Source: Bryobacteraceae bacterium (GTDB lineage: Bacteria > Acidobacteriota > Terriglobia > Bryobacterales > Bryobacteraceae). Taken from it: a stretch of DNA of 35,432 nucleotides. The stretch lies in the NCBI GenBank assembly GCA_014860455.1, contig JACZJQ010000166.1:1-35432 (forward strand), in the 5' to 3' direction. Position 1 is the stretch's first letter, and each line of letters starts with the position of its first letter. Below are positions 1 through 35,432 of the stretch, in pieces. A program made the position numbers and the translations under genes. A model generated the notes under the pieces. It saw nothing but the letters and a program-made list of their open reading frames with translations, searched no databases and was not told where the DNA came from.

Positions 1-110
1 GTTCCATCCCAATCACGTCCATGGCGTGCCTCTCTTTCCATGGGGCCGCTTCCCAACACTCCGGCCCACGATCGACACCATCCCCGCCCCAACCAAATCA
101 AATCCACTGG

Positions 111-133
111 ATTTTCAATAAGTTATTGAAAAT
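111..133. repeat. Perfect AT-rich inverted repeat
   Basis: ATTTTCAATA (111-120) and TATTGAAAAT (124-133) are exact reverse complements around the 3-base loop AGT. A run of six T lies 8 bases downstream on the plus strand (142-147). It could be a weak terminator for a plus-strand gene left of the window, or a protein-binding dyad. The stem is purely seen in sequence; the role is not known. Confidence 0.6.
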
Positions 134-178
134 AAATGACATTTTTTATTTCATGCCTCGGTGACCCGCCCTCCAGAG

Positions 179-295
179 TTCGTTTCGTCAACCCCAGGCG
201 AGCCTGCCTCCAACCCCGAGGCCGCGACCGCAGGGAGCGGTAATTCCGGGACGGTAGTTCGCATCCGACTTCGTTTCGTCACCCCCGGCGAGCCT
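179..295. repeat. Short direct repeat, two copies
   Basis: Copy 1 (179-205) and copy 2 (270-295) both begin TTCGTTTCGTCA and both end GGCGAGCCT. They differ by one gap and one or two substitutions in the C-rich middle. The copies lie 91 bases apart in non-coding DNA. This may be a dispersed intergenic repeat of the genome; one window cannot show that. Confidence 0.5.
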
Positions 296-388
296 CGACG
301 CGTGAGCGGAAGGTGAATTGCTGAACGCCGCCCCCCGACGGAGGCGGCTCGCCGGACGCACCCGGTCGCTGCGCTTGCAGCCTCGAAA

Positions 389-1507
389 CTAGGAGCCCAG
401 GGCGGACTTGAGGGCTTTCAGCAGCAGTTCGACGTTCTCGGCTGATGAGCCATAGCCCATGGTTCCCATGCGGAAGACTTTTCCGGCCAGGGGTCCGAAG
501 CCGCCGGCGATTTCGATGGAGTAGTCGGCCATCAAGCGCTTGCGGATTTCGAGGTCGCTGGCGCCTTCGGGGACGCAGGGTGTGTTCAACGTCCAGAGGC
601 GGTGTTCGGGGGCGACGTGCATCTGGATGCCGAGTTGGGCGAGTCCGGCGACGAAGGCTTCGTGGTTCGATTTGTGGCGGGCGAAGCGGGCATCCAGGCC
701 CTCTTCGGCGACGATTTCAAGCGATTCGCGCAGGGCGTAGAACATCGAGATGGGCGCGGTGTGGTGGTAGCGGTGGGCGCTTTCGTAGTAGTCGAGCAGG
801 AGTTTCAGGTCGAGGTACCAGCTGGCCGGGGTGGTCTTGCGCTGGCGGAGCCATTCGAGGCCGCGCGGGGAGACGGTGATGGGGGCGAGTCCGGGCGGGC
901 AGCCGAGGGCTTTCTGGGTGCCGGAGTAGGCGACGTCGATGCCGGCGGCGTCCACATCGACGGGCATGCCGCCAAGGCTGGTGACGCAGTCCATGATGAC
1001 CAGGGCGCCGTGGGCGTGGGCGGCGCGGGCGATGCCGTGGCCGGACTGATAGGCGCCGGTGGAGGTTTCGGCCTGGACGAAGGCGACGACGGCGGGTTTC
1101 TCACGGGCGATGAACTCTTCGGCTTCGGCGTCGGTGAAGACCTCGCCCCAGGGTTTTTCGAGGCGGACAACCTCGGCGCGCTGGCGGGTGGCCATCTCGG
1201 TGAGACGGTCAGAAAAGTAGCCGTTGGCGAAGATGGCGGCCTTCGAGCCTGGCTCGATGAAGTTGACGACGGCGGCCTCCATGCCGGCGCTGCCTGTGCC
1301 GGAGATGACCATGGTGAAGTCGTTCTTCGTGCCGAAGCAGAGGTTCAGCAGGCCGCGGATCTCTTCGTTCACCTGGAAGAAGTAAGGGTCCAGGTGGCCG
1401 ACGATCGGCTGACGCATAGCTTCATAGACGCGCGGGTGGACGGGCGAGGGGCCGGGTCCGAAGAGGTGGCGCACAGGGGCTTGAAGCGAACAGGCTTGGT
1501 TGGACAT
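389..1507 (-). CDS. Class V aminotransferase (alanine/serine-glyoxylate type)
   Basis: A 372-residue cytoplasmic PLP enzyme of aminotransferase class V, closest in pattern to alanine-glyoxylate, serine-glyoxylate and serine-pyruvate aminotransferases. These move an amino group from alanine or serine to glyoxylate or pyruvate. The N-terminus has the family's [11 protein letters not shown] segment (17-27). SGTGSAG (69-75) fits the PLP phosphate site, Asp173 in the [11 protein letters not shown] segment should hold the pyridine nitrogen, and Lys199 in [12 protein letters not shown] is the expected Schiff-base lysine. Length is normal for the family. The ATG at 1507 gives a standard N-terminus. 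It is divergent from hrpB with only 47 bases between start codons, so the two promoters must overlap. Substrate choice cannot be read from sequence alone. Confidence 0.9.
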
Positions 1508-1554
1508 CGCACCCAGTTTATCGCCTCCGGGCGTTTATTCTCAAAAGAGACACT

Positions 1555-3966
1555 TTGACGCCGCTTCCCATCGACACGCTGTTGCCCGAGATTGTCTCGA
1601 CGCTGAAGGAGTGGAACTGCGTCGTACTTGAGGCACCGCCGGGTGCGGGCAAAACGACGCGGGTGCCGGCGGCGCTGCTGGATGCGGGCTATGTCGAGAC
1701 GGTGGTGCTGGAGCCGCGGAGGATCGCCGCGCGGATGGCGGCCAGGCGGGTGTCGGCAGAGCGGGGCGAGACGGTGGGGCGTACGGTGGGGTACCAGGTG
1801 CGTTTGGAACAGGCGGCGTCGGAGGCGACGCGGCTGCGGTTTCTCACCGAAGGCGTGCTGACGAGGAGGCTGCTGGCGGATCCGTTGCTGAAGGGCGTGG
1901 AGTGCGTGGTGCTGGATGAGTTTCACGAACGGCACCTGGAGGGCGATCTGGCGCTGGCGCTGTTGAGGCGGTTGCAGGCCAGGAGGCCGGATTTGCGGCT
2001 GGTGGTGATGTCGGCGACGTTGCAGGGCGAAGCCTTGGCACGGCATATGGGCGGGTGCCCGGTGTTGAGAAGCGAGGGGAGGCTGTATCCGCTGGAGATT
2101 GGCTATACGCCGCATTCGACGGACCGGTTGGACGCGCAGGTGGCGGAGGCGGTGGCGGGGATCGTGAAGTCGGAGGCGTCGGGCGACGTGTTGGTCTTCC
2201 TGCCGGGGGCGGCGGAGATCAGGGCGTCGCAGCGGGCGCTGGAGGGTCTCGCCGCCCAGAAGGACCTGCTGGTTCTGCCGCTGCATGGGGACCTTTCACC
2301 GGAAGAGCAGGACAGGGCGGTGGAGCCGGCATCGAGGCGGAAGGTGATCCTGTCGACCAATGTGGCCGAGAGTTCGATCACGATTGAGGGCGTTCGGGCG
2401 GTGGTCGATTCGGGGCTGGCGCGGGTGGCGTCGGATTCGGCGTATAGCGGGTTGCAGAGGGTGGAGGTGGGCAGGATCAGCAGGGCGTCGGCGACACAGC
2501 GGGCCGGGCGCGCGGGGAGGACGGGTCCGGGCAAGGTAGTTCGGCTGTATCCAGAGGCGGATTTCCTGCGGCGTCCGGAGTATGACACGCCTGAGATTTT
2601 GAGGCGGGAGTTGTCGGGGCTGGTGCTGGATCTGGCGGCTTCGGGGGTGGATGATCCGTTGAAGCTGGAATGGCTGGACGGGCCGCCGGAGGCTGCGTTG
2701 AATGCCGCGCGGGCGTTGCTGGAGAGGTTGGGGGCGGTGGACGCGGCGGGTCGGGTGACGAGGGATGGACGGCGAATGGCCGGGCTGCCGTTGCATCCGA
2801 GGTTGGCGAAACTGGCGGTTGCGGCCGAGGCGCGGGGCGCGGGCGATGCGGGCGTGGCGGCGGCAGCGGCGTTGAGCGCGGGGGCGCGGTTGACGGGCGC
2901 GCCGGCGCATCCGTCGCCGTCGGATTTGTTGCTGCTCATCGAAACGGGGATGACTTCGTACGCACGACGGTTGGAGCAGCAATTGAGGCGGATGGCGAGG
3001 CCGAGGACATCGGGCGGAGGGGACGAGGCGTTTCAAAAAGCCGTGCTGGAGGCGTTTCCTGACAGGGTGGCGCGGGTGTCGGGTGGAGGGTCGTACAGAC
3101 TGGCTGGGGGCGGATCGGCGCAACTGGCGCGGGACAGCGCGCAGGCAGGGCGCAAGTTGATCGTGGCGATCGAGGTTGAAGAGCGGCGGGATGCGGGCGC
3201 ACCGTTGATCCGGCTGGCGAGCGCGGTGGAGCCGGAGTGGCTGCTGGAGCTGTTTCCGGAGCGGGTGGAGGCGGCGTCGGAGGCGCGGTGGAACCGGGAG
3301 GCGGAGAGGGTGGAGCAGATTGATCTGCTGCTCTATGACGGGCTGCCGATTGATGAGTCGCGGTCGCACAAGGTGGATTCGGATGAGGCGACGGCACTGC
3401 TGGCGATGAAGGCGATCGAGACGGGGCTGCATCGGATCTGCGACGCCGAGGCGTTTGAGGCCTTCAGGCAAAGGCTGGCGTTCGCGGCGGAGCATTCGGA
3501 TCTGAGGCCAGTCGATGACGAGCGGTTGCGGGAGGCCGTTGAGGGGCTGGCGCGGGGGTTGAGGTCGATGGACGAGTTGAAGGAGCGGGCGTCGGAGGGC
3601 GGGTTGGAGCAGGCTGTGGTGGGCGCGATGGGTCCGGAGGCGAAGAGGACGTTGGACAAACTGGCGCCGGAGCGGATCCGGCTGGCGTCGGGGCGGATGG
3701 CGCGGGTGAGCTATGCGGAAGGGCAGACGCCGTGGGTCGAGTCGCGCTTGCAGGATTTCTTCGGGATGAAGGAGACGCCGGCGGTGGCGGGTGGGCGAGT
3801 CCGCTTGGTGGTGCATCTGCTGGCGCCGAGCTATCGGCCGGTGCAGGTGACGTCGGATTTGGAGGGATTCTGGGAGCGGCACTATCCGGCGATCCGGAAG
3901 GAGTTGATGCGGAGGTATCCCAAGCATAAGTGGCCAGAGAACCCATACACTTTGAGTCAGGTATGA
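1555..3966 (+). CDS. hrpB: ATP-dependent helicase HrpB
   Basis: An 803-residue DEAH/DExH superfamily 2 helicase of the HrpB family, close to the usual length of about 800-850. Visible motifs in order: Walker A GAGKTT (30-35), DEFH box (121-124) followed by ERHLEGDLALAL, SAT motif (153-155), and motif VI QRAGRAGRTGPG starting at 315. The C-terminal half carries the long HrpB-specific region. The start is TTG, giving MTPLPIDTLLPEI, which matches the normal HrpB N-terminus; no strong ribosome site precedes it. HrpB is a widespread RNA helicase with poorly defined cellular role. The last codons overlap the ATG of the next gene by 4 bases (ATGA), so the two are probably co-translated. Its strong GC3 bias produces long antisense frames, which are not genes. 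Confidence 0.93.
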   Translation: MTPLPIDTLLPEIVSTLKEWNCVVLEAPPGAGKTTRVPAALLDAGYVETVVLEPRRIAARMAARRVSAERGETVGRTVGYQVRLEQAASEATRLRFLTEGVLTRRLLADPLLKGVECVVLDEFHERHLEGDLALALLRRLQARRPDLRLVVMSATLQGEALARHMGGCPVLRSEGRLYPLEIGYTPHSTDRLDAQVAEAVAGIVKSEASGDVLVFLPGAAEIRASQRALEGLAAQKDLLVLPLHGDLSPEEQDRAVEPASRRKVILSTNVAESSITIEGVRAVVDSGLARVASDSAYSGLQRVEVGRISRASATQRAGRAGRTGPGKVVRLYPEADFLRRPEYDTPEILRRELSGLVLDLAASGVDDPLKLEWLDGPPEAALNAARALLERLGAVDAAGRVTRDGRRMAGLPLHPRLAKLAVAAEARGAGDAGVAAAAALSAGARLTGAPAHPSPSDLLLLIETGMTSYARRLEQQLRRMARPRTSGGGDEAFQKAVLEAFPDRVARVSGGGSYRLAGGGSAQLARDSAQAGRKLIVAIEVEERRDAGAPLIRLASAVEPEWLLELFPERVEAASEARWNREAERVEQIDLLLYDGLPIDESRSHKVDSDEATALLAMKAIETGLHRICDAEAFEAFRQRLAFAAEHSDLRPVDDERLREAVEGLARGLRSMDELKERASEGGLEQAVVGAMGPEAKRTLDKLAPERIRLASGRMARVSYAEGQTPWVESRLQDFFGMKETPAVAGGRVRLVVHLLAPSYRPVQVTSDLEGFWERHYPAIRKELMRRYPKHKWPENPYTLSQV

Positions 3967-5135
3967 AGTACTCGCTTTTGTTGATGACAGCCGGGCTGGC
4001 CCTGGCCCAGACGCCGAGAGGGACTTGGGACGCGATGGTGATGGCGGAGGATCGCGAGATCGGGTTCCAGATGAAGTTCGAGACGCGGGCGGGCAAGCTG
4101 CAGGCGGCGGTGATGGACGGAGACAGGCCGATCTGGTCGACGTCGGCGGTGTTCACGCAGGGCAAGTTGACGGTGAAGTGGGATTTCTATGCGGGGTCGC
4201 TGGTAGCGGCGATGCAGGGCGGTGAGTTGAAGGGGACCTATACGCGGCGGACACGGCGGGGACCTGTCAGCAGGGCGTTTTCGGCGCGTCCGGCGGTTGC
4301 GGGCAAGACGGGTGCGGCGGCGAAGTCGGCATTCGACGGCGACTGGGTGCTGACGCCGGATGGCGGCGGGGCCGGGATGAAGGCGCGGTTCTGGATGGCG
4401 GGGGGCAAGCTGACGGGCACGGTGCTGCGGATCGACGGCGACTTCGGAACGATGGCCGGAGAAACCGACGGGAACAGGGCGACGCTGACGCATTTCGACC
4501 TGGTGCGGGCGACGCAGGTGACGCTTGCCCTGGATGACGCGGGCAAGTTGACTGGGACGATTGACGGGAAGACGAAGTTTACGGGTTTGCGCGAAGGGGC
4601 GTCGATGCCGGATCCGAGCACGGTGACGCGGGTGAGGGATGCGAACGAACCGTTCACGTTCACGGCGCGGGACCTGGCGGGCAAGCCGGTGACCCTGGCC
4701 GATGGACGGTTCAAGGGCGAGGCGGTGTTGATCACGATCATGGGCAGCTGGTGCCCGAACTGTCATGATGAATCGCCCTTCCTCACGGAACTCTATAAGA
4801 AATATGGCCCGTCTGGGTTTGAGGTAGTGGCACTGGCGTTTGAGTACACCGGCGATGCGGCGGTGGACGTGCCGCAGATTCAGGCGTTCAACCGGCGCCA
4901 CAACGTTCCGTATCTGACGCTGCTGGCCGGGTCGACCGAAGACGGGCAGGTGCAGAAGGCGATGCCGCAACTGGTGAACTTCAGCGCGTTTCCGACGTCG
5001 ATCGTGGTGGACCGGGCTCACCGGGTGGTGGCGATCCATGCCGGATTTGCCGGGCCAGCGACGGGCAGCCTGCATACCGAGTTGAAGGCCAAGATGACGG
5101 CCGAGGTGGAGCAGGCGCTCGCCCGAGGCAGGTAG
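3963..5135 (+). CDS. Secreted thioredoxin-fold (TlpA/AhpC-like) protein
   Basis: A 390-residue exported protein. I start it at the ATG at 3963, inside the hrpB stop (ATGA overlap), because this gives a clean signal peptide, MKYSLLLMTAGLALA, with cleavage before QTPRG. An in-frame start further upstream would spoil it. Residues of about 18-100 and 115-215 look like two related beta-rich repeats (see findings). From about 230 a thioredoxin/TlpA-like domain follows, with the redox motif WCPNC (Cys264 and Cys267), then a long FEVVALAFEYTGD strand-helix region typical of TlpA/AhpC-TSA proteins. Likely role: periplasmic thiol-disulfide exchange or thiol-dependent peroxide reduction; the partner is unknown. 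Coupling to hrpB is positional and need not mean shared function. Confidence 0.82.
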   Translation: MKYSLLLMTAGLALAQTPRGTWDAMVMAEDREIGFQMKFETRAGKLQAAVMDGDRPIWSTSAVFTQGKLTVKWDFYAGSLVAAMQGGELKGTYTRRTRRGPVSRAFSARPAVAGKTGAAAKSAFDGDWVLTPDGGGAGMKARFWMAGGKLTGTVLRIDGDFGTMAGETDGNRATLTHFDLVRATQVTLALDDAGKLTGTIDGKTKFTGLREGASMPDPSTVTRVRDANEPFTFTARDLAGKPVTLADGRFKGEAVLITIMGSWCPNCHDESPFLTELYKKYGPSGFEVVALAFEYTGDAAVDVPQIQAFNRRHNVPYLTLLAGSTEDGQVQKAMPQLVNFSAFPTSIVVDRAHRVVAIHAGFAGPATGSLHTELKAKMTAEVEQALARGR

Positions 5136-5211
5136 CCCGGTCAGAGATGGTTGCTGGACTGTCAAGTCATTAGAAAATAAGGATTTTTTCTCCGGAAGCA
5201 AATCTCTTGGG

Positions 5212-5260
5212 GCTAGGGGTTACACCCTAGCTCTCCGCCCGGTCTGTTGTCTTCCGGGCG
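5212..5260 (+). other. Twin hairpins
   Basis: Stem 1 is GCTAGGG (5212-5218) with CCCTAGC (5225-5231), loop of 6. Stem 2 is CGCCCGG (5236-5242) with CCGGGCG (5254-5260), loop of 11. Both stems are perfect and only 4 bases apart. There is no U-run after either, so they are not a classic intrinsic terminator, but they sit where a terminator for the hrpB/thioredoxin transcript would be expected. Confidence 0.5.
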
Positions 5261-5286
5261 AATCTTAAGCTGGATTCAGAAAAGCC

Positions 5287-5314
5287 TTGAATTCGCCGCC
5301 CGGAGGATTAGAAT
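5287..5314 (+). promoter_or_regulatory. Sigma70-type promoter for the 48-residue protein
   Basis: TTGAAT (5287-5292), 16-base spacer, TAGAAT (5309-5314). Both boxes match 5 of 6 (-10) and 4 of 6 or better (-35) of the consensus. Transcription would begin near 5321, leaving about 55 bases before the ATG at 5376. Confidence 0.6.
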
Positions 5315-5375
5315 AGGGTTGCTCGATCTTAATCAACACGGCATCAAAATTTACTACCGACGGGAGGCCGGTTCT

Positions 5376-5522
5376 ATGTTTGAATCTCTCGACGATCGAA
5401 TGAAGCATGACGACCAGGAGGTCACCACTACCCGTGAGCGGCTGTTGAAGTGGGTTGTGGTCGGTGTGATCTCGGTGATTGTGTTTGGCGGGCTTTGGAT
5501 GGGCGTGCAGATGATGGAGTAG
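5376..5522 (+). CDS. Small single-pass membrane protein
   Basis: A 48-residue protein of unknown function. The ATG at 5376 is chosen because a GGGAGG ribosome site lies 8 bases upstream; the reading frame is open further upstream (from 5247), but that part overlaps the promoter and hairpins. The N-terminal half is charged and acidic (SLDDRMKHDDQE), ending in TTTRERLLKW. Residues of about 27-45 form one hydrophobic helix (VVVGVISVIVFGGLWMGV), followed by QMME. Positive residues before the helix suggest the N-terminus is cytoplasmic. It has its own promoter, so it is a real stand-alone gene rather than the tail of an operon. I recognise no family. Confidence 0.7.
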   Translation: MFESLDDRMKHDDQEVTTTRERLLKWVVVGVISVIVFGGLWMGVQMME

Positions 5523-5564
5523 GCCGGCTCATCCTGGCGCCGCCGACAGGAATCTGAGCCGGCC
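5522..5564 (+). terminator. Long GC hairpin after the small gene
   Basis: GGCCGGCTCA (5522-5531) pairs perfectly with TGAGCCGGCC (5555-5564) across a 23-base loop, starting inside the stop codon of the small membrane gene. There is no U-tract, so an intrinsic terminator is only one reading; it may instead protect the 3' end of the mRNA. The rest of 5565-5778 shows nothing I can name. Confidence 0.4.
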
Positions 5565-5778
5565 GGGTGATCTCGCCGCCCGACGCAGGGTCAGTTTCCG
5601 AGACGGGCTGGAGCCGGGAACGGCGGATCGCTCCCTTGACCCCGAACCAAGGCGAGAGAGTTCGAAGAGGTTGGGAGGCTGGGTCCGCGTTCCCGGCTCT
5701 CTTTGCAGGTACGCGCAGACAGCGAAGGGCTTGGTCCGCCGGGAGGCGAATCAAGCCCTTTTCAATCGGTGGAAGGCT

Positions 5779-6276
5779 TTACTGGTGGTAGTTGCCGGCG
5801 GGCGCGAGGTCGGCGGGTCCGAGCTGCGCCATGACGAGTTTCACCTTGCGGCCGTACTGGGGCCTGGGGTTGTAAGTCTTCAGTTTCCGGTCGAGCGACT
5901 TACCCTTGTAGAAGGGCGATTGGGCGAGCCGCGAGGCGACTAGGTGGATCCCCTCCTGATGGGTATTGAAGCGGACGTCGCAGTTGTCCCAACCGAACAT
6001 ATTGTTGTTACGGGCTTCCTTGCCGCCGGTGCTTTCGATCATGGAAAGCGAGGGCAGCAGGCGCCAGTCGAGGTTATGTCGATCGGCGGCCAGGAGGAAG
6101 TCCTCGGCATATTGATGGGCCGGGCAGTCCCTCTCGATGAAGTACTGCCTGATTCGGATCAGCCTCGGGTCGGTGGAGACTGCCGGCTTGATCGGGGGCG
6201 ACACGGGGTCGGCCTGGCCCGAGAAAGCGGCCAGTCCTGCCACCAGGACTAAGCCTCTCGAAATCATTCTGGTCAA
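5779..6276 (-). CDS. Exported lysozyme-fold (glucosaminidase/transglycosylase-like) protein
   Basis: A 165-residue exported protein. I choose the TTG at 6276 because AGGAG lies 8 bases upstream; the in-frame ATG at 6267 is 17 bases from it. Either gives the signal peptide MISRGLVLVAGLAAFSG. The core, LLAADRHNLDWRLLPSLSMIESTGGK followed by NNNMFGW, resembles lysozyme-fold muralytic domains (glucosaminidase/SLT): a catalytic-type Glu in 'MIES', then a 'NMFGW' turn. The segment around HQEGIHLVASRLAQSPFY then KSLDRKLKTYNP fits the rest of the small domain. It likely trims or cuts peptidoglycan. There is no anchoring or LysM domain. Exact family is unresolved. Longer readings of the frame upstream of 6276 are low-complexity and unlikely to be translated. 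Confidence 0.68.
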   Translation of the reverse strand: MTRMISRGLVLVAGLAAFSGQADPVSPPIKPAVSTDPRLIRIRQYFIERDCPAHQYAEDFLLAADRHNLDWRLLPSLSMIESTGGKEARNNNMFGWDNCDVRFNTHQEGIHLVASRLAQSPFYKGKSLDRKLKTYNPRPQYGRKVKLVMAQLGPADLAPAGNYHQ

Positions 6277-6338
6277 TCGCAAAGCTCCTGTTGTGAAGTT
6301 CAAAATGGGTTGTGTTGATAATGCCTGTATTGGGGATC

Positions 6339-6484
6339 GCCTGACGTAGGCGTTGGGGCTCAAGTTCGAGCCGGCGGGCGGGGCTGACTTATTGCGCCGC
6401 CTGCCGTTGCGTGGTGCCGTGAGGCCGCCCAGATGGCGCTTGCGAGGCCATATGCATTGTTTAATGATACCATAAGTATGACAA
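6339..6484 (-). promoter_or_regulatory. Possible promoter and structured leader of the lysozyme-fold gene
   Basis: On the minus strand TTGTCA (6484-6479) is followed by TATGGTATCAT, which includes an extended -10 (TGG plus TATCAT at 6469-6464). The -35 spacing is only 9, so the extended -10 would have to act alone. The leader to 6276 would be about 180 bases. It contains two adjacent small hairpins, GGCTC/GAGCC (6356-6372 region) and CGCCT/AGGCG (6339-6353). No known riboswitch was recognised. Confidence 0.3.
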
Positions 6485-6625
6485 ATTGTTCTACCTGGAA
6501 GTCTCCTGTTTTCAACAGATATACAGCGGCACAATCGGATCTGAAATTCGGATGGGCTGAAACGGAGGCAATCCGGCCTGGGGCGGCAGGGGCGAATGAG
6601 GCGGGGCATGGAAGGGGGGCGCGGA

Positions 6626-6653
6626 TTGTGATACCGTGATAGGTTCTTATAGC
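6626..6653 (+). promoter_or_regulatory. Possible promoter for the BMC shell gene
   Basis: TTGTGA (6626-6631), 16-base spacer, TATAGC (6648-6653); each box matches 4 of 6. A 5-base hairpin ATCCG/CGGAT (6659-6672) comes next, then AGGAGG (6676-6681) and the ATG at 6686. The AGGAGG is strong although only 4 bases from the start codon. Confidence 0.35.
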
Positions 6654-6685
6654 TACGCATCCGCAAGCGGATACTAGGAGGTTGG

Positions 6686-6970
6686 ATGGAAGCCCTCGGA
6701 ATGATCGAAACCAAAGGACTGATTGGCGCGATTGAAGCCGCCGACGCCATGGTGAAGACGGCGAATGTGACGCTGACCGGCCGCGAGTACGTGGGCGCGG
6801 CCTATGTGATTGTCACGGTTCGCGGCGATGTCGGAGCGGTGAAAGCCGCCACCGATGCTGGCGCGGCCGCGGCGCGGCGGGTGGGCGAGTTGATTGCCGT
6901 TCACGTGATCCCGAACCCTGCCGACGAACTGGAGAAAGCGCTGCCCGGCGCGAAGAAGAACGATAAGTAG
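6686..6970 (+). CDS. Bacterial microcompartment shell protein, BMC-H type
   Basis: A 94-residue single-BMC-domain protein of the PduA/EutM/CcmK group, which forms hexamers that tile microcompartment facets. Visible signature: [22 protein letters not shown] (1-22), KTANV (24-28) and [13 protein letters not shown] (43-55), the standard shell-protein core. The pore loop, where PduA has Gly-Ser-Gly, reads Gly-Ala-Ala (37-39), so the central pore is less polar than in PduA. The C-terminal tail ([19 protein letters not shown]) is short and charged. Start ATG with a strong AGGAGG. It lies 100 bases before an acylating aldehyde dehydrogenase, the usual core enzyme of such compartments. No pentamer or trimer shell gene is present in the window. 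Confidence 0.93.
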
Positions 6971-6995
6971 TCCTCTCCCGGACACCCGTTGCCGG

Positions 6996-7019
6996 CCGCT
7001 CCTGTTGTCGAGGGAGCGG
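6996..7019 (+). other. Hairpin between shell and dehydrogenase genes
   Basis: CCGCTCC (6996-7002) pairs perfectly with GGAGCGG (7013-7019), loop of 10, no U-tract. It might give the abundant shell protein a more stable mRNA segment than the downstream enzyme; that is inference. Confidence 0.4.
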
Positions 7020-7023
7020 AATA

Positions 7024-7059
7024 CCCGCGTGGAACAGGGAGCCCGCGTGGAACAGGGAG
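7024..7059 (+). repeat. Perfect 18-base tandem duplication with ribosome site
   Basis: The 18-mer CCCGCGTGGAACAGGGAG occurs twice head to tail (7024-7041 and 7042-7059) just before the dehydrogenase start at 7071. Each copy contains AGGGAG, so the ribosome site itself is duplicated; the nearer copy is about 11 bases from the ATG. Confidence 0.85.
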
Positions 7060-7070
7060 AATGATGCCGT

Positions 7071-9008
7071 ATGTTGCATGACCAGGATTTGGTCTCGGTC
7101 CAGGAAGTCCGCCAGAAGGTGGAGCTTGCCTGGCAGGCCTTCCAGTCTTTTCAGGGCTATTCGCAGCAGCAGGTTGACGCCATTGTGGAAGCGATGGGCG
7201 CGGCCGGCAGGGCCAATGCGCGCCGGCTTGCCGAGATGGCCGTCGATGAAACCGGCATGGGCAATGTCGAGGACAAGACGGCTAAGAACCTGCTCAACGC
7301 CGACCTTCTGGTCCGTTCCATCCGCGGAGTGAAGACGGTGGGCGTGCTGCGTGAGCGAGCCGAGGATAGAGTGATCGAAGTGGGCGTGGGCGTGGGCGTG
7401 GTGGCGGCGATTCTGCCCACCACCAACCCGACGTCCACGGCGATCTATAAGGGCATCATTTCGCTCAAGGCCGGCAACGCGGTGGTGTTGAGCCCGCATC
7501 CGCGGGCAAAGTCCTGCACCTGCAATACGGCCGCGGTGCTGATTGAAGCAGCGCGCTCTGCGGGAGCACCCGACGGCATTATCCAGTGCATCAACAGCCC
7601 CTCGATCGAGGGCACTAACGCCCTGATGCGCAACCCGAAGACGGGTGTGATCCTGTCCACCGGTGGCGCGGGCATCGTCAGGGCGGCGTACTCGTCTGGC
7701 AAACCGGCGTTTGGCGTGGGACCGGGCAACGTGCCGGTTTTGCTGGACACCAGCTATGACGTGGGCGAAGCGGTGGCCAAGGTGGTGGCGGGCAAGAAAT
7801 TCGACTACGGCACGGTGTGTTCCTCGGAACAGGTGCTGGTGGCGGAACGTTCGCTCCGCGGGCGGGTTCTTGAGGAACTGGCCAGACAGAAGGCTTACCT
7901 GCTGGACGACGCCAAGCGGGTGGCGATTGAGCGGACGTTGTTCACGCAGGGGACCACGGTTCGGGCCGAATGCGTGGGCCAATCACCACAGAAAATCGCA
8001 AAGATGGCCGGCTTTGAGATTCCTGCCGATGCCACGATTATGGTGGCCGAGATTGGGGGCGTAGGCAAGGAACACCCGCTTTCGGCGGAGAAGTTGTCGC
8101 CGGTGCTGGCGGTGTTGTTTGTCGATTCATTCGACGCCGCGGTCGAGGCCTGCGAACGCGTGCTGCGCTTTGGCGGGCTCGGCCATACATCAGTGATTTT
8201 TTCAGGAGACGACGCCCGGGTCCGTACGTTCGGACTCAGGATGCCGTCCTACCGGGTACTTGTCAACACGGCGTCGCCGCAGGGTTCCACCGGAATCACC
8301 ACCGGTTTGCAGCCGTCGATGACGCTGGGCTGCGGCGCCATCGCCGGCAACATCACTTCCGACAACATTGGACCGCTACATTTGATCAACATCAAGCGCA
8401 TCGCTTACGCCATCCGCACGCCTGAACAGGCCTTTGCGGCGGATTCCGCCAGAGCGCCGGAGTCGGCTGCTCCTCAGGGCATCGACCGCGCAGCCCTGGT
8501 ATCGGCGGTTGAGAAGTACCTCGCCGCGAAGGGGGTTTCAGTTTCGAGCCAGGCCATTGGCGCGGCCGTGTCGAAGGCCATGCCGGCTCCGGCGGCGGCG
8601 AAGCCCGCCGTGCAGCCGGTGGCTTCGGCAACGTCAGCCGTGGCCGGCGTGGTGGACCGCTTCATCGCCCGCCGCGGCGGAGTCCGCACGGCCCCGGCCG
8701 CGGCTCCCAGTTGCGGCTGCGCGCTACCGCCAGCACCGAAATCTCCCGAGCCCGCGGCAGCCCAACCGGCCAGGGTTGCGCCGGCTCCGCCGCCGGCCGC
8801 TCCGGCCCCGGCGCCCGCCGCCGAGCCACCGAAAAAGGCTGAAGTTCCCGCACCGAAGATCACCATCGTCGACTTCGTTTGCGAGGCCGACGTGCGGACC
8901 GCGATGGCGCAGAACAAGAAGATCTATATCGGACCGAAAACGATTGTGACGCCGTCGGCGCGCGAAGTTGCGGCGCGTGACGAGATCCTCGTCATGGCGC
9001 AGCGATAA
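7071..9008 (+). CDS. CoA-acylating aldehyde dehydrogenase with long microcompartment-type tail
   Basis: A 645-residue NAD-dependent, CoA-acylating aldehyde dehydrogenase of the EutE/PduP/AdhE-N group, oxidising an aldehyde to its acyl-CoA. The catalytic domain (about 1-470) shows ILPTTNPTST (114-123), STGGAGIVRAAYSSGKPAFG (196-215) and the nucleophile Cys250 in YGTVCSSEQ. The family is usually 460-500 residues; here about 170 extra follow. They comprise an amphipathic helix (DRAALVSAVEKYLAAKGV), a second one (VAGVVDRFIARRGG), an SCGC cluster, a Pro/Ala-rich linker, and a folded-looking end containing KKIYIGPKTIVTPSARE. The helices resemble encapsulation peptides that target enzymes into microcompartments. 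The end resembles the 'LTPGAR' element of EutT-type proteins. It follows the BMC-H gene. The preferred aldehyde cannot be told. Confidence 0.9.
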   Translation: MLHDQDLVSVQEVRQKVELAWQAFQSFQGYSQQQVDAIVEAMGAAGRANARRLAEMAVDETGMGNVEDKTAKNLLNADLLVRSIRGVKTVGVLRERAEDRVIEVGVGVGVVAAILPTTNPTSTAIYKGIISLKAGNAVVLSPHPRAKSCTCNTAAVLIEAARSAGAPDGIIQCINSPSIEGTNALMRNPKTGVILSTGGAGIVRAAYSSGKPAFGVGPGNVPVLLDTSYDVGEAVAKVVAGKKFDYGTVCSSEQVLVAERSLRGRVLEELARQKAYLLDDAKRVAIERTLFTQGTTVRAECVGQSPQKIAKMAGFEIPADATIMVAEIGGVGKEHPLSAEKLSPVLAVLFVDSFDAAVEACERVLRFGGLGHTSVIFSGDDARVRTFGLRMPSYRVLVNTASPQGSTGITTGLQPSMTLGCGAIAGNITSDNIGPLHLINIKRIAYAIRTPEQAFAADSARAPESAAPQGIDRAALVSAVEKYLAAKGVSVSSQAIGAAVSKAMPAPAAAKPAVQPVASATSAVAGVVDRFIARRGGVRTAPAAAPSCGCALPPAPKSPEPAAAQPARVAPAPPPAAPAPAPAAEPPKKAEVPAPKITIVDFVCEADVRTAMAQNKKIYIGPKTIVTPSAREVAARDEILVMAQR

Positions 9009-9029
9009 GCGGGGAGGTTCAAAGAATCG

Positions 9030-9524
9030 ATGTCTCTCCAACCGAATCTGAACAGCCTGACCGAAGAGGTCCAACACTATCTCGAGACCGAGCATTTCAT
9101 CGTTTTCCGCTGCCTGACGCGGGCTGGCGACGAAGCACCGATCGTGTATTGGGACACGGAGCGCCACCCCGAGTTCAAGCCGTTTTTGGACTGCGCGCTT
9201 CAGTTGGGCATCCGGCTGATCCACCTGCACGTGCGCGAGTTCACCAGCATGCACCGCGAGGAGGCGTTGGACCAGTTGGGCGAGTCCGCCCTGGACCGCA
9301 ATCAGCAGCGCGAGATGAAACGCCGTATCGAAGAACTGACGATCTACGAGGGTCTGACCTGCGCCGTCGAGATGTCGTTCGACTTCGAAGGCCGGCTCTA
9401 CATCTACCAGGTCCACACCGAGTGGTATGAGGAGTGGCAGGACCTTTGCGACGAACTCGAAGACTTCATGGGCGACGGCGAAGACGGGCCTGACAAGTAC
9501 GGCGGGTACTTCTCGAACAACTAG
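9030..9524 (+). CDS. Acidic conserved-looking protein of unknown function
   Basis: A 164-residue soluble protein that I do not recognise. It starts 21 bases after the dehydrogenase, with GGGGAGG upstream, and ends 2 bases before recJ, so all three are probably one transcript. It has no signal peptide or membrane helix. The middle is a charged helical segment (REEALDQLGESALDRNQQREMKRRIEEL); the second half looks beta-rich (AVEMSFDFEGRLYIYQVHTEW) and the tail is strongly acidic (WQDLCDELEDFMGDGEDG), ending GGYFSNN. Codon use matches its neighbours. Its tight spacing to recJ argues for a real gene, but does not tell whether it serves the microcompartment or DNA repair. Confidence 0.8.
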   Translation: MSLQPNLNSLTEEVQHYLETEHFIVFRCLTRAGDEAPIVYWDTERHPEFKPFLDCALQLGIRLIHLHVREFTSMHREEALDQLGESALDRNQQREMKRRIEELTIYEGLTCAVEMSFDFEGRLYIYQVHTEWYEEWQDLCDELEDFMGDGEDGPDKYGGYFSNN

Positions 9525-9526
9525 GG

Positions 9527-11284
9527 ATGCGCTGGACGCTCCCACAGCCGAATGAAGCCGAGGCCGCGAGACTCGCAGCCCGCTGCGGATTGCAGTTGCC
9601 TGCGGCGCGCGTGCTCTGGAACCGCGGCATCCAGGATCCGCAGGAAGTCGAGCGGTTCCTGCACCCGAAGTTCTCCGACCTTGGCGATCCGTTCTTAGTG
9701 AAGGACATGGAGCTCGCCGTCGAGCGCATCCGGCAGGCGATTCGGGACCAGGAGAAAGTCCTGGTCTATGGCGATTACGACGTTGACGGCACGACGTCGC
9801 TGGTCATCCTGGGCAAAATGCTGGAACTGGCCGGGCTGAAGGCCCAGTTGCATGTGCCGGACCGGCTCAAGGACGGCTACGGCATCCAGGGCTGGGTGCT
9901 TGAGAAAGCCCAGGCCGAGGGCGTCACTCTGTTGATCAGCGTCGATACCGGCATCCGGGCCAATGCGGCGGTCGAGCATGCTCGCGCGCTGGGCATCGAC
10001 GTTGTGATCACAGACCATCACCTGCCTGACATCGAACTGCCGCCAGCCACCGCGATTCTGAATCCCAACCAGCACGGCTGCGCCTATCCGAACAAGAACC
10101 TGTGCGGCGCGGGCGTGACGTTCAAGTTGATCCAGGCGCTGATGGAGCGCGAAGGGTGGGCGCCGGACCGCATCGTGCGATACTGCGATTCGTTCCTGAT
10201 GCTGGTGGCCATCGCTACGGTGGCCGACGTGGTGCCGCTGACAGGCGAGAACAGGATGATCGTCCAGCGCGGACTGGCCGGGTTGAGCCGGACGAAAAAT
10301 CCAGGGCTGCTGGCTATTTTGTCAGTGGCCGGACTGGATGCGTCGATGCCGGTTTCGGCTACGGATGTGGGGTTCCGCATCGCGCCGCGGATCAACGCCG
10401 CCGGCCGCATGGACAACGCATCCGAGGTGCTGGAGCTGTTTCTCACACCCGATGAACAGCGCGCTCGAACCATCGCCCAACGGCTGGACGCGCTGAACTC
10501 AGAGCGCCAACGGACCTGCGAAATCGTGGCCAACACGATCCTGGACCGCTATGCGGTGTCGCCGCCTGGACCAGATGAAGCGGGCCTGGTGTTTTTCGAA
10601 CCCGAATGGCATCGAGGTGTGGTGGGCATCGTGGCCAGCCGTGTGGCGGAGACTTTTCACAGGCCGGCGCTGGTGCTGGGGCTGGACGAAGCGTCGGGCT
10701 ATGCGCAGGGGTCGGGACGGTCGGTTTCGTCGTTCCATTTGCTGGAGGCACTGGAGACCATGCCCGACCTGTTTGTCCGCTTCGGCGGGCATAAGCAGGC
10801 GGTCGGGTTGACGCTGGAGCGGCACCGGGTGGACGAGTTGCGGCAGCGGTTCAACGAGTATGCGAAGGCGAAGTTGGGCGAAGAGGGTCTGGAGCCGGAA
10901 CGGGTGCTGGATGCGGAGTTGAACCTGGAGGAACTGACCGACGCGGCGGTGAACGAGATTCTGTCGCTGGCGCCGTTCGGGCTGGGCAACCGGGCGCCGG
11001 TGTTCTGGGTTCACGGGGCCAGACTGACTGCTCCGGCGGAGTGCTTTGGCCGGGACCGTGATCATTTGCGCTTGCATTTCACGCAGAACGGCGGGCGGGC
11101 CGTACAGGCCAAGGCATGGCGGTTTGCGGGCCGGTTGGATGAGCTACAAATGGGTGCGGCGGTGGACCTGGCGCTGACCGTCGAGGCCGATTCATTCTCG
11201 GCCGGGCGCGGCGGTCCGGCGTGGTCGGCGACGGTGCGCGACGTCCGTCCGGCGTCGGTCCAAACGGGCGCGGCGGTGGGCTGA
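9527..11284 (+). CDS. recJ: Single-stranded-DNA exonuclease RecJ
   Basis: A 585-residue DHH-family 5'-3' single-strand DNA exonuclease acting in recombination and mismatch or base-excision repair, normal length 560-600. DHH-phosphoesterase motifs: YGDYDVDGTTS (81-91, metal ligands Asp83 and Asp85), DTGI (140-143) and TDHHLPD (162-168, Asp163-His164-His165). The DHHA1 domain shows FGGHKQAVGLTLE, and the C-terminal part (LAPFGLGNRAPVF onward) fits the RecJ OB-fold. The ATG at 9527 is 2 bases after the previous stop, indicating translational coupling. It ends 9 bases before the converging VOC gene with no clear terminator between them. Confidence 0.95.
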   Translation: MRWTLPQPNEAEAARLAARCGLQLPAARVLWNRGIQDPQEVERFLHPKFSDLGDPFLVKDMELAVERIRQAIRDQEKVLVYGDYDVDGTTSLVILGKMLELAGLKAQLHVPDRLKDGYGIQGWVLEKAQAEGVTLLISVDTGIRANAAVEHARALGIDVVITDHHLPDIELPPATAILNPNQHGCAYPNKNLCGAGVTFKLIQALMEREGWAPDRIVRYCDSFLMLVAIATVADVVPLTGENRMIVQRGLAGLSRTKNPGLLAILSVAGLDASMPVSATDVGFRIAPRINAAGRMDNASEVLELFLTPDEQRARTIAQRLDALNSERQRTCEIVANTILDRYAVSPPGPDEAGLVFFEPEWHRGVVGIVASRVAETFHRPALVLGLDEASGYAQGSGRSVSSFHLLEALETMPDLFVRFGGHKQAVGLTLERHRVDELRQRFNEYAKAKLGEEGLEPERVLDAELNLEELTDAAVNEILSLAPFGLGNRAPVFWVHGARLTAPAECFGRDRDHLRLHFTQNGGRAVQAKAWRFAGRLDELQMGAAVDLALTVEADSFSAGRGGPAWSATVRDVRPASVQTGAAVG

Positions 11285-11293
11285 GTTGCCGCT

Positions 11294-11674
11294 TCAGGCG
11301 GCCTGGTAGAGCGCGGAATAGACGCCGAGGGGATCTTGGATGACAGCCATCGAGCCGGGTCCGGTTTTCGCCGGACGTTTTACAACCGTGCCGCCGGCGG
11401 CTTCGACCTCGTCGAGCGCGGCTTCGATGCTGGCGACGATGATGTAGATCATCCAGACGGGCGGCAGGTCCTGATTCGGTCCGCGGCGATGGCAGACGCC
11501 GGCGACGGGCGTGCCGGTTTCCGGGTTCATCATGCTGAAGTCGTCGTAGCCGCCCATGGAGACGGGTTCGGGTTTCCAGCCGGCCACTCGGGCATAGAAG
11601 TCGCGCAGCACGGGCGCGTCGTCGACGGTGAGGTCCACCCAGCCGATGGTGCCCGGCTTCATCTGTTCGCTCAT
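11294..11674 (-). CDS. VOC-family (glyoxalase/dioxygenase fold) protein
   Basis: A 126-residue protein of the vicinal-oxygen-chelate superfamily, similar in pattern to the glyoxalase-like proteins that carry two short beta-alpha-beta units. Visible: GWVDLTVDDAPVLRDFYARVAGW (11-33) at the N-terminus, VWMIYIIVASIEAALDEVEAAGGTVV in the middle, and the C-terminal IQDPLGVYSALYQ, which normally carries a metal-ligand position. An AGGAGG lies 6 bases before the ATG. It faces recJ. The substrate is not evident; such proteins act as lyases, dioxygenases or resistance proteins. Confidence 0.85.
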   Translation of the reverse strand: MSEQMKPGTIGWVDLTVDDAPVLRDFYARVAGWKPEPVSMGGYDDFSMMNPETGTPVAGVCHRRGPNQDLPPVWMIYIIVASIEAALDEVEAAGGTVVKRPAKTGPGSMAVIQDPLGVYSALYQAA

Positions 11675-11813
11675 TGTTAGCCTCCTCTGACGAATGCGTC
11701 ACGCGGGACGCGGTTCAGGCATCTTCGCATAACAGGACTGTTCAAAGCAGCCAGCGACACACATGAGCTTCTTGTCACGGTACGGCCTTGGGCGGCATCA
11801 TAAAGGCAGACGT
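11675..11813. other. Intergenic space before the candidate selenoprotein
   Basis: No gene. It should hold divergent promoters for the VOC gene and for the small plus-strand gene. The best plus-strand match is TTGTCA (11772-11777) with CATCAT (11796-11801, 18-base spacer), which is weak. Confidence 0.3.
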
Positions 11814-12014
11814 ATGCCCGACTACATCGTATTGCCAGCGGCGATCCTGTTCTACTTCCTGCTGATGAAGTTCGTATTGCCGCGCTTTGGGGTGCCCACT
11901 TGAATGGCGGACACGTGCGACGTCGGGTCCCGGCGTCCTAAGAGCGAGAAGACGATGGAGTTGAAGCGCGACGTCACCGCGCCGGTGAAGCCCGGAGCGG
12001 GATCTTCACGCTAA
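11814..12014 (+). CDS. Small membrane protein, candidate selenoprotein (UGA at codon 30)
   Basis: Read normally, this is a 29-residue peptide, MPDYIVLPAAILFYFLLMKF then VLPRFGVPT, ending at TGA (11901-11903). AAAGG lies 7 bases before the ATG. The hydrophobic stretch (about 5-23) should be one membrane helix. The frame stays open for 36 further codons to TAA (12012-12014). The continuation is U-M-A-D-T-C, placing Cys35 five residues after the UGA, followed by a hydrophilic, Lys/Arg-rich tail (KSEKTMELKRD). Thirty of those 36 codons end in G or C, as in real genes here. A hairpin suited to a bacterial SECIS follows the UGA (11919-11937). The predicted product is 66 residues with a Sec-x4-Cys redox motif. 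The last 41 bases overlap the converging gene. Alternatives: only the 29-residue peptide is made, or neither. Confidence 0.5.
11919..11937 (+). promoter_or_regulatory. SECIS-like hairpin after the in-frame UGA
   Basis: GACGUCGG (11919-11926) pairs with CCGGCGUC (11930-11937): seven Watson-Crick pairs and one U-G wobble (11923 with 11933), loop GUC. If the top pair opens, the loop reads GGUCC and contains the GGUC seen in the apex of the E. coli fdhF SECIS. The loop begins 24 bases after the UGA, inside the 16-37 base window I recall for bacterial SECIS elements, with G first in the loop. Function in recoding is inference. Confidence 0.45.
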
Positions 12015-12546
12015 ACGCTCCGCGCAGTTCGCCTGCTTTGTAGCCGGTCGCCAGGTCCTTTGAGTAGGATCTGGCGAGTTGCTTTTTGACCGGGTCGGGG
12101 ATCTGCGCCGCCGAGCCGTGGCAGGAGAGGCACATGCCCTGGATGACGATGGGTTTCAGGAGGCGATGGACACTGGCGCCGTTTTCGTCGACCGTGACTT
12201 CGATCTCCACGGGCAGCGGCTTCCCTGCCCTGAGGACGGCCTCCATTTGAGCAAGTTGCGAGCGTTCCCAGGCGTCGGGGGCGTTGGCCGGGTTGCGGTG
12301 CTTGAGCGTGACACGGCGGATGTCTACGCCTGCCTGGGCGGCGAAATCACGCGTGACTTTCTGGGCGCTGGTGGAACAGGCATGGACGGCGCCTTCGAAT
12401 CCGCCCTTGGCGAGTTCCTCGCCGAGCAGGGTCTTCAGCTTTTCGGCTAATCCGGCGACGGCGGAGCGGGCCTGGGCGGCGGGGTCGGGCGCCGCGGCCA
12501 GCAGCACGACGGCAAAGATCATGAGACCGGAGAACAGACGGTGCAT
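11974..12546 (-). CDS. Tll0287-like (DUF3365) single-heme protein
   Basis: A 190-residue exported protein. The N-terminus MHRLFSGLMIFAVVLLAAA is a signal peptide. A mostly helical region follows, including FEGAVHACSTSAQKVTRDFAAQAG with a free Cys57, then RVTLKHRNPANAPDAWE, a motif typical of Tll0287-like/DUF3365 heme sensor or redox domains. The c-type heme site CLSCH is at 139-143. The family is known as stand-alone periplasmic cytochromes or sensor domains; here there is no kinase or other output domain, so it is probably a soluble electron carrier or redox sensor. Its 3' end overlaps the candidate selenoprotein frame by 41 bases on the other strand. It is divergent from the 12632 gene. Confidence 0.87.
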   Translation of the reverse strand: MHRLFSGLMIFAVVLLAAAPDPAAQARSAVAGLAEKLKTLLGEELAKGGFEGAVHACSTSAQKVTRDFAAQAGVDIRRVTLKHRNPANAPDAWERSQLAQMEAVLRAGKPLPVEIEVTVDENGASVHRLLKPIVIQGMCLSCHGSAAQIPDPVKKQLARSYSKDLATGYKAGELRGAFSVKIPLRASPAR

Positions 12547-12595
12547 GATTCGAGTTTAGACCTCTCTGACTTGAAGATGCCGCGGGCTTGGATGG

Positions 12596-12625
12596 GTGAC
12601 CTGCCTCGACGCCGCGGCGTATAAT
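12596..12625 (+). promoter_or_regulatory. Promoter with perfect -10, apparently leaderless transcript
   Basis: GTGACC (12596-12601), 18-base spacer, perfect TATAAT (12620-12625). The expected transcription start, 6-7 bases after the -10, falls on the A of the ATG at 12632. No ribosome site fits before that ATG. Confidence 0.6.
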
Positions 12626-12631
12626 CCATCC

Positions 12632-13459
12632 ATGATTGGGCTTTTGTCGATTCCGCGGCGAAGGTTGCTCTGCATGGCGGGAACAGTGGTCCTGCTGGCG
12701 GTTGCCGCGGGGGCAGGCGAGGCGGGCGGGATGCAGAGACAGGCCAAGGACGGATCGCTGCTGTCGGTTGAGGGGCCTGACGGGCGCGAATACACGGTGG
12801 AGGAGATCGGGGCGCGGTGTGTCGAGTTCGAGGCGGTGAAGGCGGGCAAGGGAGGGTTTGATTACCGGGAGTGCCGGGTGACGGAGTCGGGCGAGTTTGG
12901 GGTGGTGGAAGGCGACCGTTACTATTACGCCGCGTACTGCCTGATGCCGAATTACGTGGACAAGGAGAGCAAGTGCGGCGACAAGTCGTTCAGCGCTTCC
13001 TCCAACAGCCATCGCGGCATGGCGATTCTCGCGCGGGACCGGCTGAGCGGGACGACAAGGGTGGTTTACAGGATTGTCGGAGCTGAGATCGGACTATTTC
13101 ATTTCCGCAAGAAACCGTTGATCGTGCGCCACGGGGGCGAGACTTTGCTCTGGCTGCCTGTAACGATGGAAGGGACGGGGCACTTCAACGACAGCCGCTA
13201 TTTCATCTGGCGCGGCGGCAAGTGGGAGCGATTCGACGGCACAAGCTGGGAGGTCGACCTGGTCCGGCAGTTGCCCCCCGGAACGGAACCGCGGAAAGGG
13301 ACGTGGCCGGACCTGAAGACCATGACCGCGGAGGTCTATCTCTATCGTGATGGCGACTCGAACGCCGGCCCGAGCGGGGGCGTGGCGCGGGTGCGGCTGA
13401 GGGTGGCGGCGACTCGGTTGGAGATGGTGAGCGTCAGGTTCGAGCAAGTGAAGGAGTGA
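12632..13459 (+). CDS. Exported protein of unknown function
   Basis: A 275-residue protein that I do not recognise. I use the ATG at 12632 rather than the GTG at 12596: the longer reading would cover the promoter, and 12632 gives a normal signal peptide (IPRRRLLCMAGTVVLLAVAAGAGEA). The mature part has four cysteines in its first half (in GARCVEF, YRECRV, AAYCLMP and SKCGD), enough for two disulfides, which suits an exported protein. The rest looks beta-rich with many aromatic residues (FNDSRYFIWRGGKWERF) and no known catalytic motif. It stands alone, divergent from the Tll0287-like gene, and is probably made from a leaderless mRNA. Confidence 0.75.
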   Translation: MIGLLSIPRRRLLCMAGTVVLLAVAAGAGEAGGMQRQAKDGSLLSVEGPDGREYTVEEIGARCVEFEAVKAGKGGFDYRECRVTESGEFGVVEGDRYYYAAYCLMPNYVDKESKCGDKSFSASSNSHRGMAILARDRLSGTTRVVYRIVGAEIGLFHFRKKPLIVRHGGETLLWLPVTMEGTGHFNDSRYFIWRGGKWERFDGTSWEVDLVRQLPPGTEPRKGTWPDLKTMTAEVYLYRDGDSNAGPSGGVARVRLRVAATRLEMVSVRFEQVKE

Positions 13460-13519
13460 GCGGGGCAAATGTCCCGGCGCGAAGCAAGTTTGGAGTGAAT
13501 CCTCAGGAGGGCCTGGACT

Positions 13520-13825
13520 TCAGCGGGCGCCGGCGCGCTGGTGGAGCCAATGGCGGAGGGAGTCCTGAGTCTCACCGGAGCGGCGGCCGGCGAGCAGGCT
13601 TTCGACGCTGATGTCCTCATCGAGATCCGGCCAGTGGATGCCCTCACCGGAGCCGATGAGACGCCAATTGGCGCGCTCGGCCGCGGTCCCGTGCTTCAGG
13701 CGCGGGAACCACGCCAGAGGGGCGGTGATGGTGCGGCCGTCGGCGAGATCCACTGCCAGCGCGTCCCGGCGCACAGCCACGGCCCGCGCCAACGCTTGCC
13801 CAATTTCAGTTCCCAAAGTACTCAT
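13520..13825 (-). CDS. DUF2442 protein, likely partner of DUF4160
   Basis: A 101-residue protein matching the DUF2442 pattern: VRRDALAVDLADGRTITAPLAWFPRL, then GSGEGIHWPDLDEDISVESLLAG, the usual 'W..(D)GIHW..LDEDI' core. It ends in a short basic tail. Its ATG lies inside the last codons of the upstream DUF4160 gene (20-base overlap), so the two are translationally coupled. DUF4160/DUF2442 pairs are often adjacent and have been suspected of being toxin-antitoxin-like modules, with DUF2442 the more antitoxin-like member; no activity is shown by the sequence. Confidence 0.85.
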   Translation of the reverse strand: MSTLGTEIGQALARAVAVRRDALAVDLADGRTITAPLAWFPRLKHGTAAERANWRLIGSGEGIHWPDLDEDISVESLLAGRRSGETQDSLRHWLHQRAGAR

Positions 13826-14042
13826 GCCATGCCCTCAGCAGTGTGGCTGCGTTCTGTGACACCAGCCGCTCGATCCTGACGATCTCCGGGCGGCCAAAAC
13901 CCCGACTGTACTCCAATCTTACCGGTTCAAGCCAAAACTTCGCCGTTGAATCTTCGCGTTCGACGTGCACATGCGGCGGCTCGTCACGATCCGCAGAGTA
14001 GACGAAGAAACGGTGTGGACCCGTCCGGAGAATCGTCGGCAC
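13806..14042 (-). CDS. DUF4160 protein
   Basis: A 78-residue protein with the full DUF4160 pattern: MPTILRTGPHRFFVYSADRD, then EPPHVHVER with the paired histidines, AKFWLEPVRL, GFGRPEIVRIERLVSQN and AWHEYFGN at the end. The start is GTG at 14042, preceded by an in-frame stop, and gives the family's usual N-terminus; no clear ribosome site is present. It is first in a two-gene unit with the DUF2442 gene. The family's role is unknown; it is suspected of being the effector half of a small two-gene module. Confidence 0.87.
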   Translation of the reverse strand: MPTILRTGPHRFFVYSADRDEPPHVHVEREDSTAKFWLEPVRLEYSRGFGRPEIVRIERLVSQNAATLLRAWHEYFGN

Positions 14043-14145
14043 CGACTATGAGTCTACATCGACAAGGGAGGCGGGACGAGCCGTGGCGCGTCAGGCGAGA
14101 GTGATCCGAGCCACAGGCAGGGACCAGGCGAAGGTGGCAATCGCA

Positions 14146-14173
14146 TCGAAATCCGGACTTTCTGGTGTATACT
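14146..14173 (+). promoter_or_regulatory. Possible promoter of the beta-helix protein gene
   Basis: TCGAAA (14146-14151, 4 of 6), 16-base spacer, TATACT (14168-14173, 5 of 6). Transcription would start near 14180. Confidence 0.4.
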
Positions 14174-14210
14174 GGCCTCGTTCGGCCTGTGGTTCCCGGC
14201 ATGTCCTAGG

Positions 14211-14245
14211 CGCGCGCCCGTTGAGGAGTGTGGAGGAGGCGCGCG
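14211..14245 (+). other. Leader hairpin
   Basis: CGCGCGCC (14211-14218) pairs perfectly with GGCGCGCG (14238-14245); the 19-base loop is purine-rich (GAGGAGTGTGGAGGA). It lies about 160 bases before the start codon of the beta-helix gene, within its predicted leader RNA. Confidence 0.45.
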
Positions 14246-14404
14246 AGTGCGAGGACCCCCTGAAGGAGGGTCGCCGTTGACCGGATCAGTCGAACAGCAA
14301 CACGTTGCACCGACCGGCGCAGACCGGGTGTGGCGGATGCCGGTTGCACGCTCCGGACACGGAGGCCCGTCCGCGAGAATCGATCATTCGTAGGGGATAT
14401 TGCT

Positions 14405-17400
14405 ATGTGGAGTAATGGGATGGGGATACTGGCTGCCCTGCTGGCGGCGCTGGCGATGCCGATGCCAGCGGCGAAGGCGCCTGATCCCGCGGCAGCGCGG
14501 AGGACGACGTTTGCCATCGATTTTTCGCGCGCCAATGTAGCGCAGGTGGCCAACAATGCCGAGGTGACGCCGACGATCAAGCCGGAAGCGTTGAAGGGCA
14601 CGCTGGTGATGCGCGGCAACGGGACGCCGGTGTTCAAATCGAGCGGCACCGGGATTTCTTTCACCAGATCGGGCCAGCAGAACGGGAATACGTCGTTCTA
14701 CAACTTCTCGGGCACAGGTCTGGACGAAGTGTTCGAGTACCGGGTGCCCGGCCAGGTGGAAGTGAAAGTGGAGAGCAAGTACAGTTTCGCCGAACGGCGA
14801 GCATTGCCGTCGGTTGAAGGCAACCGCTTCGTCTACCGTGTTGCCTTCCACGCCTCGGAAGGCGAGGGCTACACGGTGGCCAAACTCGCCTGGGGAATGC
14901 AGGACGACTACATCGCCTTTTTCGCCAACTTTTTCAACAGCGGCTACACGTATTTTGTGCCGAAGGGTTCGGAAGACACTCTGTTCGGCAAGGGCGTGAC
15001 GATGCGCATCCGCGTCACCTGGGACGGGAACGGGAAGGCGGCGATGTATGTCAACAACGGCCAGGTGGCGACGTTCAACTACCCGCTGGTGAACCCCAAG
15101 TGGACCGGCAAGCCGGTGCTCAGCCTGGGCGCATCGAATGCGAGCGACTACGGCGGCGGTTTCTGGGCGTGCGACGACTACCTGCACACGCTGGCGGTGG
15201 AAAGCGAAGGTCCGTATGTCGACGCCATTCCGCCGGCGGTCTCGTTCCTGGAACCGAGGCAAGGCGAGTCGCAACGCGGCGTGATCCGGCTGGCGGCTAA
15301 GGCGACCGACAACATCTCGAATCCGAAGGTGCAGTTTTTTGTGGATGGCTCGCCGCTGGGCGAGGTGCTGACATCGAATCCGTTCCAGCGGCTTTGGGAT
15401 AGCCGCACGGTTGCCGACGGGCGGCACACGCTTTCGGTGAAAGCCACAGACGATGCGGGCAACAACGGGACAACTGAGTTGGAACTGGAGATCGTAAATG
15501 GCGTCCCGGTGAGCATGGACGCGCGTCCGGGGCCGCCCGGCGGGCAGCGGGTGTTGCATACCGAAGCCGGGATGGTGAGGATCGGATGGGAGTCGTCGAC
15601 TGACGACGCCGGGGTGGCGCGCTACGACATTTACCGCGACGACAGGCGGATCGCCTCGGTCCCGCAGGGCGCTGTGGAGGAGTTGCAGACGTTTGCCGAC
15701 ATGAGCGCGGGGACGCAGCAAGCCTACACGTATAAGATCCAGGCGGTGGATGTGGGCGGCAACCGGTCGGCGTTTTCGGCGCCGCTTTGGGTGAAGACCG
15801 GCACGGGAAGGACATTGATGGTGGGACCAGGCCACCCGTACGCCAAGCCGTGCGCGGCGATCGCAGCCGCATCGCCGGGCGACACAATCGAAGTGGATGC
15901 CGCAGGAAACGGCACATACGACGGCGATGTCTGCTTCTGGTCAAAGGCGGACCTGACGATTCGCGGCGTGAACGGCATGGCGCGGATCGATGCCGCGGGC
16001 AAGAACTCGCAGGGCAAGGCGATCTGGGTGATCGCCGGCGCGAACACGCTGGTCGAGAACATTGAACTTTCCGGCTGCAAGGTGCCGGACGGCAATGGCG
16101 CCGGCATCCGCGCCGAAGGCCAGGGACTGTTCCTGAGGCGGGTGTATTTCCACCACAACCAAAACGGCGTGCTCGGCATGGCCGAGTTGAAGGGGACGAT
16201 GACCATCGAGTTCAGCGAGTTCGCCTACCACGGCACCGATGGGTCCACCCACAACATGTATATCTCGGCGGTCGACAACTTCATCCTGCGCTACTCCTAT
16301 TCGCACCACTGCCGGAGCGGCCACCTGGTGAAGACGCGCGCCAGAACAAACCACATTCTCTACAACCGGCTGACCGACGAGGACGGTACGGCCAGCTACG
16401 AGTTGCAGATCGCCAACGGCGGGACTGCGTATGTCATCGGCAACGACATTCAGCAATCTCCGCGGTCGGAAAACAGCAACATCATCGCCTACGGGCACGA
16501 GGGGTTGCACGGCACACCCGCGCCGAAGTTCTATTTCCTGAACAACACGGTGGTGAACCGGCACAACGCCGACGGTTGCGCGCTGCTCATCATGGAGCAG
16601 GTCGCCCAACAGCCGGTGATCCAGAACAACGTGATCCAGACTTCCAAATGGACGATCTGCGACACCAAGGCGGCGCCGTCGCTGCGGGTGAACAACTACA
16701 TGGGCGGCGGCGTGGAGTTCTACTCGCCCGAGATGCACGACTACAGGATTGTGAGCATCAACGGCGAGCAAATTCGGGGCTCGGATTACGGCGCGCTCGG
16801 GGTTGATCTCAAGTCGCCCAGGTATATCTACGAGCATCCGATGTCGGCCAGCGAACTGATGGAGGTAAGCGATCCGCTGATCGGCGCCAGATGGGTGTCG
16901 GGCCAGCCGGGCAACGCGGGCAGCGGCGGTGATGACGGCGGCGAGCCGATGCAGGGGTCGGATTGGATTCTGAATGCCGCCAGCAGACAGTCGGCAACGC
17001 TGGCGCCTGCGTCGCTGGCCAGCGCGATGGGCGACTCGTTCACCACAGAGACGCTTTACGCCCCTGGCGACAATTTGCCTGAAGAACTGGGCGGGGTGGC
17101 CATCACCATCACAGACAGCGCGGGCGTCAGTCATGCGGCGCGCATCAGCATGGCCGCGCCCAATCAGGCCGACTTCCATATCCCCGGCGGCGTGGCGCCT
17201 GGAATGGCCCAGGTGCTGATCCGGAAGCAGGACGGCGGCAGCATCACGGGCTCCATCTTTGTGACGGCGACGGGTCCGGGGCTGTTTTCGGTGGATGGCA
17301 GCGGATCGGGCGTGGGCCTGATCTCGGTGATCCACCGGGACGAATCGGGCAACGACACTTGGTCGGCGGCATTCAGCGACGCTTCGGGGACTATGGCCGC

Positions 17401-17674
17401 GGCTCCGATTTCAATGAGCGACGCATCGCGGAAAGTGTACTTGCAGTTGTACGGGACCGGGATCCGGCCGGCGAGCGGTGCGGCGGGAGTGACGGTGAAG
17501 GTGGGCGGCGTCAACGTACCGATAGAATCGGTCGCCGCGCACGGCAGCCTGGCCGGCATCGACGAGATCCGCGTCGGGCCGTTGCCGCAAAGCCTTGCCG
17601 GAGGCGGCGTGGCGACAATCGAGCTGACGGCCGGTGGCCGGGCATCGAACGTCGTCACGGTGCTGCTGCAATAG
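14405..17674 (+). CDS. Large secreted beta-helix protein with Ig/FnIII repeats and Solibacter-type C-terminal domain
   Basis: A 1089-residue exported protein. The ATG at 14405 is preceded by AGGGGA at 7 bases and gives a signal peptide (MGILAALLAALAMPMPAAKA). Domains in order: a concanavalin/LamG-like beta-sandwich (about 40-275); a bacterial Ig-like domain (about 278-370, VSFLEPRQGE to LELEIVNG); an FnIII-like domain (about 375-470, YDIYRDDRRIASV, YTYKIQAVDVGG); a right-handed parallel beta-helix (about 475-820) with many N/I/V ladder repeats and a TIEVDA-like opening; a Gly-rich linker (GNAGSGGDDGGE); and a C-terminal region of about 230 residues (from WILNAASRQSATLAPASLAS) matching the TIGR03437-type domain of Solibacter-like Acidobacteria. 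Probably a polysaccharide-binding or -degrading cell-surface protein; no catalytic site was identified. Confidence 0.85.
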   Translation: MWSNGMGILAALLAALAMPMPAAKAPDPAAARRTTFAIDFSRANVAQVANNAEVTPTIKPEALKGTLVMRGNGTPVFKSSGTGISFTRSGQQNGNTSFYNFSGTGLDEVFEYRVPGQVEVKVESKYSFAERRALPSVEGNRFVYRVAFHASEGEGYTVAKLAWGMQDDYIAFFANFFNSGYTYFVPKGSEDTLFGKGVTMRIRVTWDGNGKAAMYVNNGQVATFNYPLVNPKWTGKPVLSLGASNASDYGGGFWACDDYLHTLAVESEGPYVDAIPPAVSFLEPRQGESQRGVIRLAAKATDNISNPKVQFFVDGSPLGEVLTSNPFQRLWDSRTVADGRHTLSVKATDDAGNNGTTELELEIVNGVPVSMDARPGPPGGQRVLHTEAGMVRIGWESSTDDAGVARYDIYRDDRRIASVPQGAVEELQTFADMSAGTQQAYTYKIQAVDVGGNRSAFSAPLWVKTGTGRTLMVGPGHPYAKPCAAIAAASPGDTIEVDAAGNGTYDGDVCFWSKADLTIRGVNGMARIDAAGKNSQGKAIWVIAGANTLVENIELSGCKVPDGNGAGIRAEGQGLFLRRVYFHHNQNGVLGMAELKGTMTIEFSEFAYHGTDGSTHNMYISAVDNFILRYSYSHHCRSGHLVKTRARTNHILYNRLTDEDGTASYELQIANGGTAYVIGNDIQQSPRSENSNIIAYGHEGLHGTPAPKFYFLNNTVVNRHNADGCALLIMEQVAQQPVIQNNVIQTSKWTICDTKAAPSLRVNNYMGGGVEFYSPEMHDYRIVSINGEQIRGSDYGALGVDLKSPRYIYEHPMSASELMEVSDPLIGARWVSGQPGNAGSGGDDGGEPMQGSDWILNAASRQSATLAPASLASAMGDSFTTETLYAPGDNLPEELGGVAITITDSAGVSHAARISMAAPNQADFHIPGGVAPGMAQVLIRKQDGGSITGSIFVTATGPGLFSVDGSGSGVGLISVIHRDESGNDTWSAAFSDASGTMAAAPISMSDASRKVYLQLYGTGIRPASGAAGVTVKVGGVNVPIESVAAHGSLAGIDEIRVGPLPQSLAGGGVATIELTAGGRASNVVTVLLQ

Positions 17675-17709
17675 CGCAGACAGGGGCCGAGTCCGCCGGT
17701 GAGGCGTCG

Positions 17710-20400
17710 CTAGCCGCGGCGAAGGGCCTGGGCCGGTTGTGTGTTTGCAGCACGCAAGGCCGGGATGACGACGGCGAGTAGGGCCGACAGAGCGATCAGG
17801 CCGATGGCCGCTGCAAGCGAGCCATAGGGGAAGGGGCCCTCGGGAATCATTCTCTGCTGCTCGGCGAGGCGCATGGCGTAGACGGCCGGCGGGACGCCGA
17901 GGATCAGGCCGCCGAGGGCGAGTCCGAGTCCGCTGCGCAGGCAGAGCCGGATGATGCCGCCACGCGTTGCGCCCATGGCCATGCGGATGCCGATCTCCTG
18001 TGTGCGGCGGGCGGTGGTGTGAGACATCAGCCCGTAAAGCCCAACGATGCACAGCACAAGAGCAAGCACGCCGAAGCTGCCGCAGAGCCAGGCGAACAGG
18101 CGCTCGCGCTGGAGGGTGCGGGAGATCTGCTGTTCCATGGTGTAGACGTCCAACAACGGCAACTCGCGGCTCAACTCCTTCACCGCACCCTGAACGGCTG
18201 GCAGCAGACCGAGCGGAGGGACCGCCGCCTGGATGACGACGGTCGCGGAAGGCTGCTCGTAGTTGAAAGGGATATAGACAACAGGCGGCGTACGCTCCAT
18301 GTCGGAGTACCGGGCAGCGCGCGCGACTCCGACCACCTCGAATGTTCCCTCGCCACCCTGCTGGCCCATCGAGATCCGCGAGCCCAATGGGGAGGGAAGT
18401 TGGAGTTGCTTCGCCACATCCTGGCTGATGACCGCGACCTTGGCCCCGGACTCGATCTCCTGCCTAGTCAACATGCGGCCGGCGACGACGGGCACGCCCA
18501 TGGTCGCCATGAAGCGCGCGCTCATGTGGTGAATCGCTGATTGTACTTTCCGGATGCGGCCAGGTCCCTGGACGCCGCTCCAATAACCCCCGCCCAACAT
18601 TGGCCTGGTATTCGCCAGCCCAACGTCCCGAACGCCGGGAACCTCAGTCAGGCGCTGTTCAAGACTCGTGTAAAACTGCTGCAAACGGTCGTCCTGATAG
18701 CCAATTTCGCCGGGCCGCACGTCGAACAAAAGAATGTTCCCGCGCTCGAAACCAGTGTCGCGGTGCACGATTTCCCAGAGATTGCCCGTGAACAGAACAG
18801 CCGCGGTCACCAGGACAACACCCAACGAGACCTGAAGCAATACCAAGATCTTTGCCGCCGCCCAGCGTGAACGCCGATGCGCCGCCGAACTGCCGGTGAC
18901 CTCCTTCAACGCGGGACCTGCGTCGATCCGGACGGCGCGCCAAGCGGGGTAGAGTCCGAAGAGCACGGCGGCGAGCAGAGTCACGATAGCGGTGCTTGCG
19001 AGCGACCGCGGATCTGGTGTGACCGCGAGCATCATTTCGCCGCCACGGACGGGAATCAGGCGCGACATCAGTGCGAGAATCGCTGTGGCGGCCGGGATGC
19101 TCAAAGCTCCTCCAATCGACGCCAACATCAGGCTTTCCGTGAAGAGTTGCTTCAGCAGGCGGCCCTGCCCGCAACCAAGAGAGATTCGAAGCGCGATCTC
19201 CTTCTCGCGACTCACAGCGCGCGCCAGCATGAGGTTCGCAATGTTGGCGCATGCTGCAATGAGGACGAGCAGAACCATGCCCAAAAGAATGAGAAGCGGA
19301 TTGCCGAGTCCACGGCGGATGGACCCCAGACCACGGCTGGCGTCGCTCAGCCTGATGTGTGGCGTCGTTTCGGCGTTCGAGGGCTTCATCACCCAACTGG
19401 TGGCGAAAGCCGCATCCATGATGTCCCGTAACTGCTCCTGTGTGACGCCCGGAGCGCGGCGCACGATCGGGTGAAGCCACCAGCAGAGCGGATCATCGGC
19501 TCGCTCGCGAATCCAACTGTCCTGGGCGAGAAATACAGGACTCTGCCTGATGGGCGCGTAGATCTCAGTATTGTCGCCGGGGACGATCCCCAGGAACCGG
19601 GCTGGCAGGACACCGGCGATCTCATAGACATGGTTGTTGATTCGCAGTGGCCGGCCAATGACGTCGGAGGCGCCCCCGAGTTGTGAGACCCAGAAGCGGT
19701 GGCTGAGGACAACGACTGGCGTGGCCGATGCGCTGTCGTCACCGTCATTGAGCAGGCGGCCCAGCGCAGGCTGCACTCGAAGCATTTCGAAGAAGTTGCC
19801 GGTGACCGGACGAATGTTCGTGACAGCGATCCGTCCGTCATAGGTTGCGCTGGCCTTTTCTCCCCCAACAACATGCGCGGCGACATCGCCTTTGCCGGCC
19901 GTGGCTGCCCGCAGCGCGTCCAGGCCCTGGCTGCTGAAGAAATCGGATACCAGGAGAGCACCCTCACGACTGGTCCCGCCGGAGGAGGAGCGGTTCAGCT
20001 TTGGGTACTCTTTGACCTCCCAGAGCACTTCATAGAGTTGCTCGGGCTCGGGCACACCTAGGCTACGCCAAAGCAGGACGTCGGCCAGAGAGAGTATAGC
20101 CGTGGTGGCGCCGATGCCGAGTGCGAGCGAAATCAACGCCGCGCCGGTGATGGCCGGGGCGCGCCGCATCATGCGCCAGCCGAAGCGGATGTCACGGGCC
20201 AGTTCGGCCAACGGCCGCCACCATCGTTCGTCGCGGCAGGCTTCCTTTACGGGTTCGACGCCGCCGAACTCGCGACGCGCTTCACGCATCGCCTCTTCAC
20301 GCGACATGCCCTGACGCTGATAGCCGTCAGCCAAGGTCTCCAGATGGAAGGAGATCTCGCGTTCGAGATCCTGATCGGGCTTGCTCCAGGGACGCCACAT
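17710..20400 (-). CDS. ADOP-type MacB/FtsX permease
   Basis: An 896-residue inner-membrane protein of the 'acidobacterial duplicated orphan permease' group: two MacB-PCD/FtsX permease units in one chain with no ATPase gene alongside. An N-terminal cytoplasmic prefix (about 1-80, DLEREISFHLETLADGYQRQGMSREEA) precedes the first helix (ITGAALISLALGIGATTAILSL). Helix groups recur near residues 370-470 (LLILLGMVLLVLIAACANIANLMLARA) and at the C-terminus (LALVLCIVGLYGLMSHTTARR, IGLIALSALLAVVIPALRAANTQPA), separated by large periplasmic domains. It starts 6 bases after the PadR stop, with GGAGGG 8 bases upstream. MacB relatives act in efflux or lipoprotein/peptide export; the cargo and the ATPase partner are unknown here. 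Confidence 0.93.
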   Translation of the reverse strand: MWRPWSKPDQDLEREISFHLETLADGYQRQGMSREEAMREARREFGGVEPVKEACRDERWWRPLAELARDIRFGWRMMRRAPAITGAALISLALGIGATTAILSLADVLLWRSLGVPEPEQLYEVLWEVKEYPKLNRSSSGGTSREGALLVSDFFSSQGLDALRAATAGKGDVAAHVVGGEKASATYDGRIAVTNIRPVTGNFFEMLRVQPALGRLLNDGDDSASATPVVVLSHRFWVSQLGGASDVIGRPLRINNHVYEIAGVLPARFLGIVPGDNTEIYAPIRQSPVFLAQDSWIRERADDPLCWWLHPIVRRAPGVTQEQLRDIMDAAFATSWVMKPSNAETTPHIRLSDASRGLGSIRRGLGNPLLILLGMVLLVLIAACANIANLMLARAVSREKEIALRISLGCGQGRLLKQLFTESLMLASIGGALSIPAATAILALMSRLIPVRGGEMMLAVTPDPRSLASTAIVTLLAAVLFGLYPAWRAVRIDAGPALKEVTGSSAAHRRSRWAAAKILVLLQVSLGVVLVTAAVLFTGNLWEIVHRDTGFERGNILLFDVRPGEIGYQDDRLQQFYTSLEQRLTEVPGVRDVGLANTRPMLGGGYWSGVQGPGRIRKVQSAIHHMSARFMATMGVPVVAGRMLTRQEIESGAKVAVISQDVAKQLQLPSPLGSRISMGQQGGEGTFEVVGVARAARYSDMERTPPVVYIPFNYEQPSATVVIQAAVPPLGLLPAVQGAVKELSRELPLLDVYTMEQQISRTLQRERLFAWLCGSFGVLALVLCIVGLYGLMSHTTARRTQEIGIRMAMGATRGGIIRLCLRSGLGLALGGLILGVPPAVYAMRLAEQQRMIPEGPFPYGSLAAAIGLIALSALLAVVIPALRAANTQPAQALRRG

Positions 20401-20406
20401 GACGGG

Positions 20407-20736
20407 TCAGCCCTCCAGCACCCAGTTGATGGCCGCGGCATAGCGCGACCATTGCTCGATCTCGCTGGCCAGGTGCTTGTGCCCCGTCCTGGTGAGCGAG
20501 TAGACGCGCGCCATGCGGCCGGCGTCGGATTCGCGCCATTCGCTCTTCACCAGGCCCTTGCGTTCAAGCCTGTGCAGAGCCGGGTAGAGCGAACCCTGCT
20601 GGACGTCGATGATCTGGCGCGACGACAGCAGGATCTTCTGCGCGATGCCGTAGCCGTGATGGGGCCCTTGGGCGAGGGTCTTCAGGACCAGAAGGTCGAG
20701 GGTGCCTTGAAGGAGGTCGGGTTTCTTGATGCTCAT
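20407..20736 (-). CDS. PadR-family transcriptional regulator
   Basis: A 109-residue winged-helix repressor. The PadR core is clear: DLLQGTLDLLVLKTLAQGPHHGYGIAQKI (7-35), the recognition segment VQQGSLYPALHRLERKGLVKSEW, and the wing ARVYSLTRTGHKHLASE. The C-terminal dimer helix is short. It forms a two-gene unit with the ADOP permease, the standard arrangement in Acidobacteria, and probably represses its own promoter (20757-20785). PadR regulators often respond to a small hydrophobic or phenolic ligand; none can be named here. The ATG at 20736 lies about 14 bases from the predicted transcription start with only a weak AGG before it. Confidence 0.94.
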   Translation of the reverse strand: MSIKKPDLLQGTLDLLVLKTLAQGPHHGYGIAQKILLSSRQIIDVQQGSLYPALHRLERKGLVKSEWRESDAGRMARVYSLTRTGHKHLASEIEQWSRYAAAINWVLEG

Positions 20737-20756
20737 TGCCTAGCGTCTCTGTATAT

Positions 20757-20785
20757 GTTGTATGGCATGATATGTAGACAGTCAA
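20757..20785 (-). promoter_or_regulatory. Promoter and likely PadR operator
   Basis: On the minus strand: TTGACT (20785-20780), 17-base spacer, TACAAC (20762-20757). The spacer and -10 contain an imperfect dyad, ATAT-N13-ATAT (ATATCATG to AACATAT), a shape often bound by PadR dimers. Binding is inferred from position. Confidence 0.55.
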
Positions 20786-20866
20786 GGTATAAGAGCAAAT
20801 TGTTACACCGCGGGCGGACAGAGATCGGGCAGGCGTAATCGGGGGCGGCAGCCGGCGGGAGCAATC

Positions 20867-21877
20867 CTACCGGGGTTTCGGCGTGGTTGGCGATGAAGCG
20901 GGCAGGCGGGGCGGACGGATGAAGGTGGACGGGATCGTGCCGGTCAACGACCGCAGGAAGGCTGCGATGGAGGCCGTCTCGGCGGGCGAGAGCTTGCGTC
21001 CGGACTCGTATTCGCCCATATGGCGGATGGCGGCTTCCAGCCCTTCGACGCTGCCGTCATGGAAGTAGGGCGGGGTCTTTTCGACATTGCGCAGCGAGGG
21101 AACCTTGAACATCATCCGGTCCTCAGCGCGTTTGGTCACCATGTGCCGGCCCGTATCCTTCTGATTGGGCCAGGGCTTGACGACGCCGGCTTTTTGATAC
21201 ATCTGGCCGCCGAGATAGATGCCTGAATGGCAGGTGGCGCAGCCGGAGTCGTAGAAGGTGTTGAAGCCCGATTTCTCGGCATCGGTGAGAGCCGCTTTGT
21301 CGCCCTTCAGGAAACGGTCCCAGCGTGACGGAGTCATCAACTGCCGCTCAAAAGCTCCGACCGCTTCGGCGAAGTTTCCGAACGTGACCGGGTCGGCTTC
21401 GGTCGGGAAGGCTTTCTTGAAGGCGGCAACGTAGCCGGGCATCGATTTCAGTACGGCCACCACCGAGGCCTCATCCGGCATAGCCATTTCGACGGGATTC
21501 AGCACCGGCGCCTTGGACTGTTCTTCAACATCCGAAGCGCGGCCGTCCCAGAACTGGACGAAGTGGCCGGCGGCGTTATAGACCGAGGGTGAATTGCGCG
21601 TGCCCTCCTGGTCGTTATGGCCGTCGGAGACGCGTTCAAGGTCGACGCCATATTTGTCGAGCAGGTGGCAGGTATTGCAACTGATCTTGTGGCTCTTCGA
21701 GATCCTGGTCTCGTAGTAGAGCATGCGGCCAAGATCGGTCTTGGCCGGCGTGATGGGATTGGTCCTGGAATGGACCACGGCCGGCAGCGGCGCAAACCGT
21801 TTCAGCCGCGCGGGATCAACGTCAGCGGCGAAGGCGATCGCCGAGGCGACCAGCAGCGCAGGCAGAGCTCTTCTCAA
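20867..21877 (-). CDS. Di-heme cytochrome c peroxidase (MauG/CcpA-like)
   Basis: A 336-residue exported di-heme protein. I start it at TTG 21877 because a perfect GGAGGTGA lies 8 bases upstream; the frame extends to 21961 but overlaps the upstream gene's stop and has no signal sequence there. The N-terminus MRRALPALLVASAIAFAA is then a signal peptide. Two c-type heme sites, CNTCH (67-71) and CATCH (213-217), and family motifs RNSPSVYN (94-101), FWDGRA (109-114) and LNPVEM (126-131) identify the cytochrome c peroxidase/MauG family, which reduces hydrogen peroxide or oxidises protein residues. It follows a five-heme cytochrome by 80 bases and is probably co-transcribed with it. Confidence 0.92.
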   Translation of the reverse strand: MRRALPALLVASAIAFAADVDPARLKRFAPLPAVVHSRTNPITPAKTDLGRMLYYETRISKSHKISCNTCHLLDKYGVDLERVSDGHNDQEGTRNSPSVYNAAGHFVQFWDGRASDVEEQSKAPVLNPVEMAMPDEASVVAVLKSMPGYVAAFKKAFPTEADPVTFGNFAEAVGAFERQLMTPSRWDRFLKGDKAALTDAEKSGFNTFYDSGCATCHSGIYLGGQMYQKAGVVKPWPNQKDTGRHMVTKRAEDRMMFKVPSLRNVEKTPPYFHDGSVEGLEAAIRHMGEYESGRKLSPAETASIAAFLRSLTGTIPSTFIRPPRLPASSPTTPKPR

Positions 21878-21957
21878 AGCAATCACCTCCACAGAACTAT
21901 CTTGCCGCTCACGGGCGCCCGGCATCAACCTGGGGCCGCGCCGCTTCCTTCGTGCAA

Positions 21958-23400
21958 TCAACGGCTAGCCAGGCTGCGCTGAATCTTCTGCGCGGTGACG
22001 CCACGCACGGTTTGCGCGGTTGCCTCAGCCAGCACCACCGGCGCCAGGGCGGCAAGAGCTTTGACCTGAGCAGGAGAGAGCACGCCGCGGTGCGAAGGCT
22101 TGATGTTCTCATACAGCGCACGGACGCGGATAGTGTAGCTGCCGGGCGCCAAGCCGGCGACGCGGTAGAGGGTTGTGTCCGAGCCGGGCAGGAAGTCGGC
22201 ATCGCCGGCCACACCGGCCGGGTGGATGCCGGCGGGGGCCTTTGCGGCATCGAAGCCGTCGGGCAGGATGCGGTTGTCCTTCAAGTAACTGGCCGCGCGA
22301 AGCAGCGCCGTGGTCGGGCGTCCCGCAGGGTCGGCCATCTCGGATTCGTAGATCTGGACCTTCGAGGACGAGTCGATGACGGCATGATGCAGCTGCGGCT
22401 CTTGCGGCTCACCGCCGGAGCGGAAGACGGTCTTTCCGGAGGCGTCCAGCACCTCGAAATCGAGCCACATGCGGCGCGACGGGAAGCCGGTGGGCAATTT
22501 GTGGCCGGTGAGGTTGGTGAGCGTCACGCTGGCCTCCAGGACACCGTCTTTCCAGGCCGGCTTCACTTCGATTGCCGTCGCTGAGGAGAGCATGTCGTGC
22601 GCGCGTTCCGCCATTGAACTATCCGCAGAACCGAGCAGCACAGGCAATGAGAAGTTTGCCCCGGCGAAGCGGTGGATGCCGAACGGCTGGCGCGGCGAGG
22701 TGGGCGGAAACGTCCGTCCCATGGGGTTGTGGGCGATGTAGTGCTGTTTCGGGTTGTCCGCCAGCGGCACATGGCAGGACTGGCATGTCATGTCGCCGGA
22801 GCCGAAACTGGACGCCTTCCATTCAAGGTACGCCGCCTGTTCGATGAACTCGCCCAGGACCTTGCCGCTGGCGTCGACCGTCGGTGTGATGACGGTGTGA
22901 CAGGTGGCGCAAAGTTCAGACTTTTGCATGTGGGCGCCGTAGGCCGGCGTGAGGCCGACGTGCATGATCATCGGGTTGACAAAAGCGTCCTTGTGCGGCC
23001 CATAGGCGAGGTGCTCCTTGTTGATCTCGAGGCCGCCGGTAAACGAGGCGGGAGTGCCGAGTCCCTTGTCTTCGATGAGGTGGCAGGCCGTGCAGCCGAC
23101 GCCGTCGTTGGCCTGCGGCTTGCGCTGGGGCGTGTGGCAGCGGTGGCACTTTTCTTCGACCACTTTGGCGATGGCCGGATTCTGTTTGATCTCTTCGGCC
23201 GTCTTGGCCTGCCAATAAGGGTCGCGGCCGGCGTGGGCCATGACGCTGCCCTTCCATAGGGTGTATTGCCCCAACTGGCTCTTCTCGCCAAGCCGAGTGT
23301 GGCAAAGCGAACACTCGGCTGATTCGACGAAAAGACTGTCCTGGGCTGCGGCGGAGGCCGCGGCGAGGACGAGCAGGCACAAACGGGAGTTGGCTGTCAT
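21958..23400 (-). CDS. Pentaheme exported cytochrome c
   Basis: A 480-residue exported multiheme cytochrome. Signal peptide: MTANSRLCLLVLAAASAAAQ. Five CxxCH sites lie in the N-terminal half at 30-34, 85-89, 103-107, 164-168 and 206-210 (CSLCH, CHRCH, CTACH, CATCH, CQSCH), with extra conserved His residues that could be distal ligands. The C-terminal half (about 270-480) has no heme and looks beta-rich, with LTNLTGHKLPTGFPSRRMWLDFEVLD, a segment seen in several cytochrome c554-like proteins. It probably carries electrons in the periplasm, perhaps to the peroxidase encoded just downstream. No quinol-oxidising partner is visible. Confidence 0.92.
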   Translation of the reverse strand: MTANSRLCLLVLAAASAAAQDSLFVESAECSLCHTRLGEKSQLGQYTLWKGSVMAHAGRDPYWQAKTAEEIKQNPAIAKVVEEKCHRCHTPQRKPQANDGVGCTACHLIEDKGLGTPASFTGGLEINKEHLAYGPHKDAFVNPMIMHVGLTPAYGAHMQKSELCATCHTVITPTVDASGKVLGEFIEQAAYLEWKASSFGSGDMTCQSCHVPLADNPKQHYIAHNPMGRTFPPTSPRQPFGIHRFAGANFSLPVLLGSADSSMAERAHDMLSSATAIEVKPAWKDGVLEASVTLTNLTGHKLPTGFPSRRMWLDFEVLDASGKTVFRSGGEPQEPQLHHAVIDSSSKVQIYESEMADPAGRPTTALLRAASYLKDNRILPDGFDAAKAPAGIHPAGVAGDADFLPGSDTTLYRVAGLAPGSYTIRVRALYENIKPSHRGVLSPAQVKALAALAPVVLAEATAQTVRGVTAQKIQRSLASR

Positions 23401-23436
23401 GGGGACTTCTGCTGATCAAGAGCAAGCCTCGTGCCA

Positions 23437-23466
23437 TTGGAGAGCCGCCCCGGGCGGCGATACACT
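23437..23466 (+). promoter_or_regulatory. Possible promoter of etfBA
   Basis: TTGGAG (23437-23442), 18-base spacer that contains a GCCGCC/GGCGGC hairpin, TACACT (23461-23466). Each box matches 4 of 6. It lies between the divergent cytochrome and etfB genes; the minus-strand promoter was not resolved. Confidence 0.35.
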
Positions 23467-23510
23467 GGTGAAGTTGTGGCGAGATGAACCCGCCGTATCA
23501 GGGCTTTTCT

Positions 23511-24281
23511 ATGAAGATTCTGGTGGCAGTGAAACAAGTCGCATCGCGCGACAGCGCGTTGAAACCGGCGGCGGACGGCCGGTGGATCGACGAATCCGAC
23601 CTGACCTATGAGATCAACGAGCCGGACGCTTATGCGCTGGAATCCGGCCTGCAGTTGAAAGAACAGCACGGCGGCGAGGTGGTGGTGGTGGCGGCGGGCC
23701 CGGCCAGGGTGTCGTCCTCGATCCGAGAGGCGCTGGCCAAGGGCGCCGACCGGGCGATCCACATCGAACAGGACGGCCTGGACGCCTGGGATTCGCTCAG
23801 CCTGGCCAGGCTGCTGGCCGCCGCGGCACGCAGCGAATCGCCGGATGTGGTGCTGACGGGCTTGCAGTCCGACGACGCCGGACGCGGCGAGACCGGCGTG
23901 ATGATGGCCGAACTGCTGGGCATGGCGCACGCGACCATCGCCATGAAGATCGACGTCGAAGGCGGCGTGTTGAAGGTGAAGCGGGAACTCGAAGGCGGCT
24001 GGTTTCAGGATTTGAACTTGCCCATGCCTGCCCTGCTGGCCGTCCAGAGCGGCATCAATAAGCTGCGCTACGCCACGCTGATGGGGATTAAGAAGGCGCG
24101 GACCAAGGAAGTGAAGGTGATGACGGCGGCGGATCTGGGCGTCGAGGCTGCGCCGCTTGCGATTCTTGAGCGGCTGGCGCTGCCGGTGAAGAAGAAGCAG
24201 GGCGAGATGATCGAGGGCACGCCCAAGGAGCAGGCTGCCAGGTTGATCGAAAAGCTGAGATTCGAAGCGAGGGCGATATGA
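23511..24281 (+). CDS. etfB: Electron transfer flavoprotein, beta subunit
   Basis: A 256-residue cytoplasmic ETF beta subunit, usual length. The ATG at 23511 gives the canonical MKILVAVKQV; an in-frame ATG 27 bases upstream adds residues foreign to the family, and AGGG lies 7 bases before 23511. Visible motifs: NEPDAYALESGLQLKE (near 37), VVVVAAGP, VVLTGLQSDDAGRGETG (the AMP/FAD-domain loop), VKRELEGGW and the LPALLAVQSGIN-like end. Together with EtfA it accepts electrons from acyl-CoA and other dehydrogenases and passes them to ETF-quinone oxidoreductase. It overlaps etfA by 4 bases (ATGA). Confidence 0.96.
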   Translation: MKILVAVKQVASRDSALKPAADGRWIDESDLTYEINEPDAYALESGLQLKEQHGGEVVVVAAGPARVSSSIREALAKGADRAIHIEQDGLDAWDSLSLARLLAAAARSESPDVVLTGLQSDDAGRGETGVMMAELLGMAHATIAMKIDVEGGVLKVKRELEGGWFQDLNLPMPALLAVQSGINKLRYATLMGIKKARTKEVKVMTAADLGVEAAPLAILERLALPVKKKQGEMIEGTPKEQAARLIEKLRFEARAI

Positions 24282-25237
24282 GCCGGGTGCTTGTGGTTAC
24301 GGAACAGAACGGCGGCGTGCTGCATAAGATGTCGCTGGAGACGCTGGCCGCGGGACAGAGTCTGGGAGAGGAGTTGACCGTGGCGGTGATGGGCTCAGGC
24401 GCGGAGGCGGCGGCGCAGGCTCTGGCCGGATTCAAGGCGTCGAAGGTGGTGGTTATGGATCACCCGGCGCTGGGGGTTTACACGGCCTCGGCGTCGGTGG
24501 CGGCGCTGGCCTGGCTGATCGCGGTCGAGAAGCCGGACGTGGTGCTGCTGCCGCACACCTACCAGACCCGGGACTTCGCGCCCCGCCTGGCCGCGCGACT
24601 GGGCCGCCCGCTGGTGAGCGACGCGGTTTCTGTCGGCCTGGACGAAAAGGGCCTGATCGTCGAGCGGCAGTTGTTCCAGGGCAAGATGGCAGGCACGTTC
24701 CGCTGCGATTCGAGCGGGCCGGCGATTGTGACCATCCAGGCGGGCGCCTACCGTGCCGATCAGGCCGAAGCCGGGACTGCGCCGGTTTCGATTGTCACGC
24801 CGGAGTTGGGCGAACTGGGCCCGTCGGCCGTGCCCGGCGAGCCTTACAGGGAGTCGGCGCGGACGGTGGATCTGTCGGCGGCGGAACGCATCGTGGCCGC
24901 CGGGCGGGGGATCAAGGAAGAGGGCAACTTAGAGATTGTGAAGGAGTTAGCCGAGGCGCTGGGTGCTGAACTGGCGGCCTCGCGGCCGATTTGCGACAAC
25001 GGCTGGCTGGGCATGGAGCGCCAGGTGGGCAGTTCGGGCCAGACTGTGGCGCCGAAGCTTTATGTTGCGGTAGGGATATCAGGGGCGATCCAGCATATTG
25101 TCGGCATGAAGGGGTCCAAGTGCATAGTGGCGATCAATAGGGATCCCGAGGCGCCCATCTTCGAATCGGCCGATTATGGCATCGTGGGCGACCTGTTCGA
25201 CGTGGTCCCGGCAATCGTAAAGGAACTAAAGGGATAG
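24278..25237 (+). CDS. etfA: Electron transfer flavoprotein, alpha subunit
   Basis: A 319-residue ETF alpha subunit. The N-terminal domain resembles the beta subunit; the C-terminal FAD domain is clear: [70 protein letters not shown] and the ETF-alpha signature [23 protein letters not shown]. It is the FAD-holding partner of EtfB and starts inside the etfB stop codon, so the subunits are made together. It ends 137 bases before the ribosomal-protein promoter region; no terminator was recognised. Confidence 0.96.
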
Positions 25238-25306
25238 GGCGCACCACGTCCGCGGCCTGTGGTAGACTTGTAAAGTCTCTCTGCGACAAGCGCGAGCGCA
25301 CGTGGT

Positions 25307-25336
25307 TTGACAGCGCGCGCAGTGCGTCCGTAGAAT
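25307..25336 (+). promoter_or_regulatory. Strong promoter of rplM-rpsI
   Basis: Perfect TTGACA (25307-25312), 18-base spacer, TAGAAT (25331-25336, 5 of 6). Transcription would start near 25343, about 32 bases before the rplM ATG. This is the best -35 match in the window, as expected for a ribosomal-protein operon. Confidence 0.75.
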
Positions 25337-25374
25337 GAAAGTTTTGTAAGACCTCAAGCGGAGATCGTCTGTTT

Positions 25375-25809
25375 ATGAAGACCGAATTTCCGTCCAAGAG
25401 CGAAATCACGCGTTGCTGGTTTGTGATTGACGCCAGCGAAGCTGCTCTGGGACGGGTCGCATCAAAGGCCGCCAAAGTCCTGATGGGGAAGCATAAGCCC
25501 ATTTACACCCCGTTTCTGGACACCGGCGATCATGTCATCGTTATCAACGCCGACAAGGCCATCCTGACCGGCAACAAGGAAACCCAGAAGATTTACCGCC
25601 GCCACTCGGGCTATCCGGGCGGGCTGACGGAGATCTCGGCCGAAAGGATGCGGGCCACGCGGCCGATCAAGATGGTCGAAGAAGCTGTGCGGGGCATGCT
25701 GCCGAAGACGAAACTCGGCAAGCAGATGTACCGCAAGCTGAAGGTTTACGGCGGGGAGAAACACCCGCATGACGCCCAGCAGCCGACGTCGATGGCTGTG
25801 GCCGGATAG
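25375..25809 (+). CDS. rplM: 50S ribosomal protein L13
   Basis: A 144-residue protein with the full L13 pattern: WFVIDASEAALGRVASKAAKVLMGKHKP (15-42), DTGDHVIVINADKAILTGNK and the signature RRHSGYPGGL, then MLPKTKLGKQMYRKLKVY. L13 binds 23S rRNA early in 50S assembly. The start ATG is followed immediately by a normal N-terminus. It is 15 bases before rpsI, the near-universal pairing of these two genes. Confidence 0.97.
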   Translation: MKTEFPSKSEITRCWFVIDASEAALGRVASKAAKVLMGKHKPIYTPFLDTGDHVIVINADKAILTGNKETQKIYRRHSGYPGGLTEISAERMRATRPIKMVEEAVRGMLPKTKLGKQMYRKLKVYGGEKHPHDAQQPTSMAVAG

Positions 25810-25824
25810 GGTAGGAGGCATCAC

Positions 25825-26217
25825 TTGGCATTTGTTCAGTATCTCGGGACCGGCCGCCGCAAGCGCGCAACGGTCCGCGTGTTTCTGCGCCCCGGTACGG
25901 GCGCGATCAAGGCGAATGGGAAGAGCTTTGAGCAGTACTTCACCACGTTCGGCGGCCGGGCTGCCGTAAAGCAGCCGCTGTTGGCCACCGAAACCGCCGA
26001 CAAGTTCGATGTGCTGTTGAACTGCACCGGCGGCGGCACCACCGGCCAGGCTGAGGCGGCCCGTATGGGCATCGCCCGCGCGCTGTGCAATTTCAATATC
26101 GAACTGCGCGGCAAGCTGAAAAGCGCCGGGATGTTGCGTCGCGACGCCCGCGAGCACGAGCGCGGGAAGTACGGACTGAAAGGCGCACGAGCCCGCTTCC
26201 AGTTCTCGAAGCGCTAA
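25825..26217 (+). CDS. rpsI: 30S ribosomal protein S9
   Basis: A 130-residue S9. The N-terminus VQYLGTGRRKRATVRVFLRPGTG, the middle ALLATETADKFDVLLNCTGGGTTGQAEAARMGIARAL-like segment and the basic C-terminus ending in FSKR, which reaches the ribosomal P site, are all present. The start is TTG at 25825 with AGGAGG 6 bases upstream, which fixes the start despite the unusual codon. It is followed directly by a terminator that begins within its stop codon. Confidence 0.97.
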   Translation: MAFVQYLGTGRRKRATVRVFLRPGTGAIKANGKSFEQYFTTFGGRAAVKQPLLATETADKFDVLLNCTGGGTTGQAEAARMGIARALCNFNIELRGKLKSAGMLRRDAREHERGKYGLKGARARFQFSKR

Positions 26218-26264
26218 GCTCTTGCAGCGCCTCAACGGGCGCAAGCAGCTTTGTGTTGTTTTTT
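26216..26264 (+). terminator. Terminator of rplM-rpsI
   Basis: AAGCT (26216-26220) pairs with AGCTT (26247-26251), then CTTGC (26221-26225) with GCAAG (26241-26245), then GCC with GGC around the loop, with small bulges. A U-rich tract (TGTTGTTTTTT, to 26264) follows. It starts inside the rpsI stop codon. Confidence 0.6.
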
Positions 26265-26266
26265 GG

Positions 26267-26326
26267 CCAGCCGCCCGCGCCTCCGGTAAATCTCGTTTGG
26301 ACCACCGGAACGGCCGTGGCGGCTGG
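26267..26326 (+). promoter_or_regulatory. Nested stem-loop upstream of rpsB (possible S2 leader)
   Basis: An outer perfect 9-base stem, CCAGCCGCC (26267-26275) with GGCGGCTGG (26318-26326), encloses a perfect 6-base stem, TCCGGT (26282-26287) with ACCGGA (26304-26309). It sits between the rpsI terminator and rpsB, 66 bases before the start codon. S2 autoregulates through leader RNA in other bacteria; that this element does so is inference. No clear promoter was seen for rpsB. Confidence 0.4.
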
Positions 26327-26392
26327 TCTTGTGTCAACCCTGGCGGCGTGAGCGAACGAATCGCGCCGCGGAAATGAAGCAGAGGTAATCCA

Positions 26393-27289
26393 TTGCCGAC
26401 CATCACAATGAAGGAATTGCTCGAAGCCGGCGTTCACTTCGGGCACCAGACCAAGCGCTGGAATCCAAAGATGAAGGAATACATCTTTGGCGAACGGAAC
26501 GGGATCTACATCATCGATCTCCAGAAGACTCTCAAGCTGTTCAAGGACGCGATGCGCTATGTGGCCGAACAGGCGGCAATGGGCAAGACGATTCTGTTCG
26601 TCGGCACCAAGCGCCAGGCGCAGGAAGCCATCCTCGAGGAAGCCAACCGCTGCGGCATGTACTATGTCAACAACCGCTGGCTGGGCGGCTTGCTCACCAA
26701 CTTCTCCACCGTGAAACAGTCCATCAAACGGCTCAAGGAACTCGACGTCATCCTGGCCGAGGACTCGATGGAGCGCGAGCGTCACACCAAGAAGGAACTC
26801 ATCCAGCTCGACCGGGAACGCAAGAACCTGCTGTCGAACCTGGCCGGTATCCGCGACATGGACACCCTGCCCGACATGGTGTTCATCATCGACTCGAACA
26901 AGGAATCCATCGCCGTTAAGGAATCCCGCAAGCTCGGCATTCCGGTGGTCGCCATCGTCGACACCAACTGCGACCCCACTGAAGTCGATTGGCCCATCCC
27001 CGGCAACGACGACGCCCTGCGCGCAATCCGGCTGTTTGCCACCAAGGTCTCTGACGCCATGGTCGAGGGCCGCGCCCTGGCCAGCGAACACGACTTCGGC
27101 GCCGCCACCAAGGAGATCACCGACGAGACCGAAGAGGTGATCGAGGATATGTCGCAGTATGCCCACTATGTCGACCCACGCCTGAATGAGGACGTGTTGA
27201 CCGAAGGCATTTCCGATCTCGACCTGCCGTCGGTCTCTCTCCCCAAGCGCACCGAAGTCGCCGAAGCCGCGGCCGAGCCTGCCGAATAG
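26393..27289 (+). CDS. rpsB: 30S ribosomal protein S2
   Basis: A 298-residue S2. The N-terminus [42 protein letters not shown], the [18 protein letters not shown] segment and the [25 protein letters not shown] signature are all present. The C-terminus is about 50 residues longer than in E. coli (241), acidic and Ala-rich, as in several acidobacterial S2 proteins. The start is TTG at 26393, with AGAGGTAA 7 bases upstream. It is first in the rpsB-tsf-pyrH-frr block. Confidence 0.97.
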
Positions 27290-27308
27290 GCATTTCGTTT
27301 CATTCTCC

Positions 27309-27340
27309 GCCCGGCGGTGCGCAAACGCCTACCGCCGGGC
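27309..27340 (+). other. Perfect hairpin between rpsB and tsf
   Basis: GCCCGGCGGT (27309-27318) and ACCGCCGGGC (27331-27340) form a perfect 10-base stem with a 12-base loop. There is no U-run. It may be a partial terminator or mRNA-stability element setting the S2:EF-Ts ratio. Confidence 0.6.
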
Positions 27341-27386
27341 AAGTTCCCAAGTTCATCCCCGTTTACAGAATCGAAGGTAGGAACTC

Positions 27387-28283
27387 ATGGCAGATATTAG
27401 CGCCCAGCTTGTGAAGCAGCTCCGCGAAAAGACCGGAGCGGGCATGATGGAGTGTAAAAGTGCCCTGGTCGAGGCCAAAGCCGACCTTGCGGAAGCCGAG
27501 GTCGTATTGCGCAAGCGTGGTCTGGCGTCGGCCGCGAAGAAGGCCGCCCGCTCAACCAAGCAGGGCGTCATCGGGCTGTTGATCACCGATGGCGGCAAGA
27601 CCGGCGTGCTGGTCGAAGTCAACTGCGAGAGCGACTTCGTCGCCCGCACCGAGGACTTCCAGAGTCTGGTGTCGAACCTGGCTTCCCTCATCGCCACCCA
27701 GTCGCCGGCCGATGCAGCCGCCCTGATGGCGCTGCCGTCGCCCGACGGTGGCACCATCCAGGACAGCATCAAGGCCAAGATCGCCAAAGTGGGCGAGAAC
27801 ATGAATGTGCCGCGCTTGGCCCGTCACGCGGCGAAGGGCTATGTGGGCGCCTACACCCACCCCGGCTCGCAGTTGGTCACAATGGTTGACATCGTGCCCG
27901 GCAAGGCCGAGACGGCGTCGAACCCGGTCTTCGGAGAACTGCTGCACGATCTGGCCATGCAGGTGGCCGCGGCGGATCCGAAGTTCGTCTCCCGCGAGGA
28001 GGTCACTTCCGAGACCCTCGAAAAGGAAAAGGACATCCAGCGCGCCCGCGCCCTGGCCGAAGGCAAGCCCGAGCAGATCGTCGACAAGGTGGTGGAAGGC
28101 CGCATGTCGAAGTACTACGAAGAGGTCTGCCTGCTCGAACAGCCGTTTATCAAGGACAACGCAGTTTCCATCACCCAGTTGCTTGCCGCCAAGGGAGCCC
28201 AGCTTGGTGATACGCTGTCGGTGGCCTGCTTCCTGCGGTTCAAGGTCGGCGAGACGGCCCAGGCCGAGGAAGCCGCCGAGTAG
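27387..28283 (+). CDS. tsf: Elongation factor Ts
   Basis: A 298-residue nucleotide-exchange factor for EF-Tu, slightly longer than E. coli's 283. The N-terminal UBA-like domain ([42 protein letters not shown]), the EF-Tu contact motif with [12 protein letters not shown], and the C-terminal [16 protein letters not shown] are visible. ATG with an AAGGTAGGA ribosome site. Second gene of the translation block. Confidence 0.97.
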
Positions 28284-28303
28284 TCAGGAAGAGCGATACC
28301 TCA

Positions 28304-29017
28304 ATGCCGGCGCCCCGATACAAGCGAGTCCTGCTGAAGTTAAGCGGGGAGGTCTTGGCCGGGGGCGCCGGTTTTGGCATTGATCCGGCCTGTGTGAGCG
28401 CCATGGCCGAAGAGATCGCCGAGGTCCATGCCCGCGGCATTCAACTCGGGCTGGTTATCGGCGGCGGCAACTTCTTCCGCGGCGTAGCCGAGGCCGCCCG
28501 CCATATGGACCGCGTCACGGCCGACTCCATGGGAATGCTGGCCACCATCATCAATTGCCTGGCTATGCAGGACGCGCTGGAGAAAAAGGGCGTCCCGACG
28601 CGTGTCATGACCGCCATCCACATGAACCAACTGGCCGAGCCCTACATCCGGCGCCGGGCCATCCGGCACCTGGAAAAGGGCCGCGCCGTGGTTTTCGGCG
28701 GCGGGACGTCGAACCCGTTTTTTTCAACCGATTCGGCCGGCGCCCTGCGCGCGCTCGAGATTCAGGCCGAGATCTTCGCCAAGGCAACAGGTGTCGACGG
28801 CGTTTACGACAAGGATCCGCGCAAGCACGAGGACGCACTGAAGTATGCTCAGGTCTCCTATGACGAAGTGCTGGCCAAGAACCTGAAGATAATGGACGCC
28901 CCGGCCGTGGCCATGTGCCGTGACAACCAGTTGCCCATACTGGTCTTCAATCTCACTACGCGCGGCAATATAATGCGAATGTCGATGGGCGAAGCCGTCG
29001 GCACCTTGATCGCTTGA
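28304..29017 (+). CDS. pyrH: UMP kinase
   Basis: A 237-residue bacterial UMP kinase (amino-acid-kinase fold) that converts UMP to UDP for pyrimidine nucleotides. Visible: [21 protein letters not shown] (7-27), [10 protein letters not shown], the [19 protein letters not shown] segment and [22 protein letters not shown] (the UMP/ATP site), then [19 protein letters not shown]. It lies 20 bases after tsf and 50 before frr, the common tsf-pyrH-frr order. Confidence 0.97.
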
Positions 29018-29067
29018 TTTGATAAGGGACAAACGCCCCAGAAGGAACCACGCCAAGGACAACCGCT

Positions 29068-29667
29068 ATGAAATCTGAACAACCCCAAGCTGGATCGAGT
29101 CCGTTTGCGACAGTCGTCGAGGTGGAAAAGGCGGCCGAAACGCGCATGGAGAAGGTGATTGCCGACCTTCAGCAGGGCATGGCCAGCGTCCGCACCGGAC
29201 GCGCCTCCATCCACCTGCTCGACGGCGTCACCGTCGAGGCGTACGGCTCTCCAATGCCGCTGAATCATGTGGCCACTCTGCACGTCCCAGAGCCCACAAT
29301 GATCACCTTGCAGCCCTACGATTCATCGCAGATCAACGCCATCGAGAAGGCTATCCGTTCGGCCGACCTCGGCCTGAACCCGTCAAACGACGGCAAACTG
29401 ATCCGCGTCCCGGTCCCGGCCCTCACCGAGGAGCGCCGCAGGGAGATGGTGAAACATCTCCATCACATGGCCGAAGATCACCGCGTCGCCATCCGCAACA
29501 TCCGCCGCGACTCCAACGAAGCCTTGAAGAAGATGCTCAAGGATAAGCTCATCAGCGAGGATGACGACCGCCGTTCGCACGACTCGGTGCAGAAACTGAC
29601 CGACACCTTCATCTCCAAACTCGACAGCGCCGCCAAGACCAAGGAAAAGGAAGTGATGGAGATCTGA
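29068..29667 (+). CDS. frr: Ribosome recycling factor
   Basis: A 199-residue RRF that, with EF-G, splits the ribosome after termination. Core: MEKVIADLQQGMASVRTGRAS with the RTGRAS motif, GSPMPLNHVATLHVPEPTMITLQPYD, the NDGKLIRVPVPALTEERRREMVKHLHHMAEDHRVAIRNIRRD segment and the C-terminal DDRRSHDSVQKLTD. It is about 14 residues longer than usual at the N-terminus (SEQPQAGSSPF); the start is supported by AAGGA 8 bases upstream. Closed by a perfect terminator. Confidence 0.96.
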   Translation: MKSEQPQAGSSPFATVVEVEKAAETRMEKVIADLQQGMASVRTGRASIHLLDGVTVEAYGSPMPLNHVATLHVPEPTMITLQPYDSSQINAIEKAIRSADLGLNPSNDGKLIRVPVPALTEERRREMVKHLHHMAEDHRVAIRNIRRDSNEALKKMLKDKLISEDDDRRSHDSVQKLTDTFISKLDSAAKTKEKEVMEI

Positions 29668-29700
29668 AGGAGACCAGTTCCCGGATCAGAAAATCTGGAA

Positions 29701-29728
29701 AGGCGGCCCGCCCGGGGCCGCCTTTTTC
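29701..29728 (+). terminator. Intrinsic terminator after frr
   Basis: AGGCGGCCC (29701-29709) pairs perfectly with GGGCCGCCT (29715-29723) around the loop GCCCG, followed by TTTTTC. A textbook Rho-independent terminator, 33 bases after the frr stop. Confidence 0.95.
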
Positions 29729-29765
29729 TATTCTTGGAGACGGCGAACCGTCCGATGAGGATTCC

Positions 29766-30269
29766 ATGAGAGGACCGGCCTCGTTCAAGCACTATGTGAA
29801 TGTGAGGCAGGGCGCGCAGCGAAACGGCTCTTTGGTATCCACAACAGTCCCCACGCCGCCGCGCTCCCTCCTCTCCCTTTCCATCTCCGCCGGCGCCGCA
29901 GCCACGGCTGAACGCGCGCTGGCCCGCCGCCGCTACGAGGCCATCATTGAGGAGTTCCGCGGCCGGATGCGGGCGGACCGCTTCGGCGCTCAATCGTCGG
30001 TCTCCGCCCTGCTGCGTCCCGACAGTCTGATTCCCCCGGCGCCGGCCACCTTCCGCGGCCGGTTCGGCCACATGCTTGTCCGATGGCAATCGAAGCTGCT
30101 GTGGTGGACGCTGCGTTCTTTCCAGCTGCGGGACCAGGCGATCGAATCGGTTTGGCTGTCGCTTGAAGGCCACATGAAGGAACAATCCGGACGGGAGAAC
30201 GACATCCGCCGCCAGATGCTCGCGCTTGATGAGCGCGTCCGCCGCCTTGAATTCCGCGACGGCGATTGA
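29766..30269 (+). CDS. Small helix/coiled-coil protein preceding a GT4 enzyme
   Basis: A 167-residue protein of unknown function. The ATG at 29766 is supported by TGAGG 5 bases upstream. After a low-complexity N-terminus and an Arg-rich stretch (ALARRRYEAIIEEFRGRM), the second half holds an aromatic, partly hydrophobic helix (SKLLWWTLRSFQLRDQAIESVW) and then a charged coiled coil (about 130-165, EQSGRENDIRRQMLALDERVRRLE). There is no signal peptide. It ends 14 bases before the GT4 start. Proteins with such a membrane-skimming helix plus coiled coil are common in bacterial glycan loci and may scaffold the transferases; that is inference. The protein before the next transferase has a similar helix. 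Confidence 0.7.
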   Translation: MRGPASFKHYVNVRQGAQRNGSLVSTTVPTPPRSLLSLSISAGAAATAERALARRRYEAIIEEFRGRMRADRFGAQSSVSALLRPDSLIPPAPATFRGRFGHMLVRWQSKLLWWTLRSFQLRDQAIESVWLSLEGHMKEQSGRENDIRRQMLALDERVRRLEFRDGD

Positions 30270-30283
30270 TTGGAGAACCACCG

Positions 30284-31339
30284 GTGTCGCGGCTGCTGCA
30301 GTATCATCCTTCGGTGGCCGGCCGCGATGCTGTGGGCAACGAAATCGTCGCTCTGCACCGCGCGGCTCAAAGCGAAGGCATCGACGCACGCATCTACGCC
30401 CTTGACCCTGGTTCGGCAGGAGGCATCCGCATCGACCCGGCGAAACTGCTGGACCCAGCGCCCGGCGACACGCTGCTGTTCCATTTTTCGCTGGGCTGCG
30501 CGAGCTTCGACCGCCTGGCATCGACCCGTTGCCGGCGCCTGATGGTCTACCACGACGTCACCCCGCCGGATCTGCTCGCCGGATCGCCGCCTGCCGTGGT
30601 GGAAGCGGCCCGCCAGGGTCTGCGGCAGGCCGGACCTCTGTCTTCAGGCATGCACGCCGTCGCCGCGCATTCTTTTTCGAGCGCCGCCTCGCTCAGCGCT
30701 GCCGGCGGACCCGGCTGCGACCTGCTGCCCTACCTAATGCGCCAGGATCTGCTCGACCGGCAGCCCGATCAGGTGGTTCTTGCCGAGGCGCAACTCCAGG
30801 GCCGCACGATGCTGGCTGCCGGGCGCGTGTTACCGCATAAACGGATCGAGGACATCCTGCTGGTATTTGACCATCTGCGCCGGATCTCGCCCAACCCCTG
30901 GCGGCTGGTTGTGGCCGGGTCGCTCGACGGCGCGCCGGGCTATGTCGACAGGCTCAGAGAGCTTTGCGGCCGTCTCGGCCTGCCGCGCGTGGTCTTCACC
31001 GGATCAATCCCTCAGGACCGGCTGAACGCCTGGTACCGGGCGTCGAGCGCGTTCATCACCATGAGCGCCCATGAGGGCTTCTGCGTCCCCCTGGCCGAGG
31101 CCATGCACCACCGCCTGCCCGTCTTTGCCCTGGCCTCGGCAGCGGTGCCGGAGACCATGCGCGGAGCCGGCGTGCTGTTCGACGAGCCCGACTGGCCCTC
31201 CATCGCCGAGGCCATCGACCAGGTGGACCGCGAGCCCGCCCTGCGTGCGCGAATCCTGGAGCAACAAGACGTTGCGGTGCGGACCTATGGTCCGTCAACA
31301 GCCGCCCAAAAATGGTTGGACTGGCTAAGGCCGGCGTGA
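30284..31339 (+). CDS. Glycosyltransferase, GT4 family
   Basis: A 351-residue GT-B-fold, GT4-type retaining glycosyltransferase, using a nucleotide-sugar donor on a glycan acceptor at the cytoplasmic face. I choose the GTG at 30284 (GGAG 9 bases upstream; MSRLLQYHPSV) over the TTG at 30266, which overlaps the previous stop. Motifs: YHDVTPPD (the segment shared with the next transferase), GRVLPHKRIEDIL, VVAGSLDG, VVFTGSIPQDRLNAWYRAS and the E-x7-E motif in AHEGFCVPLAEAM (Glu264 and Glu272). It resembles the first unit of the downstream trifunctional protein closely enough to be a paralogue. The sugar is unknown. Confidence 0.9.
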   Translation: MSRLLQYHPSVAGRDAVGNEIVALHRAAQSEGIDARIYALDPGSAGGIRIDPAKLLDPAPGDTLLFHFSLGCASFDRLASTRCRRLMVYHDVTPPDLLAGSPPAVVEAARQGLRQAGPLSSGMHAVAAHSFSSAASLSAAGGPGCDLLPYLMRQDLLDRQPDQVVLAEAQLQGRTMLAAGRVLPHKRIEDILLVFDHLRRISPNPWRLVVAGSLDGAPGYVDRLRELCGRLGLPRVVFTGSIPQDRLNAWYRASSAFITMSAHEGFCVPLAEAMHHRLPVFALASAAVPETMRGAGVLFDEPDWPSIAEAIDQVDREPALRARILEQQDVAVRTYGPSTAAQKWLDWLRPA

Positions 31340-31525
31340 CCAGAGGACGAAGCAAACCGGGTGAATCCGTGAGAATATTCCGGCGCCGGGGAACTATCTC
31401 CTCAGAGAGGCAAGGGATGGCTGAAGAGCCGCCCCCGGGACCGGCCCATCCGGCGCCGGACCCGTGCTCTCACTACTGAACCTATGGCCTGCCCGACATC
31501 CGTGACGCCCGGTTGTGATGCAAGG
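31340..31525 (+). other. Short intergenic stretch in the glycan locus
   Basis: No convincing gene. A 20-codon frame begins at 31417 after AAGGG but has no features. The in-frame ATG at 31484 could extend the next gene, but the codons between do not look coding. Confidence 0.5.
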
Positions 31526-31879
31526 ATGACTCAGATTGAGGATTCGGTCCGCCGCGCCCTCGGCCATCCATCCGCACGACGGGCCGCGCAGCTCGAAGCG
31601 GTCCCGCCGCGGCCCGCCGCCGACGCACTGTTTTCCGCCGAGTTGCTGTCCCATCTGAAGGCGTCGCTACACTCGCTTTCGGCTGCCGCGTCCGCGTTGG
31701 GCGAGCGGCCGCACGGCTACCCGTTATGGGCGGATCTGGTGATCCGTGCGGTCGCCGCCTTGCTGCCTTGGTACACCAGAAGCCTGAAGGCGTATGCACA
31801 TGCCGTGGGCGGCACGGCGGCGGCCACCGCTGCTCTCATTGAGGATGCCGAACGCCGCGCCAGGGAGTCTGCTCGATGA
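31526..31879 (+). CDS. Second small helix protein preceding a GT4 enzyme
   Basis: A 117-residue protein of unknown function. I use the ATG at 31526; it has an AAGG touching the start codon, which is too close, so the ATG at 31484 (131 residues) remains possible. It contains LLPWYTRSLKAYAHAV, which parallels LLWWTLRSFQLRDQAI of the first small protein, then an Ala-rich helix (TAAATAALIEDAERRARES). It overlaps the next gene by 4 bases (ATGA). So each GT4 gene here follows one such protein. It is probably a membrane-associated partner or scaffold for the transferase; no homologue is asserted. Confidence 0.65.
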   Translation: MTQIEDSVRRALGHPSARRAAQLEAVPPRPAADALFSAELLSHLKASLHSLSAAASALGERPHGYPLWADLVIRAVAALLPWYTRSLKAYAHAVGGTAAATAALIEDAERRARESAR

Positions 31880-34800
31880 CCATCCATATCCTGACGAATT
31901 CGGTCTCGCCCGGCGACGCCGTTTCGGCCCACTGCCGGTTGCTGCGCAAAGCCTGCGAGCAACTCGGCCATACCGCCCATCTCATCGCCTCGCACGCCGG
32001 CGTCGAATTGAATGGCGAGGTCGGCCCCACCGGCCTGCTCACCAGCGGGGTGAGTTCCAGGGACCTTCTGCTGTATCAGTTTTTCCACTACTCACCGGTG
32101 GCCTGCTGGGCCGACAGCTATCCCGGACGCCGGGTGATGATGTATCACAACATCACGCCCCCCGAAATGGTGGGCGGGAACGTGGAGGTAGCGCGCGATT
32201 GCGCCTTCGGCCTCGATCAGTTGCGCGCCCTGGCGCCGGCCTTTGACGCCGCTTACGGCATGAGCCAGTTCAGCCGCGGCGATCTGGATGCGGCTGGCTA
32301 TCAGTCGGCCGGAGTCTTCCCGCTGCTCATCGATCTGGACCGGTTGTCGCCGCCCCCCATCATCTCTCCACGCTCCCCCGTGCGGCGCGGCACGCGCTTT
32401 GTCTTCCTCGGCCGCCTGGCGCCGAACAAGCGTCAGGACCGGCTCATCCGCCTGCTGGCCGCCTGGAAGACCCAGGACCCGGAATCGACGCTTACCTTGA
32501 TCGGCGATGACGCCCAGCACCCAAACTGGCGCCGCGAATTGGCCGCGCTGTGCCGCCGGCTCGACCTGCGCGAGGGCGTCGACGTCTTCTTCACCGGCAA
32601 GACCAGCGACGAGGAGGTCCGGCGGACGCTCCTCGACAGCCATGTCTTTGTCTCGGCCAGCGAGCATGAGGGATTTGGCGCGCCGCTCGTCGAGGCCATG
32701 GCCTTTGGCCTGCCCGTCTTTGCCTTCCCCGCGGCGGCGGTTCCGGAGACCCTTGGCGGCGCGGGCCGACTGCTGACGGGCGAAACCGAGGGCGAGTGGG
32801 CAGACGAGATCCGCCAGGTGCTTGAGGACTCGCACTCGCGCTGGGCCTTGCACGCGGCTCAGATGGACCGCATCGAGGAATTCAACCCTGAAAAAGCTAG
32901 GCGCCGGGTGGCGGCGCTGATCGATGAGATCTCGGCCCTGCCCCATCGGTCCAGTTACCGGCCCCGGGTGAGCGTGGTCATCAACACCTACAATCGTGGC
33001 TGGTGGCTCGACCGCTGCCTTTCGTCGCTTGAAGCGCAGACCTACAGCAACTTCGAAATCATCGCCGTCAACGGGCCTTCGACCGACTCAACCGGAGAGG
33101 TGCTCCAACTCTGGAGCGGGCGCGTGAAGACGGTCTCCACCCAATCGCGTGTGCTTTCGGTGTCGCGCAACGAGGGCATCGCTGCGGCCGCCGGGGATCT
33201 GGTGGCGTTTATCGACGACGATGCGGTCGCCGATCCTCACTGGCTCGAACGGCTGACGCCGGCATTTCTGGATCCAAAAACCGGCGGCGCCGGCGGCCTG
33301 GTCTACCGCATGAACGGCCGCGACATCGAGTTCAGCTGCGGCACTCTGGACCGCGAGGGCTTTGTCGAATGGAACCGGGCCGAACCCGGCCGTCACTTTG
33401 ACTGGTCGGATGGCCGCTTGAACACGGTGTCGGGGAACAACTGCATTTTCCGCCGCTCGGCGCTTGAGCGCATCGGCGGGTTCGACGAACGGATTGAATA
33501 CTATCACGACGAGGCCGACATCATCTGGCGGCTGGAGCGCGCCGGCTACCGCACCGTCCATCGCCCCAATGCCATCGTCTACCATGAGGCGGCCAGGTCT
33601 CAGAACAGGACAGGGCGCCACCAGTTGAACTGGTACGCCATCGTCAAAAACACGGTCTACTGCGCACTGAAGAACTACAGCGGCCCGCTGCCGAGGCCAG
33701 CCGCGGCGGTGTCGATCCTCAAGCGCGTCTATAGGGAACGGATCCGCGAGATCGGACGCTGGTCCCGCCAGGGCGAGATCAGCCGCCGCGAGGCATCATC
33801 GTACCGCCGCTCGGCCTGGCGCGGGGCCGCCACCGGCTTGTGGCGCGGATGGGCCAGGCTGGAACGGCTCCGCCATCTGCCGCCGCCCGGCGACGGCGGG
33901 TTTCTCGAGTTCGGCACACGACCCGTGGAGATGCGGGTCTGTCTGCTGTCGCAGAGCCTGCCCTGGGTGAGGCCCGGCGGCATCGCAACCTACACCTGGG
34001 AACTCGCCCGGGGGCTCAAGCAGCTCGGCTGCGAGGTCCATCTCATCAGCGCCGACGCCGGCGCCGGGGACAGCGTCATTGAAGGTGTCTGGATCCACAA
34101 GCCGGCCGAGTCTCAGCTTCCGCCGGGCGTTTCGATGGACCCGGGCTTAGCCGTGACCTCGAAGAACCTCGCCTACAGCTGGGCCGTTCACCGCACCATC
34201 GCCGGCATCGATGCCCGATTTGGACTCGACATCGTCGAGTCACCCAACTGGGATGCCGAGGGCGTTGTGACGGCCATCGACCAGCGTATGCCGGTCGTTG
34301 TCCGCGCACATTCACCGCTTTCCGAAGTGGCCGGGACCCAGGGCTGGGTGGTGGATCCCGATCTGAGGCTTGCCATCGCCCTCGAACGCCGGCTGAGCGC
34401 CCATGCCAACTTGCTCACCGGCAGCACGCGCGCGATCCTCGACCTGGCCGGCCGGCTCTACCAGACTGATCCTGACCGCATGCGCCGCATCGCGCTCGGA
34501 TTGGGCATCAACTCGGCAGCGCCCGCCCCCGGCGTCGTTGAAGCCCGCAACCCGATGGTGCTTTTCGCCGGCCGCCTGGAGGCGCGTAAGGGCATCGGCG
34601 CGCTGACCGGGGCCATCGAGCGCCTGCTGCTGCTCGACCGGACGGCCCGCTACGTGATTGCCGGTGACGACAGTTCGGGCCTCGGGAAGGCTTGGATGGC
34701 GAAGCTGAAGCTGCGCGACCCGGCCGCGGCGGCCAGAGTCGAGATCACAGGGCCGGTCAGCGCGGAGCGCCTGGACCGGCTGTATAGCGAATGCAGCCTG

Positions 34801-35432
34801 TTCGTGGCGCCATCGCTGTGGGAGTCGTTCGGGCTGGTCTTCCTCGAAGCGATGGCCCAGGGCAAGCCAGTCGTGGGCACCTCGATCGGGGGAATCCCAG
34901 AGGTGGTCGAGGACGGCGTATCCGGAATCCTGGTAGCGCCGGGCGACGCCGCCGCGTTGGCCGAGGCGATTCTCGAACTGGCTCGCGACCCGGACCGCCG
35001 TGCCGCCATGGGCCGCGCCGGCCAGGCCCGGTGGCGGCAGCGGTTCAGCCGCGAAGCCATGGCCCGCCGCACACTGGCTGCCTACCGCGAAACGGCTACC
35101 GCATGGAACGACAGCCGCCGCTGCCTGTTCCGCGCTGGCGCGGCCGACTTCCTCCGTCCCCCTGACACTTCGATCGTCTGGTCTCCGGCGCATCGCTGCC
35201 TGGCACTGCGCAGCGAGGGCAGCGGCTGGCGCACCTGCATCTATGGTCCTTACCTTGCACTGCCAGCGGGCAGTTGGCGCGCCGAGTTCATGCTTTGGGC
35301 CGAGGGAGAGATCCAAGCCGGCCAGCATATCGCCCAAGTCGAGGCCTTTTGCGGGCCGCGCGGAACCTGCCATTCAGCGGGGGTCATGGCTGAGGATATC
35401 GCCGGCGGCGGCGCGGTGGCGCAGGTCTTCTT
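31876..35432 (+). CDS. Three-module glycosyltransferase GT4-GT2-GT4 (cut by window edge)
   Basis: An open frame of 1185 complete codons with no stop before the window ends, so the gene is 3'-truncated only by the window. Module 1 (about 1-345) is a GT4 enzyme paralogous to the upstream gene: YHNITPPE, FLGRLAPNKRQD, and E-x7-E in EHEGFGAPLVEAM (Glu265 and Glu273). Module 2 (about 361-600) is an inverting GT2 (GT-A) enzyme: SVVINTYNRGWWLDRCLSS, DDD at 450-452 as the metal-binding DxD, NNCIFRRSALERIGGFDE, and HDEAD (544-548). Basic helices (about 600-680) link to module 3 (686-1075), another GT4: SLPWVRPGGIATYTWELARGL, FAGRLEARKGIG, E-x7-E (Glu983 and Glu991), GGIPEVVEDGVSG. A further beta-rich domain begins near 1090. 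It starts inside the previous stop. Probably it adds several successive sugars to a surface glycan. Confidence 0.9.
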   Translation, partial: MTIHILTNSVSPGDAVSAHCRLLRKACEQLGHTAHLIASHAGVELNGEVGPTGLLTSGVSSRDLLLYQFFHYSPVACWADSYPGRRVMMYHNITPPEMVGGNVEVARDCAFGLDQLRALAPAFDAAYGMSQFSRGDLDAAGYQSAGVFPLLIDLDRLSPPPIISPRSPVRRGTRFVFLGRLAPNKRQDRLIRLLAAWKTQDPESTLTLIGDDAQHPNWRRELAALCRRLDLREGVDVFFTGKTSDEEVRRTLLDSHVFVSASEHEGFGAPLVEAMAFGLPVFAFPAAAVPETLGGAGRLLTGETEGEWADEIRQVLEDSHSRWALHAAQMDRIEEFNPEKARRRVAALIDEISALPHRSSYRPRVSVVINTYNRGWWLDRCLSSLEAQTYSNFEIIAVNGPSTDSTGEVLQLWSGRVKTVSTQSRVLSVSRNEGIAAAAGDLVAFIDDDAVADPHWLERLTPAFLDPKTGGAGGLVYRMNGRDIEFSCGTLDREGFVEWNRAEPGRHFDWSDGRLNTVSGNNCIFRRSALERIGGFDERIEYYHDEADIIWRLERAGYRTVHRPNAIVYHEAARSQNRTGRHQLNWYAIVKNTVYCALKNYSGPLPRPAAAVSILKRVYRERIREIGRWSRQGEISRREASSYRRSAWRGAATGLWRGWARLERLRHLPPPGDGGFLEFGTRPVEMRVCLLSQSLPWVRPGGIATYTWELARGLKQLGCEVHLISADAGAGDSVIEGVWIHKPAESQLPPGVSMDPGLAVTSKNLAYSWAVHRTIAGIDARFGLDIVESPNWDAEGVVTAIDQRMPVVVRAHSPLSEVAGTQGWVVDPDLRLAIALERRLSAHANLLTGSTRAILDLAGRLYQTDPDRMRRIALGLGINSAAPAPGVVEARNPMVLFAGRLEARKGIGALTGAIERLLLLDRTARYVIAGDDSSGLGKAWMAKLKLRDPAAAARVEITGPVSAERLDRLYSECSLFVAPSLWESFGLVFLEAMAQGKPVVGTSIGGIPEVVEDGVSGILVAPGDAAALAEAILELARDPDRRAAMGRAGQARWRQRFSREAMARRTLAAYRETATAWNDSRRCLFRAGAADFLRPPDTSIVWSPAHRCLALRSEGSGWRTCIYGPYLALPAGSWRAEFMLWAEGEIQAGQHIAQVEAFCGPRGTCHSAGVMAEDIAGGGAVAQVF

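Follow-up and report, generated by a model that had tools for sequence, protein, structure and literature searches.

The window analysed here, the whole stretch of 35,432 nucleotides, contains a reading frame that starts at an ATG (11814), reaches a TGA after 29 codons and then continues through 36 open codons to a TAA at 12012–12014. The question raised by this locus is whether the TGA ends a very short peptide or is decoded as selenocysteine (Sec), as the initial annotation had suggested when it described a candidate tiny membrane selenoprotein. Re-reading of the coordinates confirmed the 29 + 36 codon frame, the Sec-x4-Cys spacing and the codon usage that had been reported for the tail, in which 30 of 36 codons end in G or C. 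The read-through product is MPDYIVLPAAILFYFLLMKFVLPRFGVPT-U-MADTCDVGSRRPKSEKTMELKRDVTAPVKPGAGSSR. The features concerned are the following.

11814–12014, + strand: predicted selenoprotein gene including its TAA stop, product of 66 residues with Sec30
11901–11903, + strand: UGA codon predicted to be read as Sec (residue 30); TGA in 77 of 80 loci and a Cys codon in three of 80
11916–11918, + strand: TGC, codon of the conserved partner cysteine (residue 35)

An open run of this length is, by itself, compatible with chance, as at least 36 open codons follow 186 of the 558 TGAs in the three frames of the + strand of the window. The case therefore needs comparison with relatives. In the upstream direction the open frame extends to another in-frame ATG, at 11763, despite which the equivalent of the start at 11814 is the one kept in relatives.

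The read-through protein was used as the query in a search of 61 genomes, including that of the host, with clear homologues defined by E values no higher than 3.3e–5 and matches of 0.017 or above counted as chance. Clear homologues were found in 16 of the 61 genomes, with TGA at the Sec position in 14 and TGT in two. Two of the latter matches, L028 and L029, were inspected and proved not to be homologous. A scan of GTDB genomes employed a pattern (Y..LP) that is situated entirely 5′ of the codon in question and is, as such, blind to what follows it. That scan yielded 93 relatives, of which 80 were kept. The initial annotation had proposed that orthologues be searched for Cys or TGA at codon 30, and these were the codons observed: TGA in 77 loci, TGC in two and TGT in one. 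All 77 of the non-Cys loci have TGA, and TAA or TAG never occurs. Over both searches, a Cys codon replaces TGA in four genomes. The relatives from the GTDB scan are labelled mostly as Bryobacterales and other Acidobacteriota, with some as Deltaproteobacteria, KSB1, Planctomycetota and Verrucomicrobiales.

A profile built from 63 sequences matched 87 of 396 genomes of the host phylum, with TGA inside 82 of the 88 matching rows; the six stop-free rows comprise the Cys form of genome G026 and five partial matches. The same profile matched 135 of 345 genomes of a second phylum (that of L065, labelled Deltaproteobacteria), with TGA inside every match among those listed. The codon is TGA in all 40 of the second-phylum loci that were retrieved. 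The motif used to place the latter in the alignment demanded P, G, T and U, so that the invariance of these residues is partly imposed in 38 of the 119 sequences aligned in total; it missed two of the 40 loci, both of which have TGA when read without the motif and are absent from the 38. In alignment A4, L195 and L198 do not start at Met, and L180, L183, L192 and L194 were omitted. No match to the family was found in the plasmid and phage collections.

The core consensus over the 119 sequences is LP[RK]xGV[PS]T-U-M[SA]x[STA]C. Loss of conservation after the TGA would have spoken against the initial proposal, but it is not what was observed: Met directly follows the Sec position in 105 of the 119 sequences, and Cys occupies position +5 in 107, lying one residue earlier in seven of the other 12. 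Among relatives, the frame after the TGA stays open for 14 to 55 codons (median 28). Over 18 hand-chosen close pairs, pN/pS is 0.13 for the helix part and 0.26 for the 12 codons that bear the hairpin described below, with weak constraint (0.71) in the tail beyond it. The read-through frame is significant because it is conserved among homologues.

The nearly constant Met would also suit an arrangement of two tiny cistrons, in which a 29-residue helix stops at the UGA and a 36-residue peptide is re-initiated at the next ATG, since in 76 of the 78 first-set rows the codon right after the TGA is ATG. However, Cys codons join the two parts into one frame in four genomes, and the codon after the TGA is something other than ATG in 11 of the 38 second-phylum sequences (including GCT in three, and GCC, GTA and TTA in one each). 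The exclusive use of TGA in the 77 non-Cys loci and the covariation of the hairpin likewise argue against separate cistrons, which we regard as very improbable.

Decoding of UGA as Sec in bacteria would be expected to involve a SECIS hairpin, and a candidate lies immediately downstream of the codon for Cys35.

11919–11937, + strand: predicted SECIS hairpin, 8-bp stem with apical loop GUC (11927–11929); covariation at 8 of 8 pairs, bacterial SECIS model satisfied

This hairpin of 19 nt begins 15 nt past the UGA, has its loop 23 nt from the UGA and has a predicted energy of –11.3 kcal/mol. Presumably it resembles the element of Escherichia coli fdhF. The bacterial SECIS (bSECIS) model, as given in section 5 of PMC13188914, calls for a G in the first two loop positions, a distance of 16–37 nt from the UGA and a minimum free energy of –7.5 or lower, and the values for the window hairpin (GUC, 23 nt and –11.3 kcal/mol) agree with that description. 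The element thus shares with bacterial SECIS elements a stem-loop right after the UGA and a G that opens a small apical loop at an appropriate distance, but differs in having a 3-nt loop on an 8-bp stem, and no SECIS family was matched in an Rfam scan of the region. A sub-threshold Rfam match to FinP, on the opposite strand, was judged to be due to chance.

Comparative data support the hairpin. In an alignment of 67 TGA rows (excluding seven rows with a one-residue deletion, four near-identical rows and three Cys rows), 83.2% of the cells pair, as compared with 24–48% when one side is slid against the other. Changes on both sides of a pair were observed in 93 cells, versus 26.5 in shuffles, and all eight pairs show them. 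A simplified, bulge-free version of the bSECIS test was passed by 61 of 78 TGA rows and failed by 17, as against 404 passes for 5000 random TGAs of the same loci; the apical loop is GUC in 46 of the 78. The inner six pairs occur in the same register in the 38 second-phylum sequences (70.6% paired, versus 32–47%), of which 21 passed the bSECIS test and 17 failed. Among the Cys forms, L057 and L024 retain four of the eight stem pairs, and L049 and L068 six; in L049 a hairpin in a shifted position passes the test, and none does so in L057, L024 and L068. Synonymous change over the 18 close pairs was 0.133 in the hairpin codons, compared with 0.263 in the helix, a reduction that is expected if the RNA is constrained.

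As the hairpin is itself GC-rich and conserved, it might be argued that the TGA is an ordinary stop and that what is conserved beyond it is an RNA feature of the 3′ region, or a terminator, and not protein. The retention of Cys at +5 in the great majority of sequences, the Cys forms that remain in frame and the length of the open frame past the TGA are all difficult to reconcile with that explanation, and no T run is present 3′ of the window hairpin. An untranslated element therefore seems highly unlikely to account for the data, and the downstream codons are better viewed as coding sequence that also carries a SECIS element.

The plausibility of Sec insertion depends further on the presence of the corresponding machinery, which the initial annotation had identified as a point to be settled in the host genome. 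That genome encodes a tRNA-Sec (73 bits, anticodon UCA), SelA (489 bits) and SelB (365 bits). The expectation held for these components and failed for SelD, as no match over the cut-off was found in the host assembly, which is 95% complete. SelD scored over the cut-off in 36 of the 41 genomes searched, including G003, which belongs to the genus of the host, so a gap in the assembly is the likely reason. The SelD of G003, like that of many relatives, has an in-frame TGA.

Of 27 TGA genomes, 25 gave a SelB match over the cut-off, but only one of four Cys genomes did so (Fisher p=0.008). The TGA genomes consist of 14 relatives from the first search, 13 of them with SelB, and 13 genomes taken from the 80 loci, 12 of them with SelB; the 16 genomes of the latter survey were picked by hand. 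No SelB over the cut-off was found in two TGA genomes, G001 (84% complete) and that of L059. The Cys genomes are G018 (that of L057), G026 and those of L049 and L068, with SelB found only in the last; G018 is only 62% complete, which bears on its apparent lack of SelB. L049 and L087 encode closely similar proteins, the former locus having Cys and no SelB found, and the latter TGA and SelB.

These results also bear on whether the UGA might be recoded as some residue other than Sec, or simply be leaky. Cys is the sole replacement seen, the distribution of SelB largely follows that of the TGA and the SECIS model fits the window hairpin, so that any other form of recoding appears even less probable than the alternatives dismissed above. 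Taken together, the data argue very strongly that the product of this locus is a selenoprotein of 66 residues that crosses the membrane once, in which UGA codon 30 would be decoded by SelB and tRNA-Sec by means of the 8-bp SECIS hairpin. The tiny membrane selenoprotein of the initial annotation is accordingly upheld by the codon distribution, the Cys forms, the hairpin and the Sec machinery.

It was of interest to determine whether this protein belongs to a described family. Profile scans against Pfam-A and NCBIfam 20.0 were carried out with 16 members (the window protein plus 15 relatives), then with a second set of 24 (16 from the second phylum, seven from the host phylum and that of the window), and gave no credible match for any of them. 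The best matches, to the PP0621 family (E value of 0.01, 2 of 24), DMT_YdcZ (0.014, 1 of 24) and Arabinose_trans (0.03, 7 of 24), were attributed to mere likeness of helices. Table 1 of PMC13188914 lists 119 bacterial selenoprotein families and subfamilies, whose motifs are mostly UxxC or CxxU. No name or motif in that table fits the present protein, although several of its entries are given without a motif, and the hypothetical family GOS_A, named in PMC2398784, is missing from it. Searches of the literature yielded no description of the family. Given the absence of a Pfam or NCBIfam match, of a fitting entry in the PMC13188914 table and of any literature description, this is a new family of bacterial selenoproteins, undescribed as far as the searched sources reach, as had been surmised at the outset.

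The family has in common with other bacterial selenoproteins a UGA codon, a downstream SECIS, Cys forms and a redox-type Sec/Cys pair, and differs from them in consisting of a single helix with Sec-x4-Cys. A thioredoxin-like selenoprotein was considered and rejected, the motif here being U-x4-C as opposed to UxxC or CxxU, and the structural model a single helix with low confidence beyond it. SELENOK and SELENOS are short, single-pass, membrane-anchored selenoproteins of eukaryotes with Sec outside the helix; the likeness of the window protein to them is one of description, and homology is not claimed.

11820–11885, + strand: single helix, residues 3–24, presumed to span the membrane; AlphaFold2 helix 3–24, hydrophobic by eye

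AlphaFold2 predicted this one helix and no other element. Mean pLDDT values were 81 and 87 for the first and second blocks of ten residues and 64 overall, the part beyond the helix being modelled with low confidence. Of 81 sequences, 80 have a more positive net charge in the flank after the helix than at the N-terminus, the means being +2.42 and –0.89, respectively. According to the positive-inside rule, a positively charged flank lies at the cytosolic side of the membrane. The charge distribution thus suggests that the N-terminus is outside and that the Sec end is at the cytosolic face.

In the window, the gene is situated between a glyoxalase-like gene (11294–11674) and a Tll0287-like gene (11974–12546), both on the opposite strand, with the 3′ end of the latter overlapping the tail of the selenoprotein gene. 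Across the loci, the commonest neighbours by clustering are genes for universal stress protein (Usp) and DUF302 domains, in 10 loci each, with Pfam confirmation in one locus for Usp and in four for DUF302; the domain scans covered 40 proteins picked by hand from the ORFs of the loci. Neighbours related to redox or stress comprise DUF302, Usp, OsmC, thioredoxin, FAD oxidoreductases and pyridine-nucleotide disulphide oxidoreductases, one of them with a rhodanese domain. Others are an ABC ATPase, efflux proteins and, by eye, a cytochrome-c-peroxidase-like protein, as well as sugar enzymes, acetate kinase, a ClpB-type ATPase and further genes of no evident link. Neighbours vary between lineages, those of the second phylum differing from those of the first set, and clustering revealed no universal partner gene. 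Since the neighbours differ and no partner is universal, a redox function is something that we infer. In three second-phylum loci (L216, L218 and L226), related genes lie directly upstream of the selenoprotein gene, the product in L218 having, by eye, the look of an FmdB-type zinc ribbon.

The Sec residue of a genuine selenoprotein might instead serve in the handling of metals or metalloids. Genes for outer-membrane efflux proteins, a P-type cation ATPase or a multicopper oxidase do occur close to the selenoprotein gene in single loci, and several of the predicted transport-related selenoproteins in PMC13188914 are tied to heavy metals. On the other hand, the Usp and DUF302 genes are commoner neighbours, and no metal-binding motif was seen beyond Sec-x4-Cys. 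Metal handling is therefore considered the less likely function, albeit one to be taken seriously, and a membrane-anchored Sec-x4-Cys redox protein belonging to a stress regulon is the best reading of the data. The regulatory part of that reading derives from a sequence upstream of the gene.

11773–11799, + strand: promoter-like element TGTCAC-N17-CATC, with TGTCAC at 11773–11778 and CATC at 11796–11799, 14 nt before the ATG

The motif TGTCAC-N16/17-C[AG]TC was found within 100 nt 5′ of the start in 32 of 81 loci, including that of the window, compared with 0.29 expected from background, and is placed 8–34 nt ahead of the start in all 32. In eight further loci (L046, L048, L051, L056, L063, L070, L082 and L101) it occurs just ahead of a Usp gene directly upstream, and in L066 it precedes a DUF302 gene upstream of the selenoprotein gene. 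It is thus present before the selenoprotein gene or its upstream Usp or DUF302 gene in 41 of 81 loci, mostly acidobacterial and with near-identical loci counted apart. It was also observed ahead of downstream efflux genes in L054 and L103 and, by eye, ahead of an OsmC-like gene on the other strand in L112. In all, the matches elsewhere in these loci number 16, versus 5 in shuffles, and a few of them precede nothing evident. The element at 11773–11799 probably acts as a promoter, and the sharing of the motif by selenoprotein, Usp, DUF302, efflux and OsmC-like genes suggests a single stress regulon in the Acidobacteriota.

The consensus reported in PMC3426412 for promoters of ECF41 sigma factors is TGTCACA-n16-CGTC. 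The present motif agrees with it in the TGTCAC, the spacer of 16–17 nt and the C[AG]TC, but the targets named in that report are carboxymuconolactone decarboxylase, oxidoreductase or epimerase genes. A SigX4 (ECF41) factor scored over the cut-off in five of the 61 genomes, and with E values of 1e–20 or lower in 10; in the host genome none did so, the best score being 76.8 bits. Whole-genome counts of the motif were 7 versus 8 in the control for the host (G000), where there is accordingly no excess, 6 versus 1 for G003 and 13 versus 4 for G004; for the host, we propose no regulon that extends past this one gene. In L093, the selenoprotein gene is preceded, at a distance of approximately 220 nt, by a sigma factor gene (3898–4782) of the same strand. 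This sigma factor has sigma-70 regions 2 and 4, a weak SnoaL_2 match below the Pfam cut-off and a SigX4 score of 222 bits, which is less than the cut-off of 323 bits. In L103, a SigW-like ECF gene (4191–4805, – strand) adjoins the selenoprotein gene divergently and is itself preceded by the same TGTCAC motif, 58 nt before its frame. Because no SigX4 score in the host exceeds the cut-off and its genome shows no excess of the motif, ECF41 is one candidate for the factor that reads the promoter, the SigW-like ECF of L103 being another.

A possible mode of action can be outlined. Once SelB and tRNA-Sec had read the UGA under the guidance of the SECIS hairpin, the selenol of Sec30 would probably form a selenenyl-sulfide redox couple with Cys35, held at the membrane surface. 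Under stress, this selenol/thiol pair might reduce a peroxide, a persulfide or a membrane partner, with a thiol or flavin system of the cell then restoring its reduced form. That a membrane-held pair serves stress defence in this manner is a proposal for which we consider the chances roughly balanced. With somewhat greater confidence, we favour the broader view of a widespread family of minimal selenoproteins (a helix followed by LPxxGVPT-Sec-M-x3-Cys) in which Sec is near-universal, expression would be governed by an envelope- or oxidative-stress sigma factor, and a membrane-surface selenol would be common to several phyla.

Such a family would be a large addition to the known selenoproteins, given its matches in 87 of 396 and 135 of 345 genomes, and its members would be dropped or truncated by annotation. 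It would also extend the use of Sec to a single-helix membrane protein in which nothing points to a thioredoxin fold. The promoter motif offers a way to test which stress induces the gene, and so short a protein lends itself to peptide synthesis or to direct mass spectrometry.

Two other regions of the window may be mentioned. Genes for DUF4160 and DUF2442 proteins lie side by side on the – strand at 13520–14042, a pair that we take to resemble a toxin-antitoxin-type module. The + strand at 14330–17674 encodes a protein of 1114 residues with bacterial Ig and beta-helix domains.
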